Assembly: GCF_023920705.1 (NCBI RefSeq)
Contig: NZ_CP094657.1
Location: 4,107,405 to 4,171,404 of the forward strand
DNA length: 64,000 bases
Direction of reading: 5' to 3'
DNA from: Acinetobacter sp. XS-4
GTDB taxonomy: Bacteria > Pseudomonadota > Gammaproteobacteria > Pseudomonadales > Moraxellaceae
The notes below the pieces were generated by a model. The model had not been told where the DNA came from. It searched no databases and worked only from the letters and a program-made list of their open reading frames with translations. Each line of letters opens with the position of its first letter. Position 1 is the first letter of the stretch. The position numbers and the translations under genes are program-made. Shown in pieces: positions 1-64,000 of this stretch.

Positions 1-73
1 AAGGTAAAAGATAAATATGACGAGGCTTAGGAGATTCTGTTACAAAAGGTAAGTCTTTATTTTTATTATTCAT
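1..73 (-). CDS. Possible partial coding sequence running off the left edge
   Basis: On the minus strand an ATG at position 73 opens a frame that reads MNNKNKDLPFVTESPKPRH and then IYLLP before leaving the window. The nearest upstream in-frame stop (TGA) is about 24 bases before the ATG, so this is the first plausible start. A GTGAGG stretch lies 11 bases upstream as a weak ribosome binding site. It has the same orientation as the phospholipase gene to its right. Only 24 codons are visible and I do not recognise the protein. Confidence 0.4.
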   Translation of the reverse strand, partial: MNNKNKDLPFVTESPKPRHIYLLP

Positions 74-428
74 CGGTACAACAGCCTCACCCGCAAATAA
101 AGTTTTATATCAACAGCCTAAACCCTGTATTTACTATCGTGACAGGAATATCTTGTTTCTCTTTATCAACCTACACGACGGAGTCTTACCGTCTAGATTT
201 TTTTTGCCAACAGCTAATTCTGTTACTTTGGTTTTGCCCTGAATGGCGACTAAAGCCATGCAAGGCAAAAGGCATTGCCATCTGCAAAACCTGCCCACTT
301 TCATCCTTTATCCTATTTTGTTGCAAAAATAAGATCCTTATAGATTATAGACAGGTTGCAGATGACTTTTAGCACCAGCTAATGAGGAATAAATTCCAAT
401 ACCCTCATTAAGGGAAAAACTTACCAGC
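74..428. other. Intergenic region left of plc
   Basis: No convincing gene is visible. The one open frame on the plus strand (139 to 372) has an unnatural composition rich in Cys and Phe, and no ribosome binding site. An 8-bp inverted repeat (TAATGAGG at 380-387, CCTCATTA at 403-410) lies just downstream of the phospholipase gene. It could end its transcript, although no clear T-run follows it on the minus strand. The rest presumably holds the promoter of the gene leaving the left edge. Confidence 0.4.
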
Positions 429-2597
429 TTAAGACTCTACATAACCCATATACGGATCAGAAATTGAATCTTCTTGAGTTTCTATACGACCCGCAAAACG
501 GCGGCTGAAAGTAGCATCATCAGCTAAGGTCACAGTGAAGTCGTACCAACCTCCAAATTCAGACATATCCCAAACCAGTTCTTTTTCAGAACTATTCGTT
601 TCTATAGCCCATGTCTTATTTGGAAAATAAGCATTTGCTTTGACTGTGAGCTTAACTGACTTATTACCATCGTGACGCACTTTTAAATACAAATTCGCAT
701 CACACTCTTCCACACAGACTCTAATTTCTGGCAATGCTTGAGTTTGGTTGGCTTGGCTTAAATTACCTTTAAACGCGCGGTGGAAACCATTTGGACCGAG
801 CACCCATAAATCGTACTGTCCATTTATAGTATTCCATACATCATCAAGCTGTTTACCCGCCTCAACCATGTAACGACGAGGAGCTACCGTAAGATCTAAT
901 CGGTTATACACATGAAAAACAGCTGCCTGCTTGCCAGTATTTGAGAACATCAGCTTTACAGTCTTTTGTGCTGCATCGACTTTGGCACTGGTGTGCAAAA
1001 TATATGGCAAAGCACGCGATGGTCTAATTCCCATTTCCTGCTGTGCAAATTCCTGTTGGTTTGGAATCGGAACTTGCAGCAATAGCTCTTGAGCAACACG
1101 AATCGCATCGGCCTCAGCTTTTGTTTTTTTCCCATTTAGTTCAGCGACAGGCAAAATATTCGGTGTTTTAAAATCAAAAGCTGTCGTTAAGTCACCACAT
1201 ACGGCACGGCGATATGGACTAATATTTGGCTCTTGCACACCAAAACGTTTTTCTAAGAATTGTAAAATAGAGGTATGGTCAAAGACTTGTGAATTCACCC
1301 AGCCACCACGGCTCCACGGAGAAATCACATACATTGGAACGCGTACCCCAGGCCCATACACCCGCCCGTCTGTTGCAGGTTGAGATTTTGAAGTCGCTAC
1401 TGCTGGATGGTTAAAGTATTCATAAGATACTTGTTGATCACTTAATGTCGTTTTCCCTTGAACTACACCCGTTTCATCTTTAGACGGTGCACTTGGTGAA
1501 GGAATATGGTCAAAGAAACCATCATTCTCATCAAAATTCACCAATAAAACGGTTTGGCTCCACAGTTCAGGATTTTCAGTTAATGCATTTAATACTTCCT
1601 GCATATACCAAGCGCCCTGCACAGGACTAGATGGTCCGGGGTGTTCGCTATAGGTCGCAGGAGCGACTAACCAACTCACTTGCGGCAATTTACCTTGTGC
1701 AATATCAGCTTTAAAGGTTCCCAAAAAACCACCATCGGGCATTGTGTTAGCAATACCCTTATAAAGCGGCTGTGTTGCATCGATTTTTTCATCGTATGCA
1801 GGGCATGTCGGCGTGTCGTTACTGACAGGTTGACCAGATTGTTCGTTTGCACGGCGATATTGTTTAAAGCCTGCAAGCGGGTTATCGGTAAAGTTATCTG
1901 GCATGTTTTGATAAACTTTCCATGTCACCCCAGCCTGCTGTAAGCGCTCAGGATAAGTCGTCCATTCATAACCTTCTGTTGATGGCCCAATCCCATCAAA
2001 TTCATTTACCACACTAGCTACACCTGCACCTGTAGGGCCATTGGTTCCCGTCCAGATAAATTTACGGTTTGGATTAGTTCCCGCATGCATAGCACAGTGG
2101 TAGGCATCACAAATCGTAAAAGCATTGGCTAAAGCAAACTGATATTCGACTTCTTGTTTTTTGTAGTAGCCCATCGACTGTGGTTTTTTATGCGCGACCC
2201 AATCACTCATACGACCATTGTCCCAAGCTCCTTGACCATCTGACCATGAATGATTTGTACCAGTAACACGCTGTGCGTTTCCTAAACGGCTGTCTAAATG
2301 GTAAGGCAATACTTTCTTTTTATTAGCATCATATTGCTCCCATACTTTTCGCCCTTCCGTCATTGGAATAGTAAAGCGGTCACCGAAACCACGCACGCCT
2401 TTTAGTGTTCCGAAATAATTATCGAATGAGCGGTTTTCCTGAGTCAAAATCACGATGTGTTTAACATCTTGAATAGTCCCATTTTCAACCTTAGCATCAA
2501 TTGCAAGGGCTTTTTGAATACTCAGAGGGAAACTCGCCAAAGCAGCTGTCCCAAACATTGTTTTTGTAGAATTTAAAAGAAATTCGCGACGATTCAT
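429..2597 (-). CDS. plc: Phosphocholine-specific phospholipase C
   Basis: 722 residues. It hydrolyses phosphatidylcholine-type lipids to diacylglycerol and a phosphorylated headgroup. The N-terminus is a twin-arginine signal (RREFLLN followed by a hydrophobic stretch ending near residue 32), so export should be by Tat, as for Pseudomonas PlcH/PlcN. The phosphoesterase domain opens with TQENRSFDNYFGT near residue 52 and includes NFDENDGFFDH and the HPGPSSP segment. Roughly the last 200 residues form the two beta-rich C-terminal domains of this family (DUF756). The length is normal. The start directly follows the Tat motif. A 44-residue lipoprotein gene ends 21 bases upstream on the same strand, so the two are probably co-transcribed. 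Acinetobacter has two paralogues; this neighbourhood (next to rph) fits plc1. Confidence 0.93.
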   Translation of the reverse strand: MNRREFLLNSTKTMFGTAALASFPLSIQKALAIDAKVENGTIQDVKHIVILTQENRSFDNYFGTLKGVRGFGDRFTIPMTEGRKVWEQYDANKKKVLPYHLDSRLGNAQRVTGTNHSWSDGQGAWDNGRMSDWVAHKKPQSMGYYKKQEVEYQFALANAFTICDAYHCAMHAGTNPNRKFIWTGTNGPTGAGVASVVNEFDGIGPSTEGYEWTTYPERLQQAGVTWKVYQNMPDNFTDNPLAGFKQYRRANEQSGQPVSNDTPTCPAYDEKIDATQPLYKGIANTMPDGGFLGTFKADIAQGKLPQVSWLVAPATYSEHPGPSSPVQGAWYMQEVLNALTENPELWSQTVLLVNFDENDGFFDHIPSPSAPSKDETGVVQGKTTLSDQQVSYEYFNHPAVATSKSQPATDGRVYGPGVRVPMYVISPWSRGGWVNSQVFDHTSILQFLEKRFGVQEPNISPYRRAVCGDLTTAFDFKTPNILPVAELNGKKTKAEADAIRVAQELLLQVPIPNQQEFAQQEMGIRPSRALPYILHTSAKVDAAQKTVKLMFSNTGKQAAVFHVYNRLDLTVAPRRYMVEAGKQLDDVWNTINGQYDLWVLGPNGFHRAFKGNLSQANQTQALPEIRVCVEECDANLYLKVRHDGNKSVKLTVKANAYFPNKTWAIETNSSEKELVWDMSEFGGWYDFTVTLADDATFSRRFAGRIETQEDSISDPYMGYVES

Positions 2598-2618
2598 TAG
2601 TTCTATCCTAAGTTCTTA

Positions 2619-2753
2619 TTATGGTGCACAGTGCATTTTGCAATTACTGGTTGGCGGTGTTGTTGGCGATGAATTATCTGAGTCGTTATCATCGTTACAA
2701 GCACTGAGCAGAAGTGCTAAAGAAGTAATTAATAGAAGTGAAAGTTTTCGCAT
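2619..2753 (-). CDS. Small lipoprotein, 44 residues, upstream of plc
   Basis: The frame starts at ATG 2753 and reads MRKLSLLLITSLALLLSAC, then an Asp/Asn/Ser-rich linker, then TTPPTSNCKMHCAP. The first 19 residues are a textbook lipoprotein signal peptide with lipobox LLSAC, so the mature protein would be a lipidated peptide of only about 26 residues with two further cysteines (NCKMHC). It lies 21 bases upstream of the phospholipase start in the same orientation, which suggests a shared transcript. It is too short for most gene callers. I do not know a function. A lipidated anchor or accessory peptide for the neighbouring lipase is inference only. The lipobox and operon position make chance unlikely. 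Confidence 0.72.
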   Translation of the reverse strand: MRKLSLLLITSLALLLSACNDDNDSDNSSPTTPPTSNCKMHCAP

Positions 2754-2844
2754 TGGTTTTTTCCAAACGGTTTAAATGCGAACTACTAATAAAGTGAAAA
2801 AGTGACAGGCAGGTGATGTTTTTATGTCGATTTGATGAAGACAT

Positions 2845-2874
2845 AAAAAAACGCATCCGAAGATGCGTTTTTTT
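2845..2874 (-). terminator. Intrinsic terminator of rph
   Basis: A 7-bp stem (ACGCATC and GATGCGT) with loop CGAA is flanked by A-runs and T-runs. It lies 14 bases past the rph stop and can work in both directions. Confidence 0.85.
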
Positions 2875-2887
2875 AGAAAGCCTAAAA

Positions 2888-3604
2888 TTACCAGCCTAAA
2901 GCTTCTTGTTGCTTTTTAATCAGCTCGGCAATTCCTTTTTCAGCCATTTCTAACATGTCATTGCTTTGTGCACGAGTAAATGGTTTATCTTCAGCTGTAC
3001 CTTGAATTTCAATAAATTCGCCAGCTTGTGTCATCACCACGTTTAAGTCAGTTTGACAGTTCGAATCTTCTTCATAGCAAAGATCAAGTAATACTTCGTC
3101 TTGATAAATACCAACAGAGATTGCTGCCACTAAACTTTTTAGTGGATCTTGTTTAATTTTTTTGTTGCTGAGCAATACATTCATCGCATCAACCAAAGCA
3201 ACAGCTGCACCAGTGATGGCTGCTGTTCGTGTCCCGCCATCAGCTTGAATCACATCACAGTCAACTGTAATCGTGTTCTCACCCAATTTTTTCAAATCCA
3301 CCATGGCACGTAGGCTACGACCAATCAGACGTTGGATTTCCTGTGTTCGGCCCGACTGTTTACCACGTGCTGCTTCACGGTCACTACGAGTATGGGTTGA
3401 ACGCGGTAACATGCCATATTCAGCAGTAACCCAGCCCTGTCCTTTTCCTTTTAAAAATCGTGGCACTGAATTATCGATACTTGCAGTACACAATACTTTG
3501 GTATGACCAAACTCAACCAGAACTGAACCTTCTGCGTAACGGGTATAGTTGCGTGTAATTTTTACTTCACGTAACTGGTCTAATGCTCTTTGGTCAATAC
3601 GCAT
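2888..3604 (-). CDS. rph: Ribonuclease PH
   Basis: 238 residues, the standard length. RNase PH is a phosphate-dependent 3' to 5' exoribonuclease that trims the 3' ends of tRNA precursors; it forms a hexameric ring in the cytoplasm. The N-terminus ([27 protein letters not shown] in shortened form) is typical. [20 protein letters not shown] corresponds to the phosphate-binding arginine region, and [17 protein letters not shown] is the strongly conserved core of the family. It is a single gene with its own terminator. The start ATG at 3604 is preceded by AAGGAATCATT on the minus strand. No truncation is seen. Confidence 0.96.
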
Positions 3605-3689
3605 AATGATTCCTTAAAACAATGGCACAAATATAATTGCACCGTAGTATATCTCAATTACACGTACTTTCCCTTTTACTTATTGGTAA

Positions 3690-3721
3690 AGAGCATCGCT
3701 TGATAACTCAAACAATGCTCT
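3690..3721 (-). terminator. Possible terminator of the desaturase operon
   Basis: AGAGCAT (3690-3696) and ATGCTCT (3715-3721) pair across an 18-base loop about 10 bases beyond the desaturase stop codon. Only three T residues follow on the minus strand, so this is a weak terminator or just a hairpin. Confidence 0.35.
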
Positions 3722-3729
3722 ATCTTTAA

Positions 3730-4893
3730 TTAAACAGCTTTGCCAAACATGCCTTTCACTGTCTCAACAAAGGTCCGCTTGGTCGACACCAAACGATCAA
3801 CCACATTATCAGGCAAAGAGTGAACAGCCAGACGTTTATATACACTCACAATTTGAGATCCAAAGGGTGCGGTATTGTACTGTTGACCGAACTCTGCACA
3901 AACTTCACGTACTTTAGGTGCCATCTCTTGATAGCGGTTGGCAGGTACATCGGGAAACAAATGGTGCTCGATTTGATGACTCAAGTTACCACTCAAGAAA
4001 TGCATGATTTTACCGCCAGTAAAGTTTGCTGAACCACGAATCTGACGCAAGTACCACTCTGCTTTGGTTTCATTATCAATATTGTCAGTGATAATTTCAG
4101 AGTCTTCTGTGAAATGGCCACAATAAATCACGGTCGATGCCCAGTAGTTACGGATCAAGTTAGCAAAAAAGTTACCAACCAATACTGGCAAGAACATTGG
4201 TCCTGCAATGAGTGGGAACAGCACATAATCTTTACCAAACTGACGTACCATTTTTTTACGTAGATTTTTGGATTCTACATATACTTCTTTCCAAGTTTTG
4301 GTGCCATCAAACAACACTTTTTCCATTTCTAGACGTTGTAAAGCCAGTAGCCATTCAAAACCTGTTGACAATACAAAACCCATTGGCACGTTGAATAAAA
4401 AACGGGTTTCCCACTTTTGCTCACGGCTCATGCGCATCACACCATAACCGCTAATATCATGATCCATGCCAAACACATTGGTATAGGTATGATGCTTATA
4501 GTTATGGGTATATTTCCAGTCTTCACCTGTACACACCGTATCCCAGTCATAGGTTGCACCGTTAAGCGTCAGATCATTTAACCAGTCAAACTGACCATGC
4601 ATCACATTATGACCGAGTTCCATGTTTTCAACGATTTTAGATACGCCTAGCATAGCCATACCCAACAACCATACAGGTGGAATCCAACCACCAAACATCA
4701 ACATGCCACGTGATGCAATTTCGGTGTAGCGTACAAAATTACGTACTTTGTAAATATATTTTGAATCTTGCTCCCCAAGATCTTTCATCACTTCAAGACG
4801 AATTTCTTCAATACGGCGACCAAAAGCTTCTGTTTGCTCTGGGGTTAAATGTGCCGATTTTGATGTTGCTTTAAGTTCTACTGCCATATTCAT
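3730..4893 (-). CDS. Membrane fatty acid (acyl-CoA type) desaturase
   Basis: 387 residues. It introduces a double bond into acyl chains using O2 and electrons from a partner reductase. All three histidine boxes of the membrane di-iron desaturases are present: H95-N-V-M-H99, H130-N-Y-K-H134-H135 and H306-Q-I-E-H310-H311. Hydrophobic segments lie near residues 65-90 and 225-255. The ferredoxin-type reductase gene lies 33 bases upstream on the same strand, which fits an operon like DesC-DesB of Pseudomonas, where DesB is the desaturase and DesC the reductase. The divergent TetR gene and the palindromes at 5985-6059 suggest repression according to the ratio of unsaturated to saturated acyl-CoA. 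The exact regiospecificity cannot be read from the sequence. Confidence 0.9.
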   Translation of the reverse strand: MNMAVELKATSKSAHLTPEQTEAFGRRIEEIRLEVMKDLGEQDSKYIYKVRNFVRYTEIASRGMLMFGGWIPPVWLLGMAMLGVSKIVENMELGHNVMHGQFDWLNDLTLNGATYDWDTVCTGEDWKYTHNYKHHTYTNVFGMDHDISGYGVMRMSREQKWETRFLFNVPMGFVLSTGFEWLLALQRLEMEKVLFDGTKTWKEVYVESKNLRKKMVRQFGKDYVLFPLIAGPMFLPVLVGNFFANLIRNYWASTVIYCGHFTEDSEIITDNIDNETKAEWYLRQIRGSANFTGGKIMHFLSGNLSHQIEHHLFPDVPANRYQEMAPKVREVCAEFGQQYNTAPFGSQIVSVYKRLAVHSLPDNVVDRLVSTKRTFVETVKGMFGKAV

Positions 4894-4926
4894 AATGGTA
4901 TCCTCAAATCTCTTTTATGTTTGTTT

Positions 4927-5952
4927 TTATAGATCAATAGTGACTGGGCTTAATGCCTGGTTCACGCATAACTTAATTGCACGATTTGGTTGATCGTCAA
5001 TTTCACCTGTTAATATATTCTGGGTAACACCACTGACTTTGGTACACGTACATTGGTTACATACACCCATACGACAACCATGCTGTGGACGTAAACCAGC
5101 CTGCTCTGCACTGCTTAATAACGTTGTCGTGGCAATAAAGTTTTGTTGTGAACGACGAAATACGATGGGTTGTGCTTCATTAGACTGTTCAATTTGAACA
5201 GGCATGAAAAACTCTTGATGAAGCTGCGACTGAGCACTTTGCTGCGCATAAATTTCATTTGCCTGTTGCATCATGCCGTGGTGTCCACACACATACGTTG
5301 CGGTCTGTGCGTAATCAGGAACCAACTTTTGCAATAGGTCTTCAGTTAAATGCTGCTTTTGCTCGGCTGTATTAAAAAAATGATAGTGAAGCTCTGGATG
5401 CTTTTCTGCCAAAGCTTTTAATTCAGCATGAAAAATTTCTGCACGATTAAAGTAAATGACATGAATCTGTTTAAGCTGCTGCTTCAAAGCTTGCTGCAAC
5501 AGTGAATAAATTGCAGTAATACCACTCCCTGACGCAATTAAAATCGCAGGTTGCTGGTCTTGGTGCAAAGTAAAATCACCTTGTGGCTGTGAAATCTCAA
5601 TGCACTCACCAACATGCAATCGTTGAACTGCACTAGACACTAAGCCTTGTACTTTAATACCTAAAGAGATTTCACCTTGAGGAGTTACTTCAATAATTGA
5701 ATAACTACGCTGTTGGTAAACTCCATCTATCAGTAGTGTTAATAGAATACTTTGCCCAGCACGTACCTGATCGAAATTAAAATTACGATTCGGTTTAAGC
5801 TTAATAAGCACCATATCGGTATGTAGAGACTGAACTGCAATAACTTCTGCAAGTACGCGTTTCCAAGCCCAAGTCACGTTAATTTTCTGCAAAACAAAAT
5901 CAACGAAATCTTCTCGGACCAAATGTGGCTGATAACTAAGTGTTGCGTTCAT
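4927..5952 (-). CDS. Ferredoxin reductase, FAD/NAD(P)H plus 2Fe-2S domain
   Basis: 341 residues. It should pass electrons from NAD(P)H through FAD and a plant-type 2Fe-2S centre to the adjacent desaturase. Order of domains: FAD-binding beta barrel (RSYSI near residue 80), NAD-binding domain (ILIASGSGITAIYSLL near residue 138; YVCGHHGMM near residue 218), then a C-terminal 2Fe-2S ferredoxin domain with HGCRMGVCNQCTC and a fourth cysteine in IKLCVNQ near the end. This layout is shared with DesC-type reductases. It is the first gene of the minus-strand operon, and three operator-like palindromes lie just upstream of its start. No missing ligand is seen. Confidence 0.9.
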   Translation of the reverse strand: MNATLSYQPHLVREDFVDFVLQKINVTWAWKRVLAEVIAVQSLHTDMVLIKLKPNRNFNFDQVRAGQSILLTLLIDGVYQQRSYSIIEVTPQGEISLGIKVQGLVSSAVQRLHVGECIEISQPQGDFTLHQDQQPAILIASGSGITAIYSLLQQALKQQLKQIHVIYFNRAEIFHAELKALAEKHPELHYHFFNTAEQKQHLTEDLLQKLVPDYAQTATYVCGHHGMMQQANEIYAQQSAQSQLHQEFFMPVQIEQSNEAQPIVFRRSQQNFIATTTLLSSAEQAGLRPQHGCRMGVCNQCTCTKVSGVTQNILTGEIDDQPNRAIKLCVNQALSPVTIDL

Positions 5953-5984
5953 ACGTTCCTCTTTTGTATCTGGCTATTTATTTG

Positions 5985-6059
5985 AGTGAACACATGTTCG
6001 TATAGTGAACATATGTACACTATATTTATAACTGTTCACTCAGTCAACACTTGTTCACT
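5985..6059. promoter_or_regulatory. Three DesT/FabR-type operator palindromes
   Basis: Three 18-bp imperfect palindromes lie between the divergent reductase and tetR genes: AGTGAACACATGTTCGTA (5985-6002), AGTGAACATATGTACACT (6004-6021) and AGTCAACACTTGTTCACT (6042-6059). The first two are offset by 19 bp, about two helical turns. All share AGTGAACA-N2-TGTTCACT symmetry, which resembles what I recall of DesT sites in Pseudomonas. They probably control both the desaturase operon and the repressor gene. Binding itself is inference. Confidence 0.75.
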
Positions 6060-6125
6060 ATTTTTTTTATGAAAGTTTGCTCTTTTTTGTTAGACTCTGG
6101 CTCACGGTTTAAATAGGCTCTTTTA

Positions 6126-6764
6126 ATGTCGATACGGGATGAACGAAAACAGCAAAGTCGTCAAGCACTTCTAGATGCAGCCTTGCATCTGAGCACGTCT
6201 GGGCGCTCGTTCAGTAGTATCAGTTTGCGTGAAGTTGCACGTGAAGTTGGTTTGGTACCGACAGCGTTCTATCGCCATTTTCAAGATATGGATGAACTTG
6301 GCAAGGAACTGGTTGACCAAGTCGCGCTACATTTAAAAAGTGTTTTACATCAACTGGGTCAAAGTTATTTACAACATAAATCGACCAAAACTCAGACCAG
6401 CATTGAGCTATTTGTTCAGGCGGTAAATCATAGCCCTAAGCAGTGGCAATTTATGATTTCCGAGCGTTGGGGCGGTTCAGAAACGGTTCGTGCAGCCATT
6501 GCTAGAGAAATCGAATTTCTGATTGAAGATCTAACAACTGATCTGACTAAACTCGAAAATTTTAAACATATTCAACAACCTCAAGACTTAAATGTCCTAT
6601 CCACTATTTTGACCAACATGTCATTTACATGGGCAATGACATGGCTCAACCTATCAAAACAATATCAAGGTGATCAGCTCAAGCTGCAACAAACTGCCTT
6701 TATTGAAAATGCGTCTACACAAGTTCGCTTACTCTTTAGAGGGATTGCAAACTGGGAACGTTAG
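6126..6764 (+). CDS. desT: TetR-family regulator of unsaturated fatty acid synthesis (DesT/FabR-like)
   Basis: 212 residues. The N-terminal HTH domain is very close to FabR and DesT: RSFSSISLREVAREVGLVP, then TAFYRHFQDMDELGKELV, with the recognition helix around residues 42-52. The C-terminal domain binds ligand, acyl-CoA in DesT. The gene is divergent from the desaturase and reductase operon, and the shared intergenic region holds three palindromes suited to a TetR dimer. I infer that it represses the desaturase genes when unsaturated acyl-CoA is plentiful. The assignment between DesT and FabR rests on the neighbouring desaturase genes. Confidence 0.82.
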   Translation: MSIRDERKQQSRQALLDAALHLSTSGRSFSSISLREVAREVGLVPTAFYRHFQDMDELGKELVDQVALHLKSVLHQLGQSYLQHKSTKTQTSIELFVQAVNHSPKQWQFMISERWGGSETVRAAIAREIEFLIEDLTTDLTKLENFKHIQQPQDLNVLSTILTNMSFTWAMTWLNLSKQYQGDQLKLQQTAFIENASTQVRLLFRGIANWER

Positions 6765-6812
6765 AAGCGGCAAATGACAAAAAACAGGTTATGTGGTAAT
6801 ACGTAAAGAGAG

Positions 6813-6856
6813 AAAGAAAAAGGCTAAAAATTTCGAGAAAAGTCTTTTTCTTTTTT
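6813..6856 (+). terminator. Terminator after the desT-like gene
   Basis: AAAGAAAAAGGCT (6813-6825) pairs with AGTCTTTTTCTTT (6841-6853) with one G-T pair, followed by further T residues. The stem is AT-rich, so strength is uncertain. Confidence 0.45.
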
Positions 6857-6902
6857 ACAGGAAGTAAATTATTAGTTAGGCCAAACTGGTGTGGGAATAC
6901 CT

Positions 6903-7550
6903 ATGAATCTTGATCGTCATACACAGTTTTTGATGCGCAAAGAAAAAATTCTAAGCGTGGCAGAAAAGTTGTTACTAGAAAACAATCAGGAAATTACTCT
7001 AGATGAGTTAGTGGCCGAGCTAGATATTGCTAAAGGCACACTTTATAAGCATTTTAGAAGTAAAAATGAGCTTCTGCTTGAGCTCATTATTCAAAATGAA
7101 AAGCAAATTTTAGAAATTTCTAAAAAATATAATACAGATTTCAAAGAGTATGCCCCTCATTACATGCTTCATCATTTGCTCACGCCGGGAAAAACCATTT
7201 TATTGCATCAACTTGAAGAAAATCTGACAATGACAGAGTCTAAGTTGAAGCATCTTTTCGAAGAGCTTTATGAAATCCGCCAACAGCGTATTTTAGCAAT
7301 TAAAGATATTACAGAAAATTATTTAAAATCATTAAATTATGATATGTCGATTCGTGATTATTTGTCTTATATTTGGTCACTGACTTATGGTGCATCACTG
7401 CTTTTAAATTCTACGTATTACCAGCGCTCTATTGGTTCTCGCCAAAAATTAATTAATTTATATATTAATCAGGCATTATCACTGCCCACTCAAACTGTTA
7501 ATTTTGATGTTTTAAATTTTCAAATTGAAGATGAAAACCCAAAAAATTAA
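6903..7550 (+). CDS. TetR/AcrR-family transcriptional regulator
   Basis: 215 residues from the ATG at 6903. A GTG at 6891 in the same frame would add four residues, but the GTGGGA sequence 6 to 11 bases before the ATG looks like the ribosome binding site. The N-terminal HTH is clear: EITLDELVAELDIAKGTLYK, then HFRSKNELLLELI. The remainder is a helical ligand-binding domain that I cannot assign. The gene is preceded by the terminator-like hairpin of desT and followed by a shared terminator facing dsbA, so it is monocistronic. No neighbour suggests its target. Confidence 0.85.
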   Translation: MNLDRHTQFLMRKEKILSVAEKLLLENNQEITLDELVAELDIAKGTLYKHFRSKNELLLELIIQNEKQILEISKKYNTDFKEYAPHYMLHHLLTPGKTILLHQLEENLTMTESKLKHLFEELYEIRQQRILAIKDITENYLKSLNYDMSIRDYLSYIWSLTYGASLLLNSTYYQRSIGSRQKLINLYINQALSLPTQTVNFDVLNFQIEDENPKN

Positions 7551-7609
7551 TTGAAATATTTCGTGATCATTAACAAAAAATTAAACATCGATATAAATTT
7601 TAATTAAAT

Positions 7610-7639
7610 AAAAATGGGCTTCATTCGAAGCCCATTTTT
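7610..7639. terminator. Bidirectional terminator between tetR and dsbA
   Basis: GGGCTTC (7616-7622), loop ATTC, GAAGCCC (7627-7633), flanked by A-runs and T-runs, serves the convergent genes on both sides. Confidence 0.88.
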
Positions 7640-7658
7640 GAAGTAAAGCCTAAACAAC

Positions 7659-8276
7659 TTATTTTGCTTTACGTTCTTTCTCAATTAAATAATTAAGAAC
7701 TTGAGTAACTTTACCATCTTCACCCTGTACAACATATTTACCATTAACGACAACCGCAGGAACACCTGTTAATTGGTACTGTTGAGCAAGTTTATTTGAC
7801 TCGGCAACTTTTGCAGTCACGGCAAATGAGTTGTAAGTGCTATTAAACTTCTGTTCAGGCACGCCATAACGAGTAAAGAACTTCGCAGCAGAAGCCTGAT
7901 CAAAAATTTGCTGACCATTCACCTGAATCGCATGGAATAATGGTAAATGCGTGCGTTTACGTACACCTAATGCCTCAGATGTATAATAAGTACGCGCCCC
8001 TTGTTCCCACATTTTATTCATTGCAGCTGGTGTACGTACAAAACGCACATCGTTAGGAATCTGTTTTAACCACGTTTGCATATGCGGTTCAAGTTTAAAA
8101 CAGTGTGGACATCCATACCAAAAGAACTCTCGAACTTCGATTTTCCCCGGAACTTCCACTTTGCCTGGATTGGCAATCACGGTGTAGTCTTTACCAGCAA
8201 CAAAATCTGCTGCCATTGCACCACCCGATACGGCCATAATTGCTGCGCTTAAACCACCCAAAACCAATTTTTTCAT
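7659..8276 (-). CDS. dsbA: Thiol:disulfide interchange protein DsbA
   Basis: 205 residues. Periplasmic thioredoxin-fold oxidase that introduces disulfides into exported proteins and is reoxidised by DsbB. A Sec signal peptide ends at GGAMA (residue 22). The active site is C56-P-H-C59 within FFWYGCPHCFKLEPH, and the cis-proline loop is TGVPAVVVNG. An alpha-helical insertion separates the two halves of the thioredoxin fold. The length is normal. It is transcribed alone and divergently from ubiG. A second periplasmic thiol enzyme, DsbC, is encoded at 57189-57887. Confidence 0.96.
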   Translation of the reverse strand: MKKLVLGGLSAAIMAVSGGAMAADFVAGKDYTVIANPGKVEVPGKIEVREFFWYGCPHCFKLEPHMQTWLKQIPNDVRFVRTPAAMNKMWEQGARTYYTSEALGVRKRTHLPLFHAIQVNGQQIFDQASAAKFFTRYGVPEQKFNSTYNSFAVTAKVAESNKLAQQYQLTGVPAVVVNGKYVVQGEDGKVTQVLNYLIEKERKAK

Positions 8277-8456
8277 TGCTACAGCTTTTCCTCTAAGTTG
8301 TTATGCATTAGCTTATGCTCTAAATATAAAACAAATATGCTAAATTCGTTTTGCTTCTGTGAAGTTTTTTATTGGGTTTATCGCTTTTTTCCCAATAATC
8401 GCTACACTAACGGCGAACTATATCCAAAAAGATAACTCAAGTTTAGAGGTAGCACC

Positions 8457-9170
8457 ATGTCGCAATTGAATGTTGATTTACAAGAAATCGCAAAGTTTGA
8501 AGCACTTGCTGCCAAATGGTGGGATCAACATTCTGAATTTCGCCCACTTCATCAAATTAATCCACTACGTTTAAACTGGATTGATGAGCGTGTAGGCGGC
8601 CTTGCTGGTAAGAAAGTACTTGATGTCGGTTGTGGTGGCGGTATTTTGGCAGAGAGCATGGCACGTCGTGGAGCAGATGTACTTGGTATTGATATGGGCG
8701 AAGCACCGCTAGCTGTTGGCCGTTTGCATGCTCAGCAAGACAATGTTCAAAATATTGAATATCGCCAAATTCCTGTAGAAGAATTAGCACAAGAACAAGC
8801 AGGTCAATACGATGTGGTAACTTGCATGGAAATGATGGAACACGTTCCAGATCCAGCATCTATTGTAAGAGCTTGTCAGGCTTTGGTTAAACCGGGTGGC
8901 CATGTGTTCTTCTCAACTATTAACCGTAACCCAAAATCTTATTTATTTGCCATTATTGGCGCAGAATACGTACTACGCATGTTGCCAAAAGGTACACATG
9001 ATTATCATAAATTTATTCGACCATCTGAAATGGCACATGACATTCGTAATGCAGGTCTTACTCTAAAAGAAATGACAGGACTGCACTACAACCCGCTGAC
9101 CAAGCATTACTGGTTAGCGCCAAATGTTGACGTTAATTATATGGTTCACACGATAAATACAGGTGCATGA
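8457..9170 (+). CDS. ubiG: Ubiquinone biosynthesis O-methyltransferase UbiG
   Basis: 237 residues. It carries out both O-methylations of the ubiquinone ring using S-adenosylmethionine. The SAM-binding motif [13 protein letters not shown] lies near residues 54-66, and the UbiG-specific N-terminus ([20 protein letters not shown]) and the motif [12 protein letters not shown] are present. A ribosome binding site, AGAGGT, lies 8 bases before the start. The stop overlaps the start of mupP in ATGATGA, so translation is probably coupled. The cluster ubiG-mupP-yciK is conserved with Pseudomonas. Confidence 0.96.
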
Positions 9171-9868
9171 TGAAAGCTGTTTTATTTGATTTAGACGGTA
9201 CTCTTATCGATACGGCTGCCGACTTCATTCGTATTATTCAGCAAATGTGCCGTGATGAAAAACGCCCTGTTGTTGATGCCGACCTCATTCGCACTCAGGT
9301 TTCTGAAGGTGCACGTGCGATGGTGAAATTGGTCTATCCAGAGCTGGATGTGACCAATCCAATTTTCTTGGCACATCGACAAAACTTTTTAGATATTTAC
9401 GGCAATAATATTGTGGTTGATACAGACCTGTTTGAAGGCATGTATCCACTTTTAGAAGAGTTAGAGGCTCAGCAAATTCCGTGGGGTATTGTGACCAATA
9501 AACCACGCGGATTAAGTGAAGCTCTTTTAGAAAAGTTAAATCTGACCGAACGCTGCGCGGTTTTGGTGTGTCCTGAAGATGTCAGTAAAACTAAGCCAGA
9601 TCCAGAACCAATGTATTTGGCGGCTAAACAGTTAAATATCCCAGCAAATGAAATTATTTATGTGGGTGACCATCCACGTGATATTGATGCTGGTCGATAT
9701 GCCAATATGTATACTATTTTGGCTGCATATGGCTATTTACCAATCGAACATCGTGATGATCTCGCTGCATGGCAGGCCGACTCGATTGTAAATACGGTGA
9801 CAGAATTACACCATATGTTACGTCAAAAGCTTCCTGCTCTACAGGAAAATCAGCGTATGATAGGTTAA
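9167..9868 (+). CDS. mupP: HAD phosphatase, probable MurNAc-6-phosphate phosphatase MupP
   Basis: 233 residues. The HAD motif 1 ([10 protein letters not shown], nucleophile D8), motif 2 (IVTNKP), motif 3 lysine (SKTKPDPEP) and motif 4 ([11 protein letters not shown]) are all present, with an alpha-helical cap. By sequence alone it resembles phosphoglycolate phosphatase Gph. Its position between ubiG and yciK matches MupP of Pseudomonas, which dephosphorylates N-acetylmuramic acid 6-phosphate in the recycling route that bypasses de novo UDP-MurNAc synthesis (with AnmK, AmgK and MurU). It overlaps ubiG by four bases. I prefer MupP on context; a Gph activity cannot be excluded. Another recycling gene, mpl, is at 48536-49909. 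Confidence 0.85.
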
Positions 9869-9936
9869 CATAAGAGTTTTATAGGCTTTTTTAACAGTTC
9901 TTTGTTTTATCAATATAAAAAGAAGGAGGTTTACCA

Positions 9937-10683
9937 ATGAAATATTCAGAATACCAACCTCGTCCGGATCTACTCAAAGATCGAATTATTTTAATCACCG
10001 GTGCTGGCGATGGAATTGGGCGAGCTGCCGCTCTGACTTATGCCCTACATGGTGCAACCGTTGTACTGCATGGTAGAACCTTAAATAAACTTGAAGTTAT
10101 TTATGATGAAATTGAAAGCCTGGGTGCACCGCAACCAGCGATTTTACCATTACAACTTTCAAGTGCTTCTGACCGTGATTATGACTTTTTAGTCGATACG
10201 CTCGAAAAGCAGTTTGGACGCCTAGACGGTATTTTGCATAATGCAGGTATTTTAGGTGAACGCGTAGAGCTAGCACATTATCCAACCGAAACTTGGGATG
10301 ATGTCATGGCGGTTAACCTACGCGCGCCTTTTGCTTTGACTCAAGCCTTATTACCACTTTTGCAAAAATCAGAAAATGCCTCTGTCGTATTTACCAGCTC
10401 GGGTGTAGGCCGTGAAGCACGTGCTTTATGGGGCGCATATTCTGTCTCAAAAATTGCAATTGAAGCGGTGAGCAAAATTTTTGCGGCGGAACATACTTAT
10501 CCTAATATCCGTTTTAACTGCATTAATCCAGGTGCAACGCGTACTGCAATGCGTGCTAAAGCCTATCCACAAGAAGATCCGAAAACACTACCTACACCAG
10601 AGTCGATCTTGCCTGCTTATCTCTATTTAATGGGTGAAGATAGCTTGGCGCTCAATGGTCAAAGTATCGATGCACAGGATTAA
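9937..10683 (+). CDS. yciK: YciK-family short-chain oxidoreductase
   Basis: 248 residues. Short-chain dehydrogenase/reductase fold with the cofactor motif TGAGDGIG (residues 21-28), NAG at 102-104, a catalytic serine in FTSSG (near 154) and Y168-S-V-S-K172. The substrate of the YciK subgroup is unknown to me. An unusually strong ribosome binding site, AAGGAGG, lies 10 bases before the start. It sits 68 bases after mupP in the conserved ubiG-mupP-yciK order, so an operon is likely. A hairpin with T-run follows near 10733-10772. Confidence 0.9.
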   Translation: MKYSEYQPRPDLLKDRIILITGAGDGIGRAAALTYALHGATVVLHGRTLNKLEVIYDEIESLGAPQPAILPLQLSSASDRDYDFLVDTLEKQFGRLDGILHNAGILGERVELAHYPTETWDDVMAVNLRAPFALTQALLPLLQKSENASVVFTSSGVGREARALWGAYSVSKIAIEAVSKIFAAEHTYPNIRFNCINPGATRTAMRAKAYPQEDPKTLPTPESILPAYLYLMGEDSLALNGQSIDAQD

Positions 10684-10732
10684 AAAGTTAAAGATGAAAA
10701 GCTAAATTAAATTACGGCCAATCATCAAATCT

Positions 10733-10772
10733 GGCTTGCCTATACCTGAAAAGATATATCCAAGCCTTTTTT
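10733..10772 (+). terminator. Possible terminator after yciK
   Basis: GGCTTG (10733-10738) pairs with CAAGCC (10761-10766) and is followed by six T residues. The loop is long (22 bases), so confidence is moderate. Confidence 0.45.
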
Positions 10773-10900
10773 ATTATTGATAAAAATTCTTGATCTATCC
10801 GTAATTTTAATTGAACCATTAAATGATCTTCACAGTTTCTCTGCATTTTGCGCGTAGAGTATTCAACATGAGAGACATCAGATGTAAACGAGGATGCATC

Positions 10901-11314
10901 ATGAAAAAGTTGTTCACAATCTTAACCCTTTCCATAGCCGTACTCACCACAAGTATGGCGAGCTTTGCTGATCCTCCTTTTGACAGAGGCCATGGCCCCA
11001 AAGGTCCTAAAGGTGGAGGACCACGCGGTGAATGGAACGATCGTGGGCCAGGATTTGGACGTGATCATGATGAAGATCGTGTCCGTGACGAACGTCGTAT
11101 GCGCGAAGAACGTGGTTTTGAACGGCTTAAACAGCATCGCTGGCAGCCTGGCTATGTTATGCCACAGCACTATCGTGGCAATGGCTATAAAGTTGACTAT
11201 AAAGACAGTAACTTGCCAAGACCAGACCGAAACCAACAATGGTACAAAATCAACAATGACTATATTTTAGTCGACACTGATTCTAATAGCATTGTGAGTA
11301 TTCGTGGTTTTTAA
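10901..11314 (+). CDS. RcnB-family periplasmic protein
   Basis: 137 residues from the ATG at 10901, preceded by GAGG; the open frame extends 26 codons further upstream, but those codons do not look coding. A Sec signal peptide ends near ASFA. The middle is rich in Gly, Arg, Asp and Pro. The C-terminal half (QPGYVMPQHYRG, then YKINNDYILVDTDSNSIVSI) is the RcnB domain, named for an E. coli periplasmic protein that affects nickel and cobalt homeostasis. A shorter paralogue follows at 11556. No metal site can be proven. Each gene has its own terminator, so they are separate units. Confidence 0.85.
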   Translation: MKKLFTILTLSIAVLTTSMASFADPPFDRGHGPKGPKGGGPRGEWNDRGPGFGRDHDEDRVRDERRMREERGFERLKQHRWQPGYVMPQHYRGNGYKVDYKDSNLPRPDRNQQWYKINNDYILVDTDSNSIVSIRGF

Positions 11315-11344
11315 AGCGATAGAACCTCGCTATCGCTGAGCGAA

Positions 11345-11377
11345 AAGGATAAAGCCTTGTGGTTTTATCCTTTTTTT
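11345..11377 (+). terminator. Terminator after the first RcnB gene
   Basis: AAGGATAAAGCC (11345-11356), loop TTGT, GGTTTTATCCTT (11361-11372) and a run of seven T residues. Confidence 0.88.
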
Positions 11378-11555
11378 ATTGCTTAAATATTTTAAAAATA
11401 AAGAGATTTTTTATATTCTAATATTTCATATTTTCTTAATTTCTTCTTATTTCATCGTTAGTTTTCACATTTATTCTTCGTAGCCTCCACGATTTATCTG
11501 TAATTGTTCACTAATCTTTAGTTATTGAAATTTAATTCATCACTCGAGGTTTACA

Positions 11556-11885
11556 ATGAAAAAATTAACAACAGCGATTGTCCTTTCACTTAGTGGTTTA
11601 GTTGCAACAACAGCAATGGCAGCACCAAACGATCATAACCACCATGGCAACTACCAAAACCATGAAGTAAAAACCGTTAAAGTAATTAAAAAAGACGACC
11701 ATCGTAATGTGTGGCGAGCAGGTCAGGTTGTACCCCATGAATATCAACACTCACGTTACGTGATTGACTATCGTCAGCATCAAAAATTAACTAAGCCGGG
11801 TCGCTACCAAAAATGGTACAAGGTGAATGGAAATTACGTGTTGGTAAATGAACAAAGCCATAAAATCATTAGAGTAGTTCACTAA
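11556..11885 (+). CDS. RcnB-family periplasmic protein, second copy
   Basis: 109 residues. A signal peptide ends at TTAMA (about residue 22). A short His- and Asn-rich stretch follows (NDHNHHGNYQNH), which could bind metal. The RcnB domain follows: RAGQVVPHEYQ, then RYVIDY, then KWYKVNGNYVLVNEQSHKIIRV. It aligns with the C-terminal half of the protein encoded at 10901-11314 and is probably an old tandem duplicate. CGAGGT lies 9 bases before the start. A strong terminator follows. Confidence 0.85.
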   Translation: MKKLTTAIVLSLSGLVATTAMAAPNDHNHHGNYQNHEVKTVKVIKKDDHRNVWRAGQVVPHEYQHSRYVIDYRQHQKLTKPGRYQKWYKVNGNYVLVNEQSHKIIRVVH

Positions 11886-11900
11886 TTTAAAAAAATTTAA

Positions 11901-11931
11901 ACACCCAAACTTAGATTTGGGTGTTTTTTTA
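11901..11931 (+). terminator. Terminator after the second RcnB gene
   Basis: ACACCCAAA (11901-11909) pairs with TTTGGGTGT (11916-11924), followed by a run of T residues. Confidence 0.88.
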
Positions 11932-12005
11932 TCTAAAACATGCGGCTTTAATCTTTTTTGTTTAGAATCATCTTTATATCTTTTTGCTGTTGATTCGAGA
12001 TCGGT

Positions 12006-13361
12006 ATGCCAAGCAAGTCTTTAGAAAAGTCGCATAATAACCCCCAGCATTATGTACACTGGTTTCGACACTCAGCACCCTACATTAATGCTCACCGCGA
12101 TAAAACATTCGTATTGATGTTTGGTGGTGAAGCAGTCCGTCATCCTAACTTCGAACATATCATTCATGATATTGCGTTACTTCACTCTCTTGGTATTCGC
12201 TTAATTCTCGTGCACGGCGCACGTCCGCAAATTAATCAAAATCTTAAGGAAAAAGGAATTGAAACCCCTTTTTATGACAACAGCCGTATTACTACACGCG
12301 AATCTTTAAGCTGTGTCATGAGTGCCGTAGGCTCTATTCGTCTAGAAATTGAAGCATTGCTTTCTATGGGCTTAGCAAACTCACCGATGTACGGTGCTCG
12401 AATAGATGTCGTATCGGGTAATTTTGTGACTGCTAAACCTTATGGCATTCGTGATGGCATGGATTTCCAGCTTACAGGTGAAGTTCGTTCAATAGATACC
12501 GATGCAATTGAACGACACCTCGATAATCATAATATTGTTCTACTGGGGCCAACAGGTTATTCCACTACAGGCGAAGTCTTTAACTTGCGGGCGGAAGAAG
12601 TTGCGACAAAAACTGCAACTTATTTAAAAGCAGATAAACTCATTTTTCTTGGAGAGCAACAAGGTCTTCTGAATGAAGATGAACAAATATTACGTGAGTT
12701 AAGCCCACATCAATTAGACTACTATATTCAACAATACCAAACCATCAGTCCAACACTCACTTTGCATTTGCAACAAGCAAAAAAAGCGTCTTTATCAGGT
12801 GTACACCGCGTTCATCTTATTTCCTATGCCTATGATGGCGCCCTTCTCGAAGAGTTATTTACTCGAGATGGTATAGGAACCATGATTACCGATGCGCATT
12901 ATGAAGAAGTTCGCATGGCCCATATTAAAGATGTGGGTGGTTTAATGAATTTATTACGTCCTTTAGAAGAAGAAGGTATCTTGGTTTATCGTTCACGTGA
13001 ACGTCTGGAGCAAGAAATCAGCCAGTTCGCTGTCATTGAACGCGACGGTATGATTTTAGCGTGTGCTGCGCTGTATCCAATTCCGACTGAATTTAACGAA
13101 ACTCGTTCTGCAGAAATTGCCTGCGTTGCAGTACATCCAAGTTATCGTAAATCAAACCGTGGTAGCCAAATTTTGCAATTTCTTGAAGAAAAAGCCAAAG
13201 AACAAGGTATTCGTCAATTATTCGTTTTAACAACACGTACTGCTCACTGGTTTTTAGAACATGGTTTTCATCAGGTCAGTGTGGATGAGTTACCGAATGC
13301 CCGTCAGGCACTTTATAACTACCAAAGGAATTCTTTAGTCTTTAAGAAACTACTTCCCTAG
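12006..13361 (+). CDS. argA: Amino-acid N-acetyltransferase (N-acetylglutamate synthase) ArgA
   Basis: 451 residues, the classical length. It makes N-acetylglutamate from glutamate and acetyl-CoA, the first step of arginine synthesis. The N-terminal amino-acid-kinase-like domain (about 1-295; LILVHGARPQINQNL near residue 73) carries feedback inhibition by arginine in this family. The C-terminal GNAT acetyltransferase domain (about 305-451) has IACVAVHPSYRKSNRGSQIL, the acetyl-CoA binding loop. It is a single gene with a strong terminator. No ARG box is evident upstream. Confidence 0.95.
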   Translation: MPSKSLEKSHNNPQHYVHWFRHSAPYINAHRDKTFVLMFGGEAVRHPNFEHIIHDIALLHSLGIRLILVHGARPQINQNLKEKGIETPFYDNSRITTRESLSCVMSAVGSIRLEIEALLSMGLANSPMYGARIDVVSGNFVTAKPYGIRDGMDFQLTGEVRSIDTDAIERHLDNHNIVLLGPTGYSTTGEVFNLRAEEVATKTATYLKADKLIFLGEQQGLLNEDEQILRELSPHQLDYYIQQYQTISPTLTLHLQQAKKASLSGVHRVHLISYAYDGALLEELFTRDGIGTMITDAHYEEVRMAHIKDVGGLMNLLRPLEEEGILVYRSRERLEQEISQFAVIERDGMILACAALYPIPTEFNETRSAEIACVAVHPSYRKSNRGSQILQFLEEKAKEQGIRQLFVLTTRTAHWFLEHGFHQVSVDELPNARQALYNYQRNSLVFKKLLP

Positions 13362-13405
13362 CCTTTGCTCTTTTTAAGATATTCTTATTTCAGATAAGCT
13401 TAGTT

Positions 13406-13453
13406 AAAAAAGTACATCCATAAACACTATTAATTTATGGTTGTACTTTTTTT
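13406..13453 (+). terminator. Terminator after argA; rest of the gap before ssuA
   Basis: A long stem pairs AAAAAGTACATCCATAAA with TTTATGGTTGTACTTTTT across a 9-base loop. The remaining AT-rich sequence to 13695 has no gene and should hold the ssu promoter. I see no certain CysB or Cbl site. Confidence 0.85.
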
Positions 13454-13695
13454 AAATCTCTATTTTTTAATGTTTTAATATTTTTTATTTTATTTACATG
13501 AGCTTACCCGCAATTCATTAAATATATTTCTATTAGATAAATCACTTTTTTGCATAAGTTTATAGCCTATTGTTTTTAGCTTTTTTTTGCATAAATAAAG
13601 ACCGAATACTTATTTTTTCTGAAATAAAAATCCCTTTAGGGTATCTGCTCATCCAATTATTTTTTCTTTTTCTCTTTCGGGGAGCACGAAATCTC

Positions 13696-14664
13696 ATGGC
13701 ACTTTTCAACACCACTTCATGGGCAAAATATTCAGTCATCGCAGCCAGCCTTGCTGGAGTGATGATGTTAAGTGGTTGTGCCAAAAAAGAGGAACAGGCC
13801 ACCACAACTTTAAATATTGGCTATCAAAAATATGGCATTCTTCCTATTTTAAAGGCTCGTGGTGACCTAGAAAAAGTACTAAAAGAACAGGGCGTGCAAG
13901 TAAAATGGGTTGAGTTTCCTGCTGGACCTCAATTGCTTGAAGGCTTAAATGTAGGGAGCGTTTCACTCGGTGAAGCAGGTGAAGCACCACCCATCTTTGC
14001 TCAGGCTGCCAATCCCAATTTAGTCTATGTCGCAAACCAACCTGCTGCACCCAAAGCTGAAGCACTATTGGTACAAAAAGACTCTCCAATCCACTCTATT
14101 CAAGATTTAAAAGGCAAGCGTGTTGCTCTTAATAAAGGTTCGAATGTTCATTACCTATTATTAAAAGTTCTAGAAGCCAACAACTTAAACTTAAGTGATA
14201 TTCAACCTGTTTATTTACCGCCATCAGACGCTCGTGCAGCTTTTGAAAAAGGTGCAGTAGATGCATGGGTCATTTGGGATCCGTTCTTTGCAGCAGCTGA
14301 ACATCAAATTCAAGCTCGAGTTTTAGCGACTGGTGAAAACTTGGTAAGCAATCATCAGTTCTATCTAGCTGACCGTAAATTTGCAGAAAATAATCCAAAA
14401 GTTCTGAGCACAGTTGTGCAAACCCTTAACCAGACAACTGAATGGGTGAGTTCACATCAGGATGAAGCTGCGAAACTACTCGAAAAACCTACAGCACTTG
14501 AGTTTGATGTACTCAAAACTTCCATTTCACGTATGGGTTTTGGAGTTCAGCCAATCTCTGACAAGGTGGCACAAGAACAACAACAAGTAGCTGATGCCTT
14601 TTATGCGCAAAAGCTCATTCCTAACAAGCTCACCATTCAAGATGCCATTCTAAAACTGAAATAA
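13696..14664 (+). CDS. ssuA: Sulfonate ABC transporter substrate-binding lipoprotein
   Basis: 322 residues from the ATG at 13696 (GGGGAG ribosome binding site). The frame is open 42 codons further upstream, but those codons are not protein-like. The signal peptide ends in lipobox LSGC, so this copy is a lipoprotein. The mature part has the SsuA/TauA/NrtA fold: LNIGYQKYGILPILK, WVEFPAGPQLLEGL, LKGKRVALNKGS and AFEKGAVDAWVIWDPFF. It is the first gene of the alkanesulfonate operon and is followed 72 bases later by a paralogue with a cleavable signal peptide. The substrate is probably an aliphatic sulfonate. Confidence 0.88.
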   Translation: MALFNTTSWAKYSVIAASLAGVMMLSGCAKKEEQATTTLNIGYQKYGILPILKARGDLEKVLKEQGVQVKWVEFPAGPQLLEGLNVGSVSLGEAGEAPPIFAQAANPNLVYVANQPAAPKAEALLVQKDSPIHSIQDLKGKRVALNKGSNVHYLLLKVLEANNLNLSDIQPVYLPPSDARAAFEKGAVDAWVIWDPFFAAAEHQIQARVLATGENLVSNHQFYLADRKFAENNPKVLSTVVQTLNQTTEWVSSHQDEAAKLLEKPTALEFDVLKTSISRMGFGVQPISDKVAQEQQQVADAFYAQKLIPNKLTIQDAILKLK

Positions 14665-14736
14665 ACCCAGCTTGGGCACAGCTTAAATAATCATATAAAT
14701 GCTGTGCCTGACCTCAAGGGGAACAAGGATATCAAT

Positions 14737-15720
14737 ATGCAACATCAGTCATTATTTAATAAGAGTCAGTGGGCACAATTAGCTAAACGCATCAGCGCAG
14801 TCACTGTATTAGGCTTAACAATCGCAGCACCAGCTTGGGCAATTGACCCAACGGTGAAAGAGCTTCGTATCGGTTTTCAAAAAAGTTCAATTAATTTTGC
14901 GATTGCCAAACAGCAAAAATTATTTGAACAAGAATTCCCAAATGCCAAAATCTCTTGGAATGAGTTCCCTGCTGGCCCACAAATTTTAGAAGCTTTAGCC
15001 GTCGGTTCCCTTGATGTCGGAGTTACTGGGGATACTCCTCCAGTCTACGCTCAAGCAGCTGGTAAGCCTTTATATTACATTGCCTATGAAGCAGCTAAAC
15101 CATTGGCATCGGCAATTTTAGTTCCTAAAAACTCGCAGCTCAAACAACTTAAAGATCTTAAAGGCAAACGCATCGCGCTGCAAAAAGGTTCGAGTTCACA
15201 TTACTTACTTGTACAAGCCATACGTAAAGCAGGTCTAAACTGGAGCGACATTACTCCAATCTGGCTTACTCCTGCCGATGCTCGCGCAGCATTTCAAAAA
15301 GGTGCTGTTGATGCATGGGCAATTTGGGACCCTTACTTCGCTTCAGCACAACTAGAAGATCAAGCTCGTATTCTTGCATCAGGTAAAGGCTTAAGCCCGA
15401 ACTATACATTTTATTTAGCCGCTCCAGACTTTGTTAAACAACATCCGAAAGCTGTTTCTGGACTCATCAAACAAATCAATCAAGCTGACAAATGGGTTCA
15501 AAGCCATCAAACAGAAACGGCAACAGCCATTGGCCAAAGCACAGGACTAAAGCCTGCGACCAGTGACTTATTTATTAAACGCCGTCCTCGTCCTTCATCA
15601 GCCGCTCCGCTGAACAGCAAAGTGATTGCTGAGCAGCAGCAACTCGCAGACATCTTTACTCAACAAGGCATCATTCCAAAACCAATCAGCATCAAACAAG
15701 CTGTTTGGATTGCCAAGTAA
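14737..15720 (+). CDS. ssuA: Sulfonate ABC transporter periplasmic substrate-binding protein, second copy
   Basis: 327 residues from the ATG at 14737; a GTG 33 bases earlier is in frame but AAGGGG and AAGGAT upstream favour the ATG. The signal peptide ends at APAWA without a lipobox cysteine, so the protein should be soluble in the periplasm. It shares WNEFPAGPQILEAL, LKGKRIALQKGSSSHYLL and AFQKGAVDAWAIWDPYF with the product of the preceding gene. The pair probably arose by duplication and may widen the substrate range of one SsuBC transporter. A short basic insertion (RRPRPSS, near residue 283) is unlike the first copy. Confidence 0.9.
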   Translation: MQHQSLFNKSQWAQLAKRISAVTVLGLTIAAPAWAIDPTVKELRIGFQKSSINFAIAKQQKLFEQEFPNAKISWNEFPAGPQILEALAVGSLDVGVTGDTPPVYAQAAGKPLYYIAYEAAKPLASAILVPKNSQLKQLKDLKGKRIALQKGSSSHYLLVQAIRKAGLNWSDITPIWLTPADARAAFQKGAVDAWAIWDPYFASAQLEDQARILASGKGLSPNYTFYLAAPDFVKQHPKAVSGLIKQINQADKWVQSHQTETATAIGQSTGLKPATSDLFIKRRPRPSSAAPLNSKVIAEQQQLADIFTQQGIIPKPISIKQAVWIAK

Positions 15721-15746
15721 TTTCAATAGACATATAGGTAATGCAC

Positions 15747-16922
15747 ATGAAAATTTTCTGGTTTATTCCTACCCACGGTGATAGTCGCTATTTAGGTACA
15801 AGTAAAGGTGCTCGTCAGGTTGACCATGCCTATATGAAGCAAATTGCTGTGGCAGTAGATAATTTAGGTTATGAAGGTGTACTTATTCCAACAGGTCGTT
15901 CATGTGAAGATCCTTGGATTACGGCGGCTAGCCTGATTGATGCAACTCAGCACCTTAAGTTTTTAGTCGCGTTACGTCCAGGTGTAACAACACCTGCATT
16001 GGCAGCTCGCATGGCTGCAACATTTGATCGCTTGTCGAATGGTCGCGTGTTACTCAACCTAGTGACTGGTGGTGATGAAGCTGAACTGCGCGGCGATGGT
16101 TTATATGAAGATCACTCGACCCGTTATCAAACTGCCAATGAATATGTAAAAATCTGGCGTGAAATTTTGACACGCTCACATACAGGTGAAGCATTTACCT
16201 TTCACGGCGAACGCTTACAAGTGGACGATGCAAAACTGCTTTATCCACCTGTGCAAAAGCCTTATCCACCACTTTGGTTCGGTGGCTCTTCAGACGTCGC
16301 TGTCGATCTTGCAGCTGAGCAAGTGGATACTTATCTCACTTGGGGTGAACCCCCAGCAGCAGTCAAACAAAAGATCGAACATGTTCGTGCCAAAGCTGAG
16401 GCTAAAAGCCGTAAATTAACTTACGGCATTCGCTTACATGTGATTGTTCGCGAAACCAATGAACAAGCTTGGGCAGCAGCTAACGAACTTATCCAATATC
16501 TTGATGATGCAACTATTGCTGCGGCACAGAAAAAATTTGCGCAGATGGACTCTGTAGGTCAACAGCGTATGGCAGCTCTTCACGGCGGTAATCGAGACAA
16601 ACTTGAAGTATCTCCAAACCTTTGGGCGGGTATTGGTTTAGTCCGTGGTGGCGCTGGTACAGCACTTGTAGGTGATCCAGAAACAGTCGCTGCCCGCATT
16701 CAGGAATATGCTGATTTAGGTATTGATACCTTTATTTTCTCTGGCTATCCGCATCTTGAAGAGTCTATCCGGTTTGCAGAATTAGTATTTCCACTACTAC
16801 CAATCGAAACTCGCGCCAAACTTGCTCAACCTAATTTAACCGGCCCATTCGGTGAAATTATTGCTAACAACTATGTTCCAGACGAGAAGAAGCAAAATGA
16901 TTCCGTCAAGGAGCCTGCATGA
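15747..16922 (+). CDS. ssuD: FMNH2-dependent alkanesulfonate monooxygenase
   Basis: 391 residues from the ATG at 15747; an ATG six bases earlier is in frame but AGG lies only two bases before it, whereas the spacing to 15747 is eight. It cleaves alkanesulfonates to aldehyde and sulfite with O2 and FMNH2. The luciferase-like family sequence is near identical in pattern to E. coli Ssu[50 protein letters not shown]. The FMN reductase partner SsuE is not in the operon; an FMN reductase of another subgroup is at 26477-27019. It overlaps ssuC by four bases. Confidence 0.95.
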
Positions 16923-17716
16923 GTAAAGATGAAAGTATTGTTTCACGTGGAACAAAACAAATCGGGCAGCATTTGCTGCCTTGGATTTTCCCAATTGTTC
17001 TTTTGGTTGTTTGGCAAATTGCCTCAAGTTCAGGTCTTTTAGAAAGTCGCATTTTACCAGCACCGACTGCCGTCGTTTCTGCTTTTTGGCACTTACTCGT
17101 TAGTGGAGAATTATGGCATCACGTTAAGGTAAGTGCTGGTCGCGCTTTGCTTGGACTTTTGGTGGGTGGTGGCTTAGGTTTACTCTTAGGTTTACTTAAT
17201 GGCTCTTCACGCTTCGCCTCTACCCTGCTCGATACAACCTTGCAAATGATTCGCAACATTCCCGCATTAGCACTTATTCCACTCGTAATCTTATGGTTCG
17301 GTATTGATGAAACAGCGAAATTATTCTTGGTCGCAGTAGGCGTTTTCTTTCCAATTTATATCAATACCTATCACGGTATTCGATCAGTTGACCCTCAATT
17401 GATTGAGATGGGCAAAAGCTACGGACTCTCACGTTGGCAGCTCTACAAAGAAATTATTCTTCCAGGTGCAATGCCTTCTATTTTAGTGGGTCTACGTTTT
17501 GCTTTAGGTTTGGTTTGGGTATTGCTCATTGTCGCTGAAACCATTTCGGCTCAAGCAGGTATTGGTTATATGACCATGAATGCACGTGAATTTTTACAAA
17601 CAGATGTCGTTCTGGTCGGTATTCTTCTTTACGCCTTACTAGGCAAACTGGCAGATGTTTTAGCACAACTTTTAGAACGCTATTTACTACGTTGGCACTC
17701 TGGATATCAGAAATAA
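16919..17716 (+). CDS. ssuC: Alkanesulfonate ABC transporter permease
   Basis: 265 residues with about six membrane helices. Inner-membrane part of the SsuABC importer. The EAA loop that contacts the ATPase is visible as [20 protein letters not shown] near residues 162-181. The start overlaps the end of ssuD (ATGA), so translation is coupled. The first codons contain a perfect parS-like 16-mer (16939-16954), which fixes residues near SIVSRGTKQ. Confidence 0.94.
16939..16954. promoter_or_regulatory. parS site (ParB/Spo0J binding), inside ssuC
   Basis: TGTTTCACGTGGAACA matches the near-universal bacterial parS consensus (TGTTNCACGTGNAACA) in full. ParB should load here and help segregate the origin region. 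It lies about 47 kb left of the origin-side edge, within the distance over which parS sites usually occur. Confidence 0.85.
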
Positions 17717-17729
17717 GGGAGCTTAGAAC

Positions 17730-18530
17730 ATGACAAATCTGAATTTAAATATTAATCAAAATGAAGTGCAGCTCATTCCTGAAAGTCCAGCAGAATCACA
17801 AGAACCGACATTAGGTGCAGAGATTCTGATTGAGCAACTTTATAAATTCTATGGCGAGGTAAAGGTCCTTGAAGATCTTGACCTACACATTCAGCCAGGT
17901 GAGTTTTTAGCAATTGTTGGTCGAAGTGGCTGTGGCAAAAGTACGTTACTACGTTTAATTGCTCAACTTGAAAAAGCCAGTTTTGGGGAAATCAAATTCA
18001 AATCTGCCCGACATTTGCGTGAAGGCATTACTAACGATGATATTCGAGTAATGTTCCAAGACCCACGCCTACTTCCTTGGAGAAATATCCTTCAAAATGT
18101 TCAACTGGGTTTACCTAAAGCCCAACATTCTTTAGCGGAAGAATTACTGGAAAAAGTCGGTTTAAAAGAAAAATCTGGGCAATGGCCTTCACAACTCTCA
18201 GGTGGACAACGTCAGCGTACAGCCCTAGCACGTGCATTATCTCATACACCACGTATTTTGTTGTTAGATGAACCTTTAGGTGCATTAGATGCCCTAACTC
18301 GTCTTGAGATGCAAAGCTTGATTGAGCGCTTGTGGAAAGAGCAAGGTTTTACTGCCATTTTAGTCACACACGATGTAAGTGAAGCAGTACAATTAGCTGA
18401 CCGTATTATCTTATTAGATAAGGGGCAAATTGCTCAAAGTTTCCAAGTTAATTTGCCACGTCCTCGTAAAAAAAGTATTAGTTTTTCCCAACTTGAGCAA
18501 CAAGTACTCGATGCGGTTTTGGCAACTTAG
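17730..18530 (+). CDS. ssuB: Alkanesulfonate ABC transporter ATP-binding protein
   Basis: 266 residues. ATPase of the SsuABC importer. Walker A is GRSGCGKST (64-72), the Q-loop is in [10 protein letters not shown], the signature is LSGGQRQR, and Walker B is [12 protein letters not shown] followed by the H-loop LVTHDVSEA. The N-terminal 30 residues before the nucleotide-binding domain are an extension of low complexity. It is the last gene of the ssu operon, 13 bases after ssuC, and is followed by a terminator. Confidence 0.94.
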
Positions 18531-18579
18531 GGTTGTGATGAATAATGAGAACTGTTTAACCGAAAAACACCCAATTTAC

Positions 18580-18613
18580 GAGCAATAAAACTGCTGTTTT
18601 ATTGCTCTTTTTT
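18580..18613 (+). terminator. Terminator of the ssu operon
   Basis: GAGCAATAAAAC pairs with GTTTTATTGCTC around loop TGCT, followed by six T residues. Confidence 0.88.
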
Positions 18614-18789
18614 AGGGCGAAATTTAAAAAATATTTTTAAGAATAACAATAAACTAGTGAATCTCACTATTTTTTGCACAATAGTATATCTATTACGCAA
18701 ATAACTAGCCGTTTTTTGATTAAAAAAGCAAGACACCTGTGCACAAATCAAACAATTTCCCTTACAATGGGAATATTATTTTTTTAATT

Positions 18790-19410
18790 ATGCAGCAGAT
18801 GGAACAAAAAAAGAGTACCCAAAAGCGCAATCAGCTTCTTGCTGCCGCCCTTGACGTATTTTCAGTCTATGGGTTCACTGGCGCAAGTCTGGATGAAATT
18901 GCCCAACTCGCCGACATGCATAAGTCGAATATTTTCTATTACTACGAAAATAAAGAGTCTTTATATGTAGAAGTGCTCACAACTGTTTTACAAAAATGGT
19001 TGGCTCCCTTACAAACTTTAGAATCTGAATTAGAACCAGCCGAAGCCTTATCTCACTATTTAATACAAAAAATCGAACTGTCTCGTAGCCAACCGAAAGC
19101 ATCTAGATTGTTTGCATTAGAAATCATTCAAGGCGCTCCGCATATTTTACCTATACTCAAAGGGCCATTAAAAAAACTATTTAAGCGCAAAGCTAAAGTC
19201 ATTCAGACGTGGCAGGAAGAAGGGAAAATTTCACCAGATATCGACCCAGAATTATTAATTTTAAATATTTGGGGCCTTACGCAAAACTACGCAGATTTTG
19301 CAACCCAAATGGAAATGGTGACCGGAAAAACACTTCGTAACCGAAGCATGTTCCAACGCTCAATTGAGCATACAGTCCACCTGATGCTCTACGGCGTATT
19401 GCCTCGTTAA
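18790..19410 (+). CDS. TetR-family regulator, RutR-like
   Basis: 206 residues from the ATG at 18790; the frame is open from a GTG at 18739, and an ATG at 18799 is also possible, since no clear ribosome binding site decides. The HTH (ALDVFSVYGFTGASLDEIA, then QLADMHKSNIFYYYENKESL) and the C-terminal domain (RLFALEIIQGAPHILPIL, then FKRKAKVIQTWQEEGKI) resemble RutR, the pyrimidine- and purine-responsive regulator of E. coli. No rut genes are nearby. The convergent neighbour is a nucleosidase, which might point to nucleobase sensing, but this is inference. Confidence 0.82.
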   Translation: MQQMEQKKSTQKRNQLLAAALDVFSVYGFTGASLDEIAQLADMHKSNIFYYYENKESLYVEVLTTVLQKWLAPLQTLESELEPAEALSHYLIQKIELSRSQPKASRLFALEIIQGAPHILPILKGPLKKLFKRKAKVIQTWQEEGKISPDIDPELLILNIWGLTQNYADFATQMEMVTGKTLRNRSMFQRSIEHTVHLMLYGVLPR

Positions 19411-19413
19411 AAC

Positions 19414-19449
19414 AAAAAAAAGATCGGCAAATTTGCCGATCTTTTTTTA
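19414..19449. terminator. Bidirectional terminator, rutR-like gene and nucleosidase
   Basis: An 11-bp perfect palindromic stem (AGATCGGCAAA and its complement, 19421-19442) lies between A-runs and T-runs. It overlaps the stop codon of the minus-strand nucleosidase gene by three bases. Confidence 0.9.
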
Positions 19450-20013
19450 GAAGTGATTTTGATAAAGAGCCAAAAGTTTTTGAGCACCTAATAATAAATT
19501 TTCTTCCCAATCCACATGTGCCGTGTCATCTGCCCCATCAGTAATATACTTCACCGAAATCAGGCGTACACCTAACTTATGGCAGACTTTGGCCAAGGCA
19601 TAGCCTTCCATATCCACCACATCACAAGCTACTTTTGGCTGACCCGTTTCAAATGAATCACCAGTTCCACAAATTGCTTTTGGTAAATCAGTAAAATGCG
19701 AATGAAGATGAATCTCTGCTGCCAAGTGATCATCTAATGGCGTTACACCTACTTCAAACCCTAAGGGTGAAACATCCATATCACGTTGTACAAAAGTCTT
19801 CACCTCGACTAAATCATGTCGATTAAATGCAGAGCTTCCAGCTGTACCCAAGTTAATTAAAGTTTTACATCCTGTTTTTTGAATAACCTCAAATGCTTTA
19901 AAGGCAGCATTAATCTTACCTATACCACTGTAATGGACTTCAACACCTGCTTGTTCAAACAAACCTTTAGATTCATTAGGAAGCGCCATAATTAAAGCAA
20001 TATCGGTATTCAT
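19447..20013 (-). CDS. Nucleosidase of the MTA/SAH nucleosidase (phosphorylase) superfamily
   Basis: 188 residues. Typical elements of the PNP/UDP superfamily are GIGKINAAFKA near residues 31-41, NLGTAGSS near 55, and VDMEGYALAKVC, which corresponds to the substrate-binding VEMEGAA motif, followed by the region of the catalytic Asp (ITDGADD). It is shorter than MTAN (about 230 residues), with the middle loop reduced. Probable reaction: hydrolysis of a nucleoside or thioadenosine to base and sugar. The exact substrate is unknown. It may be read with the downstream transporter gene on the same strand (81-base gap). Confidence 0.82.
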   Translation of the reverse strand: MNTDIALIMALPNESKGLFEQAGVEVHYSGIGKINAAFKAFEVIQKTGCKTLINLGTAGSSAFNRHDLVEVKTFVQRDMDVSPLGFEVGVTPLDDHLAAEIHLHSHFTDLPKAICGTGDSFETGQPKVACDVVDMEGYALAKVCHKLGVRLISVKYITDGADDTAHVDWEENLLLGAQKLLALYQNHF

Positions 20014-20063
20014 TCAAAAAGCTCAAATCAAAATTAAATAAATTAGAAAATAAGTATAAATCA

Positions 20064-20088
20064 GGTGCAAAAGCTTTTTGCACCTTTT
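20064..20088 (+). terminator. Hairpin between nucleosidase and TDT transporter
   Basis: GGTGCAAAA pairs with TTTTTGCACC, followed by TTTT on the plus strand only. Both neighbouring genes run on the minus strand, and there the hairpin lacks a T-run. It may be a weak terminator of the transporter transcript. Confidence 0.35.
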
Positions 20089-20093
20089 CATCA

Positions 20094-21227
20094 TTACTGC
20101 ATTTTTTGTTGTAAGGCGATTAAGCAAGGAGAGAAAAACAGTTGGCCGCTATATGCGCCTGCTAGCGTTTTCTTCATTACCACGCCCCACATTGTTAATA
20201 ATAAAAGACTCAATGCCACAGCAACATATTGTAAAAATACGATTTCAACCTGATGCCCTAAATTAAATAGCGCCAAAATAAATACGCCTAATGGAAAAGT
20301 TAACCCCCACCAACCTAAGTTGAATGGAATACCTGTCTTTGCGTGACGAAGCGTTGTTAAAATCGCAAGACCCAACCACCATAACCCGAAGCCTAAAAGC
20401 ACCAGACTGCCTACAATTCCTAAAGCTTGAAAGACATTCGCAAATTGGTGAAATCCTACATTTGGCGCTACTCTTTGGGCTTGCTCACCTAGTAACAACA
20501 AACCTAATGCACCAGTACCAATCGGGCCTAAAGAAAGCCAGCTAGAAATTGCGACTTCTTTTTCAGGTAATTGATGCAAAGCCATACGCAACATTAGAAT
20601 TGTCAAAATAGCAAACGCTGGTAAAACAGAAATTCCCCAAAGTACGTAGCCAGCCATTAATAAATGAAAGCTATGCAAATCTGCTGGTAAATGAGCGACT
20701 AACATGCCTGCTGAACTTGCTGCTACTTCACAGGCAACCACTGGTAATAACCAGATTGCGGTCATCGTATGTAGCTGATGGTTCTGACGGCTAAACATAC
20801 AAAACGGTACGATCCACGCAATTGCTAGCGCTAAAAAGACATCGATGTACCATAAAGCTTGAGCAATATGTATCGCAACTTCACCGTAAAGCCCAATACC
20901 GAAGCTTAAAAAGCCATTCAATATTGTAGCGAGCCCCATTGGGATAGCGCCTAAAAACAAGCTCATATTTGGATGGTTAAATATTTGCTTCGCTTCATGA
21001 GGGAAAAGAAACCATCGCAATAAATAGAGAGCAGAAAAAACGCTAAATAAAACAATATTAAATTGCCATAACAAAGTTGCTAACGTGAATAAAAACGATT
21101 GAGCAAATGGAAGCTGAATTAAAATCATACTGACCACACCAGTACCCATAGTCGCTGTAAACCAATTTGGGGTAAAATGTCGTATAACATCTTTGCTATG
21201 ATTTAATTGGTAAAAAGGTTTTTTCAT
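20094..21227 (-). CDS. TDT-family transporter (TehA/SLAC1/SSU1 superfamily)
   Basis: 377 residues, almost entirely hydrophobic, consistent with the ten membrane helices of the family. The motif FTPNWFTATMGTGVVSM near residue 18 is characteristic of the branch that includes fungal SSU1 sulfite exporters and bacterial C4-dicarboxylate or tellurite-resistance proteins. The substrate cannot be told from sequence. The alkanesulfonate operon, which produces sulfite, lies 1.6 kb away but is in the opposite orientation, so a sulfite role is only a suggestion. Confidence 0.85.
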   Translation of the reverse strand: MKKPFYQLNHSKDVIRHFTPNWFTATMGTGVVSMILIQLPFAQSFLFTLATLLWQFNIVLFSVFSALYLLRWFLFPHEAKQIFNHPNMSLFLGAIPMGLATILNGFLSFGIGLYGEVAIHIAQALWYIDVFLALAIAWIVPFCMFSRQNHQLHTMTAIWLLPVVACEVAASSAGMLVAHLPADLHSFHLLMAGYVLWGISVLPAFAILTILMLRMALHQLPEKEVAISSWLSLGPIGTGALGLLLLGEQAQRVAPNVGFHQFANVFQALGIVGSLVLLGFGLWWLGLAILTTLRHAKTGIPFNLGWWGLTFPLGVFILALFNLGHQVEIVFLQYVAVALSLLLLTMWGVVMKKTLAGAYSGQLFFSPCLIALQQKMQ

Positions 21228-21434
21228 CTTAATTCTCTAATCAAAGAGTGGATAAAGATATAGTAGAGCAAACTCTTAATAAGAAAAATTGATTTATTTT
21301 TATTTAATTCATCAGTATTTTAGATATAAAGATATTCATATTGAAAAATAACTGAGTAAAAACACAACAACAAGACGAATCTGTGAGATTATGGCAATAT
21401 ATAGCCCTTGCAAAAATAGCCATATTTTAAGTTC

Positions 21435-22436
21435 ATGAAACTGCTTCGTCTTAATGCGTTATCGCCCAATTTTCAGTTACCTCAAACAGCGGTAACTATT
21501 GGTAATTTTGATGGTGTCCATTTAGGTCACCAAGCGATGATTGCTCAACTCAAAAAAATTGCTGCAGCACAAGGCTTAAAAACATTGGTTATGATTTTTG
21601 AGCCACAACCTCTTGAATTCTTTAAGGGCTACGATGCTCCTCCTCGTATCAATTCACTACGGGAAAAAGTTGAATATCTAGCCGAGCTTGGGGTTGATTA
21701 CATTGCAGTTGCTAAATTTGATGAGCATTTCCGTAGCCTGAGTGCATCTGCCTTTGCAGACTTATTAAAAGATAAATTAAACGCGCAAACTTTGGTTTTA
21801 GGAGATGACTTTCATTTCGGCAAAGACCGTCAAGGCAACAGCGAATTTTTAAAAGATTACGGATTTGGGGTCACAAATCTACATACGATTGAACTCGAAG
21901 GTGAACGCGTAAGTTCAACTCGTGTTCGCCAAGTTCTTCAGGCAGGAAATCTTGCCTTAGCAGCTAAATTATTAGGCCGTCCTTATAGTATTACCGGACG
22001 TGTCCAATATGGCGACCAAATTGGCCGAACTCTGGATTTTCCAACCATTAACGTTCGCCTCAACCGCCACAAGCCGTGTTTAAATGGGATTTATGGTGTT
22101 GAAGTCATTTGTGAAACAACTTCACTCACTCAAAAAGTGCGTCAAGATACACCTGAAAAACCGGGAATTGCCGGATATCATGAAAACAGCCTATATGGCG
22201 CGGGGCATGTCGGTACACGTCCAGCCATTCAGCAAGAACATCCAGAGTGGAGATTAGAAGTACATTTCCCTGATGTTTCTGCTAATCTGTATGGCTTATT
22301 TATGCGGGTGACTTTCCTTCACTATCTTCATGGTGAATTGAACTACCCTTCGCTTGAGGCACTTAAGGCAGGAATTGATAATGACGTGCAGCAGTTACGA
22401 CAATACCGTAACGACACGACACAATTTCCTTTTTAA
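21435..22436 (+). CDS. ribF: Bifunctional riboflavin kinase / FAD synthetase
   Basis: 333 residues. It phosphorylates riboflavin to FMN and adenylates FMN to FAD. The N-terminal nucleotidyltransferase domain has TIGNFDGVHLGHQAMI (21-36) and GDDFHFGKDRQGN; the C-terminal flavokinase domain has GRVQYGDQIGRTLDFPTINV. A loop around residues 236-262 is somewhat longer than in E. coli RibF. It heads the conserved order ribF-ileS-lspA-fkpB. No FMN riboswitch is seen upstream. Confidence 0.95.
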   Translation: MKLLRLNALSPNFQLPQTAVTIGNFDGVHLGHQAMIAQLKKIAAAQGLKTLVMIFEPQPLEFFKGYDAPPRINSLREKVEYLAELGVDYIAVAKFDEHFRSLSASAFADLLKDKLNAQTLVLGDDFHFGKDRQGNSEFLKDYGFGVTNLHTIELEGERVSSTRVRQVLQAGNLALAAKLLGRPYSITGRVQYGDQIGRTLDFPTINVRLNRHKPCLNGIYGVEVICETTSLTQKVRQDTPEKPGIAGYHENSLYGAGHVGTRPAIQQEHPEWRLEVHFPDVSANLYGLFMRVTFLHYLHGELNYPSLEALKAGIDNDVQQLRQYRNDTTQFPF

Positions 22437-22497
22437 TTCGAATTTTGATTGTAAAACATGTCGGCTCCCAAGCTGATTAAACTGGATGAAAACTTGC

Positions 22498-25335
22498 ATG
22501 AGCGATAAGCAAACTCCTGAGAATGCAGTGGACTACAAAGCCACGCTAAACCTGCCAGATACTCAATTTGCAATGAAAGCAAATTTGGCAGTACGTGAAG
22601 TGAAATGGTTAGAAGAGTGGTATACCGACAACATTTATCAGCAGATTCGTGAATCGCGTATTGGCAAGAAAAAATATATTTTGCATGATGGCCCTCCATA
22701 TGCGAACGGTACAATTCACTTAGGTCACGCAGTCAATAAAGTACTCAAAGACGTGATTGTAAAAAGCCGTACTTTGGCAGGTTTCGATGCACCTTATGTT
22801 CCGGGTTGGGACTGTCATGGCTTGCCAATCGAGCTAAAAGTTGAAGAAAAAGTAGGTAAAGTTGGCGAAAAAGTTGACGCAGCTACTTTCCGTAAGCTTT
22901 GCCGTGAATATGCTCTAAAACAAATTGATTTACAGCGTACTGACTTTAAACGTCTTGGTATTTTAGGTGACTGGGATAATCCTTATCTCACCATGAACTA
23001 TAAACAAGAAGCCGATATTGTTCGTACTTTAGGCTTAATCCAGAAAAATGGTCATATCCAGCCGGGCTTAAAGCCAGTGAACTGGTGTATGGACTGTGGT
23101 TCAGCACTTGCTGAAGCTGAAGTTGAATATGAAGATAAAAAATCTGACGCAATTGACGTTGGATTTGGCGTTGTAGATCTCAAAGATTTAAGTACTCGTT
23201 TAAATGTAGAAGTTCAAGACTCAACAGATATCGTGATCTGGACGACTACACCGTGGACATTACCTGCTAACCAAGCCGTTGCTTTGCATGCCGAAATTGA
23301 ATATCAATTGGTACAAGTAACTACTGAGCGTGGCAAGCAAAACTTCATTCTTGCTAAAGACTTAGTTACTTCAGCAATTGAACGTTATAAACTTGAAAAT
23401 CCAGTAGTTTTAGCAGACTTTACTGGCAACAAACTTGAAAATCTTACCTTACAACATCCTTTACTCACTGATCGTCAAGTTCCAGTGATTTTAGGTGAGC
23501 ACGTTATCGCAACGAGCGGTACAGGTGCAGTACATACAGCGCCTGGCCATGGTGCAGACGACTATAAAGTAGGTCTTCAATACAACCTTACAGTAGATAA
23601 TCCAGTCGGTGGTAACGGTGTTTATTTACCAACTGCTCCAATCTATGCTGGTGAGCACATCTATAAAGCCAACCCAAAGATTATCGAAGCTTTAGGTGCT
23701 GTAGGTCGTTTATGGGCTCATCAACCAATTAAACACAGCTACCCACACTGCTGGCGCCACAAAACTCCTATTATTTTCCGTGCTACACCACAATGGTTCA
23801 TTAACATGGATCAAAAAGGTTTACGTGAAGGTGCGCTTAACGCGATTGAAAATGATATCGAGTTTGTACCGAATTGGGGTAAAAACCGTATTGAATCAAT
23901 GATTGAAGGTCGTCCGGACTGGTGTATCTCACGTCAACGTACTTGGGGTGTTCCAATTCCTTTCTTCGTTCATAAAGATACGAACGAATTACACCCTCGT
24001 ACACCTGAACTTATCGAAGAAGTTGCTCAACTGATCGAACAAGAAGGTATCGAAGCATGGTTCAAACGTGACGCGAAAGACTTCATTGGTGAAGACGCTG
24101 CACAATATAACGCTATTCGCGATACGCTAGATGTATGGTTCGACTCTGGTACAACGCATTATGCTGTACTTGAGCAACGTGAAGAATTAGAAAGTCCTGC
24201 AGATTTATATTTAGAAGGTTCAGACCAACACCGTGGCTGGTTCCAGTCTTCTTTATTAACATCTATGGCAATTCATAATCGTGCACCATATAAAGCCTTG
24301 TTAACACATGGTTTTACAGTGGATGAAAACGGTCGTAAATTGTCGAAATCTTTAGGCAACTACATTCCGCTTGAAGAAATCATTAAACAGCTTGGTGCTG
24401 ATGGTTTACGTTTATATGTAGCTTCTAGTGACTATCGCTATGAAATCGCAGCATCTAAAGAAATCTTTAGCCGTGTAAGTGATAGCTATCGTCGTATTCG
24501 TAATACGCTACGTTTCTTGCTTGCTAACCTAAATGGTTTCAAACCGAGCACAGATGCTTTAGCTATCGATGACTTAATTGCTCTAGATCAATATATCTTG
24601 CAGCGTGCAAATGAAGTACAACAAACGATTATTACTGCCTATGAAGAAATGAACTTCCATGTGGTATGTAGTGCGTTAACAAGCTTCTGTATTAATGACT
24701 TAGGTGGTTTCTACCTAGACATTATCAAAGATCGTCAATACACCACTAAAGCAGATTCTCAGGCACGCCGTTCTGCACAAACAGCGCTTTATCATATTGT
24801 TCAAGCATTTATCCGTTGGATGAGCCCAATCTTAAGCTTTACTGCTCAAGAAGCATGGCCACTCATTCCAGAACAAACTGAAAAGTATGTATTTACTTCA
24901 GAATGGTATGACTTGCCTGTTTCATCAAAAGCAAACCTGCTTTCTGAAGAAGATTGGCAAACATTGATTAGCGTAAAATCTGCAGTAAATAAACAGATTG
25001 AAGCAGCTCGTAACGCTAAACTTGTCGGCAGTAATCTTTCAGCCAAAGTTGAACTTTGGGCAAATGAATCATTACAAACAGTTTTAAACCAACTGGCTGA
25101 TGAACTCCGTTTTGTTCTTATTACTTCTCAAGTAGTAGTACATCCATTTGCTGAACAAGGTGAGGCAACTGAAATGGAAGGCTTACGTGTACAAATATCT
25201 GCAGCTGAAGGCGAAAAATGTGCACGTTGCTGGCATGTCCTTCCAGATGTAAATACACATGCCGATCATCCAGGTTTATGTGGTCGTTGTATTGTGAACG
25301 TCACTGGTCGTGGCGAAGTGAGAAAATATGCCTAA
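22498..25335 (+). CDS. ileS: Isoleucyl-tRNA synthetase
   Basis: 945 residues from the ATG at 22498; the frame also has an ATG 12 bases earlier. It charges tRNA-Ile and edits valine. HIGH motif as HLGH (74-77), KMSKS as KLSKS in [10 protein letters not shown], editing domain motif [12 protein letters not shown], and a C-terminal zinc site CARCW plus CGRC. This is the bacterial type with a zinc-binding tail, as in E. coli. The last bases overlap the lspA start (ATGCCTAA), so the two are translationally coupled. Confidence 0.97.
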
Positions 25336-25858
25336 TTCACAAGCTAAAAAAGGCTTATTCCAGTTTTATCCACACAACCTCATTTGGCTTGGACTTTCTG
25401 TCCTTGCCATTGTGTTGGATCAATGGACAAAATGGATTGCAAGTACGCATCTGAACTACGCAGATCCAGTGCCTGTGCTTCCATTTTTAAACTGGACACT
25501 ATTACATAACTATGGTGCAGCCTTTAGCTTTTTATCTGATGCAGGAGGATGGCAACGCTATTTCTTCACATCTTTAGCAGGCTTAGTTTCAATCCTTTTT
25601 GTATTTTGGTTGCTTCGTATGCCTAAAAAAATGGTGGTGCTACCTGTAGCCATCGCTTTAATTTTAGGTGGAGCTTTAGGCAATTTAATTGACCGTATTA
25701 CCCTAGGTTATGTAGTCGATTTTATTCATGTTTATTACCAAAATCATCACTTTCCAGCTTTTAATATTGCGGACAGTGCTATTACCTTAGGTACCATCTT
25801 GCTACTCATCGATACATTTTTCCTTGAGAAGCAACGCAACCAAAATTCGGATGCATAA
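25328..25858 (+). CDS. lspA: Prolipoprotein signal peptidase (signal peptidase II)
   Basis: 176 residues with four membrane helices. It cleaves the signal peptides of lipidated prolipoproteins at the inner membrane. The family motifs are [27 protein letters not shown] and [11 protein letters not shown]; the two catalytic aspartates lie in the latter two. It overlaps ileS by eight bases. The product should process the several lipoproteins encoded in this window (small plc lipoprotein, ssuA, 35327, 35863). Confidence 0.96.
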
Positions 25859-25859
25859 T

Positions 25860-26342
25860 ATGACCGAAATTATCCAACCTAACGAAGAAATTCGTATTAC
25901 AGACGGCTCTAAAGTCGATCTACACTTTTCTGTCGCTATTGAAAATGGTGTAGAAATTGATAATACACGTAACCGTGAAGAACCTGTTAGCTTGACTATT
26001 GGTGACGGAAATCTTTTACCAGGCTTTGAAAAAGCATTATTTGGTTTACGTGCTGGTGACCGTCGTACAGTACACCTTCCACCAGAAGATGCATTCGGTC
26101 CATGGAATCAGGAAAATATTCAAACTTTCGATACAGTTAAGTTTGAACAACGCCCTATTCCTGGTCACATGATCGAATTTGAAGATAAGGCAAAAACAAC
26201 GTTATTTGGTGTAGTGAAGTCAGTTAATGATGACATTACAGAAATTGATTTTAATCATCCCTTAGCCGGAAAAAATATTACCTTTGAAGTAGAAATATTC
26301 AAGGTTACTCCTGAAGGCCAACAAGGTATTAAACTCATGTAA
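25860..26342 (+). CDS. fkpB: FKBP-type peptidyl-prolyl isomerase
   Basis: 160 residues from the ATG at 25860, one base after the lspA stop; upstream codons in this frame overlap lspA and are ignored. SlyD-like FKBP fold with an insert-in-flap domain: NLLPGFEKALFGLRAGDRR, PPEDAFGPWNQENIQ, then FNHPLAGKNITFEVEI. It lacks the His/Cys-rich metal tail of SlyD, which with the lspA neighbour points to FkpB. In E. coli ispH follows fkpB; here a terminator follows and ispH is absent. Confidence 0.93.
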   Translation: MTEIIQPNEEIRITDGSKVDLHFSVAIENGVEIDNTRNREEPVSLTIGDGNLLPGFEKALFGLRAGDRRTVHLPPEDAFGPWNQENIQTFDTVKFEQRPIPGHMIEFEDKAKTTLFGVVKSVNDDITEIDFNHPLAGKNITFEVEIFKVTPEGQQGIKLM

Positions 26343-26345
26343 ATA

Positions 26346-26373
26346 AAAAGCCCTCTCAATGAGGGCTTTTTAT
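26346..26373 (+). terminator. Terminator of the ribF-ileS-lspA-fkpB cluster
   Basis: AAAAGCCCTC (26346-26355) pairs with GAGGGCTTTT (26361-26370), four bases after the fkpB stop. Confidence 0.88.
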
Positions 26374-26476
26374 TATTTAATTTTTTTCATAACATAAGAA
26401 TCCTTACAAATTCTATATTCTCAGCTACCCATATAATGAATTAAGTTATAAGTATAAAAATCCTTAGGAAAAATAC

Positions 26477-27019
26477 ATGCTGGTCTATATTGTCGTGGGA
26501 AGTGTTCGTGAAGGCCGTACAGCCATTAAAATTGCCAATTGGCTAAAATCAACAATTCCAACATTGAGTCTAAATGATTTCCAAACCGAAGTAGTTGATT
26601 TAAAAGAATGGGATTTACCTCTATTTTCAGGATCTCACCCACCCGCTACCGGAATTTATGATCAACCTAAACAACAAGAATGGGCAGATAAAATTGCCAA
26701 AGCTGATGCATTTATCTTTATTAGCCCCGAATATAACCATGGCTACAGTCCAGCTTTAAAAAATGCTCTGGACTATGTAGGTAAAGAATGGAGTAATAAA
26801 CCAGCTGCATTTATTGGTTATGGTTCAACGAATGGTTCTCGCTCTATTAGCCAAATACGTCAAGTCACCTCAAGTTTAAGTATCATTGATCCCAACGCTG
26901 TAATAGAGATTCGGGATATATTTAAACGCAATAAAGATGAAAAATTCGAAGCTAATGAATTTGAAGTAAAAGGACTTCAATCAATTGTTGAGAAACTACA
27001 GAAATATCATTTATCTTAA
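26477..27019 (+). CDS. NAD(P)H-dependent FMN reductase family oxidoreductase
   Basis: 180 residues. Flavodoxin-like fold: GSVREGRTAIKIANWL near residues 7-22 binds the FMN phosphate, and SPEYNHGYSPALKNALDYV (about 83-101) is the conserved flavin-contacting segment of the YieF/ChrR/LOT6 group. It probably reduces flavin, quinones or similar acceptors. It might supply reduced FMN to SsuD, since the ssu operon lacks ssuE, but there is no genetic link. It is monocistronic between two terminators. Confidence 0.88.
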   Translation: MLVYIVVGSVREGRTAIKIANWLKSTIPTLSLNDFQTEVVDLKEWDLPLFSGSHPPATGIYDQPKQQEWADKIAKADAFIFISPEYNHGYSPALKNALDYVGKEWSNKPAAFIGYGSTNGSRSISQIRQVTSSLSIIDPNAVIEIRDIFKRNKDEKFEANEFEVKGLQSIVEKLQKYHLS

Positions 27020-27024
27020 ATTTT

Positions 27025-27063
27025 AAAAGGCCTCTATAATCAAATTAAGAGGCCTTTTTTTAT
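27025..27063. terminator. Bidirectional terminator between FMN reductase and ankyrin gene
   Basis: AAAAGGCCTCT pairs with AGAGGCCTTTT across a loop of about 11 bases, followed by T residues. It overlaps the stop of the minus-strand ankyrin gene. Confidence 0.85.
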
Positions 27064-27371
27064 AAGCTTTTTAAATAATTTACTACGTCTATATTACCAG
27101 CCATTTCTGCAAGCTGTAGCGCTGTATATTCGCTTTTATAAGCGACTTGAGCACCTTTTCCTACCAAGAGTTTAACTATCTCTAAATGATCATTTTCAGC
27201 AGCTGCTTGCAAAGCACTATAGCCTTCATCATCTACCTGATTAGGATCTTGTCCTTCTAAAAGTAATTGCTCTACCTGATCTAAATCACCTAAAGAAGCC
27301 CAATAGACTAATTCAGGGAGAGAGAGTTCTTCATCATCCTCAGGTATTGAAGAGAAGGAATTAATTTTCAC
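27060..27371 (-). CDS. Small ankyrin-repeat protein
   Basis: 103 residues from a GTG at 27371, which has AGG seven bases upstream; a TTG at 27392 is an alternative start. Two to three ankyrin repeats fill the C-terminal part: LPELVYWASLGDLDQVEQLL, then GYSALQAAAENDHLEIVKLL, then EYTALQLAEMAGNIDVVNYL. There is no signal peptide. It should mediate a protein contact, partner unknown. It sits just downstream of the rrn operon terminator in the same orientation. Confidence 0.82.
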   Translation of the reverse strand: MKINSFSSIPEDDEELSLPELVYWASLGDLDQVEQLLLEGQDPNQVDDEGYSALQAAAENDHLEIVKLLVGKGAQVAYKSEYTALQLAEMAGNIDVVNYLKSL

Positions 27372-27523
27372 GTAAGCACCTAAAAATAACAAACTTCATC
27401 ATTATTATATTCATAGAACAGACTTAGTATGCAAATCTGATTTTAAAACTTTAACTATGTAATTATTTATAGCACGAATCTTTCATAATATTTTCAGTTT
27501 TATTTTTCTCACTAATTCCGCGC

Positions 27524-27560
27524 ACAAAAAAACACCCCCAACGATTAAGTAGGGGGTGTT
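27524..27560 (-). terminator. Terminator of the rrn operon
   Basis: Read on the minus strand, AACACCCCC pairs with GGGGGTGTT and is followed by seven T residues. It begins about 10 bases after the 5S gene. Confidence 0.9.
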
Positions 27561-27570
27561 TAGAATAATG

Positions 27571-27685
27571 AGCTGGCGATGACTTACTCTCACATGGGAA
27601 ACCCCACACTACCATCAGCGCTAAGAGGTTTCACTTCTGAGTTCGGGAAGGGATCAGGTGGTTCACTCTTGCTATGGTCGCCAGC
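27571..27685 (-). rRNA. rrf: 5S ribosomal RNA
   Basis: On the minus strand the sequence begins GCTGGCGACCATAGCAAGAG and ends with the complementary CATCGCCAGCT, the closing stem of 5S rRNA; CCCGAACTCAGAAGTGAAAC is the conserved loop. The length of 115 is as expected. It is the last gene of the rrn operon. Confidence 0.96.
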
Positions 27686-27865
27686 ACAACTGGTATGGAT
27701 ACTTGCATTGGTCTTAATGTGCCGATGCGTTTTCCAAAACTTTACAGATGGGCTGATTGAATCTTACTTTATTTGTTCATTTTAGCTAAGCATATAACTA
27801 AATCAAGTTGCTTTGTACATTAATGAATCGATTGATGCTTTATATACAACTGCTTGGGTGTTGTA

Positions 27866-30757
<2,892 letters not shown>

Positions 30758-31108
30758 ATACAACCCCAAACAGTCGTCAACACCTACAAGTGAGTGTTGT
30801 CCGTGCGATTCTTCATCGCTACTATCTGTTGCCTGTGTACTTAAACACTGTACAGCTTCAATCTAATTCATATACCAAAACGCTTGATTCAGTTAATTTG
30901 CTAGTTCTCAATTCATTTAGATCAATTGCTTAATCTAAACTCTTGAGTGAACAATTTATTTCAGACTCAATTTTGCCAATCTGTTAATGAATAAACACGC
31001 CTTCGTCAGGTCATGCTTAATACCGTGATACTTAAATCACAGAAGTTAATAAACTAAGATCTAAATCTCTATTTACTAATTTCTGTAATCCGAACTTCTC
31101 TTAAGTTC

Positions 31109-31184
31109 TGGTGGAGACTAGGAGAGTCGAACTCCTGACCTCCTGCGTGCAAAGCAGGCGCTCTACCAACTAAGCTAAGTCCCC
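31109..31184 (-). tRNA. tRNA-Ala (anticodon TGC)
   Basis: 76 bases with encoded CCA. Acceptor stem GGGGACT/AGTCTCC, D-loop TTAGTTGGTAGAG, anticodon loop TTTGCAC between CCTGC and GCAGG, T-loop TTCGACT. It lies in the 16S-23S spacer. Confidence 0.97.
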
Positions 31185-31240
31185 AGCTTACATCATCAGT
31201 TCTGTATCTTCTTTTCTATAACTTCAACCAGTCAAAGTCA

Positions 31241-31317
<77 letters not shown>

Positions 31318-31376
31318 TCAGATACATCTATGAAGAACAACTTGTTGTGGATTCTTACCAATCGTCAATCTTTCGT

Positions 31377-32914
<1,538 letters not shown>

Positions 32915-33190
32915 AAAATCATTTTGCACCTTATTAAAGACAAGGTGCCAATTCTGGCTCATCAATTTTCTGACTTAAATTTCGCTCAAATAAACTTCGA
33001 GTAAGTTAAACCAATCAATCAATGATAATATTTCGATCAATCAATCAGTAAAAATCCACACAAGTTGTTCTTCATAATTTCTTAATGATCTTTCTGCTCT
33101 TCGTCAGAGACAGAATTCAACACAATACTAAGCTTTTCATCTTAACCCTGTAAGCTAAGATATTCTCATGTATCGCGTCGGGATGAGTGC

Positions 33191-33218
33191 ATTATAGGGA
33201 AAAAAAATTGGTACGCAA
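33191..33218 (-). promoter_or_regulatory. rrn promoter
   Basis: On the minus strand a perfect TATAAT lies 16 bases after TTGCGT, the short spacer usual for rRNA promoters, followed by a GC-containing discriminator (GCACTCATCCCG) and preceded by an AT-rich stretch that could be an UP element. The leader to mature 16S is about 270 bases and includes a hairpin (GCACCTT/AAGGTGC, 32926-32948). The stretch 32915-33335 holds no protein gene. Confidence 0.82.
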
Positions 33219-33335
33219 GCACTTTTCTAAATATATGTGCTTGATCGATTCTTTTTCACCCAACTAAAATCAAAAAAAGTAAAAATATTAATTTAAGTTG
33301 CTGATATTTAACAAAAATATATAAATAGTTTATTT

Positions 33336-33887
33336 TTATTCTTTTTTGATTTTCACTTCTATTATTTTAATAGGTTGTTTAGGAACGTTCTGATGCATGC
33401 CATCATTGGTTGTAGGTACCTTTACAATACGGTCAACCACATCCATTCCTTTAATTACTTTTCCGAAAACTGCATAACCTGCGTTACCAGCCGAACGATT
33501 TAGAAAACTATTATCTGCAACATTAATAAAGAATTGACTAGTAGCAGAGTCAGGATTTGCAGTACGAGCCATTGCTAAAGTTCCACGGGTGTTAGCAATT
33601 CCATTTCCAGCTTCGTTTTTGATTGGTGCTCGGGTTGTCTTTTCCTGCATATTTGCAGTAAGTCCACCACCCTGCACCATGAAACCAGGAATTACGCGAT
33701 GGAAGATCGTATCTTTATAAAAGTTCGACTTTATATAGGTTTTAAAATTCTTCACACTAATTGGGGCTTTCTCATCATAAAGTTGTATTTCTATGTTGCC
33801 TAAATTTGTTTGCATTTCAACTAAAGTGTCAGCCCAGACAGAATGACTGCTTAAACCCAAGCAACATAGCACTAATAATTTTTTCAT
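33336..33887 (-). CDS. ppiA: Periplasmic cyclophilin-type peptidyl-prolyl isomerase
   Basis: 183 residues. A Sec signal peptide ends at SVWA (about residue 19). The cyclophilin fold has the catalytic FHRVIPGFMVQGG, the QFFINVADN strand and NAGYAVFGKVIKGMDVVD. The reaction is cis-trans isomerisation of X-Pro bonds in exported proteins. LAMARTANPDSATSQFF matches bacterial PpiA/PpiB. It is transcribed alone, between the rrn promoter and a parS-like site. No terminator is obvious. Confidence 0.93.
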   Translation of the reverse strand: MKKLLVLCCLGLSSHSVWADTLVEMQTNLGNIEIQLYDEKAPISVKNFKTYIKSNFYKDTIFHRVIPGFMVQGGGLTANMQEKTTRAPIKNEAGNGIANTRGTLAMARTANPDSATSQFFINVADNSFLNRSAGNAGYAVFGKVIKGMDVVDRIVKVPTTNDGMHQNVPKQPIKIIEVKIKKE

Positions 33888-34012
33888 ATATTCCTACAAT
33901 AAAATGCAAAACTTGATAAAGGTTAAATTTAATCGTCTATATAAAAGAATTCTAGTGAGTATTTATTATCTTTTATTTAAAGCCTTATATTTTAGATTTG
34001 TGTATGAGTCCA

Positions 34013-34028
34013 CGTTCCACGTGAAACA
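34013..34028. promoter_or_regulatory. parS-like site, intergenic
   Basis: CGTTCCACGTGAAACA differs from the parS consensus TGTTNCACGTGNAACA only at the first base. It lies between ppiA and the hydrolase gene. Confidence 0.72.
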
Positions 34029-34044
34029 TGGACCAAATTTTTAT

Positions 34045-35127
34045 TTAGCTATTTTTATCCCAAAATTTTCTAAAGTTTTTACTGAGCTCAATAGTGTAAC
34101 GTTTGGCCTTTTTAGAAATAGGCGTCAAATTTATAAAACCATGAGTTTGATCTGAATATTCTTCATAATGCATTTTGACACCATTTTGGCGTAGCTTATA
34201 GCTATAGATTTTCCCTTCATCATGTAATACATCATGCCCAGCAGTAATCACAAAAGCTGGAGGATTCTTCTTCAAATTGCCATAGGTTGGAGAAATAATA
34301 GGATCATCTAGTTCTACGTTATGCTGGGTTGCATAATATTGAGTGACATTATTGATATCGTTATCCGTCAAAACTAATCCTTCGTTATAGGCATAGAAGG
34401 AAGGATGTCGGCTCTTGAAATCAACTGCAGGATAAATGAGAAGTTGGGCCTGAGGAGCATAAGGTTTATTTACTGATCTTTGAGCCACGACGGTACTGAT
34501 GTTTCCACCTGCACTATCCCCCGCTACCGCAATTCGACCTTTTAATATTTTTAATTGTCTACGATTTTGATATACCCAAGCCAAAGCATCTTCACAGGAT
34601 TGGATTAAATGTTGAGGTGAAACCTCAGGCGCAAGAGGATAATCGATACTGAGGACTTGTACTTTTGCATATTTTGCCAATATACGACAAACCTCATCAT
34701 GAGTATCTAAACCACCTACAACAAACCCTCCCCCATGGTAGAAAACAAGAAGAGGTAATTTTTTATTAGGTGCCGGATGATAGTGTCTCGCGAAAACAGT
34801 TCCGCTTTGGAGAGGTAAACGAATATCTTCTACTGAATCAATATCAGTTGATTTCTGGCGTATAGCCAGCATTTGAGTATCGAACAGCCTTCTAGATTCA
34901 ATTGGATCTGAGCCAATAAAACCGACACGACCCTGTTTAATTTGTACAGCCATCATACATTTAGTAAATGAGTCGAGATCTGGATATTGATAAGAATATC
35001 CAAGAATTTTGGCAAGTGATTCTTGAGCTAATCGAGGTAACTTATCAAGAGCTCGAGCAGCGGGCCCTTGGCCTTTTTCTAGCAATGTTTGAATTTTTTG
35101 ATTGAATGCTGTCATGCCTATCTCCAT
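34045..35127 (-). CDS. Alpha/beta hydrolase of the hormone-sensitive lipase (HSL) family
   Basis: 360 residues. It has the HSL oxyanion motif H131-G-G-G in FYHGGGFVVGG, the nucleophile elbow GDS205AGG, and the later Asp (AGHDVLHDE) and His (QTHGFINL) expected for the triad. An N-terminal cap of about 100 residues precedes the catalytic domain. There is no signal peptide, so it should be a cytoplasmic esterase or lipase on short or medium acyl esters. GAGGAA lies 7 bases before the start; an ATG four codons later is an alternative. Confidence 0.9.
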   Translation of the reverse strand: MEIGMTAFNQKIQTLLEKGQGPAARALDKLPRLAQESLAKILGYSYQYPDLDSFTKCMMAVQIKQGRVGFIGSDPIESRRLFDTQMLAIRQKSTDIDSVEDIRLPLQSGTVFARHYHPAPNKKLPLLVFYHGGGFVVGGLDTHDEVCRILAKYAKVQVLSIDYPLAPEVSPQHLIQSCEDALAWVYQNRRQLKILKGRIAVAGDSAGGNISTVVAQRSVNKPYAPQAQLLIYPAVDFKSRHPSFYAYNEGLVLTDNDINNVTQYYATQHNVELDDPIISPTYGNLKKNPPAFVITAGHDVLHDEGKIYSYKLRQNGVKMHYEEYSDQTHGFINLTPISKKAKRYTIELSKNFRKFWDKNS

Positions 35128-35326
35128 GAATTCCTCTTATCCTTCATATTTTCTACAGAATTCTGTTGTTGTTTGACTATATTCGCATACAACTCACGTA
35201 ATCAAGATACAAAGGTAAAACCCAAATTACGCTAATCTGATTTAAAGCAAATGTCATTAACAAATCTGTCACTTAAAACAGGACTTTTTTGCCAATTATT
35301 GTTAACAGACAAAAAGAGGTACGATT

Positions 35327-35695
35327 ATGTCAACAAAGCTAGTTGTTACTTTATTAGCAACCAGTCTTTTAACTGTAGGCTGTGTGGCTTATACAGACGA
35401 CCCTTCTTATCGTGGTGGTTATGGTTACCATGATCATGATACTAATCGCTATGATCGCAATGATGGACGTCGATATAATGATTGGGAGCGGAAACGCTGG
35501 GAAGAACGTCAAAGAATATATGAGCAACAACGAAGAGTTGCTCGCGAACAGGATCGAAATCGTCAAGAATGGGATAAAAAACGCCATGACGAGGATAGAA
35601 AACACCGTGATGACGATAAAAGACGCCACGAATGGGATAAAAAACGAGTAGAAGATCGGGATCATAATCGCCGAGATTCTCGTCATGATGACTAA
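35327..35695 (+). CDS. Highly charged lipoprotein of unknown function
   Basis: 122 residues. The signal peptide has lipobox LTVGC (cysteine 19). After a Gly/Tyr/His/Asp stretch, residues about 45-122 are almost only Arg, Lys, Asp, Glu, His, Gln and Trp, with the recurring unit EWDKKR (twice exactly, once as DWERKR). A single charged alpha helix is likely. AAAGAGG lies 8 bases upstream of the start. I do not recognise the family and assign no function. A terminator follows at once. Confidence 0.75.
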   Translation: MSTKLVVTLLATSLLTVGCVAYTDDPSYRGGYGYHDHDTNRYDRNDGRRYNDWERKRWEERQRIYEQQRRVAREQDRNRQEWDKKRHDEDRKHRDDDKRRHEWDKKRVEDRDHNRRDSRHDD

Positions 35696-35709
35696 ATTCA
35701 TTACTATAT

Positions 35710-35747
35710 AAAAAGCCCCAAGAAGTTAAGTCTTTTGGGGCTTTTTT
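35710..35747 (+). terminator. Terminator after the charged lipoprotein gene
   Basis: AAAAAGCCCCAA pairs with TTTGGGGCTTTTTT across a loop of about 12 bases. Confidence 0.87.
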
Positions 35748-35862
35748 GAGACATCTAAATTCTCTTAATTATAGAATAATGAGTAGCAGCTCATTTCATA
35801 TATAAACCGGCATCTTGAATATATGTATTCCATAATCTTTTAAATGTTCTTATCGCTAAGAA

Positions 35863-36093
35863 TTACTGAGCAGTTGCAGAGCCTGAAACTGAACCTGAAG
35901 CGCCAGCATCAACTTGACCTGGTTGCGCTTGGCCAGAAACGCCAGCATCAACACCTACACCAGCTTGTACGCCAGATGGGCTAGCACTTGTTTGAGCAGA
36001 ACCTGATGCATTTAAACCAGCTTCAGATGCACAACCAACAGCTGTAAAAGCAACACCAGCAAGTACTACAGAGATAAGACCTAATTTTTTCAT
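35863..36093 (-). CDS. Small Ala/Gly/Ser-rich lipoprotein
   Basis: 76 residues from the ATG at 36093, with AGGAAAG upstream; the frame is open 13 codons further but without a good start. The signal peptide ends in lipobox TAVGC. The mature 50 residues contain only small and polar residues with near repeats (VDAGVSG, VDAGASG, VSGSA), so it is probably unstructured. Function unknown. The sequence from 36094 to 36427 carries its promoter and nothing else I can identify. Confidence 0.78.
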   Translation of the reverse strand: MKKLGLISVVLAGVAFTAVGCASEAGLNASGSAQTSASPSGVQAGVGVDAGVSGQAQPGQVDAGASGSVSGSATAQ

Positions 36094-36427
36094 AATCGCT
36101 TTCCTTTCATTACGACAAACACTTAAATGCAAAGATCATCTTCGCGCTGCCTATAATTCACAATTTTTTTTTCTGGCGTGCGTATCATTGGTTGTCTTTT
36201 GTAGTAATAGAAGTACAAATTGTGCAATTTTTTATTAAATTCACTTTCCCACTCTTAGCTCTATCTTTTATATAAAGATAGCAACTTAAGCTTTTGTTTA
36301 ATTTTATCAATTTTCAATTTTGATCTGAGCCTTTTACCCTACTCAAAAAAATTCTATTTATAGAAACGCTATATAAGGTGCGTAGAATGTTACAGAGGTT
36401 TTTTGCTTAAAAATTCCTGTTTCCATT

Positions 36428-36457
36428 AAAAAAGCCGAGTATACACCACGGCTTCTC
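36428..36457 (-). terminator. Terminator of the MBL-fold gene
   Basis: On the minus strand AGAAGCCG and CGGCTTTTTT pair around a 13-base loop, 28 bases beyond the stop codon. Confidence 0.75.
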
Positions 36458-36484
36458 TACAAATTTACGATATTTCGATTTAAA

Positions 36485-37351
36485 TTACGGCCACTGCATC
36501 TCGCCTTTTACAACTTTTGCACCTAACTCCAGGCTATCCACACTTTTTAATGTTGGATATTGTTTTTGCATGAGTTGACTCAGCTCACTCGCATTTTTAC
36601 TTACTTTAGCCGCTTTCTCATAGCTTTTGAGATAATCTATCGAAAAGTTAACCGCATCTAAACCTTGTGGAGCTCCTTCAACCATATGAGCAGGAACAAC
36701 TGTTTGAGGTTGAAGTGCTTTAATGCTTTCTAGAGTTTGAATCACTTCATTACGGTCTTTAACTTTTGGTGTATCTGCCATCCATAAATGAATGCCTGAA
36801 GATACTGGAATACCACCTACTACTGCTTTAGAAGAAGGAATCCATAAATAAGTAAGTTCTTTCTTACCTTTAATCTCGATTGACTCATTCTCCAGCTTTA
36901 AAGTTTTAGCAGTATAAGCTTGAGGCACAATAATTTGGCTAGGAGCATTTGCACCCATTTGTGGGCCCCAATATTTCACTTTAAGCGCTTGAGTATCTTG
37001 AATATGTTTAACAGTTTCAGGCGTCGCGATGATTTGTACATTTGGGAAGTATTGTTTAAATACATCTAAGCCAAAGTAATAATCTGGATCGCCATAGCTT
37101 ACGAAAATTGTCTTGAGCGTTTTACCGCTATCGATAATGTCGGCAGCAATACGTAATGCTTCAGATTTTGAAAATTGCGCATTAACCAATAAAACTTCTT
37201 TATCGCCTTCAATTAAAGTAGAAGTCACGCCAAAATGTTCGGGTTTAGCCAGAAAACTTTGGATTTTTAGATCTTGCGCAAAAGCTGAGGAAGCCATTGT
37301 CAAAGCTGTGGCAGTTGCTAGGGCTGAAGCAGTTAATTTAAAAAATTTCAT
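36485..37351 (-). CDS. Exported metallo-beta-lactamase-fold protein with altered metal site
   Basis: 288 residues. A Sec signal peptide ends at SSAFA. The MBL fold is recognisable from LLVNAQFSKSEALRIAADI, the motif region IFVSYGDPDYYFGL and VVPAHMVEG. The zinc motif that is HxHxDH in active enzymes reads Y86-G-D88-P-D90-Y91 here, so three of the four ligands are replaced and only the aspartate is kept. The histidine in PAHMVEG remains. It may bind metal differently or not at all. It is divergent from a LysR regulator gene, its likely controller. Function unknown. Confidence 0.8.
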   Translation of the reverse strand: MKFFKLTASALATATALTMASSAFAQDLKIQSFLAKPEHFGVTSTLIEGDKEVLLVNAQFSKSEALRIAADIIDSGKTLKTIFVSYGDPDYYFGLDVFKQYFPNVQIIATPETVKHIQDTQALKVKYWGPQMGANAPSQIIVPQAYTAKTLKLENESIEIKGKKELTYLWIPSSKAVVGGIPVSSGIHLWMADTPKVKDRNEVIQTLESIKALQPQTVVPAHMVEGAPQGLDAVNFSIDYLKSYEKAAKVSKNASELSQLMQKQYPTLKSVDSLELGAKVVKGEMQWP

Positions 37352-37458
37352 TATGTATTCTCCAATTTCATGAGGAATACTTTAAATTGCAATCTCTGTA
37401 AGATAAATGCACTAAATTAAGATAAACTGTTGCATATATTGTAATAATGATAAAGCAT

Positions 37459-38352
37459 ATGGATACGTTAAAAGCCATACACGTCTTTGTTTCTATTGCT
37501 CAACATGGCAATTTAACTAAAGCTGCCGAACATCTTAATTATTCCCGCGCCATGGTTTCTCGCTATCTTGAGCACCTAGAGCACACATTCTCAACTCGAC
37601 TATTTCAAAGAAATACCCGAAAAATATCTCTCACTCCAGCCGGTGAAAAAGCCCTACTCTACTGCGAAAATATTTTACAACAACAACAACTTCTACAAGA
37701 GCTGGCGGCACCTGAACAACATAACGGTACGATTCGCTTTACCTGTGGTTTATTTTTATTTCAATTAGGTGTTGGGGAATGTATTCGTCAATTTAAAAAG
37801 CAGCATCCACATATTCAATTTGACGTATATCTTACTGAAAATACAATTGACTTGATTGATGCACAGGTCGATTTAGCCTTGCGTATAACGCAAAAAGTTG
37901 CAGATGGATTAATTGCTAGACCAGTCTGTCAGATTGAATCGGTATTTTGTGCTCATCCTGACTATTTAAAAGAGCACAGCCCCCTCTCTCACCCAAGACA
38001 ACTTATTCAATATGAATGTTTAACTCACCATAGCCAGCATCAATACTGGACTCTTTTTGATGAAGAACAACAACCGCAGAATTATCCTTTAAACGTGACC
38101 TTTAAAAGTAATGATGTAAATGCTGTTTATGACATGTGTATACATGCCCAAGGTGTGGCAATGTTGCCCTCACTATTAGTTAAGAAAGATTTAAAAGAAA
38201 AACTTCTAGTTCCTCTATTTAAAAACTTTTCGGCTCCGGAATTAAGTCTGTCAGTGGTATATGCATCAAGACAACATTTACCCAAAATAACGCAGGAATT
38301 TATTGCTTTTATGATCGAAAATTTAGATTTTTACTTAAAACCGCAAAATTAA
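37459..38352 (+). CDS. LysR-family transcriptional regulator
   Basis: 297 residues from the ATG at 37459; an ATG four codons earlier is possible and neither has a clear ribosome binding site. The winged HTH is MDTLKAIHVFVSIAQHGNLT, then KAAEHLNYSRAMVSRYLEHLE. The C-terminal part is a periplasmic-binding-protein-like effector domain. It resembles the CrgA subgroup. It is divergent from the exported MBL-fold gene with about 100 bases between them, the usual layout for a LysR regulator and its target. The effector is unknown. Confidence 0.9.
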   Translation: MDTLKAIHVFVSIAQHGNLTKAAEHLNYSRAMVSRYLEHLEHTFSTRLFQRNTRKISLTPAGEKALLYCENILQQQQLLQELAAPEQHNGTIRFTCGLFLFQLGVGECIRQFKKQHPHIQFDVYLTENTIDLIDAQVDLALRITQKVADGLIARPVCQIESVFCAHPDYLKEHSPLSHPRQLIQYECLTHHSQHQYWTLFDEEQQPQNYPLNVTFKSNDVNAVYDMCIHAQGVAMLPSLLVKKDLKEKLLVPLFKNFSAPELSLSVVYASRQHLPKITQEFIAFMIENLDFYLKPQN

Positions 38353-38374
38353 AAGTTTTAAATTGCCGTGTACG

Positions 38375-38400
38375 CTTGAATTTTTAGGCAATGCCCATAC
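38375..38400 (+). promoter_or_regulatory. Sigma-32-type heat-shock promoter of grpE
   Basis: CTTGAA (38375-38380), 13 bases, then CCCATAC (38394-38400) matches the RpoH consensus CTTGAA-N13-15-CCCATNT closely. It is about 115 bases before the grpE start. Confidence 0.75.
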
Positions 38401-38514
38401 TTCATCCCTATTAATGAATTACAGCATATGCATGGCAGTTCAGGTTTTACCCAGTAAATGCTGATGCCAAAAGGACTGTACATGTTTAAAAACCCATTTA
38501 AACGGAGATCATCA

Positions 38515-39069
38515 ATGGCTAATGAGCAAAACGAGCAAGCTCAAGACATTCAACACGAGCAAGCAGAGCAATCTAATGAGCAAACTCAGGCTGAAGGTGT
38601 AGAGCAAGCAAACGACGTTACCGTTGAATCTTTACAAGCGCAAATCACTAAATTAGAAGAAAGTCTGAAACTTGAAAAAGCACGTACAGCCAATGCTGTC
38701 TACGAAGCACAGAAAAGTGTAGAGCGTATTCAACGTGAGTCTGAAAAGCACAAAGAAACTGTGCTTGAAAAATTTGCAAAAGAATTATTGGATTCTGTAG
38801 ACAATCTAGAGCGCGCAATTCAAGCGGCGGGTAATGAAGAAACACCAGTACTTGAAGGTATCAAATTAACGTTGAAGTCGCTTTTAACTGCGCTTGAAAA
38901 ATTTGGCGTTGTAGAAGCTGACACTAAAAATGGTTTCAATGCAGATTTACATCAAGCAGTTGGTATTGATCCAAATGCTAAAGCGAATGAAATCGGTACT
39001 GTTTTACAAAAAGGCTATACCTTAAATGGCCGCTTATTGCGCCCTGCTATGGTTATGGTCGGTCAATAG
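38515..39069 (+). CDS. grpE: Nucleotide exchange factor GrpE
   Basis: 184 residues from the ATG at 38515, with CGGAG 8 bases upstream; the upstream 19 codons in frame are not part of GrpE. It releases ADP from DnaK. The acidic, Gln-rich N-terminus is followed by a long helix (about 45-105) and the beta-domain [20 protein letters not shown], with the end [13 protein letters not shown] typical of the family. It lies 118 bases upstream of dnaK, each with its own heat-shock promoter. Confidence 0.96.
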
Positions 39070-39110
39070 ACAAATTTTTGAGAGTTTTTAGATTTTTTTT
39101 AGCTAAAACG

Positions 39111-39138
39111 CTTGAAAAAAATAGATTCACTCTCATAT
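39111..39138 (+). promoter_or_regulatory. Sigma-32-type heat-shock promoter of dnaK
   Basis: CTTGAA (39111-39116), 15 bases, then CTCATAT (39132-39138), one mismatch from the RpoH minus-10. It lies in the grpE-dnaK gap, so dnaK can be induced independently of grpE. Confidence 0.72.
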
Positions 39139-39187
39139 CGGATAACAAGCAAAAACATTGCAAAAGAATTTTTGAGGAAAAAGTCAC

Positions 39188-41128
39188 ATGGCAAAAATTA
39201 TTGGTATTGACTTAGGTACTACCAACTCATGCGTTGCTGTACTTGAAGGCGATAAAGTAAAAGTAATCGAAAACGCTGAAGGCACACGTACAACTCCATC
39301 GATCATCGCTTATAAAGATGGTGAGATCTTAGTGGGTCAAAGTGCTAAGCGTCAGGCAGTAACTAACCCGAAAAATACATTATTCGCTATTAAGCGTTTA
39401 ATTGGTCGTCGTTATGAAGATCAAGCGGTACAAAAAGACATCGGTCTTGTACCTTATAAAATCATCAAAGCTGACAATGGTGATGCTTGGGTTGAAGTAA
39501 ACGACAAAAAATTAGCGCCTCAACAGATCTCTGCTGAAATCTTGAAAAAGATGAAGAAAACTGCAGAAGATTATTTAGGTGAAACAGTAACTGAAGCAGT
39601 TATTACTGTTCCTGCTTACTTTAACGATGCTCAACGTCAAGCAACTAAAGATGCGGGTAAAATCGCTGGCTTAGACGTTAAACGTATCATTAACGAACCA
39701 ACTGCTGCTGCACTTGCGTTCGGTATGGACAAAAAAGAAGGCGATCGTAAAATTGCTGTTTACGACTTAGGTGGTGGTACTTTTGACGTATCAATCATTG
39801 AAATCGCAGACCTTGATGGCGACCAACAAATCGAAGTGTTATCAACAAATGGTGATACTTTCCTTGGTGGTGAAGACTTTGATAACGCGTTAATTGAATT
39901 CTTGGTTGAAGAATTTAAGAAAGAACAAAGTGTGAACTTGAAAAATGATCCACTTGCGTTACAACGTTTGAAAGAAGCTGCTGAAAAAGCAAAAATCGAG
40001 CTTTCTTCATCGAATGCAACTGAAATCAACCTTCCATATATCACTGCTGATGCGACTGGTCCTAAACACTTAGTGATCAATGTAACTCGTGCAAAACTTG
40101 AAGGTTTAGTTGCTGATTTAGTTGCTCGCACAATTGAGCCTTGCCGCATTGCGCTTAAAGATGCTGGTCTTTCGACTTCTGACATCTCTGACGTAATCTT
40201 GGTTGGTGGTCAGTCTCGTATGCCACTTGTACAACAAAAAGTACAAGAATTCTTTGGTAAAGAGCCACGTAAAGACGTGAACCCTGACGAAGCAGTTGCA
40301 ATCGGTGCTGCGATTCAAGGTGCAGTATTGTCTGGTGACAAAACTGACGTTCTTTTATTAGACGTAACACCATTAACTTTAGGTATTGAAACAATGGGTG
40401 GTGTATTAACACCAATCATTGAGAAAAACACGACGATTCCTGCGAAGAAATCACAAGTGTTCTCTACTGCTGCTGACAACCAGCCTGCTGTAGACATTTC
40501 TGTTTACCAAGGTGAACGTAAGATGGCTCAACAAAACAAATTGTTGGGTAACTTCCAATTAGGCGACATTCCACCTGCTCCACGCGGTGTGCCACAAATT
40601 GAAGTATCTTTCGACATCAATGCTGATGGTATCTTGAAAGTATCTGCTAAAGATAAGAGCACTGGTAAAGAGCAATCGATCCAGATTAAAGCGAACTCAG
40701 GTTTGTCTGATGCTGAAATCGAAGCAATGATTAAAGATGCTGAAGCGAATGCTGAAGAAGATCGTAAGTTTGAAGAACTTGCAAAAGCTCGTAACGAAGC
40801 TGATGCATTGATTTCAAGCTCGAACAAAGCAGTTAAAGATCTTGGTGATAAAGTTACTGAAGATGAAAAAACAGCTGTAAGTACTGCGGTTTCTGAACTT
40901 GAATTAGCAACCAAAGAAAATGATGTTGAAGATATCAAAGCTAAAACTGAAGCTTTACAAAACATCTTAATGCCTATCACTCAACGTGCTTATGAACAAG
41001 CACAGCAAGCTGGTGGTGCAGAAGGCTTTGATCCAAATGCATTCCAAGGTGGCGATGCAGGTCAACAAAAAGCTGATGATGGCGTTGTAGATGCAGAGTT
41101 TACTGAAGTTAAAGATGACAAAAAATAA
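39188..41128 (+). CDS. dnaK: Chaperone DnaK (Hsp70)
   Basis: 646 residues. ATP-dependent Hsp70 chaperone working with DnaJ and GrpE. The phosphate loop is [11 protein letters not shown], the connect and adenosine motifs are [11 protein letters not shown] and [13 protein letters not shown], and the linker [13 protein letters not shown] precedes the substrate-binding domain. The acidic tail ends in [10 protein letters not shown]. Codon use is typical of a highly expressed gene. A strong terminator follows and dnaJ is not adjacent. GAGGAAAAAG precedes the start. Confidence 0.98.
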
Positions 41129-41142
41129 TTTGTTTCTTTAAT

Positions 41143-41170
41143 AAAAAACCGCGCTTAGGCGCGGTTTTTT
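41143..41170 (+). terminator. Terminator of dnaK
   Basis: CCGCGC, loop TTAG, GCGCGG between A-run and T-run, 15 bases after the stop. The following 290 bases to 41458 are very AT-rich, without a gene. Confidence 0.9.
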
Positions 41171-41458
41171 ATTGGTTACAAAAAATAACAATAGGTTTTT
41201 AAATATATTTTTAAATTTTCTAGTGTCAAAAAAGTCAATCATAAAAACTAATCTATTCATTATAAAAAAGATTTTATAAACTAAAATACACTGTTACTTA
41301 TTCCAGTAATTATTCCATTATTGCCAAGTCTAAAAACATCTTTTTAAATTTTTCTACCAAGATCACAAAGCTCTCCCACTCTCCTGTACTTTTTATCATT
41401 TTGACGAATTAAATTAAGTAGCTAACAATAAGATTTTATTTATATTTTTTATTTTGCC

Positions 41459-42376
41459 ATGAAAAAAATTCTATGGTGGGGATTGAGCTTATGTTTATGC
41501 ATAGGCTTTCAAACAACGATTTTTGCTCAAAGTAATCTACCAAGGGGTTTATCTAATCAACCTTTAAAGTATCGAATTGCTTTTATTGATCCACGGTTTC
41601 AATTAACTCAAGAAAAATTTATTGAAGTTAGCCAACAAGCTGCCGAAATCTGGCACAAAGAGACTGGAAAAAGCTATTTTATTTATGATCCTGAAGCAGA
41701 GTTATCAATTAACTTAATTTATGATGATCATCAAATGATGAAAAGCGAGCAACAGGAAAATTTGAATTCACTCATGCAAAAGCAGGAACAATGGCGCATT
41801 AAAAATGAAGAAATTGTTTTAAACAAACAAGAAGTTGATCAGCTATCATCAGATTTAAGCAAAAAAAAGATCAGCCTAAAAGCTGAGTTTGAGCAATATC
41901 AACGAGACGTAACACGCTTTAATCAAGGGGAACATCGATACTATCATGCCGGTGAGTTAAAAGAGCAGCAAAATGAATTACAGCAAAAGTCTGGAAATCT
42001 GCAAAACGAATCAAATAATTTAAACCTTAAAATTCAATTACTTAATACAAAAATTAAAAAACTAAATCAAGAGCAAAGTGATTTAACAACTTTAATGACA
42101 CAATTTAAGCTAGAGCAAAAAACCAGTATTCAGCCCTTTCATAAAGGCTTATTTAGCAAAAACCAAATTCAAATTTATGGTTATGCCTCTTTAAATGATT
42201 TACGTTTGACCCTTGCTCATGAGTTTGGTCATGCTCTAGGACTAAAACATACCACGGATCCTAAATCTTTAATGTACCCCCGTTTAAAAGAGCAAGATAT
42301 CTATAATTTCAAATTAACAGATTCAGATTTAGAGCTATTAGGCTCTAGTTATAGTTCAATTGAGGGAAATCATTAA
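41459..42376 (+). CDS. Matrixin-like zinc metalloprotease with coiled-coil insertion, copy 1
   Basis: 305 residues. The signal peptide ends near TIFA (residue 23). An N-terminal protease segment (LKYRIAFIDPRFQLTQEKF, then AAEIWHKETGK) is separated from the zinc site H254-EFGHALGLKH264 by about 140 residues (85-230) of Gln/Lys/Asn/Leu-rich sequence that should form coiled coils. The third zinc ligand and Met-turn follow as LKH and LMYP. HExxHxxGLxH with a Met-turn is the metzincin signature. It is probably a periplasmic or secreted peptidase, substrate unknown. The next gene is a paralogue in the same orientation, with a separate promoter region between them. Confidence 0.85.
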   Translation: MKKILWWGLSLCLCIGFQTTIFAQSNLPRGLSNQPLKYRIAFIDPRFQLTQEKFIEVSQQAAEIWHKETGKSYFIYDPEAELSINLIYDDHQMMKSEQQENLNSLMQKQEQWRIKNEEIVLNKQEVDQLSSDLSKKKISLKAEFEQYQRDVTRFNQGEHRYYHAGELKEQQNELQQKSGNLQNESNNLNLKIQLLNTKIKKLNQEQSDLTTLMTQFKLEQKTSIQPFHKGLFSKNQIQIYGYASLNDLRLTLAHEFGHALGLKHTTDPKSLMYPRLKEQDIYNFKLTDSDLELLGSSYSSIEGNH

Positions 42377-42561
42377 AGTTAAATAATTAAAAAAACTAAA
42401 TAAAACTAAATATACTGAATTTTTTCTAAAAAATAATTTGGCATTTGGTAAAACATAATGAGACTAAAGTCTCATTTATTTCTCGGAATTGTACATTTTT
42501 TGATTGATTTTTCACTCTATATTCTTATAATACGTTTTTTTTAAAATCTCCCCCGTCAATT

Positions 42562-43467
42562 ATGCGTTTAACATCTTTGTTACTAGGCGTAGCCTTTGCT
42601 TTTTCAAATTTTCAGGCTAATGCTAATCTTGCTACTCCAGCTAATACTCAAATCCAGCAAAAAGTGGGTCAGCATCTGACTTATAAAATTGCTGAAATTG
42701 ACCCACGTTTTGGTTTAAGCCAAGACCAATTGATTCAGATTAGTCAACAAGCTGCGGATATTTGGAAACAAGGCACTGGTCAGGATTATTTTACTTATGA
42801 TCTAAATGCAAAGTTAGAAATCCGTCTAGTTTACGATAATAGCCAAAGTCGTTCTGAACAGCGTCAAAAAATTGCAGCTCAGTTTCAGCAAGAACAGCAA
42901 CGTGTAATTGATGAACAACAAAAAATTAAGCAATTGAAACAAACTCTTGGCCAAACTCAATCTGACCTTGAAAATAAAAAGCAGATTTTGAATGGCAAAT
43001 TGAAAAATCTTGACGAGCAAATGATGCAGCTTAACCAAGGCAAATTAGCACCTGAATACAGTGCTAAATCTTTGGCTAAAACTCAGAAAGATTTGCAAAA
43101 ACAAACTGTTGCTTTAAAGAAAGAAATTGCTGCATATAATGAGCAAGCTAAAGATTTAAATGTCAAAGTTACGCACTTTAATCAGATTAACAATGAGTTC
43201 AATAATTCATTGAACCAATTTAAGCAAAATGCTCAAGCTGATGTCTTTAAAAAAGGTATCTATAACGGCAAACAGATTGTGATTTATGAGTTTAAATCTA
43301 TTGATGATTTACGTTTAACAATTGCTCATGAGTTAGGACATGCACTTGGCTTAAAACACAGCGATCAACCAAATGCATTGATGTACTCAGTACGTAAAGA
43401 TGGTGACAGAAAAGTCACCGGTCTTACAGATGCTGATCGTGATCTATTAAGTGCTTTACCTCAATAA
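42562..43467 (+). CDS. Matrixin-like zinc metalloprotease with coiled-coil insertion, copy 2
   Basis: 301 residues. The signal peptide ends near QANA (residue 21). The layout equals that of the preceding gene: LTYKIAEIDPRFGLSQDQL, AADIWKQGTGQDYF, a coiled-coil insertion (about 90-225), then H256-ELGHALGLKH266 and Met-turn ALMYS. The two proteins are clearly homologous over their full length, so this is a tandem duplication, now well diverged. The insertion splits the catalytic domain between its N-terminal strands and the active-site helix, which is unusual for matrixins. The role is unknown. Confidence 0.85.
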   Translation: MRLTSLLLGVAFAFSNFQANANLATPANTQIQQKVGQHLTYKIAEIDPRFGLSQDQLIQISQQAADIWKQGTGQDYFTYDLNAKLEIRLVYDNSQSRSEQRQKIAAQFQQEQQRVIDEQQKIKQLKQTLGQTQSDLENKKQILNGKLKNLDEQMMQLNQGKLAPEYSAKSLAKTQKDLQKQTVALKKEIAAYNEQAKDLNVKVTHFNQINNEFNNSLNQFKQNAQADVFKKGIYNGKQIVIYEFKSIDDLRLTIAHELGHALGLKHSDQPNALMYSVRKDGDRKVTGLTDADRDLLSALPQ

Positions 43468-43580
43468 TTAAGAACTTGATATAAAATGATGTATCTATTT
43501 CTAATTAGATACATCGAAATTCATATCAAAGTCATGTTATTGTGGTTATAAGAGCTAACGAAAATAGAATGGAGATGAAG

Positions 43581-43943
43581 ATGAGTTACTATCATATCCT
43601 GATTGAAGTAAATGATCATATCAGCACAATTGAACAAACACGTGATATTGAACTGTTTGATATTATTGAAATCAAACCGTATCTTCATTCTATTCTAATC
43701 CCCTTTTTCAATGAGCATGAAATTGAGCTTGAAGATGAAAATATTGAATATAAAGATATTCTACATCTTGAAGTGAAACAGACTCTGTTACCGATTGAAC
43801 ATTTAATTGAAGAAGAACAAAAGCAATTACCAAGTGATACAGATGTTACAATCACTGCGTATGAAATCTTTAATGATCGAGATTTAAGCCAAGATGTCAC
43901 TTCAGTTATTTTTGATATTTTAGAAGCGGTTAAATTAGATTAG
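43581..43943 (+). CDS. Small acidic protein of unknown function
   Basis: 120 residues from the ATG at 43581 (GGAGATG upstream); the frame is open 13 codons further. The sequence is strongly acidic and rich in Ile, Glu and Asp (HEIELEDENIEYKDILHLE), without cysteine, signal peptide or membrane segment, and probably a compact cytoplasmic fold. I do not recognise the family. A shared terminator separates it from the convergent transglycosylase gene. Confidence 0.75.
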   Translation: MSYYHILIEVNDHISTIEQTRDIELFDIIEIKPYLHSILIPFFNEHEIELEDENIEYKDILHLEVKQTLLPIEHLIEEEQKQLPSDTDVTITAYEIFNDRDLSQDVTSVIFDILEAVKLD

Positions 43944-43965
43944 CAATCTTATACAAGCATTTAAT

Positions 43966-43995
43966 AAAAAAGGTCTGCATATGCAGACCTTTTTT
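43966..43995. terminator. Bidirectional terminator, perfect 30-bp palindrome
   Basis: AAAAAAGGTCTGCAT is followed directly by its exact reverse complement. It serves the convergent acidic-protein and transglycosylase genes. Confidence 0.92.
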
Positions 43996-44007
43996 ATTAT
44001 TTTCAGT

Positions 44008-45300
44008 TTATTGCATCATTTTTTGGGCCTGTTCTTGACGGAATGCGCGTAAGATTTGTTGCCCTGCACGCCCTGTTGGATTTAAACCTAAACGAGTTTG
44101 CTCCTGACGAATAGCCACACGGGTTTTATCCCCAATAAGACCATCAACCGCACCAATATCGTAACCGCGATTAAGCAAAAACTGTTGGATTTCACGACGT
44201 TCCGCGCGTGAAGTTCCTGGATCATCAGTTGGCCAAGATGTTGCAAAAGGACGAGCGCCTTTTAAACGATCAGATAAATGAGCAATTGCAAGACCATAAC
44301 TTTCCGCAGCGTTATAACTGTAGATAGCGTCAAAATTCTTAAATACTAAGAATACTGGACCATTTACACCTGCCGGTGCCATTAAACCTGCCGAAGTACT
44401 GCCAGATAAAGCTCCTTGGACAAGTGGAGAGCCGTCAATTCGAGTTACCCCTCGTGCACTCCAGCTACTTAATGCTTTCTTTGAGCGTCGCCCTTCTCCA
44501 TCAATTGACATGCCTTGAGGAACTTTTACTTCAAAACCCCATGGCATTCCTGTTTGCCAACCGGCTTTATTTAAGAAATTAGCCGTTGATGCCAATGCAT
44601 CTGCGGTACTCGATACTAAATCGCGACGACCATCTCCATCAAAATCAACAGCTAAACGTTCATAGGTCGATGGCATAAATTGCGTATGTCCAAATGCCCC
44701 AGCCCAAGAACCTTTCAATTGATCTTCGGTTAAGTCACCGCGCTGTAAAATACGCATGGTGGCAAAAAATTCAGTACGGAAATAACTTTGTCGACGACCT
44801 TCACAACTTAAAGTCCCGAGTGCTTGTAATAAAGGATATTTTCCAGAAATATCACCAAAATTACTTTCTACACCCCACACTGCCACAATTGTTTCAGGTG
44901 GCACGCCGTAGGTTTGAGAAGCACGATTTAAAACATCGCGATATTGCGCCAGTTTTTGTTTTCCGAGCTCAACACGCTCTTCATCGACTAAGCCAGAAAG
45001 ATAATCCCAAATTGGTGTCGAAAATTCTGGTTGATAATTTAATTTATCAATCACTGAATAATCTGGAGTTAAGTTTTGAGTATAACGGTCATAAGTTGTT
45101 CCCGAGACTCCCGCAGCAATTGCTTGAGAACGTAAGTTTGCCAAACAACTTTGGAAATTATTATTAGGCGTATAATCTTCGCTAGTTACTACTGGAACAG
45201 TAGCATTGCTAGATATTGTAGAACCATTAATTACGAGCTCTGCTTGAGCCTGAGTCATTGCTAAAAATACAGAGCCAACAATACAAGAAAAACGTCGCAT
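44008..45300 (-). CDS. Lytic murein transglycosylase (MltB family) with peptidoglycan-binding domain
   Basis: 430 residues. A signal peptide ends at TQAQA (residue 20) with no lipobox, so it is soluble in the periplasm. The SLT/MltB catalytic domain covers about 45-345, with the catalytic glutamate E145 in VWGVESNFGD and the substrate-cleft motifs GAFGHTQFMPSTYE and VDFDGDGRRDL. The C-terminal 60 residues form a PG_binding_1 domain (IQQFLLNRGYDIGAVDGLIG). It cleaves glycan strands to 1,6-anhydro-muropeptides. The gene faces a repeat-rich intergenic region upstream. Confidence 0.94.
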   Translation of the reverse strand: MRRFSCIVGSVFLAMTQAQAELVINGSTISSNATVPVVTSEDYTPNNNFQSCLANLRSQAIAAGVSGTTYDRYTQNLTPDYSVIDKLNYQPEFSTPIWDYLSGLVDEERVELGKQKLAQYRDVLNRASQTYGVPPETIVAVWGVESNFGDISGKYPLLQALGTLSCEGRRQSYFRTEFFATMRILQRGDLTEDQLKGSWAGAFGHTQFMPSTYERLAVDFDGDGRRDLVSSTADALASTANFLNKAGWQTGMPWGFEVKVPQGMSIDGEGRRSKKALSSWSARGVTRIDGSPLVQGALSGSTSAGLMAPAGVNGPVFLVFKNFDAIYSYNAAESYGLAIAHLSDRLKGARPFATSWPTDDPGTSRAERREIQQFLLNRGYDIGAVDGLIGDKTRVAIRQEQTRLGLNPTGRAGQQILRAFRQEQAQKMMQ

Positions 45301-45559
45301 ATTATCCCAGTTTCAATTTTTGAATTTAAATTTTTAAGTACCATACCATTATGAGTCTAAAATTTCAGAGAGAAAACGTAAATTTGAATTCATAATCTCT
45401 TCTTTAAATTCATTTCCAGTGTTTTAAATTCAAATTTCCCACTTTATTTTGAATTTAAAACTTCCCCCATGCACATCACTAGTTTTGAATTCAAAATAAT
45501 AGCTTATAGTTTAAATTCAAAAGTCTTACTTTAAATTTAAACTATAACGCAGGCGTTTC

Positions 45560-45579
45560 TGTGGATAAACTTATCCACA
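45560..45579. promoter_or_regulatory. Inverted pair of perfect DnaA boxes
   Basis: TGTGGATAA (45560-45568) and TTATCCACA (45571-45579) are separated by two bases, forming a 20-bp palindrome. Both match the high-affinity DnaA box exactly. Confidence 0.85.
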
Positions 45580-45807
45580 ATCAGGCAAAAACAACACTAT
45601 TCATTGATTACATTCTATATTTCATCAGCCTTTATGACACAAGAAGTCCAACTAATCGAATAATCTATATTTTTAAATTCAAAAATCACGCCATGTTTTA
45701 AATTTAAACTTGCCACATTATTTTAAATTTAAAACACTTCAGCAAGCACCATCGGTTTTGAATTCAAAAGCCATAAGCTCTTTCACCAGCTATAAACAAA
45801 ACTCCCT

Positions 45808-45816
45808 TGTGGATAA
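45808..45816 (-). promoter_or_regulatory. Perfect DnaA box
   Basis: TGTGGATAA, exact complement of TTATCCACA, five bases before a TTTAAATTCAAA element. Confidence 0.75.
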
Positions 45817-45902
45817 CTAACTTTAAATTCAAAATAATCAGGTTCCACTTTTTAAATTTAAAAACACCATCAATATTTAAATTCAAAAATTTCTATAAAA
45901 AG

Positions 45903-45911
45903 TTATCCACA
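45903..45911 (+). promoter_or_regulatory. Perfect DnaA box
   Basis: TTATCCACA followed by an A-run, 27 bases before the last TTTAAATTTAAA element. Confidence 0.75.
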
Positions 45912-45953
45912 AAAAAAATTACCCATGATTTATTATTTTTTAAATTTAAAAGA

Positions 45954-45984
45954 TAAAAAAAGCGATCCGAAGATCGCTTTTTAG
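45954..45984 (-). terminator. Terminator of purEK
   Basis: AGCGATC, loop CGAA, GATCGCT between A-run and T-run, 16 bases after the purK stop. Confidence 0.9.
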
Positions 45985-45999
45985 AGAATTAGAAATATT

Positions 46000-47121
46000 T
46001 TAGAGGGTCATATCTGCTGTTAAAGCGAGTGGTTCTGGCAAAATTTCTGCCAATTGACGGCATAACGTCGTCAATTCATTACTATCCACAGGCATTAAAG
46101 TGATATGGCCTAACTTACGGCCAGCACGTTCAGACTTATTATAAAGATGTAGATGAGCACCATTTAAGGCAAGTACATCTTCAGTTTTAGGATGCTGACC
46201 AATAATATTGATCATAACCGTTGGGCGAACAACATCTGTTGAACCCAATGGTAGACCTGCAACAGCTCGAATATGGTTTTCAAACTGAGAACAAACAGCG
46301 CCTTCAATGGACCAGTGACCTGAGTTATGCACTCGCGGTGCCATCTCATTTGCACATAAGCCTTGTTCTGTCACAAATAGCTCTAGAGTTAACACACCAA
46401 CATAGTTGAGGTGATTCAACAAACGAGTAATGTAGTCTTGAGCCACAGGTTGCAAAGCTTCGCTATTCGGTGCTGGAACAATTGAATGCGATAAAATGCC
46501 ATTATGATGGTGATTTTCAGCCAGTGGCCAAGTTTTTACTTCACCATTTTGGCCGCGCACCGCAATAATTGAAACTTCACGAGAGAATTTAACAAAGCTT
46601 TCGGCAACTAAACTTTTTGCAGGACCAAGTTCAGCCCACGCCGTATCAATCTGGTCTTCTGAACGAAGTACAAACTGACCTTTACCGTCATATCCACCAG
46701 TTGCAGTCTTAAGCACAATCGGTAAACCAAGCTCAGCAACAGCCTTTTTCAAGCCTTCTAGACTATCTACAGCACGATACGGCGCTACAGGAATAGTAAG
46801 CTCATCAAACAATGCTTTTTCTGACAAACGATTTTGCGCAGTTGCTAAAGCAATACGGGGAGGGTGCAATGCTTTGGTTTGTGTTAAAACATCCACATCT
46901 TCAACGGGCGTATTTTCAAACTCAAGACTAAAAACATCAGCACTTTCAATAAACTGCTTTAAGCCTTGCTCATCTTGGCTAGAAAAGACTTGACCTAGAA
47001 CACCTGCAGGACAATCTGTATTTGCTTCAAAAAAAGTACATTGAATATTTAATGGTAACGCTGCTTGAGCCATCATTCGGCCCAGTTGCCCACCACCAAA
47101 AATACCGATAGTTTTATCCAT
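46000..47121 (-). CDS. purK: N5-carboxyaminoimidazole ribonucleotide synthase PurK
   Basis: 373 residues. It converts aminoimidazole ribonucleotide, bicarbonate and ATP to N5-CAIR in purine synthesis. The start has the dinucleotide-like loop GIFGGGQLGRMMAQAA, and the ATP-grasp core includes LKTATGGYDGKGQFVL and FVKFSREVSIIAVRG, with NEMAPRVHNSGHWSIEGA near residue 260. The gene follows purE after nine bases on the same strand, so the two are one operon. Confidence 0.96.
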   Translation of the reverse strand: MDKTIGIFGGGQLGRMMAQAALPLNIQCTFFEANTDCPAGVLGQVFSSQDEQGLKQFIESADVFSLEFENTPVEDVDVLTQTKALHPPRIALATAQNRLSEKALFDELTIPVAPYRAVDSLEGLKKAVAELGLPIVLKTATGGYDGKGQFVLRSEDQIDTAWAELGPAKSLVAESFVKFSREVSIIAVRGQNGEVKTWPLAENHHHNGILSHSIVPAPNSEALQPVAQDYITRLLNHLNYVGVLTLELFVTEQGLCANEMAPRVHNSGHWSIEGAVCSQFENHIRAVAGLPLGSTDVVRPTVMINIIGQHPKTEDVLALNGAHLHLYNKSERAGRKLGHITLMPVDSNELTTLCRQLAEILPEPLALTADMTL

Positions 47122-47130
47122 CTCAGCCTC

Positions 47131-47646
47131 TTACACCTGACCCGGAATATTTTTGCTTGCAACTTTATCAGTTTGCGCAGCACGGAAATCAGCAACATTT
47201 TTTGCGATTTCAGGGCGAGTTAAACCTAAGATTTGTGCCGCCATAATTGCAGCATTTGTCGCACCGGCTGGACCAATCGCTAAAGTACCCACTGCAATAC
47301 CAGCTGGCATTTGTACGATTGAAAGCAAAGAATCTACGCCATTTAAAATTGATGATTTAACTGGCACACCCAAAACTGGTAAATCAGTTTTTGCGGCACA
47401 CATTCCAGGTAAATGCGCTGCACCGCCTGCACCGGCAATAATCACTTGAATACCGCGATCACGCGCAGTTTCTGCATATTCAAATAAACGATCTGGAGTA
47501 CGATGAGCAGATACCACTTCCGCTTCAAATGGGACACCAAGCTGTTTAAGCATATTGGCTGTGTTTTCGAGAGTTGCCCAATCAGATTGAGAACCCATAA
47601 TAATTCCAACGAGAGGTTGAGCGTCTTGTGCTGCGGCCGCATTCAT
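47131..47646 (-). CDS. purE: N5-carboxyaminoimidazole ribonucleotide mutase PurE
   Basis: 171 residues. It moves the carboxyl group of N5-CAIR to give CAIR, the step after PurK. Class I PurE motifs: [49 protein letters not shown] and [20 protein letters not shown]. It is first in the purEK operon. The 286 bases upstream to the next gene contain no further gene and must hold the promoter; no PurR site is evident to me. Confidence 0.96.
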
Positions 47647-47932
47647 TGCTAATGTTCCAGAGACATAAGTAAAAGAAGATAAATCTCGACGAGAGCCAAG
47701 TTTTAAATGGTTCGGAAGCCCATTATTATAGACTGATTTTTCATCTCACGAAAATTTAACTGACCAGCTCTGCGAATATTTTTAATCTCGTCAAAATAAT
47801 GTCATGGTTTAACAATGACACTTTCTCAAATTTTATTAATATTATTTAAAGATCCTGCAAGATAATCAGGCATTTAGAAGAGCAGGGCTTGTGATCAAAT
47901 AGAATAAATCATTCCACGCAAGTCATTGCAGC

Positions 47933-48301
47933 TTACTGGCTTCTAAATACGAAGTAGACGCAACCAAATAAACATACCATCGCCCACAAATAATCCAGTT
48001 TAAATGGTTGTTTAAATAAGAAAAGCATAAAGGGTACAAACACAATCAGTGTGACCACTTCCTGTGTAATTTTCATTTCGCCGAGTAACCAACCTTGTGC
48101 ACTCAACATACGAGTTGCCGGAATCATAAAACTATATTCAAGCAGGGCTATAATCCAACCGAATAAAATCGCTTGCCAGAGTGGAGCATGATGCAAAAAT
48201 TTAAGATGCCCATACCATGCAAGTGTCATAAAGCAGTTAGAAATAATTAAGAAAGCAAAAGCTAAAACCGTTGGGCTCAAAGGCACATCCTTCATCATCA
48301 C
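47933..48301 (-). CDS. DMT-superfamily membrane protein (DUF486)
   Basis: 122 residues with four membrane helices (about 11-28, 39-57, 79-96, 102-119). LTLAWYGHLKFL and WLLGEMKITQEVVTLIVF fit the DUF486 family of small DMT-like proteins. The transport function is unproven. The start may be GTG 48301 or the ATG codons at 48298 and 48295. It lies between purE and mpl and shares no operon with either. Confidence 0.85.
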   Translation of the reverse strand: MMMKDVPLSPTVLAFAFLIISNCFMTLAWYGHLKFLHHAPLWQAILFGWIIALLEYSFMIPATRMLSAQGWLLGEMKITQEVVTLIVFVPFMLFLFKQPFKLDYLWAMVCLFGCVYFVFRSQ

Positions 48302-48535
48302 GATGATTTAAGTATTAATATGGATCAAAATATTATAAAAGATAAAACTGTAATTCAGCTTAAATCCCAAAAATAAAGATGCGCTTTTGTCAGGCCCTCA
48401 AACACATAGAACAACAACGATTTTTGACTATCTTTTCGAGTTTAGCCTTGCTATCGTTGCTGGCAAATTTATCAATAATGCACACACAGTTATTCATATG
48501 AATATTGTGTACAAAAGCAGTGGAGAAGGCGAGCA

Positions 48536-49909
48536 ATGCATCTGCATATCTTGGGTATTTGTGGCACTTTTATGGGCTCTTTAGCACTTTTAGCTCGTGA
48601 TTTAGGACATAAGGTAACCGGTTCCGATTCAAACGTTTACCCACCAATGTCTACCCAGTTAGAAAACGCAGGCATTACCCTCATGCAAGGCTACGACCGT
48701 AGTCATTTACAACCGCATCCAGATTTAGTCATTGTCGGCAATGCCATGAAACGTGGTATTGATGCCGTGGAATATATGCTTAACGAAGGTTTGCCATATA
48801 TTTCTGGTCCTCAGTTTCTTGCCGATCACGTTTTACAAGGTAAACATGTACTTGGTGTAGCAGGTACTCATGGTAAGACCACGACTACCACCATGCTGGC
48901 TTGGGTACTTGATCAGGCTGGTTTAAATCCAGGCTTTTTAATTGGTGGTGTTCCACTTGGTTTTAGCGAAAGCGCTCGTTTAGGCGGTGGAAAATACTTC
49001 TGCGTTGAAGCCGATGAATATGACTCTGCTTTCTTTGATAAACGTTCTAAGTTTGTTCATTATCATCCAAAAACGGCGATTTTAAACAACCTTGAATTTG
49101 ACCATGCCGATATTTTTGATGACCTAGCAGCGATTCAAAAGCAGTTCCATCATCTTGTGCGTACCATTCCAAGTGAAGGCCGTATTATTGCGCCGATTAC
49201 TGAAACTCATATTGATGAAGTGCTTGAAATGGGTTGCTGGACACCAGTGATTCGCACAAGTTTAGAAGCGAATGAAAAAGCTGCTTTATCTGCTGAATTA
49301 ATCTCAATTGATGGCAGCCATTTTAAAGTACTCGAAAATGGCAATGTCGTTGGCGAAGTTAAATGGACCATGACAGGGCAACATAGCGTAGCGAATGCTT
49401 TGGCAACGATTGCAGCCGCTCAACATGTAGGTGTTACGCTTGAACAAGCTTGTGAAGCTTTGTCTAACTTTGGCGGCGTAAAACGTCGTATGGAGTTGCT
49501 CGGTACAGTCAATGGTATTGAGGTTTATGATGACTTCGCTCACCACCCAACTGCAATTGACACCACTTTAGATGGCGCACGTAAACGCTTAGGTGAACGC
49601 CGTTTATGGGCCATTATTGAACCACGTTCAAATACAATGCGTATGGGCAGTCATAAAGATGGCTTGGCACATTCAGCACGCTTAGCAGATGAAGTCATCT
49701 GGTATCAGCCAGAAGGCTTAGATTGGGATTTACAACCTGTGATTGAAGCTGCTTCTAACCATGCTCAAGTGAGCCGCTCTCTTGATGAAATTATTGAGCG
49801 TATTGTCAATAAAGCAGGTGAGGGCGATGCCGTTGTGATTATGTCTAACGGTGGGTTTGGTGGCTTACATCAAAAACTCATGAGCGCATTAAAAGCAAAA
49901 GCTGCTTAA
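48536..49909 (+). CDS. mpl: UDP-N-acetylmuramate:L-Ala-gamma-D-Glu-meso-DAP ligase
   Basis: 457 residues, the same length as E. coli Mpl. It joins recycled tripeptide from old murein to UDP-MurNAc. Mur-ligase features: MHLHILGICGTFMGSLALLA (N-terminal UDP site), GVAGTHGKTTTTTMLAWVL (ATP loop), NLEFDHADIFDDL and YDDFAHHPTAID. GGAG lies 10 bases before the start. With mupP it places two murein-recycling steps in this window. Confidence 0.95.
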   Translation: MHLHILGICGTFMGSLALLARDLGHKVTGSDSNVYPPMSTQLENAGITLMQGYDRSHLQPHPDLVIVGNAMKRGIDAVEYMLNEGLPYISGPQFLADHVLQGKHVLGVAGTHGKTTTTTMLAWVLDQAGLNPGFLIGGVPLGFSESARLGGGKYFCVEADEYDSAFFDKRSKFVHYHPKTAILNNLEFDHADIFDDLAAIQKQFHHLVRTIPSEGRIIAPITETHIDEVLEMGCWTPVIRTSLEANEKAALSAELISIDGSHFKVLENGNVVGEVKWTMTGQHSVANALATIAAAQHVGVTLEQACEALSNFGGVKRRMELLGTVNGIEVYDDFAHHPTAIDTTLDGARKRLGERRLWAIIEPRSNTMRMGSHKDGLAHSARLADEVIWYQPEGLDWDLQPVIEAASNHAQVSRSLDEIIERIVNKAGEGDAVVIMSNGGFGGLHQKLMSALKAKAA

Positions 49910-49931
49910 CTTCCGCTTCAGATGATTCAAT

Positions 49932-49968
49932 AAAAAAAATGGGTTTCAAATTGAAACCCGTTTTTTTA
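49932..49968. terminator. Bidirectional terminator between mpl and ltrA-like gene
   Basis: GGGTTTCAA pairs with TTGAAACCC around one base, flanked by A-run and T-run. Confidence 0.88.
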
Positions 49969-49980
49969 TATCAATTATTT

Positions 49981-51165
49981 TTAAACTTTTTCTGGCTCTA
50001 TATTAGCCATAAATCTATTAGAAACGATTAAACGTAAACTATAGATAATCCCCATCGCAAAAACGCTATATCCCACGTTATTACAAATAAACGGAATACA
50101 TAAAATAATGAGCGCGGTGATCGGGTAGAACCATTTGCTGATTCCCGTTAAACATTCAAACTCGTATAGTACCCAAATACAGGTGGTATAGAGAACCACA
50201 CTCACGGCAACCACTACTCCCATATATAAATCGGAAATATGGGCATGATGGGTGGTAACATCTACAGCGGCAGCAAGCGCAGCCCCCACTGCAGCAATAC
50301 TGACAAAAACAAAATAATGGCCATACCCCCAAACAAAAGGACGTACCCCCTTAAAATGATAGTGTTGTTCGCTACGATCAAAATAAGCCCACCACATTGC
50401 GAACATCAGCATCAATCCACCGATCATTAAGAAAACGGCAGGGATATTCATTGACTGAGCGGCTAAGGCGTCACGTATAGCATTAAAACTACCGACAATT
50501 GATTCACCCAGAACAATAATCGTGAGTAAGGCATAGCGTTCTACAATATGATGCGGATGCCACGGCGTTGGTGAATATTTTTCTGCATAGATAGGAATAA
50601 ATAACTCCATCGCAACCAGAAATAAAAATAAAGGAACAGATAGCATTTGTCCAAAATTAGCAACGAGCCAACCCACCTGAACTAATACAATACCTACAGC
50701 ATAGCGATACGCAGTAATTCGCCGCTCAGGATCATGTTTTGCTGCACGTAACCACTGGGTAACGAGTGCCATGCGCATGATCACATAACCAATAATGATG
50801 ATGTCAAAATCCTGACTACGAAATACATCAGGAATACCTGCGGCCATCACCAATGACCCCACAATCTGTACAAAGGTAAGGCATCGATACAATGCATCAT
50901 CGTTATCGTAAGCTGAAGCAAACCACGAAAAATTCATCCATGCCCACCACAGCGCAAAAAATACCATTAGGTAGCTTGGTAACGCATGCCATAGGTGATT
51001 TTCAATAATCGCGTGATGTAACTGCTGACCTGCTGTGGCAATCGCGACCACAAAAATTAAATCGAACAATAATTCGAGGGGAGTCGCTGCTCTATGCGGC
51101 TGTTCTGGATCTCTTGGAGATAGGGGCCTCAAACTTAATTTTTTCTGTTTTTCTTGAGTAGTCAT
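49981..51165 (-). CDS. LtrA-family membrane protein
   Basis: 394 residues from the ATG at 51165; the frame is open 22 codons further upstream. It has about ten membrane helices. The opening PHRAATPLELLFDLIFVVAI and WWAWMNFSWFASAYDNDD are hallmarks of low-temperature-requirement protein A. The biochemical role of this family is unknown. Downstream it converges with mpl over a shared terminator. Confidence 0.87.
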   Translation of the reverse strand: MTTQEKQKKLSLRPLSPRDPEQPHRAATPLELLFDLIFVVAIATAGQQLHHAIIENHLWHALPSYLMVFFALWWAWMNFSWFASAYDNDDALYRCLTFVQIVGSLVMAAGIPDVFRSQDFDIIIIGYVIMRMALVTQWLRAAKHDPERRITAYRYAVGIVLVQVGWLVANFGQMLSVPLFLFLVAMELFIPIYAEKYSPTPWHPHHIVERYALLTIIVLGESIVGSFNAIRDALAAQSMNIPAVFLMIGGLMLMFAMWWAYFDRSEQHYHFKGVRPFVWGYGHYFVFVSIAAVGAALAAAVDVTTHHAHISDLYMGVVVAVSVVLYTTCIWVLYEFECLTGISKWFYPITALIILCIPFICNNVGYSVFAMGIIYSLRLIVSNRFMANIEPEKV

Positions 51166-51366
51166 AAAATAACGTTCTCGAATAAAGTGCCAACACGTTA
51201 ACACTTTAATATTAATGCCCAGAACACGCATTAAAAAATATCTAGACCTGCTGTTTAATCTTTACTCACAAACAAACTATATTTCATTTTTGTGACAATT
51301 CTTTATCAAGACAATAGGCTTAATTCTTTATCATAGCCCACGTTTTTGTTCTTGTTTGGAATATGA

Positions 51367-51963
51367 ATGTCTTTAGAAACACTCAACCTAAGCTTATTCC
51401 ATGTTATTAATGGGGCTCAGGATGCGAGTCAATTTATCATTCGTCTTGCTATCTTTTTTGCTAATGATCTCCTCTATATTCTTTTATTCATCCTTACATT
51501 TTTATGGTTCTATGGTGATCAAGATTTAAAAAATAGAGTCATTAAGTCTGTATTTTTAACCTGCATATCGCTTTTAGCAGGTTACGTTATCTCTCTGTTT
51601 TACCATCACTCCAGACCGTTTGTGATGGGTGTCGGTACCACGTTTATTGAACATGCGCCAACAGCGTCTTTTCCCAGTAATCATATGCTGATTTTCAGCA
51701 CCATCGCTCTGTCTTATTTGTTTGCTCAGCGCAAAATAATTGGAATCATTCTTTTATTTTTGTCATTTGTGGTGGCATGGTCACGCATTTATTTAGGTGT
51801 GCATTTCCCTTTAGATATGTTGGGGGCTTTTATTGTCGCACTTCTGGTCAATACGGCAGGTTATTACTTCTGGAATGCTTACGGTACAAGTTTGACTGCA
51901 TTCTTTATTCACCTTTACCAGATTATATGCAAACCGCTTTTAGACCGCGGTTTGATTAAATAA
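51367..51963 (+). CDS. PAP2-family membrane phosphatase
   Basis: 198 residues, about six membrane helices. The three acid-phosphatase motifs are present: HHSR83P, S101-FPSNH106 and S139-R140-IYLGVH146, with the catalytic histidine pair H106/H146. It probably dephosphorylates undecaprenyl diphosphate (BcrC/YbjG-like) or another lipid phosphate at the membrane. A canonical K at the start of motif 1 is not seen. It stands alone between ltrA and the riboswitch. Confidence 0.87.
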   Translation: MSLETLNLSLFHVINGAQDASQFIIRLAIFFANDLLYILLFILTFLWFYGDQDLKNRVIKSVFLTCISLLAGYVISLFYHHSRPFVMGVGTTFIEHAPTASFPSNHMLIFSTIALSYLFAQRKIIGIILLFLSFVVAWSRIYLGVHFPLDMLGAFIVALLVNTAGYYFWNAYGTSLTAFFIHLYQIICKPLLDRGLIK

Positions 51964-52077
51964 TCCGTAGATCTTTTTTTATATTAAAACCATGACATTA
52001 AGTTCAGTTGCTTAATATAAAAAAATCTGCCATTCTATGTGAAATTGGATATGTTTTATCCAATACAGAATTTAGTT

Positions 52078-52252
52078 TGACAAGGGGAGTAGCCTCCTCC
52101 AAACATAACAGCAATGTTATGTGTCAGATATCGTCAATACACTTTTATTAAAAAGTCGGTATCTGAGCATCGTGAAATTCATGATGTAGGCAAGACCTTG
52201 ATCATGTTGATATAGATGTTTAATTCATCTGGCAACTGGTCGAGGTTTTTTT
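52078..52252 (+). ncRNA. yybP-ykoY manganese riboswitch
   Basis: The leader of terC begins CAAGGGGAGTAGCCTCC, the invariant GGGGAGTAG core of this class, followed by paired stems near 52095-52125 and 52155-52175. A putative terminator is ACCTTGATC (52195-52203) with GGTCGAGGT (52238-52246) and seven T residues. The segment ATCTGGCAACTGG (52227-52239) can pair instead with CCAATTGCCGGAT (52257-52269), which would block that terminator. Manganese binding is known for the class; the exact switch mechanism here is inference. The boundaries are approximate. Confidence 0.87.
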
Positions 52253-52282
52253 ATGCCCAATTGCCGGATGTGAGGAGGATTT

Positions 52283-53239
52283 ATGGAATCGATCGGCAAT
52301 TTATGGCTGTATATAGCATTCTTTGGCATTGTCATTGTCATGCTTTTAGTAGACTTCTTAGGCTTTAAACAAAAACAAGGCCAAGATGTCTCAATTAAGC
52401 AAGCTGCTTACTGGAGTGTGGCGTGGGTAAGCGTCGCGATGTTATTTGGTGGTGGTTTATGGTTGTATCTACAGCAAACTGCTGGTGTGACCTTAGCAAA
52501 TCAAAAAACAATGGAATACTTCGCAGGTTACTTACTCGAAAAGTCCCTCGCAATTGACAACGTTTTCGTCTGGTTAATGATTTTTGCAGCGTTTGCTATT
52601 CCAGCTGCACTACAACGTAAAATTTTGCTCTACGGCGTATTAGGCGCAATCGTATTACGTACTCTTTTTATCTTTATTGGTGCGTGGTTTGTTCAAGAGT
52701 TTTCTTGGGTGCTTTATATCTTTGGTGCGTTCTTAGTATATACAGGCTTCAAATTCTTAAAAGGCCAAGAAGAAGAACCCAATATTGAAGACATTAAAGC
52801 TCTAAAATGGTTACGTAAGCACATGCGTATTACACCACAGCTTGAAGGTGACAAATTTTTTGTACGTCAAAATGGTTTATTGTGGGCAACGCCGTTATTT
52901 CTAGTTTTGATTTTGGTTGAAGCTTCAGACGTGATTTTCGCAGTAGACTCAATTCCTGCTATTTTCGCAGTAACAAGCGATCCGTTTATTGTTTTAACAG
53001 CGAACTTAATGGCAATTTTAGGTTTACGCGCAATGTTCTTCTTGCTTGCTGGCGCTGCTTCTAAACTGCATTACTTACCGTATGGCTTAGGCATCATCTT
53101 ATTGTTCATTGGTGCAAAAATGTTGTTACTTGATGTATTCCACATGCCAATCTGGATCTCGTTAAGCTTTATCGTAATAGTGTTAGCAATCACTGCTTAT
53201 CTCTCTTTACGACACAACAAAAAGCAGTTGCAGTCGTAA
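52283..53239 (+). CDS. TerC/Alx-family membrane protein, probable manganese exporter
   Basis: 318 residues with about nine membrane helices. Acidic residues inside helices (LLEKSLAIDNVFVWLMIF, then LVEASDVIFAVDSIPAIF) are the family signature, LxxDNxxV and D-E pairs implicated in metal transport. GAGGAGG lies 5 bases before the start. A yybP-ykoY riboswitch in the leader strongly supports a role in manganese export or homeostasis, as for E. coli Alx. It is a single gene with a terminator. Confidence 0.93.
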   Translation: MESIGNLWLYIAFFGIVIVMLLVDFLGFKQKQGQDVSIKQAAYWSVAWVSVAMLFGGGLWLYLQQTAGVTLANQKTMEYFAGYLLEKSLAIDNVFVWLMIFAAFAIPAALQRKILLYGVLGAIVLRTLFIFIGAWFVQEFSWVLYIFGAFLVYTGFKFLKGQEEEPNIEDIKALKWLRKHMRITPQLEGDKFFVRQNGLLWATPLFLVLILVEASDVIFAVDSIPAIFAVTSDPFIVLTANLMAILGLRAMFFLLAGAASKLHYLPYGLGIILLFIGAKMLLLDVFHMPIWISLSFIVIVLAITAYLSLRHNKKQLQS

Positions 53240-53263
53240 TTCCTCGTATCAAGGGTTCTACAT

Positions 53264-53290
53264 AAAAAAGCACTTTAAAAGTGCTTTTTT
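53264..53290 (+). terminator. Terminator of terC
   Basis: AAAAAAGCACTTT pairs with AAAGTGCTTTTTT, 25 bases after the stop. Confidence 0.88.
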
Positions 53291-53449
53291 ATTGGGCTTT
53301 ACTTGCGATTAATCAGTGCATTTTAAGTATATAACGAATAATAAACTTTCATTTTTCAAAGCGAAATTAGAACAAAAATTTAAAAAATTAATGACTTAAT
53401 CTTATGTAATTTAATACTTTTATTCTTATTTTTTATTAAAAATCAAGAT

Positions 53450-53465
53450 TGGCAAGCTCTTTGCA
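53450..53465 (+). promoter_or_regulatory. Sigma-54 (RpoN) type promoter
   Basis: TGGCAAG-CTCT-TTGCA fits the minus-24/minus-12 consensus TGGCACG-N4-TTGCW with a single difference and exact spacing. The start of transcription would be near 53475, 60 bases before the Rieske gene. It implies a nitrogen-responsive activator that is not encoded in the window. Confidence 0.75.
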
Positions 53466-53495
53466 TTTCCTAAAAAGAAAAAAGCCTAGATTTTA

Positions 53496-53522
53496 AGGGC
53501 TCGCGAGAGCCCTGATTTTTTT
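53496..53522 (+). terminator. Terminator-like hairpin in the leader of the Rieske gene
   Basis: AGGGCTC, tetraloop GCGA, AGAGCCCT partner (53507-53513), then GA and seven T residues, ending two bases before the AAGGAG ribosome binding site. It lies downstream of the sigma-54 promoter, so it may attenuate expression, or end a transcript from terC that reads through. Confidence 0.65.
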
Positions 53523-53535
53523 AAGGAGCGATGCC

Positions 53536-54591
53536 ATGAATGCTATTCCAACTTTAACGCCGCTATCTATGCCGTGTAACAGCAGTTTTGATGCAAAAGA
53601 TTGGGAAATTTTATCTACTCACTGGTATCCGGTTGCGCGTATTCAAGACATCTCTACTGCACCGCAACGAGTGACTTTATTAGACGTCAATATGGCTCTG
53701 TATAAGACAGAAAGTGGAGAGATTCATTTAGTCCGAGACATTTGTCCACATCGTGGTGTGCCTTTAACCAAAGGGTGGGTGGATGGTGAAGAAATTGTGT
53801 GCCCCTATCATGGTCTACGCTATAACACCGAAGGGAAGTGTACCCAAATACCCGCTCAACCAGAGTTAACCAAAATTTCTGACCGTTTTTCTCTAACCAA
53901 ATTTCCAGTCGTGCAACGATATGGTCTGATTTGGACCAGTATTCACAGTCGTGACGTTACTCAAGCCAATATTCCTGTATTAGATACTTGGGAGCATGCT
54001 GAGCATCAATCAATTTTGCCACCTTTTGTCGATATTGGTGGGTCTAGCGGACGCCAACTTGAAGGGTTTATCGATGTCGCACATTTTGCATGGGTACATC
54101 ACAATGCTTTTGCGAATCGTGAGAACCCTGTCGTACCCAAATATCATACTGAACGTACTAGTTATGGCTTAAAAACAGTCTATATCAGCAATGTCAGTAA
54201 CTATCCGCACGAGCTAAAACATCTCGAACCAGAAGGCTTTTTATGGAAGCGCACTTTTGATGTCTATCCGCCTTTTTCAGCTGTGCTTACGGTCAATTTT
54301 CCAGAAGGTGGGGTCTTAAAAATCTTAAATGCCTGCTGTCCTATCTCAAGCAATAAAACCCGTTTATTTGTTCCACTTACCCGTAACTTTGATCAAACAG
54401 GCGATTTAGAAAAGGTATATGCATTTAATGCCCAAATTTTTGCAGAAGACCAAGATATGGTCGAATCACAAAAGCCTGAAGACCTGCCACTTGATTTAAT
54501 GATGGAAGCACATTTTGAAGCAGACCGTTCATCAACAACTTATCGACGGATTTTGGCTGAATGGGGACTAAGTAAACGTTATACCGTTTAA
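53536..54591 (+). CDS. Rieske oxygenase (aromatic-ring/N-heterocycle hydroxylase alpha subunit)
   Basis: 351 residues. The Rieske centre is C70-P-H72 and C89-P-Y-H92. The mononuclear iron site is in the segment GFIDVAHFAWVHHNAF, with conserved D and two H. The C-terminal phrase FAEDQDMVESQKPEDLP is reminiscent of purine and methylxanthine Rieske enzymes (NdmA, HpxD), and the length equals that of NdmA. The guanine deaminase gene follows after 56 bases. I infer oxidation or demethylation of a purine, with a separate reductase not encoded here. AAGGAG lies 8 bases upstream of the start. Confidence 0.88.
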   Translation: MNAIPTLTPLSMPCNSSFDAKDWEILSTHWYPVARIQDISTAPQRVTLLDVNMALYKTESGEIHLVRDICPHRGVPLTKGWVDGEEIVCPYHGLRYNTEGKCTQIPAQPELTKISDRFSLTKFPVVQRYGLIWTSIHSRDVTQANIPVLDTWEHAEHQSILPPFVDIGGSSGRQLEGFIDVAHFAWVHHNAFANRENPVVPKYHTERTSYGLKTVYISNVSNYPHELKHLEPEGFLWKRTFDVYPPFSAVLTVNFPEGGVLKILNACCPISSNKTRLFVPLTRNFDQTGDLEKVYAFNAQIFAEDQDMVESQKPEDLPLDLMMEAHFEADRSSTTYRRILAEWGLSKRYTV

Positions 54592-54647
54592 ATATTGGCT
54601 AAGTGGGGTACAATCAATCGAAAAAAGTGAAAATATAAAGGCTTTCC

Positions 54648-55970
54648 ATGTCATTGATCGCAAATACCACCGTTGTGCGTGGTCGTTTTTTAGATATCCA
54701 ACAAACCGTCTCTGAGCCCACTGATATTCCAAATCAAGTGCGTTATTTAGAAGATGGTGTATTGATTAGTGAACATGGAAAAATCAAATGGTTTGGTACA
54801 TGGGAAGAAGCTCAAGTGCATCTTCCTGCGGGAGTTGAGGTCCAACATTACCCAGAACAATTGATTGTACCCGGATTTATTGATATCCATATTCATTTTC
54901 CGCAAACCGAAATGGTGGGAGCTTACGGCGAGCAACTTTTAAGCTGGCTTAATACCTATACTTTTCCAACTGAAATCCAGTTTCAAGACAAAGCATATGC
55001 AAATGAAATTGCTCAGTTCTTTGTTCAGGAACTTTTAAAGCATGGTACAACCACAGCACTAGTTTTCTGTACGGTTCATCCTGAATCAGTTGATGCCTTA
55101 TTTGAAGCCGCAGAACGCGTTCAAATGCGTTTAATTGCTGGTAAGGTACTCATGGACCGAAATGCCCCTGAAGCGCTGTGCGACACACCAGAAACGGCTT
55201 ACAGCGACACCAAATCACTCATTGAAAAATGGCATGGCAAGGGCCGTGCTCTATATGCGATTACCCCACGTTTTGCACCAACGTCTACACCTGAACAGTT
55301 AGAAAGAGCAGGGCAGTTAAAACAAGAGTTTCCAGATGTTTATGTACATACTCATTTAAGCGAAAACAAAGATGAAATTGCTTGGGTGAAATCTTTATTT
55401 CCAGAACAAGCGGGCTACTTAGATGTCTATCAACATTACGGTCTAACTGGTAAACGTTCTGTGTTTGCGCATTGTGTTCACTTAGAAGATGAAGAATGGC
55501 AATGTATGCATGATACGCAGTCAGCTATCGCATTTTGCCCAACTTCAAATCTGTTTTTAGGTAGTGGTTTATTCCCATTGAAGAAAACTTGGGAAAAACA
55601 AGTGAAAGTAGGTTTAGGTACAGATATCGGCGCTGGTACATCGTTTAGTTTGCTGCAAACTGTTAACGAGGCTTATAAGGTCCAGCAGTTACAAGGCGAT
55701 AAACTTTCAGCTTATGAAGCGCTTTATCATGCAACTTTAGGCGGAGCAAAAGCACTTGATTTGCATGACCAGTTAGGCAATTTCAACATTGGTAAAGAAG
55801 CAGACTTTGTTGTACTCAACCTTAAGCCAACTGCACTACAGCAACTTCGTCAGTCTAAATCCAAATCTGTTGAAGATTCACTGTTTGCATTATTTACTTT
55901 AGGTGATGACCGTAATATTGAGGCGACTTATATTTATGGAAACCGTGCTTATCAAAAAGAAACAGCCTAA
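54648..55970 (+). CDS. guaD: Guanine deaminase
   Basis: 440 residues. It deaminates guanine to xanthine, opening purine breakdown. The amidohydrolase metal motif is PGFIDIH81-I-H83FPQTEMVG, followed by GEQLLSWLNTYTFPTE, specific to guanine deaminases, then VHTHLSENKDEI, FAHCVHL and GLGTDIGAGTSFS for the remaining ligands. It lies 56 bases after the Rieske oxygenase and is presumably transcribed from the same sigma-54 promoter. A terminator lies before hpt. Confidence 0.95.
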   Translation: MSLIANTTVVRGRFLDIQQTVSEPTDIPNQVRYLEDGVLISEHGKIKWFGTWEEAQVHLPAGVEVQHYPEQLIVPGFIDIHIHFPQTEMVGAYGEQLLSWLNTYTFPTEIQFQDKAYANEIAQFFVQELLKHGTTTALVFCTVHPESVDALFEAAERVQMRLIAGKVLMDRNAPEALCDTPETAYSDTKSLIEKWHGKGRALYAITPRFAPTSTPEQLERAGQLKQEFPDVYVHTHLSENKDEIAWVKSLFPEQAGYLDVYQHYGLTGKRSVFAHCVHLEDEEWQCMHDTQSAIAFCPTSNLFLGSGLFPLKKTWEKQVKVGLGTDIGAGTSFSLLQTVNEAYKVQQLQGDKLSAYEALYHATLGGAKALDLHDQLGNFNIGKEADFVVLNLKPTALQQLRQSKSKSVEDSLFALFTLGDDRNIEATYIYGNRAYQKETA

Positions 55971-56128
55971 TAAAAATCGGGCCGTTAAGTTTTTGTTATT
56001 ATTTGGAATATGTACTCTTGCATTAAAGCGGGATCGACATATTACTCAAAATGATAAAATTTCAGAGTCATCAAAGGGTGCATGAAACATCATTTTGCTT
56101 TAAAATTTTACCATTAACTCAGATTTTA

Positions 56129-56160
56129 GAGGTGTTGCAGGTCAACACCTTTTTTATTTT
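56129..56160 (+). terminator. Terminator after guaD
   Basis: GGTGTTG (56131-56137) pairs with CAACACC (56143-56149), followed by six T residues. It separates guaD from hpt. Confidence 0.85.
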
Positions 56161-56187
56161 TTCTTTTATATCTTGTAGGAATCTGAC

Positions 56188-56715
56188 ATGACTGTTGCAA
56201 TGAGCATCATGATTTCAACCGAAGAAATTCAAGCAAAAGTCAAAGAGCTCGGCGAGCAAATTAACGCTCACTATGCAAATAGTGACAAAGAGTTAGTCCT
56301 GATCGGGCTACTGCGTGGTTCTGTTATTTTCATGGCAGACTTGTGCCGAACGATTACCAAACCGCATGAACTCGACTTTATGACAGTGTCTAGCTATGGC
56401 GGCGGTACGACTTCAAGTCGAGATGTTAAAATCTTAAAAGATCTTGATGGTGAAATTCGCGGTAAAGATGTATTGGTTGTTGAAGATATTATCGACTCAG
56501 GTAACACCTTAAGCAAAGTTATGGAAATGTTGCAAACTCGCGAACCAAATTCAATTCAATTGTGCACTTTAGTGAGTAAACCATCTCGCCGTGAAATTGA
56601 TCTTGAAGTTAAATTTTTAGGTTTTGAAGTAGAAGACAGATTCATTGTGGGTTATGGATTAGACTACGACCAAAAATATCGCCACTTACCATTTATTGGC
56701 GAAATTGGTTTATAA
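56188..56715 (+). CDS. hpt: Hypoxanthine phosphoribosyltransferase
   Basis: 175 residues. It salvages hypoxanthine (and some guanine) to IMP or GMP with PRPP. The PRPP motif VVEDIIDSGNTL lies near residues 98-109; VLIGLLRGSVIFMADLCR and LDFMTVSSYGGG are typical. Methionines at residues 1, 5 and 8 make the exact start slightly uncertain. Salvage and catabolic use of purines are encoded side by side here, but a terminator separates the two units. Confidence 0.95.
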   Translation: MTVAMSIMISTEEIQAKVKELGEQINAHYANSDKELVLIGLLRGSVIFMADLCRTITKPHELDFMTVSSYGGGTTSSRDVKILKDLDGEIRGKDVLVVEDIIDSGNTLSKVMEMLQTREPNSIQLCTLVSKPSRREIDLEVKFLGFEVEDRFIVGYGLDYDQKYRHLPFIGEIGL

Positions 56716-56720
56716 ATTTC

Positions 56721-56753
56721 AAAAAAATAGCACCTCACGGTGCTATTTTTTTA
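56721..56753 (+). terminator. Terminator of hpt
   Basis: ATAGCACC, loop TCAC, GGTGCTAT between A-run and T-run. Confidence 0.9.
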
Positions 56754-56887
56754 TATAAAACTTTAGCTTCGAACAAAAAAGACACAAAAAGTCGCAATCT
56801 GCTACAGACAAACCAGACAGCTCTGCCGCACGATAGAATATGAAGCAAAATCATTAACTTCATCAAAAAAACAACTGGAGAACAAAT

Positions 56888-57139
56888 ATGTGGTCACTCA
56901 TTGTCGCTATTGTAGTTGGTTTCTTTGCTGGCTTAATCGCTCGTGCCTTACATCCAGGGGATGATAAAGCAGGTTTTATCGTAACCACCCTAATTGGTAT
57001 TGCAGGTTCACTTCTAGCCACTTATGGGGGCCGTTTACTTGGCCTTTACGGAGAAAATTCAGCTGCGGGCTTTATCGCATCTGTAATTGGTGCAGTCATT
57101 ATTCTCTTTATTTACAATTTAATTGCACGAAAAAGTTAA
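56888..57139 (+). CDS. GlsB/YeaQ/YmgE-family membrane stress protein
   Basis: 83 residues with three membrane helices. GLIARALHPGDDKAGFI, then GIAGSLLATYGGRLLG, is the transglycosylase-associated protein family pattern. Members rise under stress; the mechanism is unknown. CTGGAG lies 8 bases upstream of the start. It has its own terminator. Confidence 0.92.
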   Translation: MWSLIVAIVVGFFAGLIARALHPGDDKAGFIVTTLIGIAGSLLATYGGRLLGLYGENSAAGFIASVIGAVIILFIYNLIARKS

Positions 57140-57154
57140 TGACTTTTAGGCAAT

Positions 57155-57180
57155 AAAAAAGCACCTGATGGTGCTTTTTT
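57155..57180. terminator. Bidirectional terminator between glsB-like gene and dsbC
   Basis: AAAAAAGCACC, TGAT, GGTGCTTTTTT; it serves the convergent genes. Confidence 0.9.
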
Positions 57181-57188
57181 AATTCATT

Positions 57189-57887
57189 TTATAGACCTAA
57201 TTCTTTCCACACTGCCTCAATTTCTTCAGCAGATCGAGCACCTACAAGTTTAAATCCATTTGCAAAAATCAGGGTCGGAGTACCATTAAAACCTAATTTC
57301 TTTCCAAGCTCTAAATTACGGTCAATTGGATTAGCACAGCTTGTAACAGTTGGTTTGACACCTTGCTGAATCAGTTTTTTCCATGAGTAAGATTGATTTG
57401 GTGCACACCACACCTGTCTAGAAACAACAATAGACTGAGGCTTTAGAGGATAGATGAACGTGTAAATAGTCACATCTTTCAGCTTATCGAGTTCAGGTTC
57501 AAGTTGTTTGCAATAAGGGCAGTTTGGGTCAGAAAATACTGCTAAAACATGCTGTCCATTACCTTTAACCGTTTTAATCGCATCTTTTAAAGGAAGTTGC
57601 TTCCAGTCAATTGAGTTCTGCCCTAATACCAGATCTTTGGTCAAATTCTTCTGATCTTTTAATCGAATCATAGAACCGACAAGCATATACTGACCATCTT
57701 CACCAACATAAATGATTTGCTGATCGAGATTAGCGCTATATAGCCCTGACATTTCGGTTTTCTGAATATTGCTAATTTTCAAATTAGGATATTGTTTTTT
57801 AATATTTTCCCTAACAGTATCTACATTAGCGAAACTCACACTTGCAGTTAAGCTAAATAACGCCAATATTCCTAATTTTTTAAGCAT
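57189..57887 (-). CDS. dsbC: Disulfide isomerase DsbC
   Basis: 232 residues. Periplasmic homodimer that reshuffles wrong disulfides, kept reduced by DsbD. The signal peptide ends at VSFA (residue 20). The N-terminal dimerisation domain covers about 21-80; the thioredoxin domain has FSDPNC123-PYC126 and the cis-proline GTPTLIFANG. It pairs functionally with DsbA at 7659-8276. Confidence 0.93.
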   Translation of the reverse strand: MLKKLGILALFSLTASVSFANVDTVRENIKKQYPNLKISNIQKTEMSGLYSANLDQQIIYVGEDGQYMLVGSMIRLKDQKNLTKDLVLGQNSIDWKQLPLKDAIKTVKGNGQHVLAVFSDPNCPYCKQLEPELDKLKDVTIYTFIYPLKPQSIVVSRQVWCAPNQSYSWKKLIQQGVKPTVTSCANPIDRNLELGKKLGFNGTPTLIFANGFKLVGARSAEEIEAVWKELGL

Positions 57888-57982
57888 AAAACCGACTCAT
57901 AGGTAGGAGAGGAGCTTATTTTAATCAGTTCAGCTTTCGAAAACAGAACTGATTACCGAGTTATAACCAAACTGCCACTCAT

Positions 57983-58951
57983 TTATGCCAATGTTTCACG
58001 TGGAACATAAGCAGGTTTTAGAGTATTAATTTCTACCGATATATGCACAATTTCATCATGAATTGATAAAGCCTGACGAATCTGATCTGCGGTTAAAGAA
58101 ATATCATCAGTTTCGAGCGCCAAAATACAAGAAAACTTACCTTTTGCGACTTTCCAGACATGAATATCCGTAATTTCAATGTTTTTAGGAAATTCAGCAA
58201 TCACTTCACGAATTTCTTCAACCACAGGATGATCCATTTCTGCATCTAGAAGGGTTTTTCCTGTCTCTTTCATTAGTCCAATAGACCATTTTGCGACCAA
58301 AATCGACCCCAAAATTCCTAAGAGTGCATCTAAAAAATCCCAACCGAAATATTTACCTGCACAAAGCGCAATAATTGCAAAAACAGAAGTTACTGCATCT
58401 GCAACTACATGTAAAAATGCAGCTTTTTGATTTAAATCATGGTGGTGATGCCCTTGTTCATGCTCATGATGGTGATGGTGATGGTGATGGTGATGGTGCC
58501 CATCATCGTGAAGTAACCATGCGCAAAGCAAGTTAACCACTAAACCTAAAATTGCAATAGGAATAGCTTCATTATAAAAAATCTCGACTGGATTAAATAA
58601 ACGTTGTATCGACTGAAACGCCATAAAAATGGCGACAACCATCAACAAAATTGCACTGCTATAACCCGCTAAAATCTCGATTTTCCAAGTTCCAAAACTA
58701 AACCGATGATCTTTGGAATAATGACGAGCTGCACGATAGGCAAAATAGGCTAAACCGAGTGCCAACATATGTGAACTCATATGCCAACCATCAGCCAGAA
58801 GTGCCATTGAATTGAAAAACCATCCACCGAATATTTCTAGCACCATCATGGATGCCGTTAAAATGGTTGCGATCAAAATACGTTTTTGTGCAAGTGGATT
58901 TCCTTCATCAAACTGATGTTGATGATGACGTGATACACTATGATCCTGCAT
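57983..58951 (-). CDS. dmeF: Cation diffusion facilitator, probable Co/Ni exporter DmeF
   Basis: 322 residues from the ATG at 58951; a TTG at 58966 would fall inside the operator palindrome. Six membrane helices with the CDF metal motif ALLADGWHMSSH in helix 2 and HVVADAVTSVFAI in helix 5. A His-rich cytoplasmic loop between helices 4 and 5 contains eleven consecutive histidines and more (HEHEQGHHHH). The C-terminal domain has EITDIHVWKV. It is divergent from an RcnR-type repressor gene, as in dmeRF systems that export cobalt and nickel. Zinc is a possible alternative substrate. Confidence 0.87.
   Translation of the reverse strand: MQDHSVSRHHQHQFDEGNPLAQKRILIATILTASMMVLEIFGGWFFNSMALLADGWHMSSHMLALGLAYFAYRAARHYSKDHRFSFGTWKIEILAGYSSAILLMVVAIFMAFQSIQRLFNPVEIFYNEAIPIAILGLVVNLLCAWLLHDDGHHHHHHHHHHHEHEQGHHHHDLNQKAAFLHVVADAVTSVFAIIALCAGKYFGWDFLDALLGILGSILVAKWSIGLMKETGKTLLDAEMDHPVVEEIREVIAEFPKNIEITDIHVWKVAKGKFSCILALETDDISLTADQIRQALSIHDEIVHISVEINTLKPAYVPRETLA
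57992..58007. promoter_or_regulatory. parS site (ParB/Spo0J binding), in the 3' end of dmeF
   Basis: TGTTTCACGTGGAACA, a perfect parS match identical to the copy in ssuC. It encodes the last residues of the transporter (VPRET) and lies about 6 kb from the right edge. Confidence 0.88.
58467..58498 (-). repeat. Hexanucleotide microsatellite encoding poly-His
   Basis: About five tandem copies of GATGGT (minus strand ACCATC) within dmeF, coding for His-His units in the metal-binding loop. Changes in copy number would keep the frame and alter the histidine count. Confidence 0.8.
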
Positions 58952-58964
58952 AATATTTAAACCC

Positions 58965-58987
58965 AATATACTCCATACCAGTATATT
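58965..58987. promoter_or_regulatory. RcnR-type operator between dmeF and dmeR
   Basis: AATATACT (58965-58972) and AGTATATT (58980-58987) form a perfect 8-bp inverted repeat with 7 bases between. The core TACT-N7-AGTA has the geometry of RcnR sites (TACT-G6-N-AGTA), but the spacer is not a G-tract. It covers the divergent promoters. Confidence 0.75.
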
Positions 58988-59008
58988 GAATTATACAAGA
59001 GAACATAG

Positions 59009-59272
59009 ATGAGTCACATTGGTCAGGATAAAAAAATAGTTAATCGTGTAAAACGACTAAAAGGGCAAATTAATAGTATTGAGCATGCCGTTGAACAGCC
59101 TGATATTTCATGCATAGAAATACTGCAACAAGTTGCTGCAATTAAAGGTGCGATAAACGGTTTAATGAGTGAATTGATGGAACAACACTTACATCATCAT
59201 GTGCTAAAAGAAGCACAAGTTGATCAGAATGAGTTAGATGAGTTTTTAAAGGTTCTAAAAAGATACGGTTAA
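59009..59272 (+). CDS. dmeR: RcnR/CsoR-family metal-sensing repressor
   Basis: 87 residues, all-helical DUF156 family. His3, Cys35, His60 and His64 are all present, the set that binds nickel and cobalt in RcnR; FrmR (formaldehyde) lacks His60 in this arrangement as I recall. It should repress dmeF until Co or Ni binds. The start ATG is preceded by AAGAGA. Divergent gene order and the palindrome between the genes support autoregulation. Confidence 0.88.
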   Translation: MSHIGQDKKIVNRVKRLKGQINSIEHAVEQPDISCIEILQQVAAIKGAINGLMSELMEQHLHHHVLKEAQVDQNELDEFLKVLKRYG

Positions 59273-59280
59273 CGAGGTGA

Positions 59281-59318
59281 CTGAATGACACAACCATGTG
59301 CATCATTCAGAGTTTTTT
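59281..59318 (+). terminator. Terminator of dmeR
   Basis: CTGAATGA (59281-59288) and TCATTCAG (59303-59310) pair, followed by six T residues. It abuts the end of the convergent mnmE gene. Confidence 0.78.
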
Positions 59319-59320
59319 AG

Positions 59321-60676
59321 TTATTTTCCAATACAAAACGAACCAAAGATTTTGCCTAATAGGTCATCGGCGCTAAAGTCACCAGTAATTTCACCTAAAG
59401 CATTTTGGGCAAGGCGTAAGGATTCAGCGACCAGTTCACCCGCATTAAACACAACAAGTTGCTCATGTGCTTCTGAAAGATAGAGCTGTGTGCGCTTCAT
59501 TGCGTCTAAATGACGTGTTCTCGCAATAAAGGTGTCTTCCTCAGGGTGGAAGCCTGCATGCGCTGTAATCGCTTCTACGAGGCCTTGTACGCCCATCTCT
59601 TGTTTTGCTGAAACGGTTATATGACGGAACCCTTGATAGTCAGTTATTTCAGCTAATTGACCAGTTAAATCGCATTTATTACCGATTAACATTAAACGAC
59701 GTGGTTCAATGTGTTCAGCAAAATATTCTTGAGCCAGTTTTAATGGATCATCGCCTTGATTTAAATCATAAACCAGCAATAACAAATCAGCCTGCTCAAT
59801 TTCTTTGATTGCTCTGCGAATTCCTTCTTTTTCAACAATATCACCTGTTTCACGAAGACCAGCTGTATCTGTTAAGGTGATCGGTAGACCATTTAAGCTA
59901 ATTTTTTCATGTAAAACATCGCGAGTTGTACCGGCAATATCGGTCACAATTGCGCGCTCAACGCCAGCTAGCGCATTCAACAAGCTCGATTTACCCGCAT
60001 TTGGTTTACCCGCAATAACGACTTGTAAACCTTCACGTAACAACTGACCTTGTCGTGCAGATGTTTGAACCGCGTGAACAGATTGTTGTACATCTTGGAG
60101 TAAAGCTAAAATTTTGCCATCCGCTAAGAAATCAATTTCTTCTTCAGGAAAATCAATTGCGGCCTCAACATGTAAACGTAAATGGATCAATTTTTCTAAA
60201 ACGGTATTAATTTTTGTTGAAAAAGCACCTTGTAAAGAGCGAACAGCAGAGCGTGCCGCAGCTTGTGAAGTCGCATCAATCAAATCGGCAATCGCTTCTG
60301 CTTGTACCAAGTCCATCTTGCCATTTTCAAAAGCTCGCATGGAAAATTCACCAGCTTTTGCGGCGATTGCACCCAGTTCAAATAGGCGACCAAGCAAGGC
60401 ATTTTGGATGACTGGACCACCATGACCTTGTAGCTCAACAACATCTTCACCTGTAAACGAATGAGGATTTGGAAAGCATAGGACAATCCCTTCATCCATA
60501 ATGCTGCCATCAGCATCATAAAACTTACGAAAACCTGCCATGCGTGCTTCAGGCAAGTTTTTTTGTGTCAGGTTTTGAGCAATTTCATAAGCCTTAGGTC
60601 CTGATAGGCGAATCACGCCCACACCACCACGCCCAGGTGGCGTTGCAATTGCGGCAATCGTGGTTTGACTTTGCAT
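59321..60676 (-). CDS. mnmE: tRNA uridine-5-carboxymethylaminomethyl modification GTPase MnmE
   Basis: 451 residues from the ATG at 60676; an ATG three codons earlier is possible. With MnmG it modifies U34 of several tRNAs. N-terminal tetrahydrofolate-binding domain (TIAAIATPPGRGGVGVIRLS), helical domain, inserted Ras-like GTPase (G1 GKPNAGKSS, G2 GTTRD, G3 DTAG, G4 NKCD) and C-terminal FCIGK with the conserved cysteine. It is part of the mnmE-yidC-yidD-rnpA-rpmH order next to oriC. A hairpin separates it from yidC. Confidence 0.97.
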   Translation of the reverse strand: MQSQTTIAAIATPPGRGGVGVIRLSGPKAYEIAQNLTQKNLPEARMAGFRKFYDADGSIMDEGIVLCFPNPHSFTGEDVVELQGHGGPVIQNALLGRLFELGAIAAKAGEFSMRAFENGKMDLVQAEAIADLIDATSQAAARSAVRSLQGAFSTKINTVLEKLIHLRLHVEAAIDFPEEEIDFLADGKILALLQDVQQSVHAVQTSARQGQLLREGLQVVIAGKPNAGKSSLLNALAGVERAIVTDIAGTTRDVLHEKISLNGLPITLTDTAGLRETGDIVEKEGIRRAIKEIEQADLLLLVYDLNQGDDPLKLAQEYFAEHIEPRRLMLIGNKCDLTGQLAEITDYQGFRHITVSAKQEMGVQGLVEAITAHAGFHPEEDTFIARTRHLDAMKRTQLYLSEAHEQLVVFNAGELVAESLRLAQNALGEITGDFSADDLLGKIFGSFCIGK

Positions 60677-60711
60677 ATTATTCACCTAAAAACCTAAAAT
60701 CCAGCCAAAGA

Positions 60712-60745
60712 AAAATCCGCCTAAGATTACCATCTTAAGCGGATT
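60712..60745 (-). terminator. Terminator between yidC and mnmE
   Basis: AAATCCGCCTAAGAT pairs with ATCTTAAGCGGATTT with one mismatch, around TACC. It may limit read-through from yidC into mnmE. Confidence 0.75.
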
Positions 60746-60766
60746 TATTCAGCAAAAGTTCAACGA

Positions 60767-62527
60767 TTAAGAAGCTGATTCAGTCTTATTGATACGACTT
60801 TTCTCAACGCTCTTATTAATAAACGACTGCTGTAAAATAGTAATACTGTTGTTCACAATCCAGTAAAGCACGAGACCTGCCGGGAAGAACAACATAAATA
60901 CCGTGAACATAATCGGCATAATGCGGAACACTTTTGCCTGCATTGGATCAGCTGGTTGCGGGTTCAACATTTGCTGCGCAAACATGGTAGCACCCATGAT
61001 TAACGGCAAGATGAACCAAGGATCCATTGCTGACAAATCTTGAATCCAGCCTAACCATGGTGCGTGACGTAATTCCACACTTTCCATGAGTACCCAGTAC
61101 AAGGCAAGGAAAATTGGCATTTGTAGCAACAATGGTAAACAACCTGAAAGAGGATTCACTTGTTCACGTTTGTACAAAGCCATCATTTCTTGCGAGAAGC
61201 GCATACGGTCTTCACCGAACTCTTCTTTCATGCGTTGCATTTCTGGTGCAATCACACGCATTTTCGCCATAGAACGATAACTTTTTGAAGATAAAGGCCA
61301 CAAAATCATCTTCACCATGACAGTAAGTAAGATGATTGACCAACCCCAGTTGCCCACAATGCTATGGAAGAATTGAAGACCTAAGAACAATAACTTGGCA
61401 ATCGGCCATAACCAGCCATAATCAACAGTCTGATTCAAGCCAACCGCTAAATCTTTTAATTCAGATTGTACTTTCGGACCTGAATAAAGTTTTGCGTCCA
61501 CTTCCATTGAAGTGCCTGCCGGAACATTAATCACTGGTGAGGTAAAACCAATGATATTCATATGATCAGCAGATTGACGAGATTCAAGTTTAGCTACATA
61601 AGGCTGACCATTTGCTTGAGTCAGTTTAAGATTCCCAGGAATCCAAGCACTTACAAAATAATGCTGAACAATCGCAACCCATCCACCTTTAGCTTCAGTG
61701 CTTACTTTTTCTTCTGAGAAATTAGCAAACTTAAGCTTGTTATAGTGTGAATCAGGTGTTCCCCAAGCTCCACCTAAGAAAGTTCCTAGAGTGAAAATAC
61801 CTTGTGAAGATTTACCAGGATCGTCAGAGTTATCACGCTTTAATTGTCCAAACATCTGACCTTGCCAGCTTTGTTGGCTACGGTTAATCACTTGATGTCT
61901 TACAACAATTGGATATTGCCCTTGGGTAAAGGTAAAAGTTTTAATAATTTCAACGCCTTCAGGTGTTTTAAATACCATAGGAACGTTTAAAACTTTTTCA
62001 GATTGACCCTTTTGATCCTGTACACCCTTAGCATCAGCCAAAGTATATGATGTTTTTTCAACAGCATATAATGGACGACCACCACGACTGCTATCTGGTC
62101 CATTCAAACCAATTAAGCCAGATTGAGCAACATATGTACGCTTGGCATCATTTTCAAGCATAACAAAAGGCTGATCACTATCTTTGCTTCTGTCGTGTGA
62201 GAGTAATTCAATACGAACAATATCACCACCTTTTGGATTGATCCAAATATGGTAAAGGTCAGTTTGTACTGAAATAAGCTGTTGATTCACAGGTGCAGTT
62301 GCATCTGTGGTTTGTGACTGCGCAATATTTGCTTGTGGCACATCGGAAGCCACTGTTGCATTTTTAGCATTTGGCAAATCAGCAGATACTTCATGCGAAC
62401 TTACAGCCGCCGCTTGTTTTTGCGGTGCAGTTGCAGCATTTCCATAATCTTTTTGCCAAGCCAAAATGAGCAAATATGCGGTGACAAACATGGCCCCGAG
62501 AATTGCAAACCTGGCCCATTGTTGCAT
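60767..62527 (-). CDS. yidC: Membrane protein insertase YidC
   Basis: 586 residues. It inserts proteins into the inner membrane with SecYEG or alone. First membrane helix at about 7-25, then a long periplasmic domain (about 60-365), then the conserved five-helix core with FFHSIVGNWGWSIILLTVMV, SSKSYRSMAKMR, LPLLLQMPIFLALYW and a short basic tail. The yidD gene ends five bases upstream on the same strand. Confidence 0.96.
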   Translation of the reverse strand: MQQWARFAILGAMFVTAYLLILAWQKDYGNAATAPQKQAAAVSSHEVSADLPNAKNATVASDVPQANIAQSQTTDATAPVNQQLISVQTDLYHIWINPKGGDIVRIELLSHDRSKDSDQPFVMLENDAKRTYVAQSGLIGLNGPDSSRGGRPLYAVEKTSYTLADAKGVQDQKGQSEKVLNVPMVFKTPEGVEIIKTFTFTQGQYPIVVRHQVINRSQQSWQGQMFGQLKRDNSDDPGKSSQGIFTLGTFLGGAWGTPDSHYNKLKFANFSEEKVSTEAKGGWVAIVQHYFVSAWIPGNLKLTQANGQPYVAKLESRQSADHMNIIGFTSPVINVPAGTSMEVDAKLYSGPKVQSELKDLAVGLNQTVDYGWLWPIAKLLFLGLQFFHSIVGNWGWSIILLTVMVKMILWPLSSKSYRSMAKMRVIAPEMQRMKEEFGEDRMRFSQEMMALYKREQVNPLSGCLPLLLQMPIFLALYWVLMESVELRHAPWLGWIQDLSAMDPWFILPLIMGATMFAQQMLNPQPADPMQAKVFRIMPIMFTVFMLFFPAGLVLYWIVNNSITILQQSFINKSVEKSRINKTESAS

Positions 62528-62532
62528 ATCTA

Positions 62533-62853
62533 TTACCCCAAATGGTTAGAGAGATTTTGCTTCAGTAAACGATCACGAAAGGGTACAGCAACATGATGCG
62601 TTTGAGAATCTATTTGATGAAACGAAATAAAACGAATTGCTTTTGGTGGTACCGGATCATATCCAGATCCTCCCCACGGATGACAACGACAAATTCGTTT
62701 AGAAGATAACCAAACGCCTTTTATCGCACCATGAGTTTGCAATGCTTCTATCGCATATTGGGAACAGGTCGGAATATAACGACAACGGGGTCCAAGAAGC
62801 GGACTAATCGCAATTTGATACAGTCGAATCAACCAACGTAGAAAACGAACCAT
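62533..62853 (-). CDS. yidD: Membrane protein insertion efficiency factor YidD
   Basis: 106 residues. YidD helps YidC-dependent insertion. The family core is [20 protein letters not shown], then [11 protein letters not shown] with conserved cysteines, then [18 protein letters not shown]. An amphipathic N-terminal helix should bind the membrane. It lies between rnpA (10 bases) and yidC (5 bases), so one operon is likely. The C-terminal 30 residues are extra and variable. Confidence 0.94.
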
Positions 62854-62863
62854 TGGCTATCTC

Positions 62864-63256
62864 TTAATTCTGCGAGTTTGTGCCAACTTTAGAATGTTTT
62901 TTTGCTAAGCGCTGTAATTTTTGCCAAGCAAAATCTAATTGTTGATATAGCTCAGCATTGGTAATCGCTTCTATACCAACTTTCGGCATTACTACAATAT
63001 CTATGTCTGATCCAAAATTCGGTTGGTGTAGACGAAAGCTCTCACGAGCAAGACGTTTTATTCGATTTCTTTCATGCGCACGGCGCACTTTTTTCTTGGC
63101 AACAACAATACCCAAACGGCTATTAGGCTGTTCGGTTAATTTTGCAAGAAATAAAAAATGGGGTTGATGCACTTTAAAAAGCGCACCATCGAATACACTT
63201 TTATAATCTGCAGCACAGCGTATTCGCACATCTGTGCTAAAATTGTAAAGTGTCAT
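62864..63256 (-). CDS. rnpA: Ribonuclease P protein component
   Basis: 130 residues from the ATG at 63256; a TTG three codons earlier is in frame. Basic protein that helps RNase P RNA mature tRNA 5' ends. The RNR motif [19 protein letters not shown] is the family signature, near residues 57-75. It lies 29 bases after rpmH, the conserved rpmH-rnpA pair. Confidence 0.95.
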
Positions 63257-63285
63257 CACACCCAAGTCTGGTCAGCGTAACAGTA

Positions 63286-63420
63286 TTAAACAGTTAAGCT
63301 ATGACGACCTTTTGCACGACGACGAGCTAATACTTGACGACCAGCTTTAGTTGCCATACGAGCACGGAAACCATGAACGCGTTTACGCTTTAATTCAGAT
63401 GGCTGGAAAGTACGTTTCAT
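63286..63420 (-). CDS. rpmH: 50S ribosomal protein L34
   Basis: 44 residues from the ATG at 63420: [20 protein letters not shown] opens it and the rest is basic, ending in GRHSLTV. This is invariant L34. The frame is open 18 codons further upstream, which are not coding. It heads the operon rpmH-rnpA-yidD-yidC and faces the origin region. Confidence 0.97.
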
Positions 63421-63474
63421 ATCGAAACTCCCAAAAATGATCTTTCTATAAAGGTCCGCGATTTTATTGTGCAA

Positions 63475-64000
63475 TGTTTACTCTGTCAATGAAAAACAAA
63501 GAAAGTTTTGTATTTAACTCAAATTTTTAATCTCTCTACTTCTTTTTATGATTGTCATAATTCAGTGCAATCTATAGTTTTTAAAGTTATACACAAACTA
63601 ATTGTCTATTTTAATTAGAACTTTTATTATATACACACCTTATATACATATTTATCAACAAAACAAGATATCATCTTGGCTTTGATTTGCTGCATTTGAA
63701 TTTAAATTCATATTTTGTAGTTATCCACAAAAGATCACACCCCTATTAAATAAATTCAAATTTTAAAATTTATATTTATTCTTATTAGGAGCGATTTTTT
63801 CTGTGGATTTCGCACTTTTAAATTTAAAAAACATATATTTGGGTTGTTGATAACTCTGTTTCTATTATATTTATGGATTGTGGATAAGTTTATGTGATAA
63901 TTTATCCACAGGTTGTGCAAAAAGTTATTCACAAGTGGTTTTGAATTTAAATTTATTCACAAGAGATTTCTTTTTAGACAAAATCAGTCGAATTCGTCAT
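63475..64000. other. Origin of replication region (oriC), left part, upstream of rpmH
   Basis: AT-rich, gene-free sequence to the right edge. Perfect DnaA boxes: TTATCCACA at 63721-63729 and 63902-63910, TGTGGATAA at 63879-63887. Near-consensus boxes: TTATACACA 63587-63595, TTATCAACA 63652-63660, TGTTGATAA 63845-63853, TTATTCACA 63925-63933 and 63953-63961. The 12-mer TTTRAATTYAAA occurs exactly at 63695, 63817 and 63940. Its position next to rpmH is the classical oriC-dnaA site. The dnaA gene itself should begin beyond the window. Confidence 0.85.

Follow-up and report, generated by a model that had tools for sequence, protein, structure and literature searches.

What function is served by a gene-free stretch of 632 bases that repeats one 12-mer over and over, mixes it with DnaA boxes, and lies a short way from the replication origin? 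The window in which it occurs, a stretch of 64,000 nucleotides analysed at its full length, is the last 64 kb of a single contig of 4,171,404 bp with dnaA at its start. Because the window ends this contig, the array is about 18 kb from oriC (rpmH-dnaA), the distance given in the first-pass annotation. That annotation was correct in what it observed, and even understated it. Its one miscount concerned degenerate copies: the 14 exact copies of TTTRAATTYAAA stand, while only one of the two degenerate copies is a one-mismatch site (45383), the other having at least two mismatches. The stretch 45319-45950 is indeed gene-free, between an mltB-like gene (44008-45300) and purK (46000-47121), and it holds the four perfect DnaA boxes (TTATCCACA) that had been described, two of them as a tight inverted pair. 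The features are as follows.

44008..45300, minus strand: mltB-like gene for a lytic murein transglycosylase (MltB_2 subfamily), pointing away from the array
45319, 45423, 45448, 45484, 45510, 45530, 45672: starts of exact TTTRAATTYAAA copies
45697, 45722, 45757, 45822, 45851, 45876, 45939: starts of the remaining exact copies
45542..45671: longest stretch free of 12-mers within the array, 130 bp, containing the inverted DnaA-box pair
45560..45579: inverted pair of exact DnaA boxes, at 45560 (minus) and 45571 (plus), 2 bp apart, TGTGGATAA-AC-TTATCCACA
45808..45816, minus strand: exact DnaA box
45903..45911, plus strand: exact DnaA box
45957..45982, minus strand: terminator-like hairpin 3' of purK
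46000..47121, minus strand: purK, pointing towards the array (TIGR01161 above cut-off)
63587..64000: oriC side of rpmH-dnaA, with exact 12-mers at 63695, 63817 and 63940
63721 (plus), 63879 (minus), 63902 (plus): exact DnaA boxes on the oriC side, with near boxes as well
Genome position 68: fourth exact 12-mer of oriC, preceding the dnaA start codon at 101

Both flanking genes are on the minus strand. The product of the mltB-like gene matched TIGR02283 above the cut-off and TIGR02282 (MltB) below it, and the first 12-mer starts 19 bp ahead of its start codon. At the other end the array adjoins the terminator-like hairpin of purK, just past the hairpin, where one such structure was found against a mean of 0.4 in shuffles. 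Imperfect direct repeats of 30-42 nt occur within the array. A non-coding RNA was considered and rejected, as no Rfam match reached the gathering threshold in 44900-46200, and a promoter scan predicted four promoters against 4.2 in shuffles. By consensus, neither an IHF site nor a parS site is present in 45319-45950; parS-like sites, two exact and one with one mismatch, occur at 16939, 34013 and 57992, so that the array is situated between them. Nearby, at 41459-43467, are two neighbouring M10-like metallopeptidase genes, apparently a tandem pair.

Next, we asked whether such a density of sites could be expected by chance. The window contains 22 TTTRAATTYAAA sites with at most one mismatch, against a mean of 5.0 and a maximum of 11 in 100 shuffles. 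DnaA boxes with at most one mismatch showed no excess over the whole window (26 against 19.3 expected); the excess is in exact boxes and their clustering, and the sole exact box in the window beyond the array and oriC is at 25366. Genome-wide, the exact 12-mers number 33: 14 in the array, 4 at oriC, 4 at 222 kb and 11 scattered. Thus 22 of the 33 fall in three clusters, of which two have DnaA boxes and lie at oriC, no more than 18 kb apart. The first-pass annotation had raised the prospect of a 12-mer common throughout the genome, and the count speaks otherwise, the 11 scattered copies being no more than the 13 copies of a reversed control pattern. Chance AT-richness was ruled out by the shuffles, by the genome count and by the reversed-pattern control across genomes described below.

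The observation that the same 12-mer accompanies the DnaA boxes beside rpmH was borne out by the three exact 12-mers and three exact boxes in 63587..64000, and it extends to the genus. In 59 of 60 Acinetobacter genomes the oriC stretch held 1-7 exact 12-mers, the remaining one being a 239-bp fragment cut by a contig end; in 36 of the 60 an exact 12-mer was close to dnaA, and all 60 had 2-7 exact DnaA boxes per oriC stretch.

The cluster at 222 kb consists of four exact sites within a gene for a SAM-dependent methyltransferase (L001:4988-5281; genome 222487-222780). Its spacings are identical in three relatives (L017, L018, L037), and no exact DnaA box was found in the 11-kb locus around it. 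Small arrays without exact DnaA boxes were also seen at what are apparently two other loci (L264 and L314; L266, L274, L289 and L308).

The identity of the 12-mer is already on record. PMC10483419 assigns TTTRAATTYAAA to an orphan methyltransferase, AamA, as its methylation motif, determined by SMRT sequencing in A. baumannii ATCC 17978. The suggestion that the array is bound by an unknown AT-palindrome-binding protein misses this, although the site spacing makes an additional protein reading the 12-mers possible. In the wild type, 59 of 66 motif counts were methylated in a first run and 41 of 66 in a second, against 0 in the aamA mutant (PMC10483419). Methylation was densest in a "region 1", with 29 and 28 sites in the two runs; "region 2" is rnpA/dnaA, with 9 and 9 methylated sites, and "region 12", at the SAM-dependent methyltransferase gene smtA, fits the methyltransferase-gene cluster at 222 kb here. 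Those authors interpreted AamA sites as expression control. Their mutant had dnaA and rnpA increased 1.5-2.4-fold, a 1.6-fold change in mltA expression that complementation restored, slower growth, and filaments in one medium; growth was not rescued by complementation, and filaments occurred in the complemented strain too (PMC10483419). Other papers report partial methylation of two related motifs in every strain tested, with Dam absent from the genus (PMC10287943), and overexpression of AamA (PMC9769888).

We infer that region 1 is the array between the mltB-like gene and purK, since motif II of that study, TATGAATTCAAA, with one copy in the ATCC 17978 chromosome, is the reverse complement of the site at 45383, since 14-15 sites on two strands make about 29, and since mltA was among the tested targets. 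Against an exact match, TTTGAATTCAAA, which occurs twice in the array, is missing from the motifs listed in PMC10483419. The term oriC does not appear in that paper, dnaA appears only as a gene and SeqA only in general discussion, and the sections covered do not describe the DnaA boxes, the genus-wide conservation or a link of the locus to oriC. Within the openly licensed literature, the matches listed for Acinetobacter with DnaA box, oriC, SeqA, datA or DARS included no report of the locus, and of the papers matching the exact 12-mers only PMC10483419 concerns the motif, by title. For A. calcoaceticus, only oriC boxes are mentioned in the available part of PMC4451416. New here are the genus-wide conservation of the locus and its DnaA-box density, the 12-mer itself having been published as the AamA target.

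Our genome has a single match to PF02086, a protein of 430 aa (G000 3921171-3922460, minus strand). By family, size class, rib gene neighbours and the published motif, rather than by direct comparison with A1S_0222, this protein is probably AamA; the neighbours, named by eye, are what we take to be rib genes. All but one of the 60 Acinetobacter genomes have AamA, at 77-100% identity, the exception being a genome that is 65% complete; DnaA was found in all 60, at 59-100%. This distribution does not fit the horizontal transfer and absence from some species suggested in PMC10483419. Among the 149 family genomes searched, matches outside Acinetobacter reached 84% in four genomes of group g10, 48-57% in five genomes of g5 and g13, and 34-35% in two of g3.

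To determine whether the locus is conserved between the transglycosylase gene and purK, as the first-pass annotation had proposed to check, we located purK in all 60 Acinetobacter genomes and compared the DNA behind it in our own genome and the 59 others. At least three exact sites were present at the locus in 54 of the 60, and 51 of these 54 had 6-15. Of the 60 genomes, 55 showed the pair pattern, two 12-mers within 30 bp of each other, and none showed the reversed control pair. Five genomes had fewer than three sites at the locus (G014, G020, G030 and G031 with 0; G026 with 2, and one box), and in G032 the locus is cut by a contig end. In two genomes (G027, G057; L053, L054) about 1.2 kb of other DNA interrupts the array. 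An A. baylyi type-strain record also has the array, with 10 exact sites and 2 exact boxes (L288). Gene order is the usual one in 47 genomes, and there purK and dnaA are 14.0-33.0 kb apart, with a median of 19.9 kb; this leaves out G014 and G026, where the genes share one contig in another arrangement, and 11 genomes with the genes on different contigs. The smallest distance, 14.0 kb, is that of G020, a genome without the array. Outside the motifs, array spacers from different groups align at only 0.44-0.63 identity in the rows shown, which means that the number of sites is kept while the spacers drift.

The DnaA boxes are kept as well. In the 54 arrays with at least three exact sites, taken from the 59 of 60 intergenic regions of 250 bp or more, we counted 106 exact boxes, against a mean of 0.33 and a maximum of 4 in dinucleotide shuffles, and 52 of the arrays had at least one box. 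The two split arrays were trimmed to their last 750 bp for this count; untrimmed, the total is 108. When a single array was taken from each of 29 sequence groups (arrays sharing few 14-mers), 53 exact boxes were found, against 0.2 and at most 2. Forty-one of the 54 arrays carry one or two exact boxes, 11 carry three or four, including our own, and two carry none. A control in real DNA gave the same answer: among the 89 stretches at purK and/or mltB in a wider survey (described below; Alkanindiges left out), 166 boxes fell in 49.6 kb of array (3.35/kb) and 23 in 659 kb of flanks (0.035/kb), a density about 96-fold higher. Exact boxes kept so far above chance lend comparative support to the idea, raised in the first-pass annotation, of a DnaA-linked control locus of a datA-like or DARS-like kind, as far as sequence comparison can tell.

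A second satellite, defined by at least one exact 12-mer and at least one exact DnaA box, was found about 7 kb from dnaA, beyond a gene that its place in the gene order marks as gyrB-like. It occurs in 10 of the 38 Acinetobacter genomes covered there (G009, G012, G013, G014, G029, G037, G041, G044, G051, G059). The satellites lie at

L319:7678-7824
L243:1065-1209
L212:296-448

and further ones in L332, L336, L340, L357, L367 and L368. Five more genomes have boxes only at this position (G001, G005, G046, G048, G055), and the gyrB-side satellite is absent from our own genome, from five close relatives and from both of the g10 genomes covered. Two genomes without the mltB-purK array, G014 and G031, each have four extra sites upstream of dnaA, and G014 also carries five exact sites with four boxes past gyrB. 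G020, which is 99% complete and has AamA, has neither satellite in the stretches examined.

Outside Acinetobacter, the pair pattern was present in 4 of 42 family genomes, exactly the four g10 genomes with the 84% AamA; each has two exact DnaA boxes behind purK, and g10 is probably Alkanindiges. This co-occurrence of the array with close AamA is confounded by kinship. Across the order, the pair pattern was found in 3 of 3 Acinetobacter and, as a single pair, in 1 of 387 others, with the reversed control in 2 of 390 (G086, G507). At oriC the 12-mers, exact or with one mismatch, reach further: they occur in all five genomes with 48-57% AamA and in none of five genomes without an AamA match, one of these oriC regions being covered only partly. 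Since the 12-mers at oriC also accompany these AamA matches, oriC may be the older site of its action, a suggestion drawn from a small sample.

The wider survey, of a named genome collection, returned at least 118 stretches, and its counts are lower bounds; titles are listed for 80 of the 118. Six of the 80 titled stretches are not from Acinetobacter, namely Alkanindiges illinoisensis, at purK, and five single records (a Campylobacter, a Sphaerospermopsis, a Methanobacteriaceae, a Pseudomonadales and a Bacteroidales record). A Campylobacter troglodytis stretch (L219:5665-7150) has many exact or near 12-mers, often at multiples of 6 bp, and is probably another kind of repeat. A three-site pattern starting TTTA was found in one stretch of IMG/VR. 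The only stretch from that source found to have three close 12-mers (L328:8911-9050) holds four exact sites and no exact DnaA box.

How might the array work? We propose that it is an origin-proximal, DnaA-binding satellite of oriC, written by AamA, and most likely a sink for DnaA that follows methylation; we give this reading about an even chance of being right. A DnaA-box cluster near oriC doubles soon after initiation and would therefore suit a sink, which would titrate DnaA and/or hydrolyse its ATP, working like datA. The fork would duplicate the array soon after initiation, leaving both copies hemimethylated at nearly the same time as the AamA sites of oriC and those before dnaA. The hemimethylated array would alter the loading of DnaA, or of a second protein occupying the 12-mers, until AamA restored full methylation. 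Binding of DnaA, its capture rather than reactivation, and gating by methylation would all be parts of this process. The reader protein is hypothetical, because SeqA, considered for this part, was not found in any of eight genomes: a search with PF03925 matched none of seven Acinetobacter genomes and one g10 genome, and it matched the E. coli control. The published effects of the aamA mutation agree with disturbed initiation and are not specific to it. Several findings count against the sink: 41 of the 54 arrays have only one or two exact boxes and two have none; the IHF consensus, needed by datA, is missing here and in most arrays; and G020 has no satellite, G026 just 2 sites and 1 box, and G030 nothing at the locus.

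Alternatively, the array could chiefly be a platform for a multimeric reader of AamA sites that organises or holds the origin region, with the DnaA boxes secondary; we consider this unlikely. It would act as SeqA does in reading hemimethylated GATC, or as MatP does in organising a domain. In 29 representative arrays the adjacent spacings form a comb near 14, 20, 25, 30, 37, 43 and 53 bp, with a best period of about 5.6; its power is 30.1, and none of 1000 jittered sets exceeds 13.6. After spacers at least 65% alike were collapsed, comb power was 39.5 against 13.1, and the comb held at thresholds of 65-80%; with spacers 50% alike collapsed it was nearly gone (5.9 against a 95% null of 5.8). At 10.5 bp, one full turn, power is low; where aligned arrays differ in spacing, the differences show no clear steps; and inheritance and duplication within arrays can mimic a comb. 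The comb hints at a multimeric reader and is suggestive only. The retention of site number amid diverging spacers (0.44-0.63 in the rows shown) and the position between parS-like sites would suit such a platform as well, but it leaves the keeping of the DnaA boxes unexplained.

Two further alternatives have a small chance each. Following the way PMC10483419 reads AamA sites, the array might be a methylation-controlled regulatory region for the mltB-like gene, which we rate as quite improbable. The restored 1.6-fold change of mltA makes a role at the neighbouring gene possible, and a first 12-mer 19 bp before the start codon is well placed for one. However, the effect is small, a promoter needs less than 15 sites and conserved DnaA boxes spread over 632 bp, and the same combination is found at oriC and, in some species, past gyrB beside other genes. 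The array might instead reactivate DnaA in the manner of DARS rather than sequester or inactivate it, for which the outlook is equally slim. The close inverted boxes here and a gene-free DnaA-box cluster kept by position point that way, but DARS cores have three DnaA boxes, according to the available parts of PMC5742627 and PMC4585315, and the exact ones number fewer than three in 43 of 54 arrays, weak boxes being unscored.

A displaced or second origin, also raised in the first-pass annotation, has next to no chance: DnaA boxes do lie here within AT-rich DNA, but cumulative GC skew shows no turn at the array and keeps falling, with some wobble, to the end of the window, the flanking genes point in the same direction, and a conserved oriC with several DnaA boxes sits beside dnaA 18 kb away. 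A neutral AT-rich or mobile repeat is scarcely credible and strongly disfavoured by conservation, since the imperfect internal repeats of 30-42 nt that would favour it are set against a true pair in 55 of 60 genomes and a reversed pair in none, an unchanged location in 54 of the 60, and DnaA boxes that are kept.

A broader proposal is tentative and, in our judgement, somewhat doubtful. Acinetobacter and its sister genus may have evolved, independently of Dam/SeqA, a methylation system dedicated to the origin, in which AamA, with about 30 exact targets in this genome, would mark oriC, the promoter region of dnaA, and DnaA-box satellites flanking oriC on one side or both. In such a system a reader specific for hemimethylated DNA would let replication clock the capture of DnaA. 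Little is settled about how bacteria lacking SeqA and Dam avoid re-initiation, and Acinetobacter now offers a concrete candidate in a conserved methyltransferase with few sites, placed at oriC and at adjoining DnaA-box satellites. AamA, so far studied as a global regulator of expression, is thereby recast as possibly a replication enzyme, and the question is testable in the laboratory species A. baylyi.

Finally, we compared the array with known systems; for datA, DARS and SeqA we used the available parts of PMC5742627, PMC4585315, PMC4451416 and PMC2865523. The traits of a replication origin, a GC-skew turn and the corresponding gene orientation, are absent at the array. Like DARS1 and DARS2 of E. 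coli and the eight intergenic regions with DnaA clusters in Bacillus, it would be linked to initiation (PMC5742627, PMC4451416, in the parts available). Where a DARS core has three DnaA boxes, only 11 of the 54 arrays reach three or more exact ones, with weak boxes and core spacing unscored. We know of no methylation array at DARS or at the Bacillus clusters.

The AamA system resembles Dam/SeqA of E. coli and Vibrio in that an orphan adenine methyltransferase has its sites gathered at oriC and ahead of dnaA. It differs in its motif, the 12-base TTTRAATTYAAA with 33 exact sites in this genome against a GATC that occurs thousands of times per genome, and in having satellites with DnaA boxes away from oriC. 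The orphan status of AamA comes from PMC10483419, where regions with the same 12-mer are read as gene-expression switches.

Like datA of E. coli, the array brings DnaA boxes together in non-coding DNA, and its distance from oriC is conserved (PMC4585315, in part), and DnaA boxes dense near the origin have been argued to titrate DnaA in E. coli (PMC12371093, in part). The distances differ, about 18 kb here against more than 450 kb for datA (PMC4451416, in part). Unlike datA, the array is densely set with methylation sites and in most cases lacks the IHF consensus: a consensus search gave 11 matches over 29 arrays, where mononucleotide shuffles gave 6.4 (largest 13), and 6 in the largest gaps against 0.8 (largest 4), these coming from only 5 of 27 representative arrays. 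In conclusion, the array is a real, conserved element that falls outside the SeqA system and most likely works like datA with an added layer of methylation.
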